NCBI GenBank assembly: GCA_003225005.1
Contig: QIAN01000021.1
Location: 1 to 64,000 of the forward strand
From: Acidobacteriota bacterium
GTDB taxonomy: Bacteria; Acidobacteriota; Terriglobia; Terriglobales; Acidobacteriaceae
DNA: 64,000 nucleotides
Reading direction: 5' to 3'
Positions within the stretch are counted from its first letter, which is position 1, and the number at the start of each line of letters is the position of its first letter. The notes below the pieces were generated by a model. That model searched no databases. It had not been told where the DNA came from and was given only the letters and a program-made list of their open reading frames with translations. The position numbers were made by a program, and so were the translations under genes. This document shows, one piece after another, positions 1 through 64,000 of this stretch.

Positions 1-166
1 TAGAAGCGATGACGCTAGCCAGCCTGCTGGACTAATCGCGGGTGCGTGGTCTACCTGGTGCACGTGGTGAGTGTAGCTGACTTGATCGGAGCCATCAGAC
101 GAAAATGACTCCCGCACCAAGAATTAGGCTTGTTTCCGCAAAACAATCTGATACGAGGAAGGCATG

Positions 167-780
167 GTGCGTCCTGAGAAAGACCCATTTTTCTAGCAGG
201 TGAAAGGCCTGTCCGGGTAAGCGCTGGAGCGCCCGGTAGCAGACCCCAGTCGGAAGGAGAGATCCAACCGACCAGAGCGGGGTGTCAAAAGTCCACTATG
301 GGTGGAGAGCAAACAGATGGGCCGCAACGAGAGTGAACGCCATAGCCGCGTCATTTCTTCAGCCGAAAGGCGTTTGAGAGCGCCGAGACGGTCATGTCGC
401 GTCGAAGGCAACAGACAGCAGGCTGGACCAGAACGCCTGTTGGACTTCTCCGGGGTTGAAGCCGGCGGCACGTCTGCACAGAAGAATGCGGAACAGGAGA
501 GACCCTCGCTGGCAGCCGAGTCAGGGTCAGGGGCAAAGACCGGGCGTCTAAGGCCGGATGGCACGGAGCCAAGAGGGAGTCCGAGGGGTTCACAGTACCG
601 AGGAAGGCGCGCAAGAGAACGCGCTGGAGGGAAGGGACCCTGCTTTGATCACGCCTGGACGGAGGTAAGTGCGAGGGCATGCTGGAAACAGCCAATAACC
701 CAGCGGAAAAAGTACGACAACTCCAACGCAGGCTACGGGAGTGTGCCAAGGTGTTCAGTGAGACCCGCCTGAGTACGAAA
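167..780 (+). mobile_element. 5' fragment of a bacterial group II intron
   Basis: A GTGCG 5' end at 167-171 is followed by a short hairpin-rich region (about 192-290), a segment around 297-345 containing a GGTGGAGAGCAAACAGATGG-type core, and then the first codons of an intron reverse transcriptase at 679. This layout (structured RNA first, RT frame opening inside it) is that of ORF-carrying bacterial group II introns. The RT stops matching after about 25 codons and no catalytic domain V/VI is visible downstream, so the element is 3'-truncated and cannot splice or move. Apparent open frames on both strands across 193-930 are shadows of the structured RNA. The 166 bases before it would be the 5' exon; I recognise nothing in them. 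The 5' boundary is inferred; another GTGCG occurs at 42-46. Confidence 0.6.
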
Positions 781-834
781 GTACTTTCGACGACCTCCGT
801 TTCCCTTGACCATAAACCATCTTTTGCACAGTGA
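679..834 (+). pseudogene. Group II intron reverse transcriptase, N-terminal stub
   Basis: Starts ATG at 679 after an in-frame stop at 646. The first residues (MLETANNPAEKVRQLQRRLR, then ECAK) match the characteristic N-terminal helix of group II intron maturase/reverse transcriptases, where NP-x-EKVRQLQR precedes RT0. After about residue 25 the similarity is lost and the frame closes at 832-834. The palindrome, deletion or insertion that ended the homology lies near 765-785. None of the RT, maturase or endonuclease domains remain, so it is non-functional. Confidence 0.6.
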
Positions 835-898
835 GGAACCTCGGCGGTCACTTTCTCCCTCGGCTTCACGTTTTCGCACTTGGTGGAGAGGACTGAAA

Positions 899-1759
899 AT
901 GTTCGGTAATAGCAGGACGGGCGTATCAAAGTATAGGGACCGAAACTTCGTGCCTTTACAAGCGGCCACTTTTTGCGCCGAATGTGAACTTATCAGCACC
1001 AATAGCACTCCGCATTACCTGGCTTGCGGGAGCCGCGCGCTGCTGAGCCTGTCTCGCGTTTTGGGCGGGTCGTTGCGAAACCGGCAGACCGCACACCTCA
1101 TTACTGATGTTGAGTTGGACCAGCTGGTCCGTGATTTATTGCGAATGGTCCCAGATCCCGAGCTATTGAGTGCCGCCAGTCACAGCTCTCGGATACCGTC
1201 TGCGGCCCCTCGCAGCCAGCTGCGCGTGGCGAATGCTGCGCACCCAGCGTCTGGGTTTCGCGCTGTTCCGGCGCCGGAAGAAGCCGAGCTTCATACTGCC
1301 GAACTCGATCTTGAGCCGGCCATCAGCGCCATCACCGAGCGTGCGCAGCATCTTACGGGAGCGACCGGCGCGGCGATTGTGTTGCGTCGTGGCGACGAAA
1401 TCGTCTGCCGCGCACGAGTCGGCCGCACAGCACCAGATCTGGGAGTTCGCCTGCAAACCGATGTTGGCATCTCGGCGGAAGCCGTCCGCACCGGGGAGAT
1501 CATGCTATGCCACGATGCCGAGCGCAATCCGCGTGTGGATCTTGCCAGCTGCCGGCGCCTGGGAGTCCGCTCCATCCTCGTTTCCCCCCTGCGCCACTAC
1601 CGGCGCAACCTGGGGGTTTTCGAAGTGCTTTCGTCATCCCCGTGTGCTTTTGACCACCGGGACGTGGTTACTATGCAGCTGCTTTCGAGCCTCATGGTGG
1701 CTGCTATTTCCCGTATCTCCAGCCTGCATCAGGCTCGTTTTGCGCGCCTTTCCGGATAA
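899..1759 (+). CDS. GAF domain protein with N-terminal degenerate zinc knuckle
   Basis: Predicted 286-residue soluble protein. ATG 899 is preferred over the in-frame ATG 806 because GGAGAGG lies just upstream of it. Near residues 22-46 a CAEC pair is followed by a YLACGSRALLSLSRVLGG segment; this looks like a small zinc ribbon in which one of four expected cysteines is Tyr. After a linker, a GAF domain covers roughly residues 140-280 (GATGAAIVL ... LGVFEVLSSSP). It contains a cysteine pair with exactly 13 residues between (C-HDAE-RNPRVDLAS-C), also found in two other proteins of this window. GAF domains bind small ligands or sense redox; the ligand here is unknown. No output domain is attached, so it probably acts through a partner. 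It lies directly after the intron fragment, with no same-operon neighbour. Confidence 0.7.
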   Translation: MFGNSRTGVSKYRDRNFVPLQAATFCAECELISTNSTPHYLACGSRALLSLSRVLGGSLRNRQTAHLITDVELDQLVRDLLRMVPDPELLSAASHSSRIPSAAPRSQLRVANAAHPASGFRAVPAPEEAELHTAELDLEPAISAITERAQHLTGATGAAIVLRRGDEIVCRARVGRTAPDLGVRLQTDVGISAEAVRTGEIMLCHDAERNPRVDLASCRRLGVRSILVSPLRHYRRNLGVFEVLSSSPCAFDHRDVVTMQLLSSLMVAAISRISSLHQARFARLSG

Positions 1760-1924
1760 TAACGCGGCGACGGCGGCGAACTGAAAGTCCGAACCCACCC
1801 GACGACCAGCCTCAAGCCGCCCGTCAGTCGGCTTGCCTCACCTGGCTGGTTTCTAATGTTTCGTCACCGACTTCTGCCTTTTCCATTTTATGTTCTTGCA
1901 CCTTTTTCACAGTCTCAGGGTAAT

Positions 1925-3697
1925 ATGTACGACAAGCATCTGGGTTTGTTACCCCCCATGGCCGCTATGACCCCCGACTTGCAGTCTCCACTCCTGAACC
2001 GGCGTCGTCGCGTGCGACACCGAGTGCATACACCCGCGTACGCTAGTTTCACCGGCATGTCGAAGGGGTTGGCACTTGAGCTGAACGAGATCGTAGACAT
2101 TAGCGAAGACGGTGCGTCAGTGCAGTGCCCATCGGCGTTGGAGCTTAACCGAGAGTATGCTCTGAGCCTTGACCTGGCGGAGGCCAACGTACAAATCTAT
2201 ACAACCGGTCAGGTGATATGGTCGGAAGCCTCCGGACGCGCGGGTCTGCGTTTTGTCCATCTGTCGGAGTCGTCCTTACTCCAATTGCGGGATTGGCTCT
2301 TCATCAATGCCATGGCCTCCGTGGTGAACGCTGAAATGATCGCTGCACCAGTGCTGGCTGTTCCCGGACCATCTGAAACAGCCCAATCCGCGCCGCGGCC
2401 GGATCACAGCAACATGCTGGCGGCCCTGTCGGAAGTTGAACGTGAAGTCGAGACTTTCGGAACTGATCTCGATGCATCCCTTCGACTGATCGCTATCCGG
2501 TCTCAGGCTCTGGTGCGGGCGACCGGCGCCGCAATTGCCTTGGCGGCAACGGATCCCGGAATCATGGTCTGCCGGGCAAGCGCGGGGCCGGATGCTCCAC
2601 CCGTGGGCGCCGAACTACAGGTGGGATCGGGCTTCTCAGGCGAGTGCGTTCGCACGGGAAAAACCCTGCATTGCGATGACACCGAGACCGACACTCGCGT
2701 CAACAAGCAGAGCTGCCGGGCTCTCGGTATCCGCTCCATGATTGCGGTTCCAGTGCGCGCAAGCGACGAAGTCCTTGGAATCATCGAAGTGTTTTCTTCC
2801 CAGCCCGGTGCGCTTCACGAAACTGACATTTCCGTCTTGCAGCGGCTGGCGGAAATCACCCTCGCCGCCATCAACATTCAAGCACCCGAACAGAACTCCG
2901 CACCGGTGATTGCCTCTCCTGCCCCAACTTTCTCCTCTGCAGGAAGTGTTCTCTTGGCTTCCCACGATGAGCAGAAGGAAAACCAGGACGAGAAAGAGCG
3001 GTTGAGTGCCGAGGAAAGAACCTTCGGCGGCGTCCGTCTACCGCGTGCCCATCTCATATTACTTCTCATCGCCGCGGCCACGATTGCGCTAGCGCTCGGT
3101 TTTATCCTCGCTCCGTGGATTCAGGAGAAGATGCAGGGGCATGCTCCGAGTAGGGATCAAACCGTTCTTGCATCCTCTCGACCGTTGGCACCGGCGCAGC
3201 CCAACTCTGCGCACGCCTTGCAACCGAAATCGGCCAGTGATGCTCCCACGCTTGAACAACTCCGGCAATTGGCAGATCAGGGAGATCCCTCGGTCGAGTA
3301 TGCTCTGGGTGCACGTTACGCTTTCGGCGACGGGGTCGGGCAAAATTACTCCGAAGCTGTGCGCTGGTTTTTCCGCGCTGCTGAGCAAGGCCACGTGATT
3401 TCTCAAGCCACCCTAGGGGCTTACTACATGGCCGGACGCGGCGTGTCGGTAGATCTTTCCAAGGCTTATTTCTGGGCTTATGTGGCGCGCGCGGGCGGGG
3501 ACGCGGGAAGTAAACTACGAGTGGAAATGCTGTCCTCGCAGATTCCTAGCTCCGAGATCCTGGTCATCGAGCAACGAGCCAACGAATGGTTGCAGCAGCA
3601 CCAACCTGCTCGAAAGCCTCGAGCTCGCCGGAAGACTTCAGGCCCAAGACTTGGGCCTGAAGGGCCACCCTCGGATGCCCCAACGGCGCTAAAATAA
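1925..3697 (+). CDS. PilZ-GAF-TM-Sel1 repeat signalling protein
   Basis: About 590 residues. ATG 1925 is chosen because AGGG sits 5 bases before it; an earlier ATG at 1856 lacks a ribosome site. The N-terminal PilZ domain has both c-di-GMP motifs: R29-x3-R33 and DISEDG near residues 58-63. A GAF domain follows (about 165-320) with the same Cys-x13-Cys as the gene upstream. A single membrane helix lies near 375-398 (LILLLIAAATIALALGFIL), followed by a Pro/Ala linker and two Sel1/TPR-like repeats (about 448-538; ALGARYAFGDGVGQNYSEAV type). Inference: cytoplasmic PilZ and GAF inputs, periplasmic Sel1 protein-interaction output. The C-terminal tail is basic. Domain calls are confident; ligand and partner are unknown. 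Confidence 0.8.
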   Translation: MYDKHLGLLPPMAAMTPDLQSPLLNRRRRVRHRVHTPAYASFTGMSKGLALELNEIVDISEDGASVQCPSALELNREYALSLDLAEANVQIYTTGQVIWSEASGRAGLRFVHLSESSLLQLRDWLFINAMASVVNAEMIAAPVLAVPGPSETAQSAPRPDHSNMLAALSEVEREVETFGTDLDASLRLIAIRSQALVRATGAAIALAATDPGIMVCRASAGPDAPPVGAELQVGSGFSGECVRTGKTLHCDDTETDTRVNKQSCRALGIRSMIAVPVRASDEVLGIIEVFSSQPGALHETDISVLQRLAEITLAAINIQAPEQNSAPVIASPAPTFSSAGSVLLASHDEQKENQDEKERLSAEERTFGGVRLPRAHLILLLIAAATIALALGFILAPWIQEKMQGHAPSRDQTVLASSRPLAPAQPNSAHALQPKSASDAPTLEQLRQLADQGDPSVEYALGARYAFGDGVGQNYSEAVRWFFRAAEQGHVISQATLGAYYMAGRGVSVDLSKAYFWAYVARAGGDAGSKLRVEMLSSQIPSSEILVIEQRANEWLQQHQPARKPRARRKTSGPRLGPEGPPSDAPTALK

Positions 3698-3709
3698 CCA
3701 TTAGAGCCT

Positions 3710-4843
3710 GTGCTTACCCTGCGCAACATCCTCGACGATAGAGTCCGCGAAGCCGACTCGCGGCTCTACGAAAAACTCGACCGCGGCCGGGTCCGCTGTT
3801 ACTCCTGTGGCCACTGCTGTCCCATACCTGAGGGGCAGGCAGGAGTCTGCAAGGTGCGATACAACCGAGGCGGCACGCTCTATGCGCCTTGGGGATATGT
3901 CGCCGGGACGCAATGTGACCCCATCGAGAAGAAGCCGTTTTTCCACGCCTATCCCGGTGCACTCGCGTACAGCTTCGGCATGCTGGGTTGCGACCTGCAC
4001 TGCGGTTATTGCCAGAACTGGGTCACGTCGCAGGCCCTGCGCGATCCGAGTGCAATCTCGCTACCCCTCGAGGCCTCCCCCGAGGCTCTGGTGCGCGATG
4101 CTCTGCGTCAGGGCGCCAAAGTTCTCGTCAGCACGTACAACGAGCCTTTGATCACCAGTGAATGGGCTGTGGCTGTTTTCAAAGAAGCCAAGAGCGCAGG
4201 CCTGCTCACCGCCTTCGTTTCGAACGGCAATGGAACGCCGCAGGTGCTCGAATATATTCGTCCATGGCTTGACCTCTATAAAGTGGACCTGAAGAGCTTC
4301 GACGATGGTCACTATCACGAACTCGGCGGTCGCATCGGCCCCATTCTTGACAGCATTCGCCGCATCCACGAGATGGGTCTGTGGCTCGAAATCGTCACGC
4401 TGCTTATTCCCGGTTTCAACGACTCCGACGACGAACTACGCCGCCTGACCGAATTCCTGGCGGGAGTCTCGCCCGATATACCCTGGCACATCACGGCGTT
4501 CCACAGCGATTACAAGATGACAGACACTCGCAACACCAGTCCGGACGATCTGCTGCGTGCAGTCGACATCGGGCGACAGGCAGGACTACGTTACACCTAC
4601 GCCGGCAATTTACCGGGAATGGTGGGCCACTGGGAAGACACGCGCTGCGCCAATTGCGAAGAGATTCTGGTCAAGCGTCGCAGCTATCTGATCGAAGATT
4701 ATCGGCTCACCCCCGAAGGCAGTTGCCCATCGTGTTTCACCCCCCTACCAGGCCGCTGGTCTCGAAAATTTGAGGGCCAGATTGCCTCCCATCCTTTTCT
4801 TCCACGAGGAAGTTCTCGTTTGGTTACAATCTTCAATCGCTGA
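3710..4843 (+). CDS. amrS: AmmeMemoRadiSam-system radical SAM enzyme
   Basis: 377 residues, GTG start 12 bases after the previous stop, so probably co-transcribed. The radical SAM cluster motif is C94-x3-C98-x2-C101 (GCDLHCGYC), inside the family signature around FGMLGCDLHCGYCQNW. An N-terminal cysteine-rich segment (CYSCGHC...GVCKV, about residues 25-45) and a C-terminal CANC...CPSC pair are typical of the AmrS branch related to pyruvate-formate-lyase activases. In many genomes amrS sits beside Memo and AMMECR1 genes; neither is in this window. The substrate of this family is not settled. Family assignment is firm. Confidence 0.9.
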   Translation: MLTLRNILDDRVREADSRLYEKLDRGRVRCYSCGHCCPIPEGQAGVCKVRYNRGGTLYAPWGYVAGTQCDPIEKKPFFHAYPGALAYSFGMLGCDLHCGYCQNWVTSQALRDPSAISLPLEASPEALVRDALRQGAKVLVSTYNEPLITSEWAVAVFKEAKSAGLLTAFVSNGNGTPQVLEYIRPWLDLYKVDLKSFDDGHYHELGGRIGPILDSIRRIHEMGLWLEIVTLLIPGFNDSDDELRRLTEFLAGVSPDIPWHITAFHSDYKMTDTRNTSPDDLLRAVDIGRQAGLRYTYAGNLPGMVGHWEDTRCANCEEILVKRRSYLIEDYRLTPEGSCPSCFTPLPGRWSRKFEGQIASHPFLPRGSSRLVTIFNR

Positions 4844-4865
4844 AAGGCGTCCAGCGATCTGCTTC

Positions 4866-5468
4866 ATGCCAAAACGATCGATCGTCGCGCTGTGCCTTCC
4901 GCCCTTGCTTCTGCTTTGCGCCTGCTCTCCGCGCAACTTCCTTACCCGCCGTCTGGCAGCCGATCTGATCGCTGCTTCCGAGGCATTTAAGGCTCCGCAA
5001 TTATTTTGGCTCCGTACCGGCGTGATCTCGAGCAAAGACTATCTCTCACCGGACTATTTGGTGCTTCAACAGCGTGGCTGGATTTCGGGCACCAAGCGTG
5101 CATGTCCGGCGGGTCTTGCTCCCGCGCCGTGTTGGGATGTCATGCTCACTCCCTCTGGCGTCGATACTTTTCAGCCGCTGATTTCAGAGGGTGACCGTAG
5201 CAAACAATATTTCAGCGTTCCCGCAGCCAGAAGGGAACTGGTTGCCATCACCGGCATCATCAAGCAGGGCAAGTTAGCCGATGTCGAGTTCAATTGGAAA
5301 TGGGTGCCGTTGAACGAGATCGGAGCAGCGCTTTACTCGGGCGAGCTGCAATACAAATCCACCACCAGCTTTCGCGACTATGACGACGGATGGCGTCTGG
5401 TGGACAGCGCTGTCCGCAGCGGCCAGACTGTGGATGACGCTTTGAAGAACGCCGAACCCGCCCAGTAG
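4866..5468 (+). CDS. Predicted lipoprotein of unknown function
   Basis: 200 residues from ATG 4866, 22 bases after amrS. The N terminus is a lipoprotein signal: MPKRS, a Leu-rich hydrophobic stretch and a Cys pair (LLLCAC) giving a lipid-attachment site at about residue 17-19. The mature part has no recognised catalytic motif; it contains a GWISGTKRACP segment with a possible disulfide (two Cys about 12 apart) and a C-terminal FRDYDDGWRLVD segment. An earlier in-frame start at 4770 would bury the signal peptide and overlap amrS, so I reject it. Membrane-anchored, function unknown. Confidence 0.7.
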   Translation: MPKRSIVALCLPPLLLLCACSPRNFLTRRLAADLIAASEAFKAPQLFWLRTGVISSKDYLSPDYLVLQQRGWISGTKRACPAGLAPAPCWDVMLTPSGVDTFQPLISEGDRSKQYFSVPAARRELVAITGIIKQGKLADVEFNWKWVPLNEIGAALYSGELQYKSTTSFRDYDDGWRLVDSAVRSGQTVDDALKNAEPAQ

Positions 5469-5516
5469 CGCCGGCCAGAGGGCATCGATCTCGGTGTATG
5501 CTGTTCGCACTTAAAC

Positions 5517-7211
5517 ATGAGAACCGTAAGCTCTCTCTGCATTCTTACGCTCCTGGTCTTCCTCTCTGGGACCCCTCTGTTCGCTGCCGACCCCCTCGAC
5601 GACCTGGCAAAGGACTTTTGGAGCTGGCGCGCGGTCGAACAACCACTGTCCACCGACGATATTCCGCGTCTCGAACGCCCTCGAACCTGGACGCCGGACT
5701 GGTCTCCGGAGGCGGTTAAGCGATATCGCACGCAACTTGTGGAATTTGAAACTCGGTGGAAGAGCATCGATCCATCTTCATGGCCGGTGCCGCGACAAGT
5801 GGACTACCGCCTCATGGGCTCGGCCATCGCGCGCGTGCGCTGGGAACTGGAGGTGCTGCGCAATTGGCAGCGCAATCCCATGTTTTATGTGGATCAGACT
5901 GCGGGTGCGTACTTTCATCTGCTGCTTCAGCCGCCGCCGTTCGATGTAGCTCGCAGCCAACTGATCGTTGCCACACTGAATGCAATTCCCGGCACGGTGG
6001 AGGGAGCAAAGAAAAATCTTACCCAACCCGCAGCACCCTTTGCCGGATTGGCAATCGAACAACTCCAAGATATCCGCCCGCGTTTGCTTAAGTCCGTCCG
6101 TGAGCTCAAGCCTTTAGTCGAAGCTGCGTCCGCCCGCAACCTCGACTCAGCGGCTGGCCGCGCCGTCGCTGCCCTGGAGTCTTATCGCGACTGGATCACC
6201 GAACGGGGTCCCACCATGTCCGCACCGACCGCTGTCGGACGTGAAGGCTATGTGTTTTTTCTCGAGCACGTGGCCCTGTTGCCCTTCACTCCTGAGCAAC
6301 TGCTCGCCATGGGGCGCCAGGAATGGGCTCGCTCGGTAGCCTCCGAGACCTACGAGCAACATCGCAATGTAGGTACGCCTCAACTCAGTCTCTTCAAGAA
6401 CCAAAACGAAGAGCTTGCCCGTGGACAGAAAGATGAACTCGACATCCGGCGCTATTTGGAAGCCAGGGACATTCTCACCGTGCCCGCCTCAGTCGGGCAC
6501 TACCAAATGGCGTCCATGCCGCCCTATCTTGCGCCGCTGGCTGGCCTCGGGGAGACGGATGATTTCACCTCACCCAGCAGGCTGAAAGACAATGGCATGC
6601 GGTATGTAGACCAGCCCGGGCCCCACCTCGGCTACTTCGCGCTCACCATCGCTGAAGACCCTCGGGGACTAATCGTCCACGAAGGGGTGCCCGGGCATTA
6701 CTTTCAGCTCGTGCTCTCCTGGATGAATCCCGATCCAATACGCCGCCACTACCATGATTCCAGCGCCAACGAAGGCATCGGTTTTTATGCGGAAGAAATG
6801 ATGCTGCATGCCGGATTGTTCGACGACAGTCCCCGCACTCGCGAGATCATCTGGAACTTCATGCGTCTGCGCGCACTTCGCGTGGAAGTGGACGTGAAGT
6901 TGGCGCTCGGCGAATTCACCATGGACCAGGCTGCCGGATATCTCGAGAGCGCGGTACCCATGGATTCCTCGACCGCGCATGCTGAGGCCGCGTTGTTCGC
7001 ATCCACGCCTGGTCAAGCCATCTCCTATCAGATTGGCAAGCTCCAGATTTACAAATTTCTTGCCGACGCACACCGTGCCGCAGGAAATGAATTCCGCTTG
7101 CGGACGTTTCACGACTTCCTGTGGCGGCATGGCAACGTGCCCATTGCGCTGCAGCGCTGGGAATATCTTGGGCTGAAAGATGAGATCGACGCCCTCGATC
7201 ACCTCCAGTAG
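5517..7211 (+). CDS. Secreted DUF885 family protein (putative zinc metallopeptidase)
   Basis: 564 residues with a clear Sec signal peptide (MRTVSSLCILTLLVFLSG...LFAAD). DUF885 proteins are mostly alpha-helical and carry a gluzincin-like HExxxxH motif; here H388-E-G-V-P-G-H394 followed by YFQ, with a downstream NEGIGFYAEEMM helix holding the probable third metal ligand (about residues 419-431). Length is usual for the family. Activity in the family has been proposed as peptidase but is poorly defined. It stands 48 bases after the lipoprotein gene and about 100 bases before an S9 peptidase, suggesting a role in periplasmic peptide breakdown. Confidence 0.85.
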   Translation: MRTVSSLCILTLLVFLSGTPLFAADPLDDLAKDFWSWRAVEQPLSTDDIPRLERPRTWTPDWSPEAVKRYRTQLVEFETRWKSIDPSSWPVPRQVDYRLMGSAIARVRWELEVLRNWQRNPMFYVDQTAGAYFHLLLQPPPFDVARSQLIVATLNAIPGTVEGAKKNLTQPAAPFAGLAIEQLQDIRPRLLKSVRELKPLVEAASARNLDSAAGRAVAALESYRDWITERGPTMSAPTAVGREGYVFFLEHVALLPFTPEQLLAMGRQEWARSVASETYEQHRNVGTPQLSLFKNQNEELARGQKDELDIRRYLEARDILTVPASVGHYQMASMPPYLAPLAGLGETDDFTSPSRLKDNGMRYVDQPGPHLGYFALTIAEDPRGLIVHEGVPGHYFQLVLSWMNPDPIRRHYHDSSANEGIGFYAEEMMLHAGLFDDSPRTREIIWNFMRLRALRVEVDVKLALGEFTMDQAAGYLESAVPMDSSTAHAEAALFASTPGQAISYQIGKLQIYKFLADAHRAAGNEFRLRTFHDFLWRHGNVPIALQRWEYLGLKDEIDALDHLQ

Positions 7212-7313
7212 AGGTCGGGCGCGTGCCAAGGGATGTGACCCGAGGTTCGAAATCTTTCGCATTCTGGATTTACAAATTGGGGGTGGGCACTATATACCTT
7301 CTGATTCACTCCT

Positions 7314-9479
7314 ATGACAGCCAAAAAACTGATCCCACTCTCTGTACTCATCCTGCTAACGGCTGCTTTCGCTCAAAAACCCAAGTTGACCCTCGACGAG
7401 TTTTTCAACTCCGTCAGTTTTCCCTCGGTCGAGATCTCGCCTGACGGCAACTCAGTTGCGATCGTCGCCGAGCGTGCCGATTGGGAGCAGCAGATCTTCC
7501 GCAAAGACTTGTGGCTATACCGCGATGACGCCAAAGTAAGCTCGCTCATCCAGCTGACGCAATCAGGCCATGATGTCGACCCCAAGTGGTCGCCAGACAA
7601 CCGCTGGATCGCCTTCCTCTCCGAGCGGAAATTGACTGCCGACAAGGGCGGAGACTCAGACGACAGTTCCAAAGATGAAGGAGTGTCCCGCCTCTATCTC
7701 ATTTCCCCGGACGGTGGCGAAGCCTTTCCCCTCACTCAGGGCGATGAAGAAGTGCACTGCTTCTCATGGTCCGCCGATTCACACACATTGATTTTCGCCA
7801 CGCGCAATCCGTGGACCAAGGCGCAAAAAGATGAGTACAAGAAAGAATGGAAAGATGTCGTCCAGTACCGGGGGTCCGAGCGCGGTGACACCATTTTCGC
7901 GCTTGACGTGGCTGCCGCCATTGCCCTTCATGCGGCTGCAGGCAGGAGAGAAAAATCCGACACCGAAAAAGAGTCCGATGTAATCCCCGGCGCCCGCGTC
8001 CTTGCCACCTCGCCACTCCGCGTTGTTGAAATGGTCACCTCGCCCGATGGAAACAAGCTTGCTTTCATTACCAATTCCATCAATCAGCGTCAGGAAAAAT
8101 TCGAAGACTTCGAGATCTACAGTCTCGATCTAACCCGGGTGGCGGGGCCTCCCTCACCTGGCACCCTGGACGATGGCAACCCAGGCGTCGGCGCCGCCCA
8201 ATCTCCGCGCCAGCTTACCCATAATCAGGCCGTCGAGATCAATCTGCGTTGGGCCAACGACAACCGCCACGTTTTTTTCACGGTTGAGGTCGGCGACGCG
8301 GAGGGATCTTATAAAGACCTCCAGCCTCATCTCTATTGGGTAGACAGCGAAACCGGGACGGTACTGCGATGGAGCAAGGATTTTGTCGGTCCTGTCGAGT
8401 ACTACGCCGTTACTGGCAATGGCGTACTCGCGGCCGCGAGAGTGGGGACAGAAGTGCAAATGTACTCCGTGAACCAGCCCTCAGAATCGCTTCGCAGTAT
8501 CTCCGGATGGGCCGGGACCTATGCGAAGATATCCGCTTCGACGCACTCTCCCCGCGTCGCATTCGTGTATTCATCTCTGGGCAAGCCGGTTGAAGTGTGT
8601 CTCGCGGAAAGCGCCTCCAAGCTTGAGCAGGCGCGGCCCCTCACTTCGTTGAACAAGCTTCTCAGCGAGCGCGATCTGCCTCAAGGCAAGCCTTATCGCT
8701 GGAAGGCTGACGATGGAACCAGCGTGGAAGGCATGCTGATTTATCCTCCGGGAAAGTTTGAAGCCAAGCATCTGCCGATGTTCACGCTCATCCATGGCGG
8801 CCCCGCCGATGCCGACGGCAACCACTTCGAAGCCGACTGGTACCAGTGGGGAGCGTTCGCCGCTACCAACGGATGGCTCGTCTTCGAGCCCAACTACCGC
8901 GGTTCCAGCGGATACGGAGATAAGTTCCTCATGCAGATCGTTCCCGTCATCGTCTCGCGTCCCGGCAAGGACATTCTCGAAGGCGTTGACGCGCTGGTGA
9001 AAGACGGCATCGCCGATCCTGATCATCTCACCGTTGGCGGCTACAGCTATGGCGGATACATGACCAACTGGCTTATCACGCAGACCACCCGCTTCAAAGC
9101 CGCAGTCACCGGAGCAGGCGCGGTCGAACACGTGGGCAACTGGGGCAATGACGACACAACTTTTGATGATGCCTATTTCCTCGGCGGGCGTCCCTGGGAA
9201 GCCGCCCAGCGCTATCATGATGAGGCTGCCATCTTCCAGATCGACAAAGTCCGCACCCCAACCCATATGGTCGCCGGCGCCGACGACATCCGCGTCGCTG
9301 TGCTGGAAGACTATCTGCTAGAGCACGCGCTGTATTCGCTCGGCATCCCCAACAAGCTGCTGATCTTTCCCGGCGAAGGCCACTCGCTGTCAAAGAACCC
9401 GTGGCATGGCAAGATTAAAGTGCGAGAGGAATTGAAGTGGCTCGAGAAGTATGGAGACGTACCGGCAGCAGGGAACTGA
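7314..9479 (+). CDS. Secreted S9 family prolyl oligopeptidase-type peptidase
   Basis: 721 residues with signal peptide (MTAKKLIPLSVLILLTAAFA, Q follows). An N-terminal beta-propeller (about 30-440, with repeated SPDG-type blades such as ISPDGNSVAI and WSPDNRWIAF) gates a C-terminal alpha/beta hydrolase domain. The catalytic triad is visible: Ser578 in GGYSYGGY, Asp657 or Asp658 in GADDIRV, His690 in GEGHSL. The family contains dipeptidyl- and acylaminoacyl-peptidases that cut short peptides from the N terminus. The exact specificity cannot be read from sequence. No strong ribosome site precedes the ATG. Confidence 0.9.
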   Translation: MTAKKLIPLSVLILLTAAFAQKPKLTLDEFFNSVSFPSVEISPDGNSVAIVAERADWEQQIFRKDLWLYRDDAKVSSLIQLTQSGHDVDPKWSPDNRWIAFLSERKLTADKGGDSDDSSKDEGVSRLYLISPDGGEAFPLTQGDEEVHCFSWSADSHTLIFATRNPWTKAQKDEYKKEWKDVVQYRGSERGDTIFALDVAAAIALHAAAGRREKSDTEKESDVIPGARVLATSPLRVVEMVTSPDGNKLAFITNSINQRQEKFEDFEIYSLDLTRVAGPPSPGTLDDGNPGVGAAQSPRQLTHNQAVEINLRWANDNRHVFFTVEVGDAEGSYKDLQPHLYWVDSETGTVLRWSKDFVGPVEYYAVTGNGVLAAARVGTEVQMYSVNQPSESLRSISGWAGTYAKISASTHSPRVAFVYSSLGKPVEVCLAESASKLEQARPLTSLNKLLSERDLPQGKPYRWKADDGTSVEGMLIYPPGKFEAKHLPMFTLIHGGPADADGNHFEADWYQWGAFAATNGWLVFEPNYRGSSGYGDKFLMQIVPVIVSRPGKDILEGVDALVKDGIADPDHLTVGGYSYGGYMTNWLITQTTRFKAAVTGAGAVEHVGNWGNDDTTFDDAYFLGGRPWEAAQRYHDEAAIFQIDKVRTPTHMVAGADDIRVAVLEDYLLEHALYSLGIPNKLLIFPGEGHSLSKNPWHGKIKVREELKWLEKYGDVPAAGN

Positions 9480-9517
9480 CGACACTACCAGGATTCGGGA
9501 AGGGGATTCCGAAGGGG

Positions 9518-9552
9518 TTGACACATAATACGTGTCCACATATAATGTGTCA
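9518..9552 (+). promoter_or_regulatory. Consensus promoter overlapping paired palindromes (vapBC)
   Basis: A perfect sigma70-type promoter: TTGACA at 9518-9523, a 17-base spacer, and TATAAT at 9541-9546. Transcription would start about 9553, which is the A of the antitoxin ATG, so the message should be leaderless. Two palindromes lie on the promoter: GACAC-n7-GTGTC at 9520-9536 and CACAT-ATA-ATGTG at 9537-9549, and the outer ends also pair (TGACACAT with ATGTGTCA). Antitoxin-toxin complexes commonly repress their own promoters through such sites. Confidence 0.75.
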
Positions 9553-9774
9553 ATGAATGTCACCCTCTCGATCGATGAGCAACTCGTAGCTCGCGCGCGA
9601 AAGAAAGCCGAGGCCCTCGGCAAGAGTCTCAATCAATTGATCCGCGATTACTTGCAAACGGTAGCCGGCGGAGACGATCCCGAGCGCAGCATTAAGGAGT
9701 TTAAGCAGCTCTCGGGTCAAGGCAACTCGCGCGGCTGGCGGTTCAATCGAGACGAGATTCATGAGCGCTCGTAG
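9553..9774 (+). CDS. VapB-type antitoxin
   Basis: 73 residues from ATG 9553. An in-frame GTG at 9532 lies inside the promoter and cannot be the start. The N-terminal MNVTLSIDEQL strand followed by ARARKKAEALGKSLNQLIRD is a ribbon-helix-helix DNA-binding fold; the C-terminal part (KEFKQLSGQGNSRGWRFNRDEIH) is the usual toxin-wrapping tail. No Shine-Dalgarno precedes the ATG, in line with a leaderless mRNA. It overlaps the PIN toxin by 14 bases, which implies translational coupling. Function: neutralises the toxin and represses the operon. Confidence 0.85.
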   Translation: MNVTLSIDEQLVARARKKAEALGKSLNQLIRDYLQTVAGGDDPERSIKEFKQLSGQGNSRGWRFNRDEIHERS

Positions 9775-10174
9775 CTTCTTCGACACCAACGTCTTGGTCT
9801 ACGCAGATGACAAGGCTGCGCCGGCAAAGCAGAAGCGTGCCGTCGATCTGGTTGCGGAGTACAGGCGTGCGAGGACGGGAGTCGTGTCCCTGCAGGTGCT
9901 GCAGGAGTATTTTGTCACCGTCACGCGGAAGCTAGGAGTAGATCCCAGTACTGCTCGTCGCAAGGTCGAACTGCTGGCGGAGTTCGACGTGGTCGTTCCC
10001 GAGGTCCCGGACATTCTCGCCGCGATCGACTGGCACCGTCTTCACGGATTTTCCTTCTGGGACGCTACGGTTCTGCGGGCAGCCAAACAGGCTGGATGCG
10101 GGGTACTTTTCTCAGAAGATATGCAAGCAGCCCGGGAGATGGATGGGGTTCGAATTTTGAATCCGTTCCGGTAG
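9761..10174 (+). CDS. VapC-type PIN domain ribonuclease toxin
   Basis: 137 residues. PIN domain acidic residues are all visible: D8 (FFDTNVL), E49 (VLQEYF), D101 (FWDATVL) and E119/D120 (FSEDMQ); together they bind the Mg2+/Mn2+ needed for RNA cleavage. The length is usual for VapC. VapC toxins typically cut tRNA or rRNA at defined sites; the target here cannot be predicted. The gene overlaps the antitoxin by 14 bases. It appears intact, in contrast to the HigB toxin 5 kb away. Confidence 0.9.
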   Translation: MSARSFFDTNVLVYADDKAAPAKQKRAVDLVAEYRRARTGVVSLQVLQEYFVTVTRKLGVDPSTARRKVELLAEFDVVVPEVPDILAAIDWHRLHGFSFWDATVLRAAKQAGCGVLFSEDMQAAREMDGVRILNPFR

Positions 10175-10197
10175 GTTTCTCGCTACGCGTCACCCGG

Positions 10198-12756
10198 CTA
10201 TTTGTCCACGCTCGCCACCTTCACCCCGTGCGAGCTAACCGCGTAGCGCGCAATACCCCTGTACAGCGCCTCCGCGATCTGCTCGCGGTAGCCGTCGTTG
10301 CGCAGCCTCTGTTCATCGGTGGGACTGCTGACGAACGAAATTTCCGCCAGGATCGCTGGCATTGAGGTCTCGGTGAGCACCACAAACCCTGCTTCCTTTA
10401 CTCCCCGGTCGCGAATGCCAGGATTCTGACCTGCCAGCGTTCCGTACAGCGAGCGCTGCACACTCGCCGCAAGCCGCCGCGACTGCTCAATCTTCTCTTT
10501 CAATTCCACGCTGGAGAGCTTGATTGCGGGCATACTGTTGCTCGCCCCACCGTTCTCCCGTACTTCTACCTCCCGTGCGCCCGGCGCTGTAAGAAAGTTC
10601 GTGTAGTAGGTTTCAACGCCGCGCGCCGACCCCAAATCGCTGTAATTGGCATGGATGGAAACAAACAGATCGGCCTGAGCCTGGTTCGCCATCGCGGCCC
10701 GCTCACCCAGCGGGACATAGTTATCATCCTGGCGCGTAAAGATCACTTCGCTGCCGAGGCGGCTCTGCAGAAGTTTCCCCAGCCGCTGGGCGATCTCGAG
10801 CACCAGATCTTTTTCCAGCAGCCCCCGACGACCCACTGTACCCAGGTCCCAGCCGCCGTGTCCCGCGTCCACGGCAATGCGCATTTTGGGCACCCGCGCT
10901 CGCAGCTGTAAATCCTCACGAGTCGGCGGCGCTACAACAATCGCCAGTTTGTCCACATCCGTTTCTCTAGAGTCGCGAAACAGATCGACCCTGGCCCGGT
11001 TGTCGGCTCCGATCTTGCGCACCTGCACCACCAGGCGGTAAGGATTCGGCTCCAGGCTTACCGAGAAATTCGACCCGCCCTTGGTTTCGAGCACAATGCG
11101 CGTCGTATTCGGCTCCGGTTGCGCCATGCGAATGCGGGACAACAACCCGTCGCCCACGTCAATGGTCTTGCCCTCTAATTCGGGCGCCAGTTCTGTATCG
11201 TGCAGGTCGAAGTAAATGCGGTCAGGGCCAGTCAAGCGGTGCGCCTCGTACTGCACTTGGTCTTGGAGATCCAGTACCACGGTGGTCGAGTCGGCCGAAG
11301 ACCAGTGCCTGATGCCAGTTACACGGGGTAGTTTCGCGGCGCCATGCTGATTCGCAGCGGACGTATCCGCGGTCGTAGTCTTAGTGTTGTCGCCGGAAGC
11401 TGCTCCAGAAGAGATGCCATTGGAAGTAATTCCGCCTGTAACCGCGGGCATGGAAATCCCAGGGCTCGGCTCTCGAGTGTCGCGGGATGAACCGCGAGTG
11501 GTTCCGCCCGTGACTTTGTTCGGTGCGGGCACGACCAGAGCCTTGATCTGATCATTCTTCAGCTTCCACCACAGGCCTCCAGCCAGCATCGAGGCAATGA
11601 CCACCAGCACAAGAACCAGCACAACGCCGGGGTGGTGGCTGGCGACCGTCGCTTCCGCTACGGCGGGAGAGGCTTGCTCTGCTTTATCGTCTTTGCCGGA
11701 CATCTCCACTCGCGCCGGAGCTGAATCCAGCAGCGCCGGAGCTGAATCCGCGGTTGAGGTGGAAGAGGATGATGTAGCTGCCCGACTGCCCGCATCGGGA
11801 GACGCTGAATCCGAAAGTGGCAGCAGGAGCCTATTGCCCTCTACCCCACTGCCCGAGGAGACACCGATGCCTCCGGCATCAACCGACACATCGACCGAGA
11901 TGGCCCCGATTGCAGCGGAAGAGTCACCAGTTTTTTCGGTAATCTCTGCCGTCGAGGCTGTTTGCCCAGGCGTCCCGAGCCTGGTTGCCGCCACCTGCGC
12001 GAATTCCGCGAAACGATCCTCATCCTCAGGCTTCAGCGCTCCAAGAATGAGCTCGGCGAGCAGTTCCAAGCTGCGGACATCGCTATCATTAAAGCTAAAG
12101 ATCTGCGCGGAGAACGCTTCCACCAGCCCGATTACGCGTCGCCGGCCGCAGAGCGGCACTGCCACCATGGAACGCGCTCCCAGCTGCCGGCACGCGTGCA
12201 GATTCACACGTGGATCAATCTCCGTATCGTCACAGCGCACGATCTGCGCGGTGCGAAAGCACGCGCCAGAGAAAGCTGAGTCCCGGTCCAGACGCGCACC
12301 CACACTTGGCTTGATGATGCCTGCCGAAGCCCGTAAAACGATTTCATCATTCTCGGCAAGCGCGATCGCCAGTCCGTCGGCGCCGGTGATCGCGACTGCC
12401 CGCTCCGCCACGAGTTGCAGTACGTCGTCGAGAACGAATTGTTCTCCTGCTTCGAATTCTGCTGTCGAGGAAATTGTGTCAAAGCCAGCTTGCCGTCGAG
12501 CCAGAGCTCGCCGCCACCGAACCTGTTCATGGAGTGCGGAAAAAGCCAGCAAGGCTTGCAAAGCATCGCGACCGGAGGGCCGCGAACCGGTTAAGTCAGC
12601 GTCGATGGCGTGTCCGGTCCAGGACGGCGTGTCCCCGACAGAGCCGGAGGACGCACTCATGCCCGTAAACCTCGCGTCGGGCACGATTGTCGCTTTGGTG
12701 GGAGTTGTTGCCATCGCCGTGCCCGTCTCAACACTTGATGCTCCAAGTGTGATCAT
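10198..12756 (-). CDS. Membrane-anchored GAF-AMIN-N-acetylmuramoyl-L-alanine amidase
   Basis: 852 residues with an unusual architecture. A GAF domain occupies about residues 100-250 (GADGLAIALAENDEIVLRAS; Cys-x13-Cys in C-DDTEIDPRVNLHA-C). After a low-complexity linker comes one membrane helix near 377-400 (VVLVLVLVVIASMLAGGLWW). A second Ser/Thr/Gly-rich linker leads to an AMIN domain (about 477-580) and an Amidase_3 domain (about 624-845). The amidase keeps the zinc and catalytic residues: His in DAGHGG, Glu in LLEKDL, His in SIHAN and Glu in LAEISF. Amidase_3 enzymes cut the bond between MurNAc and L-Ala in peptidoglycan, and AMIN directs them to the envelope. The topology implies a cytoplasmic GAF sensor and a periplasmic amidase. 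It converges with vapBC. A second possible start is at 12714. Confidence 0.88.
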   Translation of the reverse strand: MITLGASSVETGTAMATTPTKATIVPDARFTGMSASSGSVGDTPSWTGHAIDADLTGSRPSGRDALQALLAFSALHEQVRWRRALARRQAGFDTISSTAEFEAGEQFVLDDVLQLVAERAVAITGADGLAIALAENDEIVLRASAGIIKPSVGARLDRDSAFSGACFRTAQIVRCDDTEIDPRVNLHACRQLGARSMVAVPLCGRRRVIGLVEAFSAQIFSFNDSDVRSLELLAELILGALKPEDEDRFAEFAQVAATRLGTPGQTASTAEITEKTGDSSAAIGAISVDVSVDAGGIGVSSGSGVEGNRLLLPLSDSASPDAGSRAATSSSSTSTADSAPALLDSAPARVEMSGKDDKAEQASPAVAEATVASHHPGVVLVLVLVVIASMLAGGLWWKLKNDQIKALVVPAPNKVTGGTTRGSSRDTREPSPGISMPAVTGGITSNGISSGAASGDNTKTTTADTSAANQHGAAKLPRVTGIRHWSSADSTTVVLDLQDQVQYEAHRLTGPDRIYFDLHDTELAPELEGKTIDVGDGLLSRIRMAQPEPNTTRIVLETKGGSNFSVSLEPNPYRLVVQVRKIGADNRARVDLFRDSRETDVDKLAIVVAPPTREDLQLRARVPKMRIAVDAGHGGWDLGTVGRRGLLEKDLVLEIAQRLGKLLQSRLGSEVIFTRQDDNYVPLGERAAMANQAQADLFVSIHANYSDLGSARGVETYYTNFLTAPGAREVEVRENGGASNSMPAIKLSSVELKEKIEQSRRLAASVQRSLYGTLAGQNPGIRDRGVKEAGFVVLTETSMPAILAEISFVSSPTDEQRLRNDGYREQIAEALYRGIARYAVSSHGVKVASVDK

Positions 12757-13123
12757 AGCGCCAAATCGTTGTCAATTAGCCAATTAGCTTCTCTGCGTAT
12801 TTACCCGATTCTGTTTTCCTATTCGTCGGGCCGAGGCCAACCTTGCTGGCTTGCTTCCGTCAGTGGTCTTCAGATAGTGACGCAGAGCTCTCAATAGATT
12901 ATCGGGCTTTCGACTGGCTTGCAATTGCTCGGCCATGCCCTCTCGGGCATGGTCTTTGGTAAGTCATTGTGCCCGCACGTTTTCCAATCCCGGGAAGCCG
13001 CCCGAATGGCGCTTTCGTACTAGTTCGAAAGGAGCAAGGCCCACCCCGTCGGGGTGGTTGTATGACTCAGAAACTGTATGAGCAAAGTGTGTGATGAGTG
13101 ACAAGCATCCTGGTGCGAACTAA
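12757..13123. other. Non-coding gap with two hairpins
   Basis: No gene is supported here. It is the upstream region of the amidase (minus) and of the lycopene cyclase-like gene (plus). Two perfect hairpins occur: CCATGCCC-TCTC-GGGCATGG at 12933-12952 and CCACCCC-GTC-GGGGTGG at 13041-13057. Neither has a T-run after it on either strand, so they are not typical intrinsic terminators; they may be leader structures for the plus-strand gene. Confidence 0.4.
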
Positions 13124-13255
13124 AATCCGACGCACAACAAGGCTCGGCAGCTAAGGCCGCATTTCGTCTCTGGCGCGTTTCTGCCGAGCGAGGGCCTGGA
13201 AATTCCACAGCGAGCCTTCTGGCGTACTATCGGCATTCTTGCCCCAGTTGGCTTC

Positions 13256-13945
13256 TTGCTCGACTTTGTTTTCGCCCGCTGGTTCTTCTGTTTTCCCAAC
13301 CGCGGCGCGACACTCAGAATTCCCGCCCCGGCCCTGGGACATCCCGTCCCTATTGAAGAGTACATCTTCTATCTGAGCGGATTCGTCATGATCCTTCTCC
13401 TCTATGTCTGGCTGAGCGAATACTGGCTGGTCGCCTACAGCGTTCCGGACTATGTTGGCGAAACAAGAACCATGCGCCGCCTCTTTCGTTTCCATCCCAC
13501 CTCGCTGCTTGTCGGTTTAGTCCTGATTGCGCTCTCGATCTTGTTCAAGAAATGGATCTCTCCCCTCGATGACGGTTGGGCGGGCTATTTCATCGTCCTC
13601 ATGGTGGGTGGGTTGGTTTCTTCAATGAGTTTTTTCCCCACAACCTGCCGCTTCATCAACTGGCGGGCTCTCAGCCTTACCCTGTTCTTAGTTCTGCTTA
13701 TCAGCCTACTCTGGGAGGCAACACTGGCTTTGCCTTATGGATGGTGGAATTACCAGCACCGCCAGATGATGGGGCTTTTCATCGGCGCGTGGGACGATCT
13801 TCCTATCGAGGCAGTCTTTGTCTGGCTTGCCGTCGCCTACGGGACCATCATCGTTTTCGAGGTGGTTAAGCTGTGGCAAGCTTCAGGCCTCCCCGCCAAG
13901 GAAGCGTTGCTGGGTTCACGGGAACCACCCACCTCTCATCGCTGA
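13256..13945 (+). CDS. Lycopene cyclase-domain membrane protein, N terminus uncertain
   Basis: About 229 residues from a TTG codon, but open without ATG or GTG back to 13124. The sequence has the two-fold repeat of heterodimeric-type (CrtYcd-like) lycopene cyclases: PVPIEEYIFYLSGF in the first half and DLPIEAVFVWLAVAYG in the second, each preceded by a W/N-rich loop. About six membrane helices follow. The segment upstream of the TTG (FWRTIGILAPVGFLL) continues the first membrane helix, so the real start is probably further up (for example CTG 13196), or the 5' end has been lost. In carotenoid synthesis these enzymes cyclise the ends of lycopene. No other carotenoid gene is nearby. Confidence 0.65.
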   Translation: MLDFVFARWFFCFPNRGATLRIPAPALGHPVPIEEYIFYLSGFVMILLLYVWLSEYWLVAYSVPDYVGETRTMRRLFRFHPTSLLVGLVLIALSILFKKWISPLDDGWAGYFIVLMVGGLVSSMSFFPTTCRFINWRALSLTLFLVLLISLLWEATLALPYGWWNYQHRQMMGLFIGAWDDLPIEAVFVWLAVAYGTIIVFEVVKLWQASGLPAKEALLGSREPPTSHR

Positions 13946-14042
13946 ATTCGTACGCCGGCAGTTTGGAACCACCTCAGTTACTGCGACAAGGCGTCGGCCA
14001 CGAAATAGAATTTTCACATAAAGGCTGAGCTCGACCTCCCTT

Positions 14043-14912
14043 GTGGCGGTGAGTATGGAAGCAGTACTTTTTGCCGCGCGGAAAGCACGAGTGCACTACC
14101 GGCATGGTCTACGCACGTTGACCTACGTCACCATCGACCAGGTAAATGGCGGTGTGGTACGCAACCTGAGTGACAAAGGAGTGGCTATCCAAGCGGTCGC
14201 TCCCCTGCAGCCACAGCAAACCGTCCGCCTGCGCTTCGAATTACGACATCCCAATGTAGGTGTCGATGCCCACGGCGAAGTGACCTGGGCCACCTCGTCC
14301 GGACAATGCGGCGTCCGCTTTGTCGATCTTTCGCCGCGTGCGCGTGGCCAGATCAACCAGTGGATTTTTGGAAGCCTGCTCGATTTCCTTCCCCAGGATG
14401 CAGGCGGTACAGGTTCGATCCTCGCCCCGTCGCCCGTTTCGGATGGCCTGACAGAAAGGGATGGATTGATCGTATCCGCATTGCCGCGGCCCGTCATCCA
14501 ACTGGGGTCAAAGGCGGATGCTACATCCGAGCGGAAATTGGAACACGTTCGAATACCAACGGCTGAGCGCCCCGTGATTTTCGATCCGGAAAGCAGCCGG
14601 GATCGATCAGAGCAATCTCAGGATTGGTTTTCACAGCCACTCTCAGGACGCACGCTTGCATTGCTGGTGGACTCGTTGGTTGTGATCGCTGGCCTACTTT
14701 TGTTTTCTTTGGTCTTCCTCGCCACCGCTCGTGAACTGCCGCCTTGGTCAGTGACGATCGGCAGTCTCGTCCTAGCCGGAGTCTTTGTCACGACTGCGTA
14801 TTGGACGTTGTTATCGCTATTCGGAGAGTCCAGCTTAGGCGAGCGTGTGGCACGTCTGGCCACCCGCGATCTCAATGAGCGAACAGAGGGAGCAGGACCC
14901 CGCTTTCGCTAG
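14043..14912 (+). CDS. PilZ domain protein with C-terminal two-helix membrane module
   Basis: 289 residues from GTG 14043 (an ATG at 14055 is an alternative). The PilZ domain lies at about residues 15-115 and keeps both c-di-GMP motifs, RVHYR and NLSDKG, followed by the WATSSGQCGVRFVDLS strand typical of the family. After a roughly 80-residue linker come two membrane helices (about 205-228 and 237-262) and a GESSLGERVARLATRDL tail. This C-terminal part resembles the end of RDD membrane domains (helix, then G-x-T/S-LGxR), but similarity is weak. It is probably a membrane-tethered c-di-GMP receptor. Confidence 0.75.
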   Translation: MAVSMEAVLFAARKARVHYRHGLRTLTYVTIDQVNGGVVRNLSDKGVAIQAVAPLQPQQTVRLRFELRHPNVGVDAHGEVTWATSSGQCGVRFVDLSPRARGQINQWIFGSLLDFLPQDAGGTGSILAPSPVSDGLTERDGLIVSALPRPVIQLGSKADATSERKLEHVRIPTAERPVIFDPESSRDRSEQSQDWFSQPLSGRTLALLVDSLVVIAGLLLFSLVFLATARELPPWSVTIGSLVLAGVFVTTAYWTLLSLFGESSLGERVARLATRDLNERTEGAGPRFR

Positions 14913-15111
14913 CCCGACTTTCGCAGTTCGAGGCTGTTGCGTAAAGATTTGCGCATCCTGGCAGTGATACACCGGCCAAAAGTTGTGGGGAAATCTTCCG
15001 TGTTCTCTGCGCCCTACCGACCCTTCGCTACGGCCACCCGAGAAGATCAAGCCATCGTCGGCCCGGTGCCAAAACGCGAGCAAGGCAGCACAAGGGTAGA
15101 GTTGGATACCT

Positions 15112-15414
15112 TCATGCGTGTACGAGCTCGCGCCGTTTTAGAGCGGGAAGCGCTTTGATGGATTTTCCTGCCTTCTCCTGGGCGAGCCGCAGGTCGTAGA
15201 GACTCTGTAGATTCACCCAAAACTGAGCACTCGTGCCAAAGAAATGAGCGAGGCGCAGGGCAGTGTCGCCCGTGATGGCGCGCGTTCCGTTCAAGATTTG
15301 CGTAACGCGATTGGTTGGCACATCGATGTTTCGCGCCAGTTCAGCCGCGCTCATATCGAGTGCTTGCAGTTCTTCAGCCAGGTGTTTACCCGGATGGATA
15401 GCAGTGAGTGCCAT
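15112..15414 (-). CDS. higA: HigA family antitoxin (XRE-type helix-turn-helix)
   Basis: 100 residues. It opens with the HigA signature IHPGKHLAEEL, then a helix-turn-helix (MSAAELARNIDVPTNRVTQILNG) and the conserved LRLAHFFGTSAQFWVNLQSLYDLRLA segment. HigA binds its HigB toxin and represses the operon. Here the gene just upstream on the same strand is a degraded higB, so this antitoxin is an orphan. The reading frame itself is intact and full length, hinting that it may be kept as a regulator or as protection against related toxins. Confidence 0.88.
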   Translation of the reverse strand: MALTAIHPGKHLAEELQALDMSAAELARNIDVPTNRVTQILNGTRAITGDTALRLAHFFGTSAQFWVNLQSLYDLRLAQEKAGKSIKALPALKRRELVHA

Positions 15415-15429
15415 AGCGATGCCCTTGCG

Positions 15430-15615
15430 CTAGCCTACCAGCGCTTCAAAACGGTTGCCAGGCAAGGCAGCAAGGTCGGCAAGGTCCCTCAGCGACGTGG
15501 CCGCCCCCAGACGGTCAAGCTTCAGCGCGCGGATCGTTCAAATCCAGAGAATGCCTTGACCCGTTTCCCGGGGGCGAAGTTCGCTGGTCCTTTTGTTCCG
15601 ATAGCTGACGATCAC
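15430..15615 (-). pseudogene. higB: HigB toxin remnant (two indels and C-terminal loss)
   Basis: From GTG 15615 the frame reads VIVSYRNKRTSE, the usual HigB opening. One extra base then shifts it: the expected FAPGKRVKAFSGFERSAR lies in the next frame. A second compensating indel restores the first frame, which reads LKLDRLGAATSLRDLADLA and LPGNRFEALVG before a TAG at 15430-15432. An in-frame TGA sits at 15538-15540. The normal C terminus (the GQYSIRINDQWRICF region with the RelE-fold active site) is absent. It lies 15 bases before higA, as in intact operons. Confidence 0.8.
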
Positions 15616-15840
15616 TACCCAAGAAGTACGCGGTACCTCAAGCGTAAAGGGTCGAACAGATTTGGGAAACAAGGCAGAGTAGGCGGGTGCTGCCCTTCGG
15701 GCCGCGATTAAAATCGCAAGACACAAAAACAAAGGCAAATGCTCTGCCCGAAGTGCGCCTGGGCTTCACCCAGGGAAAGATCATCCCGCACTGCGAAGGT
15801 CGGGCTAAGGGTAGCTGGCAAAAACCAGCAGCCGCAGCTG

Positions 15841-15882
15841 AGAGCCGAAAACTAAGAGCCGAAAACTAAGAGCTGAGAACCG
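15841..15882. repeat. Short tandem repeat, 14-base unit
   Basis: Two exact copies of AGAGCCGAAAACTA (15841-15854 and 15855-15868) and a third degenerate copy (AGAGCTGAGAACC). It lies in the 287-base gap upstream of the higB remnant and just beyond the 3' end of a PilZ gene. Nothing else is recognisable in this gap apart from a CCTGGG/CCCAGG hairpin near 15761-15776. Confidence 0.7.
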
Positions 15883-15902
15883 AGACTGAGAGCTGTTTTC
15901 TT

Positions 15903-16580
15903 CTAGTTTGCGAAGTACTGCTGGGCCAGCCACAGTTGGAGAACGCGTTGCGAGCGTGGCGCGACCTTCAGGAATCGAATCCCGAGGTTTCCCCGGCTAT
16001 CCCTCCACGCTACCTGCGCCTGAGCCTTCATCGCGTGCTTCGTGCCCGGGAGTTCAAAACAGACTTGCAGAGGTTTGTTGGTTTCGAAGAGTTCGTCGGA
16101 GTGAACTTGCAGCCCGCCCTGGCTTAGGTTGATGAGTTGCGCCTCCACCCGCTTGCGGGGATTGCAGCTCAGTGCTACCGGCACTTCGAGGCCCGCGCGA
16201 TGGTAGCGCAAGCGTCCGTCAAGAATCATGTTGCGCGCTGCGGAGAGCGTGTGTACTGCCTGTTCTACCGAAATGGGTTTGTCGAAGGCGAAGAGTGCTC
16301 CCGTCGCTTCCAGATCCTTCTTGCGATGCCTGCTGCCCATGATGACCAGGGGCGCGGCGTTCGGATGCCGATGCTCCCGTTGCAGTTCCCGCAAAAACTG
16401 TGCGCTTCCGTCAAGGTCGCAATCTACGATCAGAGCGTCAATCTTGCTTTTATTCAGCCGCGCCAGCGCCCGTTCCGGCACGTTTTCAACAGCAACATCC
16501 ATCTGCAGGCTACCGAGAATGCATTCCAGGACGCTAACTTCCTGCCAGTCGCGCGAAACCACCATCGAAGAAAGTGTCAT
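15903..16580 (-). CDS. Receiver-like plus PilZ domain protein
   Basis: 225 residues. The N-terminal half (about 1-115) resembles a response-regulator receiver fold: a central strand DALIVDCDLDG carrying the likely Asp, a loop LVIMGSR, and FDKPIS with the conserved Lys-Pro. The N-terminal acidic pair is missing, so phosphorylation is doubtful. The C-terminal PilZ domain has NLSQGG, but its arginine motif is spaced R-x4-R (RLRYHR) rather than R-x3-R, so c-di-GMP binding may be weak or lost. Single-domain PilZ-REC proteins act by contacting partner proteins. No partner is obvious nearby. Confidence 0.75.
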   Translation of the reverse strand: MTLSSMVVSRDWQEVSVLECILGSLQMDVAVENVPERALARLNKSKIDALIVDCDLDGSAQFLRELQREHRHPNAAPLVIMGSRHRKKDLEATGALFAFDKPISVEQAVHTLSAARNMILDGRLRYHRAGLEVPVALSCNPRKRVEAQLINLSQGGLQVHSDELFETNKPLQVCFELPGTKHAMKAQAQVAWRDSRGNLGIRFLKVAPRSQRVLQLWLAQQYFAN

Positions 16581-16675
16581 GTCTACAATCTAGCGATGCG
16601 CGGGAATACGCCCTAGATCACCGACGTAACTTGCAGGCCGAGCAGTCTCCGGCGGAGCGGCGGAGGCAGACAGTC

Positions 16676-17665
16676 TCAAGAGCGAAGGGAAACTGGTTCT
16701 TTATTTTTATTTTCTTGCGGCGCGTTTCTTTGCTGACGATACCAGTCCACGGTCAGGCCCAGACCTTGTTCAAAATTGACTTTTGGCTTGTACCCCAAGT
16801 GCTTCTCTGCCTTGGAAATATCGGCCAGCGAATGCTTGATGTCCCCTCCGCGTTCCGGACCGTACTCAGGTGTGCCGGAGTATCCGGTCAGCTTTTCGAG
16901 GGCGCTGAACATTTCGTTCAGGGTGACACGGCGCCCAGTTGCAATGTTGAAAACCTGTCCGGCGGCTTGGCTGGCGGGCGCTTCGCAAGCCAACAAGTTT
17001 GCCTGGACTGCATTGTCGATGAAGGTAAAATCACGGCTCTGTTCACCATCCCCGAAGATTGTGGGCCGATCCCCACAGAGCATCTGCGTAATGAACTTGG
17101 CTAGCACTCCGGAGTATGGCGACGAAGGGTCCTGGCGTGGCCCGAAAATATTGAAATAACGCAACGCCACGGTTTCCAATCCGTAGCAGCGGTAGAACGA
17201 CGTCATGTAATGTTCGCTGGCCAGCTTAGCCACAGCATAGGGCGAAATTGGACTGGGCGTCATCTCCTCGTGTTTGGGCAGTGTAGGCGTGTCGCCGTAG
17301 GCGGATGACGAGGCCGCATAGACCACCCGCCTGACCTTGGCATCCCTCGCCGCAACCAGCACGTTTACTGTTCCATCCACGTTGGCCTGGTTGTTTGCAA
17401 TGGGGTCTAAAACGGACTTGGGTACCGAAGGGATCGCGGCTTGATGCAAAACATAGTCGACGCCGTTGCAAATGCTCTTCATGGCATCGAGATCGAGAAT
17501 GCTTGCTTCTCGAAAGTCTATTTGGCCGAGGATATCTGTTAGATTTTCGCGCTTCCCGGTGGCAAAATTGTCCACCCCGCGAACCCGCTCGCCACGTCCA
17601 ACGAGAGCACGCGCCAGGGACGATCCGATGAAGCCACCAATGCCTGTAATGAGGTAAAGAGCCAT
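16676..17665 (-). CDS. NAD-dependent nucleotide-sugar epimerase (extended SDR)
   Basis: 329 residues from ATG 17665; an in-frame extension to 17809 shows no conservation. The NAD-binding GIGGFIG loop opens the protein. The catalytic pair is present: Ser in AASSSAYGD and YAVAK (Tyr-x3-Lys). The body (RYFNIFGPRQDP, SRDFTFIDN) fits UDP-glucose/UDP-GlcNAc 4-epimerases of the WbpP/GalE type that feed surface polysaccharide synthesis. The exact sugar cannot be fixed. It is 279 bases after engB on the same strand, so probably a separate transcript. Confidence 0.88.
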   Translation of the reverse strand: MALYLITGIGGFIGSSLARALVGRGERVRGVDNFATGKRENLTDILGQIDFREASILDLDAMKSICNGVDYVLHQAAIPSVPKSVLDPIANNQANVDGTVNVLVAARDAKVRRVVYAASSSAYGDTPTLPKHEEMTPSPISPYAVAKLASEHYMTSFYRCYGLETVALRYFNIFGPRQDPSSPYSGVLAKFITQMLCGDRPTIFGDGEQSRDFTFIDNAVQANLLACEAPASQAAGQVFNIATGRRVTLNEMFSALEKLTGYSGTPEYGPERGGDIKHSLADISKAEKHLGYKPKVNFEQGLGLTVDWYRQQRNAPQENKNKEPVSLRS

Positions 17666-17944
17666 GATTGTTTCATCATAGCGAATGGAATGATTTCTTT
17701 GCTCGGTTTCACAGCGATTTGGGGCGAAACCAAAGTAATGCAGTACCGCCTCCTGTTTCGCCAGACGTGCAGAGAACCGGAGGGAATTAACAACATAAGG
17801 AAGGACCAAGTGCCTACTTTGCTGCCGGACTCACTTCGCGATACGGTTCGCTACGCTCTGATTACGGAGATCGCAGGCCGAACGTTTATCAGCCCACGAG
17901 ATGTTTCCGGCGATTGATATCGATAAGGCCGCCTCGGGACTGGT

Positions 17945-18559
17945 TCAGGAAGGGGACTCGACCGCAGGCACCCGCTGGGCGGCCTGGCGGATCTCTTTCC
18001 ACAAATGCTCTTGTCCGGCGCCCGTTTTGGCTGAGAAAGGGACAATGCGTGCGGTGGGATATTCCTTTTCAAGCGCGCGCAGCGCAGTGGGCAGTTGATT
18101 TCCCGAGAGCCGATCGCTTTTGGTGGCGATTACAAGGAAGTCACGACCCGAAGCACTGAGGAATTCCAGCAACAGCCGGTCGCTTTGCTGGGCAGGAACG
18201 TTCGCGTCCACCAGCGCGATGCATAAGACGAGGCTGGGACGCTCATTTAAGTACGGCTCGATGAACTTCGGCCATTCCTGGGAAATTTCTCGTGAGAGCT
18301 TGGCGTAACCGTAGCCCGGGAGGTCGGTGAAGATGAGCTCAGGCCGCGGCTTACCCGGCCATCGTATCTCGAAGAAGTTGATACTGCGAGTGCGTCCGGG
18401 AGTCGAACTGGTCCGTGCCAATTTCGTCCCCACGAGCGCATTGATCACGCTCGATTTGCCGACGTTGGAGCGCCCGAGGAAGGCGACTTCCGGCAGGCTG
18501 GGAGCAGGGAAGTGCGACACGTCGGTCGCCGCCGCCAGGAACCGGGCCAGAATCCTCAT
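17945..18559 (-). CDS. engB: Ribosome biogenesis GTPase EngB/YsxC
   Basis: 204 residues, normal for the family. G-motifs are clear: GRSNVGKSS (G1), SSTPGRTRSINFF (G2 region), DLPGYG (G3) and TKSD (G4). EngB is an essential GTPase in late 50S subunit assembly. In Bacillus ysxC follows lonA; the same neighbourhood is kept here, with a dCTP deaminase gene inserted between. A repeat-rich 120-base gap separates it from dcd. Confidence 0.95.
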   Translation of the reverse strand: MRILARFLAAATDVSHFPAPSLPEVAFLGRSNVGKSSVINALVGTKLARTSSTPGRTRSINFFEIRWPGKPRPELIFTDLPGYGYAKLSREISQEWPKFIEPYLNERPSLVLCIALVDANVPAQQSDRLLLEFLSASGRDFLVIATKSDRLSGNQLPTALRALEKEYPTARIVPFSAKTGAGQEHLWKEIRQAAQRVPAVESPS

Positions 18560-18596
18560 GCCCCAGTGTGCTATGAACTGCGCGAGATTGGCAAGC

Positions 18597-18651
18597 GGGG
18601 CGAAAGAACGTGGGCGAAAGAACGAAGGAACGTGGGGCGAAAGAACGAAAG
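18597..18651. repeat. GGGCGAAAGAACG imperfect tandem repeat
   Basis: Three copies of a GGGCGAAAGAACG-like unit separated by TG or GAAGGAACGTG, in the gap between engB and dcd. Short purine-rich slippage repeats like this are common in intergenic DNA; no function is proposed. Confidence 0.65.
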
Positions 18652-18681
18652 ATTCGCGAGGGCGATCCGCCCGGTACCCAT

Positions 18682-19866
18682 TCAGCGAACCGCTTCGCGA
18701 CGAAACTGCTTGCTCAGAGTGAGCGCCTGATGTTGGTACGATGACCCTATATTTGTGCCATAGATCTTGTCTGGCCGGGACAACAGCGGCATATAGTTCA
18801 GCCGACCCACAAGCTGCCCGTGTTCCATTAAGAACGGAACCTCATGGGCGCGAACTTCAAGCACCGCGCGCGTTCCCTTGATGTCGCTCGATCCGTACCC
18901 AAAGCCAGGATCGAAGAACCCGGCGTAGTGAATCCGGAACTCCCCGTCGGATGGATCAAAGGGAACCATCTCTGCCGCGAAGTCCGGCGGGACACGCACC
19001 CTTTCCCGCGACGCGAGAATATAGAAGTCACCAGGCTGAAGAATCAGGCTCTTACTGGCGCTCTGATGATGCAATTCCCAAAATTCTTCGGGAGAGTAGT
19101 GATTGATCTTATCCAATTCAATCACTGGCGCGTTGCGCTTCGCCTTGTAGGCAATGACTTCGCCCTTCTCGATCGCTTCCAGATTGATCGTGATCCTCAA
19201 ACCTCGATCGAGCAAGGCTTTTACCGGACTGTCTTCGTCCATGTAGACGAGCGTCTCCGCCCTGTCCAGCTTTTTGATCATGCTGTCGCGAGTGTCGGGA
19301 TTTCCGCGGACGAAGCGCAGTTGACTCAACCGCATTCCCGCCCTGATTCCGACGGTGAATGTGCGCGAGACAATTTCCGCATACAATTTGCCTTTGTATC
19401 CCGGCGGAACGCGGTCGAATTCGACGCCGTAATCCGTGATCAAACGAGTAAAAACGTCCAGGCGCCCCGTGGTGCTCTTGGGATTTGCCTTGCCCGAAAT
19501 GTCTTCCGGCAAATTCACTTCCTCGAGCAAAGGCACGATGTAAACGCAGTCTTTCTCAAAAACCGCTGCGCTCGTCAAGTCGACCCGGGTCATCCGCAGC
19601 TCTTTGATTTTGGCTTCGACCGTGCTATTCGGGCCGGGGAGAAAGCTGGCTCGCATCCGGTGAGCGATATCTCCCAGACGCAAGTCGAGACTCGCCGGTT
19701 GGATATGGTCTGGGCTTATCGCCGGCGTGGCGCTTACGCTTCCACGGGCGATGAGATTGCTGATTTCCTGCGAGGGGAATATTCCTGTGGTCCGGCTCTG
19801 CGCTTGTTCGACAGGCGACCCGGGATCATTTTCAAACGCAATCTGACTCTGGTTGGATGTGGACAT
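18682..19866 (-). CDS. dcd: 2'-deoxycytidine 5'-triphosphate deaminase (long form)
   Basis: 394 residues, about twice the length of the classical Dcd. The N-terminal domain has GKANPKSTTGRLDVFTRLI, the signature of the long dCTP deaminase family, and the second domain repeats the fold (EMVPFDPSDGEFRIHYAGFF, DPGFGYG, AVLEVRAHEVPFLMEHGQ). The reaction converts dCTP to dUTP for thymidylate synthesis. It is embedded in the stress-protease block, 68 bases after lon. The catalytic Glu is probably in the RAHEVPF or AEIVSRT segment, which I cannot decide by eye. Confidence 0.85.
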   Translation of the reverse strand: MSTSNQSQIAFENDPGSPVEQAQSRTTGIFPSQEISNLIARGSVSATPAISPDHIQPASLDLRLGDIAHRMRASFLPGPNSTVEAKIKELRMTRVDLTSAAVFEKDCVYIVPLLEEVNLPEDISGKANPKSTTGRLDVFTRLITDYGVEFDRVPPGYKGKLYAEIVSRTFTVGIRAGMRLSQLRFVRGNPDTRDSMIKKLDRAETLVYMDEDSPVKALLDRGLRITINLEAIEKGEVIAYKAKRNAPVIELDKINHYSPEEFWELHHQSASKSLILQPGDFYILASRERVRVPPDFAAEMVPFDPSDGEFRIHYAGFFDPGFGYGSSDIKGTRAVLEVRAHEVPFLMEHGQLVGRLNYMPLLSRPDKIYGTNIGSSYQHQALTLSKQFRREAVR

Positions 19867-19934
19867 CGTCAGGGTTCCCCGTGTCTCTTCATGGCTTCAG
19901 AGATGTGACGCGCCCTCTTGCTGGATTAGACCTT

Positions 19935-22343
19935 CTACTGATGCGCGGTTGGGCTATCGCCGGTGGTGGAAGTCAATGGAGCAATCGTCCGCGCCGCCTC
20001 GTCCTCAAGCTTGGGCAGCGGGCCTTCCAGCGCGATTTGCAGCACTTGGTCCATGGTGTCCACGAAGTGCAGTTTCATGGCGTTCCGCAGGTTTTCCGGG
20101 ACCTCGGCCACGTCTTTCTCATTTTCTTTAGGCAGGATCACTTCAAACAGTCCCGCCCGGTGCGCAGCCAACAGTTTTTCTTTGAGTCCGCCGATGGGAA
20201 GAACCTTGCCACGTAATGTGATCTCTCCGGTCATGGCCAGGTCACGCCGCACCGGAATCTTGCTCAGCGCACTGGAGATGGCGGTCGCGATGGTGATGCC
20301 GGCCGACGGCCCGTCCTTCGGAATGGCGCCCTCAGGGACGTGTACGTGAAGATCGAGATTGCGGTAGAAATCCCGCGTCAAGCCTAGGCGATGCGCACGC
20401 GAGCGCACATAGGACATGGCCGCCTGTGCCGATTCTTGCATTACATCGCCCAATTTGCCGGTCAATGTGAGCTTGCCTTTGCCATCGACCACAGTTGCTT
20501 CCGTGCTCAGGATCGAGCCGCCGACTTCGGTCCAAGCCAGACCGGTGACCAACCCAATCTCGCTCTTCTCGTGTGCCAGCGTATCGCGGAACTTGATCAC
20601 GCCCAGGAAATCGCCCACGTTTTCAGCTGTGACTGTAATGGCGTACTCTGCGCCTTCTTTCACCACCTTGCGCGCGACTTTTCGGCACACGTTGCCGATC
20701 TCCCGCTCCAGGTTCCGCACGCCCGCTTCCCGCGTATAAGAGCGGATCAGTCCAGTGATGGCGTCGTCGGTAAACTTCACATTCTTGTCCGACAAGCCCG
20801 CCTGCGCCAGTTGTTTCTTGACCAGGAATTGCTTGGCAATTTCGACCTTTTCCTGCTCCGTGTACCCGTGCAGTCGCAACACTTCCATGCGGTCTTGCAA
20901 GGCCGGAGGGATGGTGTGCAGCACGTTGGCGGTGGCCACAAAGAAGACCTGAGACAGGTCGTACTCGACGTCAAGGTAGTGATCCACGAACATGAAGTTC
21001 TGCTCGGGATCGAGAACTTCCAGCAGCGCGGCCGAAGGATCGCCGCGGAAGTCCATCGACATCTTGTCCACTTCATCGAGCATGAAGACGGGATTCTTGG
21101 TGCCCGCCTTCTTCATCATCTGAATGATCTGGCCGGGCAGGGCGCCGATGTAAGTGCGCCGATGACCACGGATTTCCGCTTCGTCTCGCACCCCGCCCAA
21201 TGACATACGCACGAACTTGCGCCCCGTGGCCTTGGCAATGGACATGCCCAGGGAGGTCTTGCCGACTCCCGGAGGTCCGACGAAACAAAGAATCGAACCT
21301 TTGGGATTTTTCACTAACTGGCGCACCGCGAGAAATTCGAGGATGCGTTCTTTGATCTTCTCCAGCCCGTAGTGATCTTCGTTGAGAACCTTTTCGGCTC
21401 GGGAAATATTGCGAATCTCTTTGGAACGCTTTTTCCACGGCACGGCCAGCAGCCAATCCAGATAATTCCGCGAGACCGTCGACTCGGCCGACATGGGCGG
21501 CATGGCTTCCAGCTTCTTCAGTTCCTGAACGGCTTTATCTTTCACGTCCTTAGGCATGCCGGCGGCTTCGATCTTCTTTTTCAGTTCGTCGAATTCGCTC
21601 TTTTCGCCCCGGCCCAGTTCTTTCTGAATGGCCTTGATCTTTTCGTTGAGGTAATACTCTTTTTGCGCCTTCTCCATCTGTCGCTTCACCCGCGACTGGA
21701 TGGTACGATCCACATTCAGCTTTTCGATCTCAATGTCGAGCACGTCGGCGATACGATTCATCCGTTCCGCCGGATCAAAAATCTCCAGTAACTCCTGTTT
21801 TTCTTCGATGGAAAGCTGCAAGTTCGCGGCGATGATATCGGTCAGCTTGGCCGGATCTTCCATGCGGACCGCCGAGATCATGGTCTCGTAGTTCAACGCC
21901 TGACAAAGTTTGACGTACTGCTCAAACAGGGTGGTGACCCGCTGCATGCTGGCTTCGATCGACTGGTTCAGTTCGGTGGAGTAACGAGCTACCCGCACCG
22001 AGGCCTGCATGTAGCCGTCGGCTTCCGTGACCTGTAGAATCTTGCCCCGCTCAATGCCTTCAACCAATACTTTAATGTTTCCGTCGGGCAACTTGAGGCT
22101 TTGGACGATATTGACGATCGTCCCAACCTGATAGATCTCATTCGCCTTGGGCTCGTCAATGCCGGCGTCGTGTTGCGTCGCCAAAAAAATCTTCTTGTCG
22201 GCGGCCAGCGCTTCTTCCAAAGCCCGCACACTCGATTCGCGGCCCACGACGAACGGCGTCATCATGAAAGGGAAGATGACCACGTCGCGGATGGGCATCA
22301 TCGGAAGCTTCTTGGTCTCGAATTTTTCCTTGGCTGTGGTCAC
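19935..22343 (-). CDS. lon: ATP-dependent protease Lon
   Basis: 802 residues, GTG start. An N-terminal substrate-binding domain (opening with [16 protein letters not shown]) is followed by a coiled-coil, an AAA+ module with Walker [10 protein letters not shown] and Walker B FMLDEVDK, and a C-terminal Ser-Lys protease domain with PKDGPSAG (catalytic Ser) and LKEKLLAA (catalytic Lys). Lon degrades misfolded and regulatory proteins in the cytosol. It lies 51 bases after clpX, in one operon with tig-clpP-clpX. Confidence 0.97.
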
Positions 22344-22394
22344 TCTGTCTCCCGAATTCCCTAAACCCAGACGTCGCTCGAACCTACGCCCCGG

Positions 22395-23678
22395 TTACCC
22401 GGCCTTTTCCATCATGGCCAGAGTAGCACTGCGTTTCTCCACCATCTCACGCGTTACCTCGAACTCTTTCAGTTTCTTTTGACTAGGTAACTGGAACATC
22501 AAATCGAGCATGAGCTCTTCCAGAATCATGCGCAACCCTCGCGCCCCCACCTTGCGAGCCATGGCTTGGCGCGCCACCGCGCGCAACGCCTCTTCGCTGA
22601 ACTTCAAGCGCACATTCTCAAACTCGAAAAGCCGCTGGTACTGCTTAATGATAGCGTTTTTCGGCCGAGTGAGTATCTCTATTAATGCGCTTTCGTCCAA
22701 GTCTTCGAGCATGCCAACCACCGGCAAACGGCCGACAAATTCCGGAATCAGGCCAAACTTGATCAGGTCTTCCGGCTGAATTTCGCTCAGCAATTCATAG
22801 TTGCGCTTGCGGGCGACTCCTCCGGCCACATCTTCTTTTGCCGCATCCTCTCCGGCGCGAAAGCCTAGGGACTTTTTACCCACGCGCCGGCCAATGATTT
22901 TCTCCAACCCGACGAATGCCCCGCCGCAGATAAAAAGAATGTTGGTGGTATCGACCGGAGTAAATTCCTGGTGCGGGTGCTTGCGCCCGCCTTGGGGCGG
23001 CACGTTGGCAATGGTGCCTTCCAGAATCTTCAACAATGCCTGCTGCACGCCCTCGCCGGAAACGTCGCGCGTAATCGACGGATTCTCGTCCTTGCGTCCA
23101 ATCTTGTCGACTTCATCGATGTAGATAATGCCGGTCTGCGTCCGGCTGACATCTCCATCAGCTGCCTGCAGCAGCTTGAGGATGATATTCTCAACATCCT
23201 CGCCCACATAGCCGGCTTCGGTAAGCGTGGTGGCATCGACGATGGCGAAGGGCACGTCCAGCATGCGGGCCAAGGTTTGCGCCAGCAGCGTCTTGCCCGT
23301 GCCGGTCGGCCCGATCAGCATAATGTTGGACTTGCTGAGCTCAATGCCGTCGCTGCTCTTCTGACGGTTCATGTAGATGCGCTTGTAGTGGTTGTAGACA
23401 GCGACTACCAGCTTTTTCTTGGTTTGTTCCTGCCCGATGACGTACTCGTCGAGGAAGGTCTTGACTTCTTGCGGCTTGGGCAGCTGGTTGGGAGTAGCAG
23501 ACTGAGGCGTTGCCGTGCGGTCATCTTCCAAAATGGAGTTGCAGACCGCCACACACTCATCGCAAATGTAAGCGCGGGGATAATCGCTGGGTGAAGAGAT
23601 CAGCTTGGCTACCGCGTCCTGCGACTTATGGCAGAACGAACAACGCAGTATCTCATCTGTACCCGACTTGGCTTTCAC
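22395..23678 (-). CDS. clpX: ATP-dependent Clp protease ATP-binding subunit ClpX
   Basis: 427 residues, GTG start. The N-terminal C4 zinc-binding domain is intact (CSFCHKS ... CDECVAVC). The AAA+ domain has GPTGTGKT and IYIDEVDK, and the LGFRAGEDA region leads into the ClpP-contact part. ClpX unfolds tagged substrates and feeds them to ClpP. It follows clpP by about 100 bases. Confidence 0.97.
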
Positions 23679-23782
23679 TCGGCTTTGCCCCTCAACCTTA
23701 TCCGGCGTGGCTGGTCCCAGAACTTCCAGCCCGCCACACCGTTCGTTGCCGCATAGTCTTCACCACGGCCGCGACGCTGCGA

Positions 23783-24406
23783 TCATACCGCTTTCCCGGT
23801 CTTATAGATGATATCGTCTATGATTCCATATTCCTTCGCTTGTTGCGCGTTCATAATGAAGTCGCGCTCCACATCTTTCTCCACTTTATCCAGCTTCTGG
23901 CCACTGTGCTTGGATAGTAACTGGTTAGTAATCTCGCGCATGCGCAGAATTTCCCGGGCGTGAATGTCGATGTCCGTCGCTTGTCCCGACAGTCCTCCCA
24001 TAGAAGGCTGATGGATCAGGATGCGAGAGTTGGGCAGCGCCAGCCGCTTCTTCGGTTCGCCTGCGGCAAGAAGCAATGCCGCCATCGACGCGGCTTGGCC
24101 GACGCACAGCGTCATCACATCGTTCTTCACGTATTGCATGGTGTCGTAAATGGCCATGCCTGCGGTGATCGATCCACCGGGAGAGTTCACATAGAGCTGG
24201 ATGTCCTTCTCCGGGTCTTCTTGGGCAAGGAACAACATCTGCGCAATCACCAGATTGGCGATGTTGTCGTCAATCGGCGTGCCTATGAAAATGATGTTAT
24301 CGCGCAGCAGTCGGGAGTAAATGTCGTAGGCGCGTTCGCCCCGGCCGGTCTGCTCGATGACCATCGGTACCAACATCATCTGTGGATCGTTTTGCTTCAC
24401 GGTCAC
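23783..24406 (-). CDS. clpP: ATP-dependent Clp protease proteolytic subunit ClpP
   Basis: 207 residues if GTG 24406 is the start, chosen because GGAG lies 7 bases before it; a TTG at 24430 extends the frame further but has no ribosome site. The catalytic triad is visible: Ser in GQAASMAA, His in ILIHQPS and Asp in the following KDVERD region. The conserved [14 protein letters not shown] and NSPGGSI segments are present. ClpP forms the tetradecameric peptidase chamber used by ClpX. It sits between tig and clpX. Confidence 0.95.
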
Positions 24407-24469
24407 CTGCCACACTCCGCCCCTAACCAACGCTCGTGCTACCAGGGGAGGATCGAAAGTGGTCCGCGG

Positions 24470-25765
24470 TTAAGCGGACTGGTGGTAGAGAAAGTTGAGG
24501 GCCTTCTCGCTGCGGATTCTATTTCGGATTCTATCGAGGCCCCCATCCTGTGTCAAACGAGCGCGGACCGCTTCCGGCGTCTGTTTTGTCTGTTTTGCCA
24601 GCGCCTCAACCTCCTGGTTTAATTCATGGTCACTGACAGTGATGTTTTCCAGTTCTGCGATCCGTTCCAGCAACAAAGACGACTTCACATCCTGCAATGC
24701 CTGTTCCCGCTGACCCACGCGCAGCCTTGGCAGGTCCATCTTTTTCATATCTTCCATCTTCATGCCCTGCGCCGCCAACGCGCGCAGCCCGCGCTCCAGG
24801 CGAAGATCGATTTGCCGCTCCACCAATGATTCCGGCACTTCAAACTCATTGTGCTTAACCAGTTCGGCTACCAGCTTATCTTTTGCCTCGTGCTCCGCCG
24901 TGTGACGCTTTTCCGCCTCCATATTCTCGCGGATCTCCCTCTTTACCGCATCCATACTGGTGAACTCGCCGAGCTCCTTCGCGAATTCATCGTTCAGCTC
25001 CGGCAGGCTCTTCTGCTTGATGGCGTGAATCTTCACCGTATACGAGAATGTCTTTCCTGCAAGTCTTTTGTCGGATGCGTCTTGAGGATAGTTCACCTCA
25101 AAGGTGCGCTCCGCGCCCGCAGAAGCGCCGCGCAGGTGCTCGGTGAATTCCGGCATGGTGTTCTTGCCGCCGATTTCCACCAGCACTTCGTCCATGTGAA
25201 CCGGATTTGCATCCTTCGTGGCTTGACCATCCTTGGGCCGGCCATCCAGCGAGGCCTGCGCAAAGTCGCCATCCGCCAGCGGACGTCCTTCGACCGAGGT
25301 GAACGTCGCATGCTGCTCGCGTACGTTATCGAGTGCCTGCTCGACTTCTTCGTCGTTGACTGCGATCTCAGGTTTATCGGCGCGCAGCTCCTTGTAGCCT
25401 TCAACCGGAATCTCAGGCATCACTTCGAAGCTGGCCTTGAAGCGCAGGGGTTCGCTGTCGTGAATGTGTAGATCGGTAACGCGCGGCTGTGACACCGGCA
25501 TCAAACCCTGTTTTTCGGCTTCGCGGCGAAAGTATTTCGGAACCAAAGCTTCGACCACATCGCTTTTAACTTCTTCCCCAAAGCGCTGCTTGATGATGGA
25601 GGCGGGGACGTGCCCGGCGCGAAAGCCCGGGAGGCGCGCAACCTTCTGATATTTCTGAATGATTACTTCGGTTTCGCGCGCCACCTCGTCGGCTGGGATC
25701 TCGACGGAAATCTCGCGCTTGACGCTCTCTCTATTCTTCGTTTCCGCCGTCTCTGTGGGGCTCAC
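24470..25765 (-). CDS. tig: Trigger factor (ribosome-associated chaperone, PPIase)
   Basis: 431 residues. GTG 25765 is preceded by AAAGGT with a 5-base gap. The ribosome-binding N-terminal domain contains the signature G-F-R-x-G (LPGFRAGHVP), then the FKBP-type PPIase domain (about 160-245) and the long helical C-terminal domain. Trigger factor binds nascent chains at the ribosome exit. First gene of the tig-clpP-clpX-lon operon. Confidence 0.96.
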   Translation of the reverse strand: MSPTETAETKNRESVKREISVEIPADEVARETEVIIQKYQKVARLPGFRAGHVPASIIKQRFGEEVKSDVVEALVPKYFRREAEKQGLMPVSQPRVTDLHIHDSEPLRFKASFEVMPEIPVEGYKELRADKPEIAVNDEEVEQALDNVREQHATFTSVEGRPLADGDFAQASLDGRPKDGQATKDANPVHMDEVLVEIGGKNTMPEFTEHLRGASAGAERTFEVNYPQDASDKRLAGKTFSYTVKIHAIKQKSLPELNDEFAKELGEFTSMDAVKREIRENMEAEKRHTAEHEAKDKLVAELVKHNEFEVPESLVERQIDLRLERGLRALAAQGMKMEDMKKMDLPRLRVGQREQALQDVKSSLLLERIAELENITVSDHELNQEVEALAKQTKQTPEAVRARLTQDGGLDRIRNRIRSEKALNFLYHQSA

Positions 25766-25848
25766 GCTCTACCTTTCGCTCTACGGCCCAATCCAGGTGT
25801 CTGTTTACGGTCCGAAACGGGGCTGAATTTATGCGACCTTTAACTTTG

Positions 25849-25877
25849 AGTGTAAAGACAACAGAGAGCAGCGTCAA
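25849..25877 (-). promoter_or_regulatory. Promoter of tig-clpP-clpX-lon
   Basis: On the minus strand, TTGACG (25877-25872), a 17-base spacer and TACACT (25854-25849) make a good sigma70-type promoter about 85 bases before the tig start codon. No CIRCE-like inverted repeat was seen in the leader. Confidence 0.6.
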
Positions 25878-25973
25878 ACCAAGGAATCGACCTTAGTCTC
25901 CGAGTCCACAGTCCCTTTGCCCATTCCCGGACTCTGGTAGAGACATGACCGAGGTACCCCTGTATACGCGGGA

Positions 25974-26831
25974 TCATGTTGGCTTCAAGAGCGTAAGTAG
26001 CGTTACCTCTGGACGACAGTTCAGCCGTACGGGAGGATTGATCACGCCTAGACCTCGGCTGGTATATACCTGCAGCCGCCCGACTCGGTTCAGCCCGGTG
26101 TGATATTTGCGTGCCAGAGGGGGCAGAACAATGGGACCAAGGCCGGGGATCCTCACCTGGCCGCCGTGCGAGTGTCCGGACAGTTGCAGATCGACCGGAA
26201 AACCCGCCACATCATCGGCAAAATCCGGCTCGTGCGCAAGCAAAACGGTCGCCTCTGTCTCCGGAACGGCGGCTAATGTCTTCGGCAGATCGTGCTCGTT
26301 CTCGAGCACATCATCGACTCCACTGATCCACAACCGGTCATGCCCGCGCTCGAAGGCAAAGGATTCATTTCGAAGAAGGCGAATGCCGCGATCCACCAGC
26401 GCTCCTGCCACGATGTCCGCACCGTTCCAGTGATCGTGGTTGCCAAGAATCGCGACCATCGGAACTCCTTTCCAGCTCGCCAGTACATCGGCACACGGCT
26501 CCGCATGATGCGCACCGGCTGGGCCGAAGGGCTGACCGAAAGGGGGAGAAACGAAGTCTCCGGTGAGCGTGAGCAAGTCAGGGCGAAACGCTCGCGCAAT
26601 TCGCACGGCTTCCTCTACCCCGGCTTTTCCCATGTAGGGGCCAAAGTGAATGTCCGTGATTTGTGCAATCCGAAATCCATGAAACGAGTCTGGCAGGCGG
26701 GAGAGGCGAACCTCGACGTGCTCGGCAACTGGATGGTGGGGTTCCACCAATAGCGCGTCAGCACCGGTCGCGCTAACCAGGGCGGCTGCTCCGTAGGCGA
26801 CGAAGCGCCGACGTGAAAGTCGTGGCGACAT
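25974..26831 (-). CDS. Exported metallophosphoesterase (YkuE-like)
   Basis: 285 residues from ATG 26831, giving a Tat-type signal (SRRRFVAYGAAAL). All calcineurin-like metal motifs are present: TDIHFG, LTGDFV, GNHDHW, LLAHEPD and SGHSHGGQV. Members of this branch hydrolyse phosphoester substrates such as lipid head groups or nucleotides in the periplasm; the substrate cannot be told. An earlier ATG at 26855 would only add eight residues before the Tat motif. Confidence 0.88.
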   Translation of the reverse strand: MSPRLSRRRFVAYGAAALVSATGADALLVEPHHPVAEHVEVRLSRLPDSFHGFRIAQITDIHFGPYMGKAGVEEAVRIARAFRPDLLTLTGDFVSPPFGQPFGPAGAHHAEPCADVLASWKGVPMVAILGNHDHWNGADIVAGALVDRGIRLLRNESFAFERGHDRLWISGVDDVLENEHDLPKTLAAVPETEATVLLAHEPDFADDVAGFPVDLQLSGHSHGGQVRIPGLGPIVLPPLARKYHTGLNRVGRLQVYTSRGLGVINPPVRLNCRPEVTLLTLLKPT

Positions 26832-26907
26832 GTAACTCCAGTTTAGCATCCACATGTTGAGCAGGAGTTGAGGCGCCTTGTTCGACTACACTGAATGTCC
26901 GCACTCT

Positions 26908-27594
26908 ATGAATGCCCACTGGCTCACCGTTCTTAACCGCGAAGTCGTCGCCTGTACTCGTTGTCCGCGGCTTGTCGAGTACCGCGAGCAGGTCGCCCGT
27001 GAAAAACGGCGCGCCTATCGTGATTGCGAATACTGGGCGAAGCCTGTTCCCGGCTTCGGCGATCCCGAAGCCCGCGTGCTGGTCATGGGACTGGCTCCCG
27101 GAGCGCATGGCTCCAATCGCACCGGACGCCCGTTCACCGGCGACGCCTCCGGCAAGTTTATGTATCCCGTGCTATACGAAACCGGCTTCGCTAATCAGCC
27201 TGGCGCCACCGACTGCAACGATGGTCTCAAACTCAAGAACCTGTACATCACCGCCGCAGTCCGTTGCGCTCCGCCCGATAACAAGCCCCTGCCGCAGGAA
27301 CTGGCCGAGTGCTCCACATTTCTTGATCGCGAAATCGCCGGGCTAACAAACCTGAGGGTGATCGTAGCCTTAGGCAAAATTGGTTTTGATGCTTACCTCA
27401 ACTACGTCAAGCGCAGCGGTCTGATCGCCAGCAAGAAAACTTACATCTTCAAACACGGTGCCAGTTACCGGTTACCAGATGGCAAGACTTTGCTGGCCAG
27501 CTACCACCCTTCCAATCAGAACACGCAGACGGGCAAGCTGACTGGCAAAATGTTTGTAGAGATCTTTCGAGAGGCGGCAGAACTTGCCGATTAG
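26908..27594 (+). CDS. Family 5 uracil-DNA glycosylase (Fe-S)
   Basis: 228 residues from ATG 26908; a TTG at 26878 adds a poorly supported extension. The Fe-S cluster cysteines are CTRCPR, C in YRDCEYW region or VRCAPP, and AECSTF. Motif A is the family 5 (UDGb) form GLAPGAHGSNRTGRPF, which lacks the catalytic Asp/Asn of families 1 and 4, and motif B is HPSNQNTQTG. Such enzymes remove uracil and other deaminated bases from DNA. Divergent from the phosphoesterase gene. Confidence 0.92.
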   Translation: MNAHWLTVLNREVVACTRCPRLVEYREQVAREKRRAYRDCEYWAKPVPGFGDPEARVLVMGLAPGAHGSNRTGRPFTGDASGKFMYPVLYETGFANQPGATDCNDGLKLKNLYITAAVRCAPPDNKPLPQELAECSTFLDREIAGLTNLRVIVALGKIGFDAYLNYVKRSGLIASKKTYIFKHGASYRLPDGKTLLASYHPSNQNTQTGKLTGKMFVEIFREAAELAD

Positions 27595-27625
27595 ATAGGA
27601 AGGCGCTGCCTCTTCGGGAGGAAAT

Positions 27626-27835
27626 ATGACCAAAAGACGCAACGCATACATCATCGTTGCTTCATGCACCAGCTGCACCCTGATCGCATTTGCCTTACAC
27701 GAACGCTATGAAGCCTCAGGCACAGTGCCCGCGGTCGCGTTTTACGTCGCGGCGGCCGCGATCTGCTTACTACCTGTGGTGTACGCCATATTGCGCCACA
27801 AGACTCGCAGAAATAAGATTCTGAACATAGGCTAA
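27626..27835 (+). CDS. Small two-helix membrane protein
   Basis: 69 residues with a strong ribosome site (GGGAGGAAAT directly before ATG), so it is probably real. Two hydrophobic helices (about 8-25 and 36-56) are separated by a short ERYEASGT loop, and the C terminus is basic (RHKTRRNK). It is 31 bases after the uracil-DNA glycosylase gene and may be co-transcribed. No known family recognised. Confidence 0.65.
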   Translation: MTKRRNAYIIVASCTSCTLIAFALHERYEASGTVPAVAFYVAAAAICLLPVVYAILRHKTRRNKILNIG

Positions 27836-27849
27836 CTCCTCGTGCCTCG

Positions 27850-28197
27850 CTACTGGGGTAGTCCTACTCTGCGTACCAGTTCGGCGAACCGTGGGTCAGA
27901 ACGCGGGGATCGAGTGGGAAGTCAGTGTTCAAGCTTTCCATCTGCCAATCGCGCTCCTGATAAGCGGTGTTAGGCCACTTGAATGCCCTCATCTTTGTCT
28001 CCTAAGCCAGCGTAAAGAGCCGCAATGTTGTATGGAGACGAGTAGCCGGTCTTTCGTTGTTCTTGCCGGGCTGTAATGGCCTTGGTGAGTGCGCCTTTCC
28101 AGCCCGCTGCATGAAAGCCTTGCTCCAGCGCAGAGGCAAACTCACCTTCGTTCCGATCAGCCAAGAGCTGACCGTAGAGCTTGATCTGTTCAACCAC
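27850..28197 (-). pseudogene. C-terminal TPR fragment, frameshifted
   Basis: Reading the minus strand, ALEQGFHAAGWKGALTK, RKTGYSSPYNIAALYAGLGD and KDEGIQ match the TPR tails found on acidobacterial Ser/Thr kinases and adenylate cyclases. The frame then stops, and the continuation is in other frames: NTAYQERDWQMESLNTDFPLD, then DPRFAELVRRVGLPQ ending at TAG 27850-27852. At least two indels are therefore needed. No kinase domain precedes it. It is a relic. Confidence 0.75.
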
Positions 28198-28362
28198 CTG
28201 CGGGGTACATCCTTTTCCCCCGATAGGATTGTGCTAAGCAGAGATACGCCCGAGCAAAAGTCGGATCTTCATTGGCGCCTCTCTGGCATAGGGGTGATAG
28301 CCGCATCGTAATCCCGGCCCACAGCGCGAAGGCCCGATTTACCACGACTGATTCACCCGCAT

Positions 28363-29269
28363 CTACGGCGGAAAGTTCATGCGCCGCATCAGGTCCTGGA
28401 AGCGAGGATCAGGGCGCAAGTCGTCGAGGCAAGGATCGACCTTCAGTAGTACCATCCACTCGGCGCGCTGGCGGTATGCAGCGTCCAGCCAATGCAGGGC
28501 TTCCTCTTTATTACCCAGAGTGGCATGGATTCGAGCCACGCCGTAGGGCGTTACATATCGCTGTTTCGACAACTCAAACAACTGATCCAGGACTTTGAGC
28601 GCCTCGTCTCGGCACCCAGCCGCCGCGTACGCCTCGCCCAGCCAGGAGAGGGGGCTGGGGCCATGCCAAAGCGCAACCGCCCTTCGGAGGGCGGCGATTG
28701 CGGGCTCATGCAGCGACTTGCAACGATGTGCCCACCCAAGCCCACCGTGTGCGAAGGCAGAGTTTAGATCCAGCTTGAGCGTCCTCACAAATTGTTCGAT
28801 TGCCTGATCGTATCGGCGCGCATGGAGATAGATGTATCCCAGGAAGGCATTGGTAAGACCCAAAAGGGGATCCAGGCGAATGGCTCTTTGTAGCTCGGTG
28901 TAGGCCTCCTCATAACGTCCCATCGCTCCAAGATAGAAACCGAACAGGTGATGTCCCGGCTGGCTCCAGCCGGTGTATCGTTTGGCGCCCGGATTCGCGG
29001 ATGCGTACGGCACCTGCGACCAGGCATAGCCCTCCCGGCGTGAGTCCGTTTTCCAGTTCGTAGTCTACGAAGCTCTGCAGGAACGTAAGGGTCCGGGCGT
29101 CCCCGGTGTAAGGATAAAGGTGTTCTATGAAACCCTGCATCATGGCTCGCAGATAGCCAGTCGAGTTCACCCAACGCCGGTCCGGCGCCAGTTCGAACGC
29201 GCGCCCCAATCTCTGTTCCGCTCCACACTGCTTACCAAGGGCGCGCCTCCGAAAAAGCACTAGCGTCAC
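28363..29269 (-). pseudogene. Chimeric relic: hydrolase-like N part joined to TPR tail
   Basis: The 5' part (29269 to about 28960) reads RRWVNSTGYLRAMMQGFIEH, FLQSFVDYELENGLTP, then after a one-base shift EGYAWSQVPYASANPGAKRY and TGWS. This pattern resembles a helical-barrel hydrolase of the glycoside hydrolase type, though I am unsure of the family. Straight after GWSQ the sequence turns into a TPR array (FYLGAMGRYEEAYTELQRAI ... DPRFQDLMRRMNFPP, ending 28363) like the tails of Ser/Thr kinases. So two unrelated gene pieces are joined, with one frameshift in the first. The TPR part (28363-29013) stays open and could still be expressed. Confidence 0.65.
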
Positions 29270-29317
29270 TCTGGTGCCGTTACATCAGGCGGGATCCCAT
29301 CTAGCTCCACGCTTCCT

Positions 29318-31975
29318 TTACTTCAGGTGCTCCACGAGGAATAGGTCGGACAAGTTGCGGGTGTAGCCAAAAACGTAGTGCACCTCGTCGGCGGAGATGA
29401 GAGGGCAAGCAGCCCCAACCACGCCGGCTAAGTCGGGCACCCCAAATGTTTTCCATGGCGTCCTGACGCCGGTCTGAATATCCAGGTGCGACACCGGACA
29501 GGAAGTTTCGCCACGGGATCCCACCAACAATGCCGAACCATCCTTTGCCCAGCGCAAAGGCAGATCGCCGGGTTGCGAGCCGCGCAGCGGCTGCGGTTCG
29601 CCCCCCTCGACCGACACCAAGGCGATCCCGTCGCTGCCCAGAGCGGCAATGCGTTTGCCGTCAGCAGACAGCGCACGGCCTCGCAGGCCGAATCCTTCGG
29701 GGGTTATGGCGCGAGGTTGCCCTCCGTCTAGATTCATGAGGTAGACGCGCGAACCGTGACCCGCTTCGTGACCAGCAAATGCAATACTTTTGCCATCGGG
29801 CAGGAACTGACCAAAGCTGGGGATCACGTTGCCGGTAGGAACTGCCCGCTGCTGCCCCACGCCGGTGGGGAGCAGGACGAAGTCAGGAGGCGAGAGGTTC
29901 TGCCGCTGTACCAGTGCCCACTGGCCATCGGGCGAAAGAGCACGCGCGCTTCCCTGGCCCAAACGCACGGCAGAATTACTATTGGTCTCGCGAGTGAACA
30001 CGGCATATTCGCCGCCCCCGGCTTCCCCCGCTTCGATGAAGAGCAGGAGTTTGCCATCCTCGGAGAGGGCCCCGGGCACAGTCCAATCCTGCCAGCTCAG
30101 ATCGCGTTCTTTAGTTTCGCCGGGGATCAGGCCGATCGCGCCCGCGCGCAGCGCGTCACGCGAAATCAGGGCGCGACCTCCAGTGCTCGTGTCATGCAAA
30201 GTGAGTGTTCCCGGTGCGGTGAGCAACTCGCGGAGTTTGCCGGACAAGTTGACGCCGCGCAGCGAACGGCTGAACCCGGAGGCAGTGGCCGTGAACCAAA
30301 TCTCGTCTCCTGAAGGCGCCCAAGCCAAACCAAGCGCACTGGCCCAACGCTCGGTCAGGTCCGTCTTCTTCCCGCTAAGATCGATGACGCTGATGGTTCC
30401 GCCATCATCACCCAATAATGGATGGTCAACGAAGGCAAGGCGGTCACCTCTGGAGGAGAAACGAAGATTGCTGATCCAGCCGGCGGTCTCATACAAAACC
30501 TTGCCAATCGGATATTCGACGCGGTCCTTGCCTCCGACTTCGTGCACGACAGCCAGCGCGCTACCATCAGGATTCCAGTCGGCGTCCTCAACATTGTCCA
30601 GCAGATCGCGGGGAGCATCGGCGCCGATGGAAAGCTGGGCTAAGGTTCCGATATACGAGAAAATATTGTCGGCGACCCGGAAGTGGCGTAATACCGCCAT
30701 TTGCCCGCCCGAAGAGACAGCCAGGACTTTCGTCTGTACGAGCCCCAGATCGCGGGATTCGGTGGAATTGGGGGAACTGATGAACACTGCCTGCGGATTG
30801 CCGTCCCACGAGGCGCTATAGATGGCCGAGCGCGGGTCGGGAGCAAATCGTGCGGACGTCAGAGCGCCGCGGCGGAAGGTCAGTTCGTGAAAAGTAGGTA
30901 CCGGTTGTGTGGCGGTTCGCCCTCCGATGAGGAAGCCGCCGAGCGCGGCCAACAGGAGCGCGACTAGAACAGCGCCGCCGATCAGCGGAAGGCGTTTGCG
31001 TCTCGACGGACTCAACACGGTAGATTCTGAGCTCTCATGGACGACTGCGGCCGATACCCCAGAGTCCGTCCCCTCGACCGACTGCCGCGAGGAGGACGAC
31101 TGGCGGTCTCGCTGCAAGCGTCTGAGATCAGCCCGCATTTCGGCTGCGGTCTGATAGCGCAGATCGCGGTCCTTTTCCAATGCCTTGTTGACAATGCGCT
31201 CCAGTTCCGGTGGGAGCTTGGGGTTCAACCGAACTGGAGCAGTTGGGACTTTGTTGAGAATGGCGTTGAAAATTGCGGCTGACGTGCTTCCTTCAAACGG
31301 CAGACGGCCGGTAGACATTTCGTAGAGAACCACTCCGAAAGAGAACAGATCGGTGCGCGCATCCAGTTCTTCACCCAGCGTCTGCTCCGGACTCATATAG
31401 GCAACCGTGCCCAGCGCAGCGCCCGGCGAAGTCAGGTCGTTGACGCTGGCTCCGATCGTGGGACCGGCCGTGGCTCCCGCTGCATCCAGAACCTTGCCGC
31501 GGTCGGAGATGACTTTCGCGAGTCCGAAATCCAGGGTCTTGGCGTGGCCGCGCTCGGTCACGAATATGTTTGCCGGTTTAATGTCGCGGTGAACGATCCC
31601 TTTGGAGTGGGCGGCGTCCAGCGCGTCGGCAATCTCAATGGCGAGCGTGAGGAGCAGGCCCACCTCGAGTGGACGGTCCGTAATGCGGTGCTTAAGAGTG
31701 CTGCCGTCCAGAAACTCCATGGCGATGAACGCCTGCCCGTCCTGCTCGCCGATGTCGTGAATCGTGCAGATGTTGGGGTGATTCAGAGCGGATGCGGCCT
31801 GGGCTTCACGTTGAAAACGGGCGAGCGCCTGCGAGTCCCTAGCAACTTCATCGGGAAGGAACTTCAATGCGACGAAGCGATGTAGCCGTGTGTCCTCAGC
31901 CTTGTAAACAACCCCCATCCCACCGCCGCCGAGCTTCTCTACGATGTGGTAGTGCGAGATGGTTTGTCCGATCAT
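29318..31975 (-). CDS. Transmembrane Ser/Thr protein kinase with TolB-like propeller
   Basis: 885 residues from ATG 31975 ([20 protein letters not shown]), the usual start for this family; in-frame ATGs lie upstream at 32008 and 32035. The Hanks-type kinase domain is complete: glycine loop GGGGMGVVY, Lys in [16 protein letters not shown] catalytic loop and DFGLAK. A membrane helix near 330-352 ([20 protein letters not shown]) is followed by an extracytoplasmic beta-propeller with repeated SPDG/SADGK blades (about 370-880). The kinase is cytoplasmic; the propeller probably senses a ligand or wall fragment. Divergent from a second kinase of the same design. Confidence 0.88.
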
Positions 31976-32369
31976 GCGGGTGAATGTCTGGCTTGCGGGT
32001 CGCTTCATCTTACGGGCGCTGCATAGGCTAGTCAATGACGCCTCGGGCCGGAGCGTCGAGCCCAGAACACTTGCCCTTGGAGCGGGTCCTTATGGAACTG
32101 CCCGTATCCGACATTTCGATTCGGGCCGCCTTAGGATCACCCTTTTCGTCGGCTATTCAGAAGTTAGCGCCCGTTCTCAATTGTTGGAACATCAGCGAGT
32201 TACTCACTGACAAAGACTCTCTCGCCAGCATCGGAGTCTAGGTTCACTTCCCACAAGCCGACTTGGTACCGATCTCGATGCCATCTCGATTAATTCGGGA
32301 TCGCCGGCAGCACACAGGATCGTCGCAGCCGGGCGTAACGTGCTGCACAGGTTATAATCGGGCGCACGG

Positions 32370-35037
32370 ATGGCTCTTACTCCTGGCACGAGACTCGGCC
32401 CTTATGAAATCCAGTCACCGCTGGGCGCGGGCGGCATGGGCGGTGTATCGCGCCCGCGACACCCGGCTGGGGCGCGATGTCGCGGTGAAGATTCTGCCGG
32501 AGTCGTTCGCTGGAGACGGCGACCGTCTACGTCGATTCGGGCAAGAAGCGCGAGCGGTAGCCGCGCTTAATCATCCCAATATTCTTGCCATCCACGACAT
32601 CGGTGAACAGGGCACCGCCCCCTATCTTGTCTCCGAGCTTTTGGAGGGCGAGAGCCTGCGGGCGGCGCTCGACCGCGGCGCCTTGCCGCAGCGCAAGACC
32701 ATCGACTATGGCGTGCAGATCGCGCATGGGTTGGCGACAGCGCATGAAAAAGGAATCATTCACCGCGATCTGAAACCGGAGAATGTTTTTATCACCAAGG
32801 ATGGCCGAGTCAAGATTTTAGATTTTGGCCTGGCGAAGCATACGCAGGCTTTGAGCGCGGCGGTGGATGGGGCCACGCTCACCAGTTCGCACACCGCCGC
32901 GGGTGTGGTGATGGGTACAGCGAGCTACATGGCGCCCGAGCAGGTTCGCGGCGGGGGCGTCGACGCTCGTACCGACATTTTTGCCCTTGGCGCCGTGCTC
33001 TATGAAATGCTTTCCGGCACGCGCGCCTTTCGCCGCGACACGGCGGCAGAGACGATGACCGCCGTCTTAAAGGAAGACCCGCCGGAGTTGTCTGGTCCTC
33101 TGCGCGCAGTTTCGTCCACGCTGGATCGCATTGTGCGGCGCTGTCTGGAGAAGAATCCCGAGGAACGTTTTCAGTCGGCGCGAGATCTTTCGTTTGCGCT
33201 GAGCGCCCTTTCAGGAAGCGAGACGAACGCGGCGGCGCGGGCCGCCACCGCAGCCGCGCCCAGCTGGACGCACCTGCTCTTCTGGGCCGCCATGGGCTTG
33301 GCGATGGTGGGTGTCGCTGCGGCGACGTGGTTCCTGGCGCGCCGTGCTGAGCCTACGACTCGCATGCAGTTCTCTCTGCCAGGATCCGATGAAATCAGCA
33401 TCAGCCACATGGCGCTTTCGCCGGACGGGTCCATGCTGGCGTTCGTCTCGCCCGAGGACAGCACTGGGCTGCCTGTACTTCATGTGCAGCGCATCGGCTC
33501 GCGCAGCATCACGGCCTTGCCGGGTACCCAGGACGCGAGTCTTCCGTTCTGGTCGCCCGATGGTGCATACCTTGGGTTTTTCGCCAATGGCAAGTTGCAG
33601 AAAACTGCTGTTTCGGGCGGCGCACCGCAGGCTCTGGCCAGAGTTCTGGCCGGGCGCGGCGGAAGTTGGGGAAAGCAGAATGTCATCATCTACGCTCCCG
33701 AACCCAGCAGTCCGATATGGCGAATCAACGCCGATGGCAGCGGCGCCGCTCCCGTTACGCAGGAAATCCTATCCGCCAAACCAGAGCAACAGACACACCG
33801 TTGGCCTGTCTTTCTTCCCGACGGCAAACACTTTTTATATTGGGCGGGCAATTTCTCCAACACCAGGGATGACAAAACCAGCGGCGTCTATCTCGGCTCT
33901 CTCGATGACAAAGGACAAACGCTTCTCCTGCTCTGTCATTCGAGTTTTGGATACGATTCCGCGCATCTTTATTACGCGAGCGATCAGAAGCAGTTGGTCA
34001 GCGTCAATTTCGATCCAGCCAGCGGTCAGATATCGGGCAACAGTACACCCATTGCCGGCGGCGTAGGCTTTCAACCCTCCACTTACTGGGCTGCCATGGC
34101 CGTTTCTTTCGACGGCACGGTGATTTACAACACGGGCGTTGGCGCAGCCTCGTCGGTACTCACATGGGAGGACCGCACGGGCAAGGAATTAGGCCACATC
34201 GGCGAACCGGCCATCATCGCAAACCCGAACCTATCGCCCGATGGCAGCCGGGTGGCCGTGGACATCGCCGACCTGAAGGCTAGCAATGTTGATATCTGGC
34301 TGGAAAATACCAACGGTTCTGACAATACGCGTTTTACTTTCGATCCCACGGAAGAGACGACGGCCATTTGGACGCGGGATGGAAACCTAATCGGTTACCG
34401 TTCCATCAACTCGGACCGTGCCGAGATACTACTCAAGCGGGCCACTGGCCTGGAAAAAGACAGAGCGATCCTGAGCGTGAAAGGCGTGAAGGATGACGTC
34501 CTTCCCAACTCCTGGTCGGCCGACGGCCTACAGCTTCTTTGCACCGATCAAAGTCCATCGCGTACCTACCTAGTCACCGTGCCCACGGCGGGTGGGGAGA
34601 GGGTTGCCTTGCTGAAAGGTACTGCCAACGAGACCAATGGACAGATATCTTCCGACGGCAAGTGGGTGGCGTATGCCTCCGATGAATCGGGCGCGTGGGA
34701 GATTTACGTCAGCTCATTTCCGGGCGCTGCGGGGAAATGGCAGGTCTCGCGCGGCGGCGGCACTGAGCCCCGCTGGCGCGGAGACGGAAAAGAAATATTC
34801 TACATCTCTCCGAATGGCATGTTGATGGCTGTGCCCGTAAACGGTGGAAGCGGCTTTTCCTCCGGCGTGCCCGCCCCGCTCTTTCAGATTCAGGGGCGAG
34901 CACCGATCTCCTCGACCGACGTTTTTACCTACGACGTCGCCAAGGATGGGAAGCGCTTTCTGGTCAACCGGTATGTGAAAGCGGAACACGTCCAGCCCTT
35001 AACTATCCTGCTACATGCAGCCGGGAAGCCGCTGTAG
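32370..35037 (+). pseudogene. Ser/Thr kinase-propeller gene frameshifted in the glycine loop
   Basis: The natural start is ATG 32370: MALTPGTRLGPYEIQSPLG then AGGMG. Right after GGMG the frame breaks at about 32440-32444, where GEV should follow; two bases seem to be missing. The remainder is open in another frame from VYRARDTRLGRDVAVKILPE to the stop at 35037 and is otherwise complete: HRDLKPENV, LDFGLAK, a membrane helix (LLFWAAMGLAMVGVAAATWF), and a propeller. An in-frame ATG at 32404 could give a kinase lacking most of the glycine loop but keeping the ATP-binding Lys. It is therefore either a recent pseudogene, a gene needing frameshifting, or a sequence error. Without the shift it would be about 888 residues. 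Confidence 0.75.
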
Positions 35038-35307
35038 GCCATTGTCCGTGCCTAATGACTGGCGCGGTAGAAAAATGGACGAGCTTCGCTCGTCTGCCTC
35101 AGCTGCCTGCTCACTGCTACGCAGAAGATCGGCGAGCTCCTTGTCCGCTTCCAGGAGTGATTGGCGGGCCGTGGGATACTTCTCAAGTTCAATTGCCCAC
35201 TCCCGGTCATCCCGTTCGAGTAGCTTCCGCATTTTTCTCCGATGCTCTGCCATCTCTGCTTGCCATGCTTCAAGACGGTCCAGAATGGCTTGGATCTGCG
35301 GGTTCAT
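35011..35307 (-). CDS. Small charged coiled-coil protein (doubtful)
   Basis: 98 residues, almost entirely a predicted amphipathic helix (ILDRLEAWQAEMAEHRRKMR, then KLLERDDREW). It overlaps the kinase gene end by 27 bases on the opposite strand. There is no clear ribosome site. The residue pattern is protein-like, so I keep it, but it may be spurious. Confidence 0.35.
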   Translation of the reverse strand: MNPQIQAILDRLEAWQAEMAEHRRKMRKLLERDDREWAIELEKYPTARQSLLEADKELADLLRSSEQAAEADERSSSIFLPRQSLGTDNGLQRLPGCM

Positions 35308-35743
35308 TTCGGTTCAGCCCGCAGCTCACATTTGACATAAGCATTGTGCCGATTTGCCGCTCACCCCATGATCTCCAACAGGTCTTTGACGCTCTCCGAC
35401 CATGTATGTGATTCTCAACAAGATTAGCCGGTGTATTGAAACTTGTGCGCCCCAGCCTTTTGCCTAATCGCTCCCGGTCCTTCAGTCCTACGGCCGATCA
35501 ACCGTCAGCCAATTAGTTCCGAGTGGCCGGTCACCGGATGTCAGGGTCGAGAAGGCGACTTGCACTAAGACTTTGCGTTACTGATCCCCTCGATGCGCAT
35601 CTGGATTACCAGCGCCATTCCGAGGTAAGTCGGCAGATCCCAGGACGATGTGGCGGATGAGGGGGCTATCCGGAAGTTATGCCCCGAAACAGAACACGAA
35701 GTACCGTTTCTTGTAGTAGCATTGCCGGGATGAGTAGGAGATT
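35308..35743. other. Non-coding region upstream of blaI
   Basis: No gene is supported. It holds the blaI promoter region. A TGTAGTA sequence at 35712-35718 matches one half of the BlaI/MecI operator (TACTACA/TGTAGTA). The other half-site is poorly conserved (AGTACC at 35699-35704). Confidence 0.4.
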
Positions 35744-36141
35744 ATGAAAGAGCCGCGTCTTTCAAAAGCTGAGACTCGCATCCTGGAACAGTACTGGAAA
35801 GTGGGGACCGCATCGGTGCGCGAGATCCTGGAAAGCCTCGCTGAGGATGAACGCGTTGCTTACACCACCGTGCAAACGCTCGTCTATCGGCTTGAGGAGA
35901 AGGGTGCGTTGCGAAAAGTAAAGAAGATTGGCAATGCTCAGCTCTTTCAGCCGGCCCTCGATCAAAACCAATACCGCAGCCGACTGGTAGGGACTTGCTC
36001 GATCTGTTCGGCGGCTCGCCGCGACTGCTTGTTTCTAACCTGCTCGAGAATGGAGCCCTTACCTTACGGGACCTGAAGGCACTGCAGAGCGCAGCCCGCA
36101 GTGATAAGAACGGCCACGCTCGTGGAGGCAAACGTGCATGA
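35744..36141 (+). pseudogene. blaI: BlaI/MecI-family repressor, frameshifted
   Basis: ATG 35744 follows GGAG. Residues 1-80 form the winged-helix domain (LSKAETRILEQYW ... YTTVQTLVYRLEEKGALRK). After SRLVG (near 35988) one base is missing: the intact frame stops at 36076 with an odd Cys-rich tail, while the real continuation DLLDLFGGSPRLLVSNLLEN and GALTLRDLKALQ is in the next frame and ends at 36139-36141. The lost part is the dimerisation domain, so repression should be impaired. BlaI repressors are cleaved through BlaR1-type sensors. Confidence 0.75.
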
Positions 36142-37115
36142 GCATATCGCACGCGCGATGTACTACCTCAGCGTTCACTTGCTGTTTGCCTCGATCGTCG
36201 GATCGGCGGCGTGGGCGTTAACATCAATTCTGCGCGCGAGCGCCACCACAAAATATTGGATTTGGGTTGCGACCGCAATCGATTTCGTTCTGCCTTCAGG
36301 AGCGCTCATCGATAAGCTTTGGGCACCGCATTTGACGTGGGCCAGGCCGCTGGGCGCTATTGGCGTTCCGGTATGGGATATGACACAGGGCCGGACGGCC
36401 GTCGTCCTTGGAGTTATATGGATGACTGGCGGCTTCTGTATGCTTGGCCGATTAGTTTCGCGTATACGCAGCGAGCGTCGCGACGCAAGCGCTGTCCCCT
36501 CTGTGCGATGGTGGGCTGACGTCTGATTTTATACCCGACGGCATTCCAGTGAGTTTCGGCGACAGGCATCCGGGCCCCGCAGTTTGGGGAGTTCTTTATC
36601 CTCATATCCTGCTTCCCAACGGCATCGACCGGCTGCTCAATCCACGTGAATTCCACGCTGTCCTGATTCACCAGCTGGCTCATGCAAGACGCCGCCGCGA
36701 TAACCTGATTCGTTTACTGTATGAAGCTTCCCTGTGCGCCTTGTGGTTCCATCCGCTTATGTGGCTTGCCGTGGCGCGGATTGGCTTATATCGCGAGCTC
36801 TCCTGCGATGAATCTGTTATCAGGCGTGCGCACGGGCAAGAACTGGTTTCAGCGCTTGCCAGACTTGCAGTTCCGAAACAAGCCGGCGTTCTGCAAGCAC
36901 CAGCCTCGTCGCATCTGAGCTACCGCCTGGCACGCCTGGCCGGGCCGCCGCAAAGGACATACCGAGCAGCTAGCCTGCTGTTGACATCACTATTTGTCGC
37001 TGTCATCGCCACAGGCATCTTTCAAACCATCGCACATACGGCCTGCTGTTTCGTCACTGACCACCCCGCGATCCTCGCTCACCCACAAGTGCCTGACACG
37101 TCTAATTGCATTTAA
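36134..37115 (+). pseudogene. BlaR1/M56 sensor peptidase, frameshifted and active-site mutated
   Basis: GTG 36134 overlaps the blaI stop (GTGCATGA). The first half has membrane helices (SVHLLFASIVGSAAWALTSI, TAVVLGVIWMTGGFCMLG) and ends prematurely at 36524. The continuation (ALSPLCDGGLTSDFIPDG, GPAVWGVLYPHILLPNG) is in another frame, open to 37115, so an indel lies near 36490. The M56 zinc motif, normally HExxH, reads HQLAH (LIHQLAHARRRRDN): the catalytic Glu is Gln. The third ligand segment (ELSCDESV) is kept. Both defects argue that it cannot cleave its repressor. Confidence 0.78.
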
Positions 37116-37123
37116 TACGTACG

Positions 37124-37153
37124 ATGTAGTAGATTAGACGCGATATGTAGTAG
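37124..37153 (+). promoter_or_regulatory. Direct repeat of BlaI-like half-sites
   Basis: ATGTAGTA occurs at 37124-37131 and again at 37145-37152, 21 bases apart, i.e. two helix turns, upstream of the DinB-like gene. A similar TGTAGTA precedes blaI at 35712-35718. They resemble halves of the BlaI/MecI operator, suggesting that the DinB-like gene and the hydrolase after it once belonged to the BlaI regulon. Confidence 0.45.
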
Positions 37154-37223
37154 GCAACGTAATTTGCTGCCTCGTCTAGGATAGAGGTTTAACCGAATTC
37201 AAGGAATTGAGGGAGGCAGTTTT

Positions 37224-37850
37224 ATGAAGAACGCACGAACATTGTTGTTCCTTGCTGTCGCAGCTGGCGTTCTCGTTGCCAGCGCCGCTTTCCACTCTGC
37301 CGCAATGAGCGCCGCTGCAAGTGCCTCTGCTTCGCTGCAATCTGCGCAGCCTGCGCCCTCCATTGCTTCCGTCCTGGATCGCGATATCAGCGCCGTCGAA
37401 AAACAAATCGTTGATGCCGCCGACGCGATGCCCGAAGATAGATTCAATTTCACTCCGGAATCCCTCAACATTCCCGGCAGCAACTACAAAGGCGTTCGCT
37501 CTTTCGCTGTCCAAGTAAAGCACATCGCTGCTTCGAACTGGTTCATCTGGTCCCCTCTAACCGGCGACAAGCTCCCCGAGGGCTTGAAGGACGACGGAAA
37601 CGGTCCCGCGAATCTCCAGACCAAGGCGGACATCATCAAATTCCTCAAAGACTCTTTCGCTCTCGGTCACAAAGGAGCGGCCACGCTGACCGCGGAAAAC
37701 ATGTTGCAATCACCCGCGAACAGTAAATCCACTCGCCTGCATCTGGCTGAATTCGGCGTTGCTCACGCTTACGATCATTATGGACAGATGGTCGAATACC
37801 TGCGAATGAACGGAATCGTTCCGCCAGCCAGTCGCTCGAAATCCGAGTGA
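37224..37850 (+). CDS. Exported DinB family protein
   Basis: 208 residues with a strong ribosome site (GGGAGG) and a Sec signal peptide (MKNARTLLFLAVAAGVLVAS). DinB/YfiT proteins are four-helix bundles that bind a metal through three His; candidates here are His in VQVKHIAAS, and two in AHAYDHYGQ. Most are thiol transferases or unknown. An exported form is less usual. It follows the BlaI-like half-sites and precedes a broken hydrolase gene by 43 bases. Confidence 0.78.
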   Translation: MKNARTLLFLAVAAGVLVASAAFHSAAMSAAASASASLQSAQPAPSIASVLDRDISAVEKQIVDAADAMPEDRFNFTPESLNIPGSNYKGVRSFAVQVKHIAASNWFIWSPLTGDKLPEGLKDDGNGPANLQTKADIIKFLKDSFALGHKGAATLTAENMLQSPANSKSTRLHLAEFGVAHAYDHYGQMVEYLRMNGIVPPASRSKSE

Positions 37851-37893
37851 TTACGATGCTCGGTGGGTGCAATCAAATCGAGGAAGGGCAAGA

Positions 37894-39207
37894 ATGAAGC
37901 AGCTACGAAACCGGTTGGCGCTTGCAGTATTCGTCGTTGCCGTCTCGACAACCGCAGCTCGTGCGCAACAATCACAGCCGGTGGCTCCGCACACTGTTGA
38001 CCTGAAGTCTACTGACGGCACGCTGCTGAAGGCCAGTTTTTTCCCGGCTGCGACGCCAGGCCCCGGCGTGCTGCTGTTCCATCAGAGCAACCGCACACGC
38101 ATATCGTGGGACGACGTGCCCCGCCAGTTGGCAGCCGCTGGAATCAACACGCTCACAATCGATGAGCGCGGCTACGGCGAAAGCGGCGGAAAAAAAGAGG
38201 CAAGGGAGCTGTACCACGACGGTGATCTGGACGCGGCTTTTGAATATCTGGTTTCGCAGCCGGGCGTGCAGCGCGACGCAATCGGCGCGGGAGGAGCCGG
38301 ATGGCTGGGCGTCGACAATTCCGTTGAAACGGCACGCCGTCATTCCGCCGAAGTGAAATCACTGGTACTAGTGTCAGGAGAAACGTTACTACCTCAACTG
38401 CGATTCCTGCGGCAGGCCTGGCAATTGCCCGGGCTGTTCGTCGTGTCCGATGATGACGAATATCCCCCTACGGTCGAGGCGATGGAATGGCTCTACGACT
38501 GTTCCGCCAGCCCGCAAAAACAGTTCATCCATTACATCGGGCCGAAAGCGCCGTGGCTGTGGTATGAGACCTCCGACGCGAGCAAAGTCCCTGCGACCGG
38601 TAGTCATGGAACTGATTTGTTCAAACGGCATCCTGAGCTACCCGCCACCATTGTCGATTGGTTTGTCACCACGTTGATCAGAACACCCGGCCACGCACCA
38701 GCCGATACCGTAGCATCTGCTGCAATCCTCAACCAAATCGAGATGCCCGGCGGGGTTGCCCGGGTCACACAGCAACTGATGGAAGCCCGGCACAAAGACC
38801 CCAAGGTGCGGTTGTGGCCAGAAGTTAACGTAGACATCATCGGCGAGGATCACATGCGCGAAGCTGATGCCGAGAAGAAAGCCGGCCATCCGCGCGAGGC
38901 CGAAATGGAGATGAAAGTCGGCATTGAGATCTTCAAGCTCAATCTCCTCAGCTTATCCGGATTCGGCCGATGCGCACTACAATCTCGCCGATGCGTACTT
39001 ACAAGTGGGAGAGAAGGCGCTGGCGCGCCAGTACGCCGAGAAAGCGTTGGCCATGATCGATTCTCACGCAGCGCCGTTGTCGTCGTGGTCCGACACCGAA
39101 CAGCGTCGAGCTGAAATCGTAGCTCTGTGGAGGATGTTCTCAAGAAGGTCGGCGCGACCGCAGCTACCACTTCGGGGCGCGCGCCCGATGAGAATCGATC
39201 GCGGTAA
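37894..39207 (+). pseudogene. Secreted alpha/beta hydrolase with TPR tail, two frameshifts
   Basis: ATG 37894 (GGAAGGGCAAGA before it) begins a Sec signal peptide (KQLRNRLALAVFVVAVSTTA). The hydrolase core is recognisable (LLFHQSNRTRISWDD, DERGYGESGG), but the nucleophile elbow reads GAGGAGWLG, with no Ser in the expected G-x-S-x-G place. At about 38946 one extra base shifts the frame: the true continuation is AYPDSADAHYNLADAYLQVG. A second shift near 39125 leads to SVEDVLKKVGATAATTSGRA ending at TAA 39205. The first frame runs on to 39114 as nonsense. Almost certainly inactive. Confidence 0.75.
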
Positions 39208-39668
39208 TCTCCGGCAACTCTTACGTAATCGGTAAAAGAAGGGTTGCCGACAAACCATTCGCGACCGCTATTTCACGTGGATCTGCTTCACCCTCGTGTT
39301 GACCGATTGGATCTTTACAAGTCCGCGGCTCCGTTCCGCGTTCGACAAGGTCCCTAGGATGCGGCATTCTCTCCAAATCTGGGTCCGATTTGGGTCTGGT
39401 ACGCCGGGTCAAAGAACTCCTTAGAGGATCAAGAACGGGCTGTCAGTACCGTTGAAATCCAATAAGTTGCACGTCGTTGTTGCCCTGTCACAGCACGGGT
39501 TGCGTCCGTGCCACCGATCAATGATCAGAGTAGTACACGCGACGGTAAGGTCAGAGTCGCCCGCGATCCAGGCACGATGGTTTAAAGTGACACACCCGGC
39601 ATTTCTCCAGCTTGCGGATTCCACGAAATATGCACTTTTCGCAGAAGTGGTCCTGGCAGAAGCCTCGG
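39208..39668. other. Gap without a supported gene
   Basis: About 460 bases between the broken hydrolase and a convergent minus-strand operon. Short open frames on both strands show no protein-like composition or ribosome site. Near 39362-39440 there is a segment (CAAATCTGGGTCCGATTTGG) with a weak internal repeat. Probably degraded sequence. Confidence 0.4.
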
Positions 39669-40853
39669 TTATTGACGGCTTCCTCTTTCTCCAGTTGATT
39701 GGAGATGCTCCTCTTTCAAAGTCTGGAGAATCGGTTCCAGGAAGCGCCGGTACTTATATAGGGTCACCTCATCCCTAGAGGCAAGGGCGGTTTCAACTGC
39801 CCGAGTAGTTGCGGGCGTCATGATTTCAAGCCGGCCAACAAAAACGCGGGCCATTTGTGACGGTGCGGGGTTCATGGTGAGTGGCAAAATCTTGTCGACG
39901 AATGCGCGCGGCACGATATAGATCAGGCGACTGCCTTCTTCGAACCAGGAGTCGCTCCAAGTCTGTACCATGGCATGTGCTTCGTCTGGATAGAGACCCT
40001 GATCGACGAGAATTGCTTCCAGATCGCCGCAGAGAGAATCAAGGGTGCCGGTCAGCACCGGCGGTTCTAGAATCGTTTCATCGGCGGGCGCCCGCACTAA
40101 ACGATAGCCGACTCGTCCGCCCCGGCGCTCGAAAAGAATGATGGCTGGAATTGCGTTTTCGTCGAGACTCTTCACCAGCAGCTTGCCATCTGCGTTCTCG
40201 CTGGCAGACAGGGGCAACCGAGCAGCCGAAACTCCTCGATAGAAAAGAAACTTCTCTAGCTGGTCACCCGCGTCCGTCTTGACGAGTAGAGGTGTGGAAG
40301 AGGTCTCGCGCGCAAAGTAGTAGCGATTCGACTGGACCCCACGCGGGAACTCGCCACTCAGATTCGGAGAAACCGCGACCCCGCTCCACGCGATACTTCC
40401 ATCAGTCTGCAACTGGCTCAAATTGGTATTGCGCAGAACTCCTCTGGGATGAACGCGATCGGCGTGGGGATACCACTCGGTGATGACTCCCTTGGAGAAT
40501 GAGACCCTGACCGACACCGTTGCATCTCGTGGAGAGTAGAAGTACAGAACCGGCGTCTCCATTCGAATCGTGCCACGAAGCCCGATCTTGAAGTTGGCGC
40601 CGCTGAAATGCTCCACGAATCCGGGCAGGTCGGTGGACCCTGTCAGTGGCGCCCATTCCACCGCTTTACCGTTCTTGCCGGCAACCGCGGTGAAAGTTCC
40701 CCACTCGTGAACGGTCAGGTCGGGCGAGGTATGTTGCTCGTCCGCAACGAGCCAGCCGGCGCACCCCAAGGCCAAGAACCCGAAGGCAAGCAGGCGGGGA
40801 AGGCGGAATCTCACCTCAATTGCCGAGAGAAACTTCTCCACTCGCGGGTTCAT
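39669..40853 (-). CDS. Secreted protein of the VHEWGTF type, unknown function
   Basis: 394 residues. A hydrophobic N-terminal segment (LPRLLAFGFLALGCAGWLVA) is a signal or anchor, followed by DLTVHEWGTFTAVAGKNGKA, a sequence recurring in uncharacterised Acidobacteria and Planctomycetes proteins. The remainder is beta-rich with YFYSPRDATVSVRV and ends in a helical Glu/Arg-rich tail. It overlaps the preceding gene (40850) by 4 bases and so is translationally coupled. Last gene of a sigma factor-FecR operon. Function unknown. Confidence 0.7.
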   Translation of the reverse strand: MNPRVEKFLSAIEVRFRLPRLLAFGFLALGCAGWLVADEQHTSPDLTVHEWGTFTAVAGKNGKAVEWAPLTGSTDLPGFVEHFSGANFKIGLRGTIRMETPVLYFYSPRDATVSVRVSFSKGVITEWYPHADRVHPRGVLRNTNLSQLQTDGSIAWSGVAVSPNLSGEFPRGVQSNRYYFARETSSTPLLVKTDAGDQLEKFLFYRGVSAARLPLSASENADGKLLVKSLDENAIPAIILFERRGGRVGYRLVRAPADETILEPPVLTGTLDSLCGDLEAILVDQGLYPDEAHAMVQTWSDSWFEEGSRLIYIVPRAFVDKILPLTMNPAPSQMARVFVGRLEIMTPATTRAVETALASRDEVTLYKYRRFLEPILQTLKEEHLQSTGERGSRQ

Positions 40854-41527
40854 TGCTCAGACCCTCCTGCCGGCGCGTTGGTCAGCAGCTTGGAGACGGT
40901 TTCATGGCGGAATTCAGAGGCCAAATTCTGGGCGAGAAGAGGATCGTTCGTCGCGCCAGCCATCGCTTTTCGGGCGTGATCCCGGTGACCGCTTTCCGGT
41001 CCCTTGAGGGTGATGAGCGCCGCCGCGAATTCCATCTCTGGATCTTGGCCGCGGAGGCTGATGGCCTTCTTTACCCAGGCATATCCGTCAAGCCCATTCG
41101 CGGGATTTCGCTCGCCCTGCACCATCCATTGTTTGTAGGTCTCGGCGAGATAGCCGACATCAAACCATGCCAGCGCCTCGGAATAGCCAGCGGCGTCTGA
41201 ATTGGCGGCACGCTCGTGGAGCCTGGTCAGCAACTCTTTCGCTACTTGCGGATCGTGCCGAGCGTAGATGGTGGCGCGTCGAAGAGTCTCCATCCGGACC
41301 AACACGGAGGTCTTCGAATCGAGGATTGCCAGAGTTTCCCGAGTGAGGTTTTTCAGGTCATAGCCTCCACTCCCTTTCTGGTTCCAATCGATCCAGGCCA
41401 GCGACTTCGCCTGCCCGATTTCGATGGGATGACAGATGAGGGGCGGACCTGCTTGGGCATAGGTTGTGAACCCAACCAGAATCGCGGCAATGCTGATCGC
41501 CAACCGTGGAAATACAGGGGAATTCAT
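40850..41527 (-). CDS. Secreted helical-repeat protein, unknown function
   Basis: 225 residues with a signal peptide (ISIAAILVGFTTYAQA). The mature start AGPPLICHPIEIGQAKSLAW is distinctive. The rest is made of alpha-helical pairs (RRATIYARHDPQVAKELLTR, YSEALAWFDVGYLAE) like TPR/HEAT repeats. It lies 131 bases after fecR and overlaps the VHEWGTF gene. Probably a periplasmic protein working with it; no catalytic motif seen. Confidence 0.7.
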   Translation of the reverse strand: MNSPVFPRLAISIAAILVGFTTYAQAGPPLICHPIEIGQAKSLAWIDWNQKGSGGYDLKNLTRETLAILDSKTSVLVRMETLRRATIYARHDPQVAKELLTRLHERAANSDAAGYSEALAWFDVGYLAETYKQWMVQGERNPANGLDGYAWVKKAISLRGQDPEMEFAAALITLKGPESGHRDHARKAMAGATNDPLLAQNLASEFRHETVSKLLTNAPAGGSEQ

Positions 41528-41658
41528 ATTCTGAGCCTCCTTGTTTCGTTTGTCTTACCCCACATTCAAGGAGACGCCACCAGAGTGCAGAGTGTTAACA
41601 AGCGAAAGAAACAGCCGGGGGGGTGGAGATGATGATTGCGAGCGTGCGCGGCTCCTGG

Positions 41659-42768
41659 TTATTTTTCGCGAACAGGCGTGGCCACTCCAGACCAGGTACG
41701 CTCCCAATGGCGCCAAACTGAGATGTCGTCGAAACCGAGTGCGTTCCACCACAGATCGAGCATCGCCGGATCGAGACGCAAGATGCCCTCCCTGGTGACG
41801 CTCGCCGGAGGAGGCGCAAGCTCTTGCAACCGGTCGTAGACGAGCACTCGCTGCCCCTCCTCGACACGCTTCAGCAAATGCCAGAGCGTAAGTGCGTCAC
41901 GTTTGCGAGAGGCGCCGAGCAGGATGGCCAGATCTCCGGCGCGTTGCTGCGGTGCCCTGTCCTCAAAATCGAATCTCGCCAAAGCGACGCGAAACTCCGA
42001 GGATGCATCCTCGAAGTACGGTGTGCCGGGACCAACCTTCGGCCTGGTCGCGCAAGCGGCACCAGCGGGAATGAAGGATTCGTGGCCGTCCAGCTTGAAA
42101 CCGACCCATCCCATCGATGTGCGCACGAGCCCGGCACCCGACTCGTCCACATGCAGGGTGTAGGCGCAACCGAGGTCCACCGTCAATGCCGACGGCGTGT
42201 CGACTACGAATTGGCCGGGAGGCGCCCAGATGTAGACTTGAATCGTTCCGCGATCAAGGGCGATCCGCTTCAGGCCTGCATCCATGGTCGTCAGACGCAG
42301 GCGTGTGCTTTGCTCCACCTCGATTTGGCCGGTATCTTCAGCCCGAAGGCTGGCCCGCGACTGCTGGTCGGTTACAAGTACCTGGCCGATGCCGAGACGG
42401 CTCGTTTCTTTCCCGCTGATGGTATTTCGTCCGATTCGAGGTGTTCCTGCCAAGCGGGACACATCCCAACCCGCCACGGTAACCGGGATCGGCTTCCTCC
42501 CGTACATCAGAAAGATGACGACGGCGATAGCCACCATGGTGCCTGCCGTCGCGAGAGCGGGAAACAGCCGGAGACGCCACGGAAACAACGTCCATCGTCC
42601 GTCCGGCACGATCTCAGGAAACACAGGGACAGGACGGTCATGATGAAACCTCCCGAGTAGCACTTCCAGCCTCTGGATTTCAGGATCGGGTTCGCCAGAT
42701 CCATCCCACAAATAGTCATCGTTCCTCGCCGAGGTCTCGTTTCCCGTTTGTTTCTTCCCCGTATCCAT
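41659..42768 (-). CDS. FecR domain membrane protein (putative sigma regulator)
   Basis: 369 residues. An N-terminal cytoplasmic segment of about 65 residues is followed by one membrane helix (FPALATAGTMVAIAVVIFLM) and a FecR-like domain (about 120-220; DTPSALTVDLGCAYTLHVDE, GLVRTSMGWVGF). In FecR proteins the cytoplasmic part controls an ECF sigma factor and the periplasmic part receives a signal. It starts 2 bases after the sigma gene, so the pair is coupled. The C-terminal half (about 230-369) is helical and unrecognised. Confidence 0.8.
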   Translation of the reverse strand: MDTGKKQTGNETSARNDDYLWDGSGEPDPEIQRLEVLLGRFHHDRPVPVFPEIVPDGRWTLFPWRLRLFPALATAGTMVAIAVVIFLMYGRKPIPVTVAGWDVSRLAGTPRIGRNTISGKETSRLGIGQVLVTDQQSRASLRAEDTGQIEVEQSTRLRLTTMDAGLKRIALDRGTIQVYIWAPPGQFVVDTPSALTVDLGCAYTLHVDESGAGLVRTSMGWVGFKLDGHESFIPAGAACATRPKVGPGTPYFEDASSEFRVALARFDFEDRAPQQRAGDLAILLGASRKRDALTLWHLLKRVEEGQRVLVYDRLQELAPPPASVTREGILRLDPAMLDLWWNALGFDDISVWRHWERTWSGVATPVREK

Positions 42769-42770
42769 GA

Positions 42771-43412
42771 CTACACCATCTCCTGTTGCGGGCCGTCGCT
42801 GTCCGGGTTCGACCCCAGTTTTGCACGGAGCTGCTGCATGCCGCGATGCAGATTGACCCGGACCGAACCGTGGGTCATCCCAGTGCGTGCTGCTATCTCA
42901 GGGCCAGTCATGCCCTCCGCCAGCCGCAGAATCAATGTTTCTCGGTATGCGGCGGGCAGGCTCCTGACCGCGTCGAGAATTGTGGCCGCCTGGCCTTCAG
43001 GGTCTCCGGTAGAACCTCCGCTCCCGATATCCTGATCAGACGGGTCATCCCCAAGTTGGTCCTTTGGCAACGAGCGCCGGTGGTAGTCATTCGCCCGATT
43101 GCGGGCGATCACCGCCAACCACGCTCCAAAGCTTCCAGCTTCCCGCAGCGTTGACAGGCGACGGAGCGCCATCATGAAGACATCCTGAACCAGGTCATCC
43201 ACCTCGCCTGGCTGGACCTTCGCAAGCAGAACTCCGTGAACCATGCGAGCGTACCTCTCATAGAGGCGCCCGAATGCCGCGCGGTCCCCGTGGCGTGCCG
43301 CATCCACCAACATCGCGTCTTCGGAGGCTTCTGACGCGGCTTGCTCCCTCACTGGCGAAGCCCCAAGTCCTGCCGCGAGCGAGTCAACTCGGTCCCCCGA
43401 CGTCAAGGCCAT
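42771..43412 (-). CDS. ECF RNA polymerase sigma factor
   Basis: 213 residues from ATG 43412 (GGGAG upstream); longer in-frame starts exist. Sigma region 2 is clear (GRLYERYARMVHGVLLAKV, DDLVQDVFMMALRRL) and region 4 has the helix-turn-helix (LPAAYRETLILRLAEGMTGP then EIAARTGMTHGSVRVNLHRG). It directs RNA polymerase to a small set of promoters. It heads an operon with fecR and two secreted protein genes (43412 to 39669), a probable surface-signalling module. Confidence 0.88.
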   Translation of the reverse strand: MALTSGDRVDSLAAGLGASPVREQAASEASEDAMLVDAARHGDRAAFGRLYERYARMVHGVLLAKVQPGEVDDLVQDVFMMALRRLSTLREAGSFGAWLAVIARNRANDYHRRSLPKDQLGDDPSDQDIGSGGSTGDPEGQAATILDAVRSLPAAYRETLILRLAEGMTGPEIAARTGMTHGSVRVNLHRGMQQLRAKLGSNPDSDGPQQEMV

Positions 43413-43641
43413 GCGCACGTACTCCCACGAAATCATAGACGTTCGCAAGAGAAGAAGTGTTAACAACGATGCCGACCATCGGCGCCAGGAAGATCACCTC
43501 GAACTCCTGTGGATGGACTGTCGGCTACTCGAAAGTTACCCCCAGAAACCGGCCGGCAGGGTCAAGTTCTAGCCCGTCCTGCTTAAGTTAGCGCCTTTGA
43601 GGGGCGGCGCCGCCGATGTGTTTGTGCTCTTGGCGCTCCAC

Positions 43642-44196
43642 CTACCTGAGCTTGGTCACGGTCACTTCCAGTTGGAACTGCCGCTTGGAATTCGGATCAT
43701 CCACGCTACCGACGATCATCGGCTTCCCTAGAACGGCCAGAGTGCTGGCATTGATATTCAGTTGGCGCAGCACAGGCCGTACCTGTTGGCCTTGCTGTTC
43801 GGGAAGAGCAAAGTTGCTGATCTCCCCTCGCACGTTCAGCAAGAGATCGTTGCCCAGCCAGCCCACGTCATGCCGGTCCCTCAGCCTGCACCAGATACTA
43901 GTTCCCACATCAATGTACTGGAACTCTCCTTGCTTCGCCTCGATGGGAACACGCGTACCGATCTTGATTTCATTGTTGTCCCCGGCGCTCAGATTCATCG
44001 AGTACTGCCGCGTATTGATCTTCTTTCCGTTGTCCACCTCGTTGATCGAGAAATCGAGCCGGTAAGCGTGCCCCGGTTCTGTCGCTTCCGGTGTTGCCTT
44101 TGCCATTGCAGACTCCTGAGCCGACGCTTTCCCGATCCCGCCCAAAATCATCATTCCCCAAATCAATGCTGCCGCCACCATCGTTTTCTTGCACAT
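43642..44196 (-). CDS. Secreted protein of unknown function
   Basis: 184 residues with a signal peptide (VAAALIWGMMILGGIGKASA). The mature part is beta-rich (YRLDFSINEVDNGKKINTRQ, YSMNLSAGDNNEIKIGTRVP, FQYIDVGTSIWCRLRD), a pattern seen in uncharacterised acidobacterial periplasmic proteins. It lies 57 bases after an anti-sigma-like gene, so it may be a target or member of that sigma operon. Confidence 0.65.
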   Translation of the reverse strand: MCKKTMVAAALIWGMMILGGIGKASAQESAMAKATPEATEPGHAYRLDFSINEVDNGKKINTRQYSMNLSAGDNNEIKIGTRVPIEAKQGEFQYIDVGTSIWCRLRDRHDVGWLGNDLLLNVRGEISNFALPEQQGQQVRPVLRQLNINASTLAVLGKPMIVGSVDDPNSKRQFQLEVTVTKLR

Positions 44197-44253
44197 TCGA
44201 AATTCTCCTTGGTTTGTACGAACATGGTTCTGTGTCGATCATCACTCTCCATC

Positions 44254-44883
44254 TCATTGGCGGGAATCCCGACTGCCAGTCGATGCCCCCGTCTCCTCTT
44301 CTTCTCTTCTATCTTTTCTCAGCGCCTCACTCCGGGCTTCAGCAATCAACGCCGCATGTTCGGGATATTGCGCCACATAGCTCGCTAAAATCTTTTCCTG
44401 CTCGCTCATGGGCTGGGGGGATGGAAACTGTTCCAGCTTGGGTCCGGCAGCGACTGTGGGTTGCCGGCGACGATCACGGTTTGTCTGGTTCCGCCTGGCA
44501 GATGAAATCAAAGGCGGTGGATTTCGCACATTCCCCGCTAAGAGTTGTCCATTTTGCCCACCGCTTTCGACGCTGGTTGGCGGACGATCCACCGAGACCA
44601 CCGGCGATGTTTTCGCCGACCTCCACGTCAGTGACACGCTCACGGCAATCGTCACGGCAGCGGCAAGAGCCACTGTAACCGGCCAACGCCACCAGGTGCG
44701 GGACGCTATCTTTTCCCGCTCCGCCTGCAAATTGGTCAGAACGCGCTGCTCCAGTCCCGCCTTCGGCTCACCTGCCCCGTACTGCGCCAGCGCGGCATCA
44801 AGTTCGCGGTCGAGCGCGTCATAGCCCCGACTCTTCTTCTTTTCACTGCCAAAAATGTGATCGTTGTCAGCCACGTTGCCCAT
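44254..44883 (-). CDS. Putative anti-sigma factor, single-pass membrane protein
   Basis: 209 residues. A cytoplasmic N-terminal part (about 1-65; LDRELDAALAQYGAGEPK) precedes one membrane helix (WPVTVALAAAVTIAVSVSLTW). The periplasmic tail is Pro/Ser/Arg-rich and ends with EKILASYVAQYPEHAALIAE. It begins 3 bases after the sigma gene stop, a typical sigma/anti-sigma arrangement. No ZAS zinc motif is present, so anti-sigma function rests on context. Confidence 0.6.
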   Translation of the reverse strand: MGNVADNDHIFGSEKKKSRGYDALDRELDAALAQYGAGEPKAGLEQRVLTNLQAEREKIASRTWWRWPVTVALAAAVTIAVSVSLTWRSAKTSPVVSVDRPPTSVESGGQNGQLLAGNVRNPPPLISSARRNQTNRDRRRQPTVAAGPKLEQFPSPQPMSEQEKILASYVAQYPEHAALIAEARSEALRKDRREEEETGASTGSRDSRQ

Positions 44884-44886
44884 CCC

Positions 44887-45483
44887 TCACTTCCGATTCC
44901 CCTGCTGCGTCAGCTTCTCCCGCAAGATCTGCCGCGCTCGAAATATTCGCGATCTCACCGCCGCTTCGTTGATTCCTAAGGTTGCGGCCACTTCTCGCGG
45001 CGACATTTCGTCGATCGCCGATAAGATGAGAGGCGCTCGCAACTTCTCAGGTAGCGCTGCCATCAGCTTTTCCAACCGCGCTCCCACCTGCTTTCCCAGA
45101 ATCGCTTCCTCCGCGTCCACCTCCGAAGAGGCGAGCTCTTCGAAAGGCTGGTCAAAGCTCTCCAGCGGAATCTCCCGTTTTCGCGAGTGCTGTTGGCTCC
45201 GATCCACCGCGACCCGCCAGGCAATTCGCGCCACCCAGCTCTTATGATCCTCGACTTTGCCTAGCTTCTTGCCGTAGCGGAGCACTCGCACAAACGTCTC
45301 TTGCGTGGCATCTTCGGCTTCGTGATGGTTACGCAAGACGCCATAGACGATGCGATAGACCAGCCGCGCATGTTGCCGGACGATGTCTTCGAGTGCGTAT
45401 TCCTGGCTTTGCACCGTGGTCGCGGTCTCACTCAAGATCGCCTGTCCAGCCACCATCTGTTTGCGCTCACAGGTAAAGACCAT
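44887..45483 (-). CDS. ECF RNA polymerase sigma factor
   Basis: About 198 residues from ATG 45483. Sigma region 2 is RQHARLVYRIVYGVLRNHHE and AEDATQETFVRVLR; region 4 is PEKLRAPLILSAIDEMSPRE then VAATLGINEAAVRSRIFRAR. It belongs to a different ECF group from the sigma at 42.8-43.4 kb. It is followed by the anti-sigma-like gene and a secreted protein gene. Confidence 0.87.
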   Translation of the reverse strand: MVFTCERKQMVAGQAILSETATTVQSQEYALEDIVRQHARLVYRIVYGVLRNHHEAEDATQETFVRVLRYGKKLGKVEDHKSWVARIAWRVAVDRSQQHSRKREIPLESFDQPFEELASSEVDAEEAILGKQVGARLEKLMAALPEKLRAPLILSAIDEMSPREVAATLGINEAAVRSRIFRARQILREKLTQQGNRK

Positions 45484-45727
45484 TGCTGTGTCCGATTTGT
45501 TCAGCAATTTCTTCCGAAGAACGTCCGTGGAGAGGCGGCTTGCAGCGTTTCCCTATAGGGAATCAAGGCAGAACAATGGCGGCGGGCGAGTTGCCCACGA
45601 GACCAGTAAGCACCGCCGGGCTTTTATTTAAGTAGGATTCGACTGCAGTCGACGAAGCGATGCGCGTTCCCGGTTTTTCGCCGACATGCTGCCGATGACT
45701 TGCGGGCAGGGAGGTCGCATCAGCACT

Positions 45728-46777
45728 TCAGAACCCGACCATCACCGGCTCCGGCTCGAGCTTGACGCCCCATATCTCTTCCACCCGAAGTTGGATCTGA
45801 TCTTTCAAGGCAAGCACCTCAGCAGCCGAGGCTCCGCCTCGATTGACGATTGCGAGAGCGTGTTTGTGTGAAATGCCCACCCGCCCAGATCCATATCCTT
45901 TCCGAAACCCGGAATGCTCCACCAGCCATGCGGCAGAAACTTTTTTACGCATTTCGAGCGCCGGATAGCTGGGCACATTCAAGCTGCGAGTTGCGGCCCG
46001 CCTCTCGAGTCCTTCGTGTTGCGCTTCGGTAAGGACGGGATTTTTGAAAAATGAGCCCGCACTGCGGCAATCTTCATCCCCCGGAACGATCAGCATTCCC
46101 TTGAGGGCGCGGATGTGCCGCACGGCTTCCCGAATTTCCGCCACATTCGGCGCCGATTCCCATCCATCGAAGTGGCGCTCGAGATCGGCATAGCTGATGC
46201 GTGGCTCCCCGCCACCTGTAAGCGCATAAGTCACGCGCAAAATGATGAACCGGCCACGCTCGCTGGTGTTGAAGATACTGCTGCGATAAGCGAATCCGCA
46301 GGCCTCATGGCAGAGTTCGCGCACCTGATTGTCCTTGAGATCGAGTGCCTCAACTGACTCAACGGTCTCGGACACATCCTGCCCGTACGCCCCCACATTT
46401 TGCACCGGAGTACCGCCGACGCTGCCAGGAATGCCGCTCAAACACTCCACTCCGGCGAAGCGCTGCATCACAGCGTGCGCCACAAATTTGTCCCAAGGCT
46501 CGCCCCCTCCTACCTCAAAAAGCGTCTTGCCATCGTCGCTGCTGCGTTGCTCGATGCCAGAAATCGCAACTTTCAGCACCAGACCGGGCCAGCCCGCGTC
46601 CGCTACCACCAGGTTGCTGCCGCCACCTAGAACGAAGAGCTCTAACCGACGTGATCGGGCCAAGGCGACTGCTTCTTCGACCTCGCCAATCGATTGAGCT
46701 TCGACGAAATAGCGTGCTGGGCCTCCGACTTTAAAGGTCGTCAGCGGCGCGAGGGGAACATTTTCCTGCAGCAGCAT
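45728..46777 (-). CDS. murB: UDP-N-acetylenolpyruvoylglucosamine reductase
   Basis: 349 residues, type I (E. coli-like) length. The FAD-binding domain shows LTTFKVGGPARYF and VLGGGSNLVVAD; the catalytic region has SGIPGSVGGTPVQNVGAYGQ, the YRSSIF loop with the substrate-binding Tyr/Arg/Ser, and the C-terminal SHKHALAIVNRGGASAAEV. It reduces UDP-GlcNAc-enolpyruvate to UDP-MurNAc in peptidoglycan synthesis. It stands alone, away from any mur cluster. Confidence 0.95.
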   Translation of the reverse strand: MLLQENVPLAPLTTFKVGGPARYFVEAQSIGEVEEAVALARSRRLELFVLGGGSNLVVADAGWPGLVLKVAISGIEQRSSDDGKTLFEVGGGEPWDKFVAHAVMQRFAGVECLSGIPGSVGGTPVQNVGAYGQDVSETVESVEALDLKDNQVRELCHEACGFAYRSSIFNTSERGRFIILRVTYALTGGGEPRISYADLERHFDGWESAPNVAEIREAVRHIRALKGMLIVPGDEDCRSAGSFFKNPVLTEAQHEGLERRAATRSLNVPSYPALEMRKKVSAAWLVEHSGFRKGYGSGRVGISHKHALAIVNRGGASAAEVLALKDQIQLRVEEIWGVKLEPEPVMVGF

Positions 46778-46948
46778 GGATTGCTCTCAATATACACATC
46801 GACCACCCTGGCGCCCAGCCGCCAAAGGTCATAGCCGGGCGACTGTTACCCATGGCGATCGCGGGATGAATATCAAGCTACAATAGGAAGACAGCCGAGA
46901 GAGGCTCAGAAGGACGAAAGCTCAGCCGACAGAGAGGAACAAGAACTC

Positions 46949-47392
46949 ATGCCCATGTATCCAGAAATAATGGTGGTCCCTATGCGCGAAGAGTTAACCC
47001 GGCTTGGGGTCCAGGAACTGCGTACACCCGAGGACGTCGACCATGCGCTGAAGTATCAGCCGGGAACCACCATGGTGATTGTAAACTCCATCTGCGGCTG
47101 CGCCGCGGGACGCATGCGGCCCGCCGTCCGCATGGCCCTTCAGCATTCTTCCCGGCCTGACAAAGCAGTAAGTGTCTTCGCTGGACAGGAGACCGAAGCC
47201 ACCGAACGTGCCCGCAGCTACTTCACCGGGTATCCGCCGTCGTCACCATCGATCGGAATTTTGCGCGATGGCCAGCTCGTCTACATGATGCAACGCCGAG
47301 ACATCGAAAGCCGGGAAGCCCCGGCCATCGCCACCGACCTGAAAGCCGCCTTCGACAAGTTCTGCGCCAAGCCAGTCGCGGCCAATTCATAA
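46949..47392 (+). CDS. BrxA/BrxB family bacilliredoxin
   Basis: 147 residues with the family's CGC active site (NSICGCAAGRMRP) on a thioredoxin-like fold. GAGGAAC precedes the ATG. Bacilliredoxins remove bacillithiol from S-bacillithiolated proteins; Acidobacteria are among the groups reported to make bacillithiol. It is monocistronic and ends at an intrinsic terminator. Confidence 0.92.
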   Translation: MPMYPEIMVVPMREELTRLGVQELRTPEDVDHALKYQPGTTMVIVNSICGCAAGRMRPAVRMALQHSSRPDKAVSVFAGQETEATERARSYFTGYPPSSPSIGILRDGQLVYMMQRRDIESREAPAIATDLKAAFDKFCAKPVAANS

Positions 47393-47423
47393 CACCCGCG
47401 AGGCCAAATTCACAACCTGGGGT

Positions 47424-47451
47424 AGAGACGTTTCCCGCAACGTCTCTTTTT
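47424..47451 (+). terminator. Intrinsic terminator after the bacilliredoxin gene
   Basis: Perfect 9-bp stem AGAGACGTT/AACGTCTCT (47424-47432, 47439-47447) with TCCCGC loop, followed by TTTT and CCCC. It lies 32 bases after the stop codon, between convergent genes. Confidence 0.85.
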
Positions 47452-47493
47452 CCCCTATCGAATCCTGTGACGGGATCCAACGTTGGCCAATCC

Positions 47494-48651
47494 CTACTTT
47501 GCCGGCGTGCTGGTCATAAACGCTTTAACCACAATCCCATTCGGCTGCACTCCTACCGGAATCATGGTAAGCAGTGAATACTCCGTAGGCTCCAGCTTGC
47601 GCGGATTGCGCTTCTGGATCACCGTCACATCCCCCGACTGCGTGTCCAGCACCAGCAAATACCTCTGATCCTGCGAAAGCGCCAATCCCTCTGGTCGGCT
47701 GCCCACCGGCATGGTGGCGATCAGCTTGCCGATATCAATGTCATACACTGCCACGCTGTTCGAGCCGAAATTACTGACATAGAAGCGCGAGTTATCCCCG
47801 GTCACGACTCCCCGTGCCGGATGCTGTCCAATCAAACTGCTGCTGCCCACTTCATCGTTGACCGTCTCGATAATCGAAATACTGTCGGAATCGAAGTCGC
47901 AAACCATGAGCTCGCCGCCGTCAGGCTTGAGGGCCAGGCTTACTGGCGTGCGTCCTACATCAAGCAGGGCCAGCACGCGGTCCTTCTTGAGATCAATCGA
48001 AGCCACCTGTGCCGAACCTGAACAAGTAACAAACGCTTTGCTCGAATCGTGCAGGATCGCGATATCCTCCGGCTCCTGACACACCGGCACAGTAGAGCGC
48101 ACCCGCAGCGCCTTGGCATCGATCAGTGAAACGGTGTTGTCGCCGCGGTTCGACACCACAATCGTCCCTCCGTCAGGAGAAACCCGAGCCAACCCCGGTG
48201 CAGCCCCCACCCCAACATTGCCGATCACAGCGCGCTTCTCCACATCGATCACCGAAACCTTGGCGGAAGCCGAGTTAGCCACGTACGCCCGCTTGCCGTC
48301 TTGGGAAACATCAATAAAGTAAGGCTTCCCATGAACGCCTATCGTTGCCACCACGGCGTTCTTCTCCGCATCAATGACGCTGACATTGTTCGACCCGGCA
48401 TTGACCACGTAAATTTCGTTCTTCTTGCGGTTCGCTGCCACGCCAGTCGGCCCCGCACCCACAGGGATGGTCTTGGCCAGCTCAAACGTCCGCAGATCAA
48501 TCACGCTAACGGTATTGCTCTTGCCATTGGTGACGTAGGCATACTCGCGGTAAGCAGGCCCGTAGTCAGGCAGCGCTTGCTCGCGGAAATACCACCACGC
48601 GCCCGCTCCCAGCAGGGGAATCAGAACAATGATGATGAGGAGTTTTCTCAA
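47494..48651 (-). CDS. YVTN-family beta-propeller protein
   Basis: 385 residues. The N terminus is a signal or anchor helix (MRKLLIIIVLIPLLGAGAWW). Seven or so blades repeat the pattern xVVNxxSNxVSVID-x-TNxVxATIxVGxxP (for example VVNAGSNNVSVIDAEKNAVV, VSNRGDNTVSLIDAKALRV). Such propellers are extracytoplasmic; known ones bind proteins or cofactors, but no specific role can be assigned. It shares the strand with tonB and aroF. Confidence 0.85.
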   Translation of the reverse strand: MRKLLIIIVLIPLLGAGAWWYFREQALPDYGPAYREYAYVTNGKSNTVSVIDLRTFELAKTIPVGAGPTGVAANRKKNEIYVVNAGSNNVSVIDAEKNAVVATIGVHGKPYFIDVSQDGKRAYVANSASAKVSVIDVEKRAVIGNVGVGAAPGLARVSPDGGTIVVSNRGDNTVSLIDAKALRVRSTVPVCQEPEDIAILHDSSKAFVTCSGSAQVASIDLKKDRVLALLDVGRTPVSLALKPDGGELMVCDFDSDSISIIETVNDEVGSSSLIGQHPARGVVTGDNSRFYVSNFGSNSVAVYDIDIGKLIATMPVGSRPEGLALSQDQRYLLVLDTQSGDVTVIQKRNPRKLEPTEYSLLTMIPVGVQPNGIVVKAFMTSTPAK

Positions 48652-48715
48652 GATAGGCGTCAGGCGTCTTTGAGACAGAAAAGATTGCTAAAACGGAAGA
48701 TCGATGACTATCTAG

Positions 48716-49123
48716 TTAGTACAAGCTGAAACTGACGTCGACGTTTAAATGAACCGCCACCGGCTTGCCGTCCTTAGTTGCCGGTTCGAATTTCCAGGTG
48801 CGCACGGCCGCAAGCGCCTGTTTGTCGAGACCTGCGTCCAAGCTCTTGGCGATCTTCACGTCGCGCACTCTGCCCTCTTGGGTGACCATCATCGCAACCA
48901 CGACCGTGCCGTTGATCTTCTTCTTACGTGCTTTTTCGCTATATTCGGGATCGGGCGTATAGACAGGCTTGGGCGCTGTCACGCCATTTCCCACCTCGTA
49001 CACAGGCTCAGAGGTTTTCTCCGACGCATCCTGCGCCAACAGCGCAGTCCCGCCGACGAAAAGCACAATGGCGCCAGCGAGCACGACTACCGTCTGGGTG
49101 ACGAGTAGACGAGTATCCCTCAT
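48716..49123 (-). CDS. TonB family C-terminal domain protein
   Basis: 135 residues. A single membrane helix (TVVVLAGAIVLFVGGTALLA) precedes a TonB C-terminal domain (YTPDPEYSEKARKKKINGTV then VRTWKFEPATKDGKPV). The Pro-rich spacer of classical TonB is very short here, so it may not span the periplasm. Such short TonB-like proteins are frequent in Acidobacteria. It lies 15 bases after aroF. Confidence 0.82.
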   Translation of the reverse strand: MRDTRLLVTQTVVVLAGAIVLFVGGTALLAQDASEKTSEPVYEVGNGVTAPKPVYTPDPEYSEKARKKKINGTVVVAMMVTQEGRVRDVKIAKSLDAGLDKQALAAVRTWKFEPATKDGKPVAVHLNVDVSFSLY

Positions 49124-49138
49124 AAGATAGACGCTCCG

Positions 49139-50218
49139 CTACCGAGAATCGACCTCGACCTCCTTGGTGACCCCGACCATCTCCCGCAACCCAATCGCCG
49201 GCACGGTCCTTCCCACCACCGCCGCAATCTGACGCACCTGCACCATCAACTCATCGAACTGATCGGGAAACAACGACTGCGGACCATCCGACAGAGCCTC
49301 ATCCGGCTTGTGGTGAACTTCCACCATCAATCCATCCGCGCCCACGGCCACAGCCGCCCGCGACAACGGAGTGACTTTGTTGCGTTTACCCGTCCCATGA
49401 CTGGGATCGACAAAAATCGGCAGATGGCTTAACCGCTGAACGGCCGGCACCAGACTGAGATCAAGCGTGTTGCGGGTATGATCGGCGAACGTTCGCACGC
49501 CACGCTCACACAGCGCCACGTTGTAGTTGCCCTCGCTCAAGATATATTCCGCCGCCATCAAGAACTCTTCCAAAGTCGCCGACATCCCACGTTTCAGCAG
49601 TACCGGCTTTTTAGCCCTCCCGGCACGCTTCAGCAGAGAAAAATTCTGCATGTTCCGGGCCCCGATCTGGATCACGTCGGCATATTCTTCCACCAGGTCA
49701 AGCGATTCATTATCAATTGCTTCCGTAATAATCTTCATCCCAAACTGCTGGCGGATCTCGGCCATAATGCGCAGCCCTTCTTCGCCCAACCCCTGAAAAG
49801 AATAAGGAGAAGTCCGAGGCTTATAAGCTCCCCCGCGAAAAAATTGTGCGCCCGCCCGATGCACGCGCTCAGCCACGGCAAACGCCTGCTCGCGGCTCTC
49901 AATGGCGCAAGGCCCGGCAACCACCGCCAGAGCCGGCCCTCCGATCGTTGCGGCCGTTCCAGGAAAGCGAATGACCGTGTTCTCCTCTTTAAGGTCACGG
50001 CTCACCAGCTTGTAGGGCTTCGAGACCTTGATGACTTCCTGCACGCCCGCCATTTCCTCAAGCGTGCCCTGTTCGACTTCGCCCTTGTTGCCGGTAATGC
50101 CGATGGCCGTCCGCTGCGCTCCCGGCATGGCATGCGCGCGATACCCCAGCTTTTCGATCTTCTGACAAACCGCGCGCACCTGCTCTTCGCTGGCGTGCGC
50201 CTGCATGACCACTAACAT
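49139..50218 (-). CDS. aroF: 3-deoxy-7-phosphoheptulonate synthase (DAHP synthase)
   Basis: 359 residues, type I-beta with an N-terminal ferredoxin-like regulatory domain (about 1-75; [20 protein letters not shown]). The barrel has [39 protein letters not shown] and DPSHGTGKR, all of the active-site segments. It condenses PEP and erythrose-4-phosphate as first step of aromatic amino acid synthesis. The added domain usually mediates feedback inhibition. GAGG is present before the ATG. Confidence 0.95.
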
Positions 50219-50442
50219 GGATTCCTACCTCGGAGTCCCAAGTTTAGCGTTCCCAGTGGATTGCCGCAAACGGCGGCTTCCGCCAACGAGCTGCAGCAGT
50301 TCCAACGGGATGTCAAAGACATCCATTTCGACTTCGACCGCTCTGATGCGTGCCGAAGATCGGACAGTCCTGGCCAGCGATGACGATGAATCGACGTGCC
50401 TTACATGGGAACGGAGGAGGCAATCGCTAGCTTCGGCGTTCT

Positions 50443-50751
50443 TCAAAAAGGGAAGCGAACGGTCCAAATCCAGCGGTGATTGCATGTATGAAACTGTGTC
50501 GCAGCGATCTGGACACCGCCACCGATTCCGAAGCGCAGTCGCTCGGCAATTTGAAACATGCCAAAAACCACACCCGGCGTCAGGAATGTTTGCTCCTTGC
50601 CTGCATCCGGGCCATCGGAAAAGAAGGTCGAATTTTGCTCGATCATCGGCCAAATTCTGCCCTTGATACCCATACTGAAGGGTCGTGTTCCATAAAAATG
50701 CGCGACCTAGAATGTTGGTGAGATTGTCTTGCTGGCAGTGCCCAGAAGTCG
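50443..50751 (-). pseudogene. Outer-membrane beta-barrel C-terminal remnant
   Basis: The minus strand reads QQDNLTNILGRAFLWNTTLQ then YG, shifts frame near 50668, and continues IKGRIWPMIEQNSTFFSDGP, TPGVVFGMFQIAERLRFGIG and ends NHRWIWTVRFPF, a typical C-terminal strand with final Phe. It is the last third of a porin-like barrel with one indel and no 5' part. The rest of the gap 50219-50932 holds no gene that I can support. Confidence 0.55.
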
Positions 50752-50859
50752 GGTCGTAAGCCGAGGTGCATCAGGCCATCGGCCGGCGCATTTCGCTGAA
50801 CTCACACCAATCCCCGATCCAAATTCATTCCTCCGCTTGTGACCCTCCACACCCGCAAC

Positions 50860-50875
50860 TGTGATCCGCGTCACT
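50860..50875. promoter_or_regulatory. CRP-like palindrome upstream of alcohol dehydrogenase
   Basis: TGTGA-TCCGCG-TCACT matches the CRP/FNR-superfamily consensus TGTGA-N6-TCACA in 9 of 10 arm positions. It lies about 57 bases before the alcohol dehydrogenase ATG, fitting an activator site near the promoter. Confidence 0.5.
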
Positions 50876-50932
50876 GATCGCTCGACAAAGCCGTACTACA
50901 GTCCGAGCACTTCAGTTTGGAGGACAGCAATC

Positions 50933-52018
50933 ATGACATACCCAACAACTATGAAAGCAGCAGTGGTGGAGGAATTCGGCAAGCCCCTCGTCGTTCAAGA
51001 AGTTCAAGTACCCGTCCCCGGCCCGGGAGAAGCTCTTGTACAAGTGATCGCCAGTGGAGTGTGCCACACCGACCTGCACGCGGCCGAGGGAGACTGGCCG
51101 CTCAAGCCAACTCTGCCCTTCATTCCCGGGCACGAAGGCGCCGGCATCGTGGTCGCGCTCGGCCCTGGAGTCACACACTTCGAGGTCGGAGACCGGGTCG
51201 GAATCGCCTGGCTGCACAGCGCCTGCGGTCATTGCGAGTTCTGTCTGTCAGGCTGGGAGACTCTCTGCCTGGAACAAAAGAACTCGGGATACTCCGTGAA
51301 CGGAAACTTCGCCCAATACGCCCTCGCCCAAGCCGACTATCTGGGGCGGATTCCAGACAACCTTTCCTTCATTGACGCCGCCCCGATTCTTTGCGCGGGA
51401 GTTACGACCTATAAAGGATTAAAAGAAACCAACACCCGGCCGGGCCAGTGGGTTGTGATCTCCGGTGCCGGAGGCCTCGGCCACGTCGCCATCCAATATG
51501 CCAAGGCCATGGGCCTGCACGTCGCGGCCGTCGACCTGGGTCCGGAGAAAATGGCTCTGGCGCGCAAGCTGGGAGCCGAAATCACCATCGACGCTAGAAT
51601 CCAAGACCCGCCAACGGAAATCCAAAAGCAAATTGGAGGCGCTCACGGAGTCCTGGTGACGGCGGTCTCTACCATCGCCTTCAAACAGGCCATCGGAATG
51701 TTGCGGCGCGGTGGCACCTGCGTGCTGAACGGACTTCCTCCCGGGGAGTTTCCTGTCTCCATCTTCGATGTAGTGCTGAACGGCTACACCATCCGCGGAT
51801 CGATTGTTGGCACACGCCTCGATCTGGAAGAAGCCCTTGCCTTCGCCGCCGAAGGCAAAGTCAAGGCAACCATAGAGACCCTTCCGCTCGAATCGATCAA
51901 CGATACCTTCGATCGGCTCAGGAACGGAAAGGTCAACGGCCGTGTAGTTCTTGGAATTGGCCAGAACGCGGGCCGGGAATCGTTTACCACGGCCTCACTC
52001 AAAGGAATTCGAGTGTAA
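50933..52018 (+). CDS. Zinc-dependent alcohol dehydrogenase (AdhP-like)
   Basis: 361 residues from ATG 50933, preceded by GGAGG; the in-frame start at 50861 overlaps the CRP-like site. Catalytic zinc ligands are in [14 protein letters not shown] and PGHEGAGIV, and the structural zinc has four Cys (CGHCEFC ... LCLEQ). The Rossmann motif is [14 protein letters not shown]. It resembles propanol-preferring AdhP. The C terminus extends about 15 residues beyond the usual end. Oxidises primary alcohols or reduces aldehydes with NAD(H). Confidence 0.9.
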
Positions 52019-52026
52019 GGACAGAA

Positions 52027-52052
52027 GGCCGCGGTTAGAACTGACCGCGGCC
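52027..52052 (+). terminator. Hairpin after alcohol dehydrogenase
   Basis: GGCCGCGGT/ACCGCGGCC, a perfect 9-bp GC-rich stem with TAGAACTG loop, 8 bases after the adh stop, followed by GCTTTACG. The T-tract is weak, so termination is probable but not certain. Confidence 0.55.
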
Positions 52053-52112
52053 GCTTTACGTGCACCACAAGATGCGGGACCTGCCTAGTCGCTGAGACTT
52101 TATACTTTTTGT

Positions 52113-53036
52113 ATGCCCCGCTCCCTCGCCCGCGAACAAGACATCCTGCGTCGCCGCCCGCCCAAACGCCCGCCCCGCTTGACTTCCCGCCGCATTGGCA
52201 TACACACATCTTCCGCCGGAGGTGTACCGAACGCCGCCGAACGCGCCTACCGCCTGGGCTGCAACACTTTCCAGATTTTCTCTTCCAGCCCGCGCCAATG
52301 GGCCCCCTATGCTCTGGGCGAGTTGCAATGCGCCGAAATGAACCGTCTGCGCGCCCACTACAATCTCAAGCCGCTGGTCATTCACACCAACTACCTCGTG
52401 AACCTCGCCAGTTCCAATGAGTTGTTCCTCGAGAAATCAATGGCAGCCTTTCGCGGCGAGGTCGAACGCGCACTATCTCTCGGCGCGGAGTATCTTGTCC
52501 TTCACCCGGGCTCATTCCGCGGGGCCGACCGCGAGCAGGGGCTCCTCCGCACGTCCGCTGCCATCGCCGCTTCCACGCAGGGCCTCGACCTCGAGAACGC
52601 TGGTCTGACCATTCTGATCGAAAACACCGCCGGGGCCGAATTCTCCCTTGGAGGCAGCTTCGAGCAAGTCGCGGAAGTAATCGACCGCTTGCGCGGCATC
52701 GTCCCCACCGCAGCCTGCATCGACACCTGTCACACCCACGTGTGCGGATACGACATCGTCAGCGAAGATGGCCTCTACCGGACGCTGACACAGTTGGACG
52801 AAACCATCGGCTTGAACAACGTGAAAGTAGTACACTGCAACGACGCCAAAGCCGCCCGCGGCTCCAAGCTCGACCGCCACCAGCACATCGGAACGGGAAT
52901 GATCGGGCAAGAGCCCTTCCGCATTCTGCTCAATGACCTCCGCCTGGCCCACGCCGCCTTCATCGCCGAGACGCCAATCGACAGTCCCGGCGACGACCGC
53001 AGAAATGTGGATGCACTCAAGAAGTTGGTCCAGTAA
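52113..53036 (+). CDS. nfo: Endonuclease IV (AP endonuclease)
   Basis: 307 residues. After a basic 25-residue N-terminal extension the TIM barrel begins with IGIHTSSAGGVPNAAERAYR. Metal ligands are in VIHTNYL, VLHPGSF, ILIENTAG, CIDTCHTHVCGYD, VVHCNDAK and DRHQHIGTG. It cleaves abasic sites in base-excision repair, and could work after the uracil-DNA glycosylase of this window. A TATACT box at 52101-52106 is only 6 bases before the ATG, so the transcript may be leaderless; the -35 region is weak. Confidence 0.93.
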   Translation: MPRSLAREQDILRRRPPKRPPRLTSRRIGIHTSSAGGVPNAAERAYRLGCNTFQIFSSSPRQWAPYALGELQCAEMNRLRAHYNLKPLVIHTNYLVNLASSNELFLEKSMAAFRGEVERALSLGAEYLVLHPGSFRGADREQGLLRTSAAIAASTQGLDLENAGLTILIENTAGAEFSLGGSFEQVAEVIDRLRGIVPTAACIDTCHTHVCGYDIVSEDGLYRTLTQLDETIGLNNVKVVHCNDAKAARGSKLDRHQHIGTGMIGQEPFRILLNDLRLAHAAFIAETPIDSPGDDRRNVDALKKLVQ

Positions 53037-53173
53037 TCACCTGCCGCGATCGCCGGCGCCACCACCCAGCAACGGCCAGAAAAACTGGAGAATGACCATT
53101 CCATATTGGGAGCCGCGCTGCACCAGTCCGTCGTTGTAGAATCAAGAATTCAATAGTCCAAGAGCCGCCCGTC

Positions 53174-55795
53174 ATGCCGCCCGAAGACAACTCGAAAACC
53201 ATAACCGCGCCTTCCAACCCGCGCGTTGAAAACCGCTCCGACCGTCCCCCCGATCGCGAGAACGACGAGCGCTACGACCCCCAGCGCGTCGAGGAAAAAT
53301 GGTTTCGGCAATGGCAGCAGAACGCCTCCCTGTACGCCGCCGAGCCCGGCTCCGCAAAAAAGAAGTTCTATGTTCTTGAAATGCTGCCCTATCCATCCGG
53401 CGCGCTGCACATGGGCCACGTGCGCAACTACGCCATCGGCGACGCGCTCGCACGCTACATGTGGATGAACGGCTATAACGTCCTTCACCCCATGGGATGG
53501 GATTCCTTCGGCCTCCCCGCAGAGAACGCAGCGATACAGAACCACACGCCGCCCCGGGAATGGACGCTGGCTAATATCGCCAACATGAAGGCGCAGATGA
53601 AGCGCCTGGGCTTTGCCTACGACTGGTCCCGGGAAGTGACTACGTGCCTGCCTGACTACTACCGCTGGAACCAGTGGTTCTTCTTAAAGATGTACGAGAA
53701 GGGTCTCGCCTATCGCAAGCAGAGCAAAGTCAACTGGTGTCCGAAGTGTTGCACGGTGCTCGCCAATGAACAGGTCGTCGATGGCCGCTGCTGGCGTCAC
53801 GAAGATACTCTGGTCGAGCAGCGCGAGCTCGAGCAGTGGTTTTTGCGCATCACGAAATATGCCGACGAACTGTTGCACGGTCTCGACAAGCTCGAAGGCT
53901 GGCCCGAAAAAGTGCGCACCATGCAGCGCAACTGGATCGGCCGCAGCGAAGGCACGCTCGTCGATTTCAAGGTGGACGGCGCTGCCGGCACGGGAGAGTC
54001 AAAGGTTTCTGTCTTCACCACGCGCGTAGACACCATCTTCGGCGCCACCTCCGTACAGCTCGCGCCTGAGCATCCCGTCGTCGCCGGTCTCACCGCGACC
54101 CATGGCGACTTGCGCGCCAAAGTCGATCAACTCATCGGCGAACAGCGCAAGGCCAAAGAAGTCGGCGACATCGGCGCTATCGAGAAGCACGGAGTCAACA
54201 CCGGACGCTACGCCATCAACCCGTTCAACGGCGAGAAAGTGCCCATCTGGATCGCCAACTACATTCTCATGGAATACGGCACCGGAGCCATCATGAGCGT
54301 GCCCGCCCACGATGAGCGCGACTACGAATTCGCGAAGAAATACCATCTCGAAATTCGTCTGGTCATTCTTCCCATCGCCGATGACCCCGAAGAAACTGTG
54401 GCTGAGCCTCGACTTCCGTTTACCACAACCGAGGGGAGGCTGATCAACTCCGGCGCCTTTAGCGGTCTCGAATGCGATGACGCGATCCGGCAGATGTCGG
54501 CTTATGCAGAGAAGCACCGTTTCGGCAAGGCTACCGTCACCTATCGTTTGAAAGATTGGGGCATCTCGCGTCAGCGCTACTGGGGCACGCCCATTCCCAT
54601 GTTGTATTGCGAGAAAGACGGCATCGTCGCCGTGCCGGAAACAGATTTACCGGTGATTCTGCCAGAGAACATCGAGATCACGCTCACCGGCGGATCACCG
54701 CTGGGCAGAATTCCGGAATTCGTCAACGCGACTTGCCCTAACTGTGGCGGTCCGGCACGCCGCGAGACCGACACCATGGACACCTTTGTCGATTCCTCCT
54801 GGTATTTCTACCGCTACACCGACGCGCACGATGACCGCGCCCCCTTCGATTCGAAGATCGCCGATTACTGGTTTCCCATCGACCAATACATCGGAGGCGT
54901 TGAACACGCCATTCTGCATCTGATCTACTCGCGCTTCTGGACCAAGTTCATGCGCGACATGGGTCTCGTCCAGAATGATGAGCCCGTCGCGCGCCTTTTC
55001 ACACAGGGCATGGTGATCAAAGACGGCGCAAAAATGTCGAAGAGCCTGGGCAACGTCGTCACCCCCGACGTGATGGTTGCACGCTACGGCGCCGATGCCG
55101 CGCGTCTTTATAGCCTCTTCGCCGCGCCGCCAGACCGCGACCTCGACTGGCAAGACTCGGGCATTGAAGGCATCCAGCGCTTTCTGGGGCGCGTCTATCG
55201 CTTCTTCGAGCTGAATGCGAAGCCGCAGGATCCGGCTTGGCGTGCCCCCTTGCCCACGCCGTTAACCGGGTCAGCCCGCCGCCTTCGGCGTAAGCTGCAC
55301 CAGACTATCAAGCGCGTGACTGACGACTTCCAGGGACGCTGGCACTTCAACACCTGCATCGCCGCCATCATGGAACTGGTGAATGATGCCAACCGCAGGG
55401 CACTGGGAACGCAGTCGACGGAAAACCCCGTGATGGGGGATGAGATTCCATTAACTCTTCTGGCCGACGTCCAGCGGAATCTCGCATTATTGCTCGCGCC
55501 CTTCGCCCCGTACCTCGCCCACGAACTCTGGGAAATGCTCGGCGAAAAGGAGAGCCTCCTGAAAGCCGCTTGGCCCAACTACGATCCCGCTCTGGTGAAA
55601 GAAGATGAAATTGAAATGCCGGTGCAGATTAACGGCAAGGTGCGCAGCCACCTGGTTGTGCCCGCCGACGTAACCCAGGAAGCAGTTCTGGAGCGCGCTC
55701 TTGCCGACGAAAAAATTCGCTCCCTCACTGCCGGCAAGCAGATCGTAAAAAAGATATTCGTACCCGGCAAACTGGTAAATATTGTGGTCAAGTAA
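53174..55795 (+). CDS. leuS: Leucyl-tRNA synthetase
   Basis: 873 residues. Class I motifs are present: HIGH as HMGH ([15 protein letters not shown]) and KMSKS ([10 protein letters not shown]). The CP1 editing domain (about 240-420) contains the [16 protein letters not shown] segment, and the C-terminal anticodon and tRNA-binding region ends normally. An N-terminal 30-residue charged leader precedes [15 protein letters not shown]. Attaches leucine to tRNA-Leu. Confidence 0.97.
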
Positions 55796-55955
55796 GATGC
55801 GGACGCACTTGAAGAAGCGCGCCCGCCAGGATGACATAAATTTCAAGCCTTCATGATTGCCTTATTCTCCTCCCAGAACCAGAGCGTCGCTGGGGTTGTT
55901 GAATTCAATCTCATCGAGCGCGCTGCTGTCGCTCTCTGTCTTCGTCGCCACCGAG

Positions 55956-56219
55956 TCATAGGGGCGCGGGGCGCGGAAGATTCTTGATTTGTCCCGGTAC
56001 CGTGGCCACAGTTTTGCCGTTTTGCAAGATCTCAATTTTTACGGCATCGGCTGGCCCGCTCCACTCGGCCTTGTAATGCCCTGGTGCGAGCTCTGTAGAA
56101 CCCACTCGCACCGGATCCGTCAGAGCGAAGTTCCCTGAGTGGTTGTCCTTGGCGAACGAGTTCACCGACAAGACGCTGGCTAAAATCGCGAAGGCCGCGA
56201 CAAATTGTGCGAATTTCAT
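55956..56219 (-). CDS. Small secreted protein
   Basis: 87 residues from ATG 56219, preceded by GGAGGCTGGAGA; the long upstream frame is not used. Signal peptide KFAQFVAAFAILASVLSVNS. The mature part (FALTDPVRVGSTELAPGHYK, AEWSGPADAVKIEILQNGKT) is a small beta-sandwich-like domain of a type common among Acidobacteria secreted proteins. Function unknown. Confidence 0.75.
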   Translation of the reverse strand: MKFAQFVAAFAILASVLSVNSFAKDNHSGNFALTDPVRVGSTELAPGHYKAEWSGPADAVKIEILQNGKTVATVPGQIKNLPRPAPL

Positions 56220-56469
56220 TTTTTCTCCAGCCTCCTGCGATTGCAAAGATTTAAGACACAGCCCAAACCGCACTCTACGAGGACGTCTTCGCGGAACGTG
56301 AACTGTGGCTTTCTGAATTACGATCTTCTGCGAGAGATGCTCGTCGATGACCGTCAGTTGCAGATATCGCGGAACCGACAGGTCCACATTAATGCAGGAC
56401 CAGATTCTGAGGCAGGGCAGCAGGCTCGTCTTCGTCGTCTTGCGGTATCCTAGCCACGAGCACGAATAC

Positions 56470-57627
56470 ATGTCTCGCCCGTCTCCTACACTCGAAGGCT
56501 TCCGTGCTGCTTTTCGCCAGCCTTCACTGGCCCTGGCGGAAATCACCTGGCGGTGGAGCGTCGGCGCGACCGCGTGCACTTTATTAGGCTTTTCTTTCTT
56601 TGAGTATCTAAACACCCTTCCAGTGAACGGCCGCGAGTTGCTTTTCCTCCGCTCCCGTCAGCCCATTTTGATTTCAAGGGCGATCGCCCACATCCTACGC
56701 GGCAGCTTGAGCCGAGTTTCCCTGGCTGCATTGTTGGGAGCCTCAGCCCTGACCGTGCTATGGATTTTCGCCGCATCCGTGGGTCGCGCCATGACCGTTC
56801 GTGCGCTGCGGGATCATTTTTCAGAGCGATTCGTGCCGGACTCTGCACCCGAATCAGCTCCGCCCACAGCTCGAGGGGAAGCGCGTGCACCTCAGCCGAG
56901 TGAAGCGGATGGGAATGCGATTGATTCACCCGCGGTCCGATTTTCAGAGAGACGAAAGCGATTTCTCCCCGCATCTCTGCTGGCCGTTAATTTCCTGCGC
57001 GCTGCAATCACAATGGCGGCATGGTTCGCGCTCGTGGGCGCGAGCATCCTCGCGGGTTTTGCCTCAACCGACAGGAATCCTCAACCCGGCTTGGCCTTTC
57101 TTTTTTTTCTGCCGCTGGCTGCGCTGGTCGGCTGCCTGTGGCTGATCCTGAACTGGTTTCTCTCGCTGGCCGCCCTATTCGCCGTCCGCAATGGCAACGA
57201 TCATCATCAAGACACTCTGAGCGCCATCTCTGCCGCTGTTACTCTGTGCCGCAACCGCTTCGGACATGTGGTGGCCGTGAGCGCGTGGTACGGGCTCGCG
57301 CACATCGCAGCCTTCATGGGTGCAATCACGGTCAGTTCGTTTTCATGGGGCTTCGTCGGGTTTCTTCCTGGGCGAGCGGTACTCGCTATCCTCACCGTTC
57401 TCGCCATCATTTACTTCGCCGCTGTCGATTGGCTGTACACGGCCCGGCTGGCGGGCTACGTATGCATTGCCGAAATGCCAGATGCGCTTTTCGCCCCTGC
57501 GCACCTATTGCCGCTGGCTCCGCCCTCAGGCGGCCCCCAGTTTCGACCGAGCGCACCACTCGCTGCTAACATCGACCGGGAAGAGCGAATCCTGAGTGAC
57601 GTTCCCACGTTGGCCGTAGAGACGTAG
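56470..57627 (+). CDS. Multi-pass membrane protein of unknown function
   Basis: 385 residues from ATG 56470 (earlier in-frame starts have no ribosome site). It starts SRPSPTLEGFRAAFRQPSLA and has about six hydrophobic helices, with a charged Pro/Ala-rich loop around residues 125-180. The EITWRW and ARLAGYVCIAEMP segments stand out. No catalytic motif or family recognised beyond membrane topology. Confidence 0.7.
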   Translation: MSRPSPTLEGFRAAFRQPSLALAEITWRWSVGATACTLLGFSFFEYLNTLPVNGRELLFLRSRQPILISRAIAHILRGSLSRVSLAALLGASALTVLWIFAASVGRAMTVRALRDHFSERFVPDSAPESAPPTARGEARAPQPSEADGNAIDSPAVRFSERRKRFLPASLLAVNFLRAAITMAAWFALVGASILAGFASTDRNPQPGLAFLFFLPLAALVGCLWLILNWFLSLAALFAVRNGNDHHQDTLSAISAAVTLCRNRFGHVVAVSAWYGLAHIAAFMGAITVSSFSWGFVGFLPGRAVLAILTVLAIIYFAAVDWLYTARLAGYVCIAEMPDALFAPAHLLPLAPPSGGPQFRPSAPLAANIDREERILSDVPTLAVET

Positions 57628-57667
57628 GTCGCCTAGCCTGCGCGGAAGTCATTGTGCTTACCGGTGC

Positions 57668-58546
57668 TTATAGTCCGGCATTTCGAAGTGAAACGCGAGA
57701 GATCGCTGACCAATCGGCATTGCTCAATCCCAGGGCCATAGCCTCTAAAAACCGGTCGTGGACCAGGCTTGCCATGGGGATGGGTGCTCGAACCTCTTCC
57801 GCAGCGGCCAGCACCAGTCGGTTGTCCTTGAATCCCAGGGGCATTTTGAATCCCGCTGGCTCGAACTTGTCGGACACGATCATGCTGCCGTAGTTTCGGT
57901 ATAAGGGTGCGGTAAAAAGCGATTCGGTCATCACTTCAAGGAACTTCTCGGCATTCAGCCCGGACTTTCGCACCAGCGCAAAAGCTTCTGCCAGGCTTTC
58001 AATCACGGTCGTGATCAGGAAATTCCCAGTCAGCTTGCATACGTTGGCGGCGGGCGGCTGTTCATCAATCACAAAGGTTTTTTGTCCCATTCGATCGAAC
58101 AAACCGCGGCAGCGTTCGATCTGCGGCGATGGTCCCGCGACAACGATGAAGAGTTCGCCAGCTGCGGCGGCATCAGGCCGCCCGAAGACCGGGGCTGCGA
58201 TGTAGTGCTGCTGCTTCGCCTGATGTTCCGCCCCCAACCGCCGCGAGAGCTGCACACTGATGGTGCTCATGCCAACATGGACGGCGCCGGGCGGAAGCGC
58301 ACCCATAGCGCCATCGTGACCCAGCAACACGTCTTCGACCGCGCCGTCATCCGCCAGCATGGTGATCAACGCCTCCGCGGCGGAGGCAGCCTCGGCTGGA
58401 CTCGATACCACTCGTGCTCCCCGACTCTCGAGGCTCTCGGCACGCTGTCTCGTTCGGTTATAGACGGTGAGTTGATGCCCAGCCTTGATCAGGTTGCGCG
58501 CCATTCCCGAGCCCATATTTCCAAGGCCAATGAAACCTACTCTCAT
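57668..58546 (-). CDS. NAD(P)-dependent beta-hydroxyacid dehydrogenase
   Basis: 292 residues. GFIGLGNMGSGMARNLIKAG is the Rossmann signature of the 3-hydroxyisobutyrate/tartronate semialdehyde reductase family, and the catalytic Lys lies in ANVCKLTGNFL. The TSTISVQLS (here GMSTISVQLS) substrate loop is present. Substrate could be a small beta-hydroxyacid or an aldehyde; glyoxylate or succinic semialdehyde reductase-like members are close. Divergent from the guaA gene side. Confidence 0.88.
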   Translation of the reverse strand: MRVGFIGLGNMGSGMARNLIKAGHQLTVYNRTRQRAESLESRGARVVSSPAEAASAAEALITMLADDGAVEDVLLGHDGAMGALPPGAVHVGMSTISVQLSRRLGAEHQAKQQHYIAAPVFGRPDAAAAGELFIVVAGPSPQIERCRGLFDRMGQKTFVIDEQPPAANVCKLTGNFLITTVIESLAEAFALVRKSGLNAEKFLEVMTESLFTAPLYRNYGSMIVSDKFEPAGFKMPLGFKDNRLVLAAAEEVRAPIPMASLVHDRFLEAMALGLSNADWSAISRVSLRNAGL

Positions 58547-58772
58547 GTCTTGTTCCTCACTTTCGTTGCGTCAGTTTCGGGCGCACGTTCTAGTCCTTAG
58601 GATGACATGAGGTGAACTCGAGTTTCTTTAAACTCAAAACGGATAGGGGCGCGGCGTAGGTTGTACCGTCACCCAGTGATCGGTGGTGAATTCCGCGATG
58701 ACCCATCCACCGCCGAAGCGGAGTGGCGCTTGACTGCTTTACACTTTCTCCCTGAATCTGAGACACTCATCC

Positions 58773-60392
58773 GTGGAAACCCTATCCAAGCCCGACCCGT
58801 CGTCGCTGAGCCAACCGTCACTCAGCCCACTATCACTCGTTCCATCGATCGTCATCCTCGATTTTGGCGCGCAGTATACGCAGTTGATCGCGCGCCGCAT
58901 CCGCGAACAAAATGTTTTCTCCGTCGTGTTGCCGTGCACCGCCTCGCTCGAAGAGGTCAAAAGCTACGCCCCGGTCGGCATTGTGCTTTCCGGCGCGCCT
59001 TGGTCGGTCTACGACAAAGATGCGCCGCCGGCCGACGCTGGCGTGTTCGAGCTTGGTCTTCCTGTGCTCGGCATCTGCTACGGGCTGCAATTCATGGTGC
59101 ACACGCTCGGCGGCAAGGTGCGTCCGGCCGACAAGCGTGAGTATGGACACGCCGAAATCGACGTGGTCGCCGACTCCGACCTTTTTCGTGGACTGCCACA
59201 GCGCATGCCGGTTTGGATGTCGCACGGTGACGAGGCGCTGGAACTGCCTCCGGGGTTTGAACTGACGGCGCGTACTCCGCACGCTGTGGCCGGAATCCAG
59301 AACACGGCAAAGAAATGGTATGCGGTGCAGTTCCATCCTGAGGTGCACCACACGCGGCAGGGAACGGAGATCCTGCGCAACTTCGTCTTCGGCATCTGCG
59401 GCGCAAAGCCCACATGGACGCCGCAGCACTTCATCGACGCGACCATCGCGCAGGTTCGGCAACAGGTGGGTGGCGGACGCGCGCTCTGCGCGCTTTCCGG
59501 GGGCGTGGATTCTTCGGTTGCGGCCGTGCTGGTGGATCGGGCATTGCGCGACGGGAAGGGCAAATCTCGCCTGACATGCGTTTTCGTAAATAACGGTGTG
59601 CTGCGCAAGAACGAGTTTGAAAAAGTGCAGCAGGCTGTGCGAGACAAGCTCGGACTGCACCTCGTTGCCATTGATGCTACCCATCGTTTCCTCGCCAAAC
59701 TCAAGGGCGTCAGCGATCCCGAAACCAAACGCAAACTTATCGGCAACGAATTCATCGCGGTGTTCGAGGACGAAGCCCATCGAATTAGAAAGGACGGTAA
59801 CGTCGAATTTCTCGTGCAAGGCACTTTGTATCCGGACGTCATCGAATCCCGCTCGGTGCGCGGACCTTCGCAGGTGATCAAGTCGCATCACAACGTCGGC
59901 GGCCTGCCGGAGATTATGAAGCTCAAGCTGATTGAGCCGCTGAAAGATCTGTTCAAAGACGAAGTCCGCAAAATTGGTCGCGACTTGGGGATGCCGGAAG
60001 AAATTTTGCAGCGGCAGCCCTTTCCCGGCCCCGGCCTGGCGGTGCGCATCCTGGGAGAAGTCACGCCCGAGCGCCTCGCCCTGTTACGCGAGTGTGACGA
60101 CATCGTCGTCAGCGAGATCAAAAATGCCGGCCTCTATACCAAGATCTGGCAGTCATTTGCCGTGCTGCTTCCGGTGATGTCGGTAGGCGTCATGGGCGAC
60201 ATGCGGACTTACGCGTATACCTGTGCCATCCGGGCCGTCAGTTCGGAGGATGGCATGACCGCTGACTGGGTTCCGTTGCCGCACGACGTGTTGAAGACCA
60301 TCTCCAGCCGCATCGTGAATGAAGTGAAAGGCGTAAACCGCGTGGTCTATGACATTACGTCGAAGCCTCCGGGAACGATCGAGTGGGAGTGA
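58773..60392 (+). CDS. guaA: GMP synthase (glutamine-hydrolysing)
   Basis: 539 residues, GTG start; the conserved part begins [20 protein letters not shown] about 25 residues in. The class I glutamine amidotransferase domain has the nucleophile in GICYGLQFM and the His/Glu in QFHPEVHHT. The ATP pyrophosphatase P-loop is [11 protein letters not shown], followed by the dimerisation domain ending PPGTIEWE. It converts XMP to GMP. Confidence 0.97.
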
Positions 60393-60568
60393 GGCAAGCC
60401 AGCTCTCAGCCGTCATTGTCCAAGGGGCGCTCCCGGACCTTTACTCTTCTCGAACTTTGGCGTGGTGAGCGCGCGCAAATTGGTCGGTCCGACAGGATGA
60501 GCGTCCGCGGGCGTACCGACAACGTGACCCGCGTCGGTTAGTCTTGAATCCTCCGCCAGAAAGGGCGT

Positions 60569-60826
60569 ATGCCCCGACTCAACACCGCCATTTCCCATGG
60601 CACTTCCTTCGCTTCGTCGTGGAAGCAGTTTTACGAACGCGCCATTGAAGAGCTCGACAGTAACCAATTGCCGGGACGCATCGCTGATGCGCGCCACGCG
60701 ATTTTCGATAGAGCCGAAGAGATCCTCACTAAACCGTCAGGTGGCGAAAATCACCAACTGCACCATGCACTCCGCGCCTTGCGACTGCTTGAGGAAGGGG
60801 CGGTGAGAGAAAGATCCGCAGCTTAA
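60569..60826 (+). CDS. Small conserved-looking helical protein
   Basis: 85 residues. WKQFYERAIEELDSNQLPGR and IADARHAIFDRAEEILTKPS, then NHQLHHALRALRLLEEG, form a helical pattern that resembles short cytosolic proteins frequent in Acidobacteria. The start is uncertain (ATG 60569 lacks a good ribosome site). Function unknown. Confidence 0.6.
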   Translation: MPRLNTAISHGTSFASSWKQFYERAIEELDSNQLPGRIADARHAIFDRAEEILTKPSGGENHQLHHALRALRLLEEGAVRERSAA

Positions 60827-60838
60827 ACCGCGCTGGCG

Positions 60839-61003
60839 TCAACTTTGTTTGGGTGGGCTCGGCTTTTCAAGCCTTGGTTTTTCTTCTTCGAACAGTTGAT
60901 TGAATTGGTTTAGTCGTGCGGTAAATCGATCCCGGCCCTGCTCGACTACAATTCTGGCTGCCAATTCCTCGAAACCTTGCTTGATTCTGTTTCCCTCCTG
61001 CAT
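60839..61003 (-). CDS. Very small helical protein (tentative)
   Basis: 54 residues from ATG 61003: MQEGNRIKQGFEELAARIV, EQGRDRFTARLNQFNQLFEE, then a Pro/Lys tail. Composition is protein-like although no ribosome site is clear, and the frame stays open upstream only as Arg-rich nonsense. It lies between two short genes on a crowded stretch. Confidence 0.4.
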   Translation of the reverse strand: MQEGNRIKQGFEELAARIVVEQGRDRFTARLNQFNQLFEEEKPRLEKPSPPKQS

Positions 61004-61080
61004 GGACGAGTCGCGGTTGCGTTTGGAAAGCGAGACCTTGCCAGCAACGACTCTACGGCTTGTTTCGTTGCTACTTCCAT

Positions 61081-61443
61081 TCAGGGGTCGCGGTGGACGG
61101 TTTCCATGGAGAAGGCGGGCAGGCAGACGGCGATGTACTCGGCTCCGCCTTCGTGCGGAGTGGAGTACTGAATCCACTCGCCGCTGTGGGCGATGACCGC
61201 CTGTCCGACGGCGACATCGAGGGATCCCGATTCGTGCTGGACTCGCAGCGTGCCTTTGAGGACGATCGTGAATTCGTCGAACTCGGGAGCCTGGCCGGGC
61301 TCTTGCCATCCTTGCGGACTGCGCATGTGGGCCACGCTCAGCGCGGAGGTTTTTGAATTGACGCGACCGATGTATTCGTCGATGAGCTTAGCCTTATTGC
61401 CTGCGGCGGTGATGCGCGTCGGTTGCGGAATGAGTGTCGGCAT
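61081..61443 (-). CDS. Cupin domain protein
   Basis: 120 residues from ATG 61443 (MPTLIPQPTRI). A single cupin fold: PEFDEFTIVLKGTLRVQHES then VAVGQAVIAHSGEWIQYSTP. The usual metal ligands are partly replaced (one His and Glu seen), so it may bind a sugar or small ligand instead of catalysing oxidation. Function unknown. Confidence 0.75.
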   Translation of the reverse strand: MPTLIPQPTRITAAGNKAKLIDEYIGRVNSKTSALSVAHMRSPQGWQEPGQAPEFDEFTIVLKGTLRVQHESGSLDVAVGQAVIAHSGEWIQYSTPHEGGAEYIAVCLPAFSMETVHRDP

Positions 61444-61650
61444 TCGTAAGTCAGGCTCCGGGCTTTGGCCGTCAGGCTTCAGCACTTAGGCTTCGGCCAG
61501 GATTGGATTGGTGAACCGTAACTTTCAACAATAAGTTACACCAAGTACGGCTCGATAGGCTGAGGTTCGGGAGCTCCACGCCGGGATCCCTCACCCCGCT
61601 GAACTGCGCCGGGTTTGGGGGATGACGCCTGTGCCCAGGTGTAAAGATCC

Positions 61651-61690
61651 AACTGCACGGAGATCTAAACTGCACAGAGATCTAAACTGC
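61651..61690. repeat. Tandem 17-base repeat
   Basis: AACTGCACGGAGATCTA (61651-61667) followed by AACTGCACAGAGATCTA (61668-61684) and a partial AACTGCAC. It is in the 277-base gap between the cupin and SDR genes, where nothing else is recognised. Confidence 0.75.
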
Positions 61691-61762
61691 ACGACTGCCG
61701 CTTTTTCCTACAATCGCGGAACTTGAAGGTTGCCCCAGAGCCTGAAGCTCGAAGTGGGGGGT

Positions 61763-62548
61763 TTACTCAACCTTTTCCGCGATCCAGCGCGAGATCGCGG
61801 TCACCGTTCGTCGCGGCGCGAAGCGGACCGATTCGGCAACCAGCCAATTGCGCAATCCCGAGATGACGACCGGGCGTCCGGCCATGAGGCCGCGATAGCC
61901 GTCCCGCGCGACGGTCCGGGCGTCCATCGCTCCGATTCTCTTGAACAGGCGGGAATTTTCCATCTTGGCGCGCTTCTGGAAGTTGGTGTCGGTGGGCCCG
62001 GGACAGAAACAGGTTATCGTCACGCCCGAGCCGCGTAGCTCGTTGGCTAACGCTTCGGAGAAGGAGAGGACATAGGCCTTGCTCGCGTAGTAGACGGCCA
62101 TCAGTGGTCCTGGTTGAAAGGCAGCGGTTGAGGCTACGTTCATGATCTTACCGCTTCCCCGCCCGAACATGGGTGCGAGAAATAATTTGGTCAGAAGCGT
62201 GAGCGCGGTGATGTTCAGTTGAATCTGTCCGAGGATTTCCTGCTCCGGCATCTGAGCAAACTCGCCATAGACACCGTAGCCGGCGTTGTTGACCAGAATA
62301 TCTACGAGCACGCCGTCGCGCTGAAGTTGATCGAACAGAAGCTGCGGCGCGGACGCAGCCGTGAGGTCGAGCGCCACAGCTCTCGCAGAGATGCCGAATT
62401 GGGTTTCGAGTTCGGTGGCGAACCGCTCCAACGTATCTCTGTTGCGAGCCACCAGTACAAGGTTGTACCGATCGCCAGCGAAGAACTTCGCCAGTTCGTA
62501 TCCGATGCCAGCGGAGGCGCCGGTGATCAGGGCTGTGGATGCGGTCAT
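61763..62548 (-). CDS. Short-chain dehydrogenase/reductase
   Basis: 261 residues. ITGASAGIGYEL is the cofactor loop, NNAGYG follows, and the catalytic residues are in NVASTAAFQPGPLMAVYYAS-K (Ser, Tyr-x3-Lys). The branch (AxxFCPGPTDTNF) matches SDRs annotated as YqjQ/DltE-like, whose substrates are mostly unknown. It stands alone. Confidence 0.88.
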   Translation of the reverse strand: MTASTALITGASAGIGYELAKFFAGDRYNLVLVARNRDTLERFATELETQFGISARAVALDLTAASAPQLLFDQLQRDGVLVDILVNNAGYGVYGEFAQMPEQEILGQIQLNITALTLLTKLFLAPMFGRGSGKIMNVASTAAFQPGPLMAVYYASKAYVLSFSEALANELRGSGVTITCFCPGPTDTNFQKRAKMENSRLFKRIGAMDARTVARDGYRGLMAGRPVVISGLRNWLVAESVRFAPRRTVTAISRWIAEKVE

Positions 62549-62871
62549 GGCACACCCAGTAGACGGTCGACGGCGCGGGAATGCAAGAGCAGAAAATTCG
62601 AAGAAATGTCACTCGAGATACAGCCGAAAAGTAGTAAACGGATTCATACAACCCACCGTCAGTGGTCGTACATGAGTTACTGGAAGGTGCCTCGGGCAAC
62701 CTTTGCCGCCGACTACAGCCCGGCATGGATTGGATGGCCGAGGGTTTCGTTCTACAACCATTCTGCGCTGGCCATGGCGAACTCGAGATTTGCCGGCCGG
62801 GACCGCGACGAGCACCTGACCGGTCTAGTGACTTGCTGGTCGGTTGTCGATAGCCATAACGGCGGTGAGCT
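62549..62871. other. Gap without a supported gene
   Basis: About 320 bases between the divergent SDR and VWFA genes. It should contain both promoters. Open frames crossing it on either strand are opposite-strand shadows of the SDR gene or lack a start site. No clear repeats or hairpins. Confidence 0.4.
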
Positions 62872-63891
62872 ATGCCGGTTGGTTTTAAACGGGTTCTCCT
62901 TGTCAAGTATTCCTCGATAATTGCCTCAACATTAGTTCTTGCATCTGCCATCGCCTTGGCCCAGAGCGAGTTAGATAGCGCCCACATTTTCCCCCGGAAA
63001 AATGCTCAAATGCTGGCCAGTGCCAACGTCGCCGCCTCGCCCGCATCCGCATACATGCACGCGATTAAGCAGAATGTTGACCTGGTGCTGGTGCCGGTGA
63101 GTGTTACCGACGGTAGCCAGCGTCTGGTAACCGGACTGGATCAGAGCAACTTTCAAGTGCTAGAAGGAAAGAAAGTGCAGGAAATCCGCCATTTCTCCAA
63201 CGAGGATGCTCCGGTTTCGTTGGGCGTCATTGTGGACACCAGCGGCAGCATGAAGGACAAGGTGGCGCGGGTACGCGAGGCGGTGACTCAATTCTGCGAG
63301 ATGGCTAATGTCGAGGACGAGTTCTTCATGATTACGTTCTCCGACGAACCACATATGGCGAGCGATTTCACGAATACCGCCCAAGATATTGAAAAGGAAC
63401 TTATTTACCTCAATCCCAGGGGGCGGACGGCTTTGCTGGACGCGATTTATATGGGCGTTGAAAAGATGCGGCAGGCCAGGTACAGCAAGAAAGCTCTGCT
63501 GGTGATCTCCGATGGCGGCGACAACCACAGCCGCTACGGCGAGCGCGAAGTGAAATCGGCGGTGAAGGAATCTGATGTGATGATTTATGCCATCGGAACT
63601 TTTGATCGCTATGTTCCCACCCAGGAGGAATTGCTGGGGCCCGGATTATTAGCGAACGTCGCGCAAGTCACTGGGGGACGGGCGTTTATTCTGGAGGATC
63701 CGAATGAGATGCCGGCCGTAGCCCACCGGATTGGGACCGAACTGAGAACGCAATATGTGCTCGGTTATCGTCCCGAGAAAGCGCCTCACGATGGGAAGTG
63801 GCATAAGATCAGCGTCAAACTGAAACTGCCGGCAAAGCTGTCGTTTCTGCGCGTGCACGCGAAAACGGGATACTACGCGGGTGGTGAGTAA
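62872..63891 (+). CDS. Secreted VWFA-related Acidobacterial domain protein
   Basis: 339 residues with a signal peptide (YSSIIASTLVLASAIALAQ). The N-terminal strand region (VDLVLVPVSVTDGSQRLVTG LxxxNF type) and the von Willebrand A domain with an intact MIDAS (DTSGSMKDK, then TFSD and ISDGGDNHS) match the VWFA-related domain that is hugely expanded in Acidobacteria. It probably binds proteins outside the cell through a metal. The C terminus (RTQYVLGYRPEKAPHDGKWH) is the usual end of this family. Confidence 0.92.
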   Translation: MPVGFKRVLLVKYSSIIASTLVLASAIALAQSELDSAHIFPRKNAQMLASANVAASPASAYMHAIKQNVDLVLVPVSVTDGSQRLVTGLDQSNFQVLEGKKVQEIRHFSNEDAPVSLGVIVDTSGSMKDKVARVREAVTQFCEMANVEDEFFMITFSDEPHMASDFTNTAQDIEKELIYLNPRGRTALLDAIYMGVEKMRQARYSKKALLVISDGGDNHSRYGEREVKSAVKESDVMIYAIGTFDRYVPTQEELLGPGLLANVAQVTGGRAFILEDPNEMPAVAHRIGTELRTQYVLGYRPEKAPHDGKWHKISVKLKLPAKLSFLRVHAKTGYYAGGE

Positions 63892-63949
63892 TCCGAGGAT
63901 GATTCCCTCAAGTTGAGAGCTGGCTGAGATCGGAGGTGAGCTGCTTTGG

Positions 63950-63971
63950 GGGCGTGGCGAAAGCCGCGCCC
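63950..63971 (+). terminator. Hairpin with GAAA tetraloop after VWFA gene
   Basis: GGGCGTGGC-GAAA-GCCGCGCCC, a 9-bp stem with one G-T pair closed by a stable GNRA loop, 58 bases after the stop codon. Only TT follows, so it is a weak intrinsic terminator or an RNA-stabilising end. Confidence 0.5.
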
Positions 63972-64000
63972 TTGAAGCATCTAGCGTCCCGCATGTCTAC

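Follow-up and report, generated by a model that had tools for sequence, protein, structure and literature searches.

The GAF-amidase gene and its surroundings

The window, by which we mean the whole 64,000-nucleotide stretch of acidobacterial DNA analysed here, carries on its reverse strand an open reading frame (12756-10198) that specifies 852 amino acids when read from its first ATG. The methionine at residue 15 of this frame (M15) aligns with methionine in 22 of 22 sequences and corresponds, in close orthologues, to the first ATG or one soon after it. For these reasons the true start is more likely to be M15, which would give a gene spanning 12714-10198 and a protein of 838 amino acids. Comparison with Pfam revealed, from the N terminus onward, a GAF domain at residues 109-240 (positions 12037-12432; GAF_2, E 5.5e-14, and GAF, E 1.9e-11), an AMIN domain at residues 482-575 (11032-11313; E 2.2e-14), and an Amidase_3 catalytic domain at residues 627-836 (10249-10878; E 1.7e-50), with the matches of all three domains exceeding the curated cut-offs. 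Between the GAF and AMIN domains lies the sole hydrophobic segment of the protein, a single predicted membrane helix at residues 377-395 (11572-11628; mean Kyte-Doolittle value 2.75) that is followed by a W-W pair. This helix is flanked by two variable, low-complexity linkers, one reaching it from the GAF domain (residues 243-372; 11641-12030) and the other leading from it to AMIN (residues 403-478; 11323-11550). A hydrophobicity scan of the protein revealed no signal-like segment at its N terminus. In two alignments, of 22 and of 41 sequences and each with the window protein among them, every sequence has the zinc-binding and catalytic residues H633, E648, H702 and E805. Thus, the original prediction of one protein carrying GAF, one membrane helix, AMIN and a complete Amidase_3 domain with intact catalytic residues was correct, whereas the length of 852 residues that it assigned holds for the frame read from the first ATG and is probably to be replaced by the shorter form beginning at M15.

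The surroundings of this gene were compared among 22 named loci that carry it. A gene for a PilZ-RDD membrane protein (14043-14912, forward strand), transcribed away from the amidase gene, is a neighbour at 17 of the 22, and a gene for a receiver-like/PilZ protein (15903-16580, reverse strand) is a neighbour at 19. On the other side, an S9 peptidase gene, a radical-SAM gene and a gene for a PilZ-GAF-TM-Sel1 protein recur in several loci whose contigs reach that far. The PilZ-GAF-TM-Sel1 gene of the window (1856-3697, forward strand) encodes a sister protein bearing a GAF domain of the same subfamily, and in loci L023, L031, L036 and L037 a close relative flanks the GAF-amidase gene on that side too. 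A PIN-domain gene (9761-10174, forward strand) adjoins the amidase gene and is also found beside it in L031 and L043. RxxxR is a motif of PilZ domains; by our own reading, it is kept in 12 of 18 PilZ-RDD sequences, with [DN]xSxxG kept in fewer, and the receiver-like/PilZ protein is without RxxxR. A connection to c-di-GMP through these PilZ neighbours was considered and is not claimed, as the neighbourhood recurs but the PilZ motifs are only partly kept.

Distribution of the architecture and of its GAF subfamily

The source genome contains four Amidase_3 genes. Besides the one in the window, there are a paralogue on contig C391, an AMIN-Amidase_3 gene on contig C12, and a distant gene that also falls outside the window, at C186:70396. 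The product of the C12 gene has a signal-like start and is termed here the housekeeping paralogue. In the C391 paralogue (L050, 2789-5926), one in-frame TAG separates the GAF part from the helix-AMIN-amidase part, and approximately 250 additional residues follow the amidase domain; it is possible that this gene represents a pseudogene, a true split, or an assembly error.

A scan of genome contigs from 84,980 species, which detects close relatives only, yielded 27 loci, every one of them with an acidobacterial name. In 21 of these, GAF, helix, AMIN and amidase reside in a single frame (that of L042 runs off its contig), and in L038 the gene is in pieces; the rest are housekeeping-type proteins (L044, L046 and L047) and other GAF proteins (L048 and L049). 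An order-wide search found some match in 323 of 397 genomes, many of these matches being to the amidase domain alone. Among the same-genus genomes listed, the source genome included, 30 of 34 have a GAF segment and an amidase segment sharing a frame, as read by hand from the table, and in three of the remaining four the match sits at a contig end. Forty regions picked from the order-wide matches comprise 30 with the full architecture (some duplicating loci counted above), eight of the housekeeping type, and two encoding GAF, helix and AMIN without an amidase. Pooling these sets gave 61 distinct full-architecture frames, the window's own included, from 21 or more of the 80 sampled genera, with distinctness judged on the last 300 residues. 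The GAF-TM-AMIN-Amidase_3 architecture is thus conserved across these Acidobacteriota. A literature search conducted by title, and largely among papers outside subscription journals, found no description of such a protein.

A phylum-wide search with a GAF profile, in which eight candidates per genome were scored, matched 16 of 396 genomes at E 1e-25 or better. Among 30 loci drawn from it, those with an amidase in the GAF frame come from genomes of the source organism's own taxonomic family; L143 and L148 are long frames in genomes of other families that were partly covered and may include an amidase. One genome, G022, encodes two GAF-AMIN proteins without an amidase, one of which has no flagged helix. 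GAF-AMIN proteins that stop after AMIN are found in L132, L134, L154 and L159, with a membrane helix flagged in all of these except L154.

Within the source genome there are 18 GAF matches, 14 of them at E 3e-16 or better. Two of the proteins, L053 on contig C322 and L059 on contig C179, are GAF-TM-TonB_C proteins in which the GAF domain is N-terminal to a TonB-like C-terminal domain; these two and the sister protein at 1856-3697 each combine a GAF domain of this subfamily with a membrane helix and a further domain. L054 combines GAF with Sel1 and has no flagged helix. Because the same subfamily ends variously in TonB_C, in Sel1, or in AMIN without an amidase, these sequences support its use as a putative module. 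L052 and L060 carry the same GAF subfamily together with a late membrane helix, and L060 has a zinc-ribbon match that falls below the Pfam cut-off.

A degenerate regulatory segment in the amidase domain

In AmiA, Glu167 of a blocking helix sits on the zinc, and an adjacent interaction helix serves as the binding site for EnvC (PMC10268282). The site of the blocking helix in AmiA and in the housekeeping paralogue corresponds in the window protein to a degenerate segment at about residues 719-757 (10486-10602, reverse strand). An alignment made with phmmer pairs the R-E-N stretch of the housekeeping protein with that of AmiA, its Glu falling at 167 when counted from His133. We aligned 74 amidase domains, 12 of the housekeeping type and 62 of the GAF type (the 61 distinct frames plus the C391 paralogue), and found the Glu of the blocking helix in all 12 housekeeping domains versus 13 of 62 GAF-type domains. 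Among the housekeeping domains the segment is 40 residues long throughout, with an identity of 0.75 (0.77 for the rest of the domain), whereas among the GAF-type domains its length varies from 14 to 58 residues and its identity is 0.25 (0.70 for the rest of the domain). The window protein and several of its relatives keep the letters R-E-N. An AF2 model of the AMIN-amidase portion of the window protein (mean pLDDT 80) shows this segment as coil as far as residue 276; pLDDT falls below 50 at residues 252-269 (model numbering), and the R-E-N letters lie within coil of this low confidence.

As a family, the GAF-type amidases do not possess the combination of a blocking helix bearing a zinc-binding Glu and a hydrophobic interaction helix. 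Since only 13 of 62 GAF-type domains have the Glu and their segment is degenerate, the window-type amidase seems, at the level of sequence, to have left LytM-type autoinhibition. The R-E-N remnants alone suggest that the helix was lost rather than gained, with the GAF-type segment having decayed from an autoinhibited ancestor; in a midpoint-rooted tree the housekeeping proteins form one clade (support 0.88), and the GAF-type proteins are not separated as a clade. The contrast between a housekeeping paralogue that keeps the blocking-helix Glu and a GAF-type segment that appears degenerate is first seen here.

The degeneracy of the blocking element makes it likely that GAF-type amidases are controlled in some way other than the autoinhibition of AmiA/B/C. 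This does not equate to freedom from partners, since CwlD has no blocking helix and yet needs GerS, according to a report in which the autoinhibitory loop is called unique to AmiA/B/C (PMC8496864). One could also propose that the degenerate segment still inhibits sufficiently to require release by M23/LytM partners, with GAF providing a second layer of control. The R-E-N letters kept by the window protein and its relatives would suit such an arrangement, as would the presence of three M23 proteins in the source genome (none of the three is clearly EnvC-like by eye), but a segment so poorly conserved and so variable in length across the family makes it very improbable.

The window protein shares AMIN, Amidase_3, the His/Glu/His zinc ligands and the catalytic Glu with the EnvC/NlpD-activated division amidases AmiB and AmiC, and AmiC (4bin) is among its matches. 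Unlike these enzymes, it has an N-terminal GAF domain and a membrane helix, its blocking segment is degenerate, and it is without a signal-peptide-like start. Export as a signal-peptide precursor, a trait of AmiA/B/C, was accordingly not found among the GAF-type proteins: no hydrophobic stretch precedes the GAF domain in any of 59 GAF-type frames. A basic, hydrophobic, signal-peptide-like start was recognized by eye in 12 of 12 housekeeping proteins.

The GAF domain, the membrane helix and a proposed tethered amidase

Among 22 proteins, the median pairwise identity is 0.74 for GAF, 0.76 for AMIN, 0.67 for the amidase domain and 0.42 for the helix region, and it falls to 0.29 and 0.22 in the two linkers, whose gap fractions are 0.51 and 0.32. 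By this measure the GAF part is under constraint, being as conserved as the enzyme while the linkers drift. Within the GAF core, all 61 distinct frames have C175, D177, D181 and R183, 58 have C166 (the other three have Ser), and 49 have a third cysteine, C189. The positions of C166 and C175 are both kept in some other GAF proteins of the source genome and lost in others.

An AF2 model of the GAF core is confident (mean pLDDT 82), and the solved folds nearest to it include 2qyb (Z 19.1, 2.2 A, 142 residues aligned) and 4mmn (Z 19.1, 2.1 A, 136 residues aligned), which are tied with other matches within Z 1 and represent a match of fold only, with no ligand assignment. The window GAF domain thus shares its fold with the GAF domain of a Geobacter membrane protein (2qyb), with type II fRMsr (4mmn), and with PDE and HD-GYP GAF domains, but identity to these is 17-18% and no ligand signature was identified in the window domain. 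Further matches, to cyanobacteriochromes and miRFPs, are likewise of fold; a bilin-binding GAF domain was considered on this account and is not proposed. For the free methionine-R-sulfoxide reductase TafRMsr, the roles of cysteines, with a Cys84/Cys60 pair, are described in PMC6211008. The spacing of the window GAF cysteines is suggestive and may reflect a pair of this kind, but the third cysteine is absent in 12 of 61 frames.

Over the 61 frames, the hydrophobic core of the membrane helix has a median value of 2.67 and a minimum of 1.53, the latter belonging to L107, the helix of which lies below the 1.7 threshold. The W-W pair directly follows the helix in 50 of 61 frames and is invariant in the first 22 aligned, and the helix region is ungapped. 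The GAF-to-helix linker has a median length of 96 residues (range 25-182) and the helix-to-AMIN linker one of 72 (range 42-100), with fractions of disorder-type residues of 0.77 and 0.82, respectively, versus 0.66 in GAF. We infer that the GAF domain resides in the cytosol and that AMIN and the amidase lie outside, because the substrate of the latter domains is found only outside and because the paralogue looks exported. The positive-inside rule was considered as support for this orientation and rejected, as the flanking charges run the other way: net charge within 15 residues of the helix averages -0.10 towards GAF and +1.85 towards the amidase, and among the 61 proteins the GAF flank has fewer K+R residues than the other flank in 52% and more in 20%.

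The position of the helix between two independent halves raises the alternative that it acts as an internal signal sequence, with the amidase released by processing and the GAF part left behind or discarded. The stop between GAF and helix in the C391 paralogue is in keeping with halves that may exist apart, although it is a single instance, from a draft genome. The strong hydrophobic core of the helix, followed by W-W and basic residues, is more anchor-like, and we consider a processed pro-enzyme unlikely.

The original prediction proposed inside-out signalling of wall cleavage, which in its most direct form would have ligand binding by GAF act along the membrane helix to alter the active site of the amidase. 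The domain order, the ungapped and fairly conserved helix region, and the W-W pair behind it are consistent with such an allosteric switch. However, linkers of such variable length could hardly carry a rigid conformational signal, and their long, low-complexity character makes it improbable that GAF pushes rigidly on the active site. Inside-out signalling therefore gains from the conserved architecture, the constrained GAF domain and the degenerate blocking element, and is weakened in so far as it implies a conformational signal across the membrane.

We favour instead, with a probability of about 0.5, a tethered amidase for which a cytosolic GAF domain sets assembly or placement, without LytM control. 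An N-acetylmuramoyl-L-alanine amidase would be tethered in the inner membrane, with its GAF half remaining in the cytosol and one helix crossing the membrane, and a flexible leash of approximately 70 residues would allow AMIN and Amidase_3 to reach the wall, with AMIN contributing wall or septum binding. The catalytic domain, being without a blocking helix of the AmiA/B/C type, would be competent without LytM activation, and the cytosolic GAF domain would limit amidase action by where, and in what assembly, it holds the enzyme. This hold is perhaps ligand- or redox-dependent through one invariant and one near-invariant cysteine. Control by clustering, docking or placement would be more natural in such a protein than a rigid push.

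GAF domains can also serve as plain dimerisation units, and the GAF domain here might accordingly be a structural element for dimerisation or docking that senses nothing, leaving a constitutively competent amidase set by AMIN targeting and expression. Long disorder-type linkers, a degenerate blocking segment, and a GAF fold with generic matches and no identified ligand would all be expected of such a protein. The fixation of four residues in 61 of 61 frames and of a third cysteine in 49 exceeds, however, what a dimer surface should require, and the identity of the GAF domain equals that of the enzyme; we therefore regard this explanation as possible but rather doubtful.

The tethered amidase with GAF-dependent placement could be one instance of a wider scheme, which we offer tentatively. 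In Terriglobales-type Acidobacteriota, one GAF subfamily might constitute an interchangeable cytosolic input that is joined through a single helix to varied periplasmic outputs (amidase, AMIN alone, TonB_C or Sel1), and in the amidase branch redox or ligand sensing around the invariant and near-invariant cysteines might have replaced LytM-type release as the switch for cleavage.

LytH of Staphylococcus aureus has its own membrane anchor and, to our knowledge, contains neither GAF nor AMIN. The window protein resembles LytH in that its Amidase_3 would be joined to the membrane through the predicted helix, and 7tj4 is among its matches, but it adds a cytosolic-type domain in the same chain; LytH needs the transmembrane protein ActH (PMC8496864). 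In the FtsEX-EnvC-AmiA/B system, a cytosolic event controls a periplasmic amidase (PMC10268282). Cytosolic-to-periplasmic control of this kind is a putative role of the window protein as well, which unlike that system of four proteins and ATP is one chain with a GAF domain.

Inside-to-wall timing of hydrolases is known mainly from relays of several proteins, FtsEX-EnvC among them. Here one chain combines a sensor-type domain with an amidase apparently devoid of the autoinhibitory helix, and it is accompanied by a housekeeping paralogue that keeps this helix. The two provide a natural comparison for substitutes for LytM control, and the division and envelope biology of the phylum concerned has been little studied. 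If control by the predicted cytosolic sensor-type domain is true, then the cell interior may direct the cutting of the wall in a group of soil Acidobacteriota.
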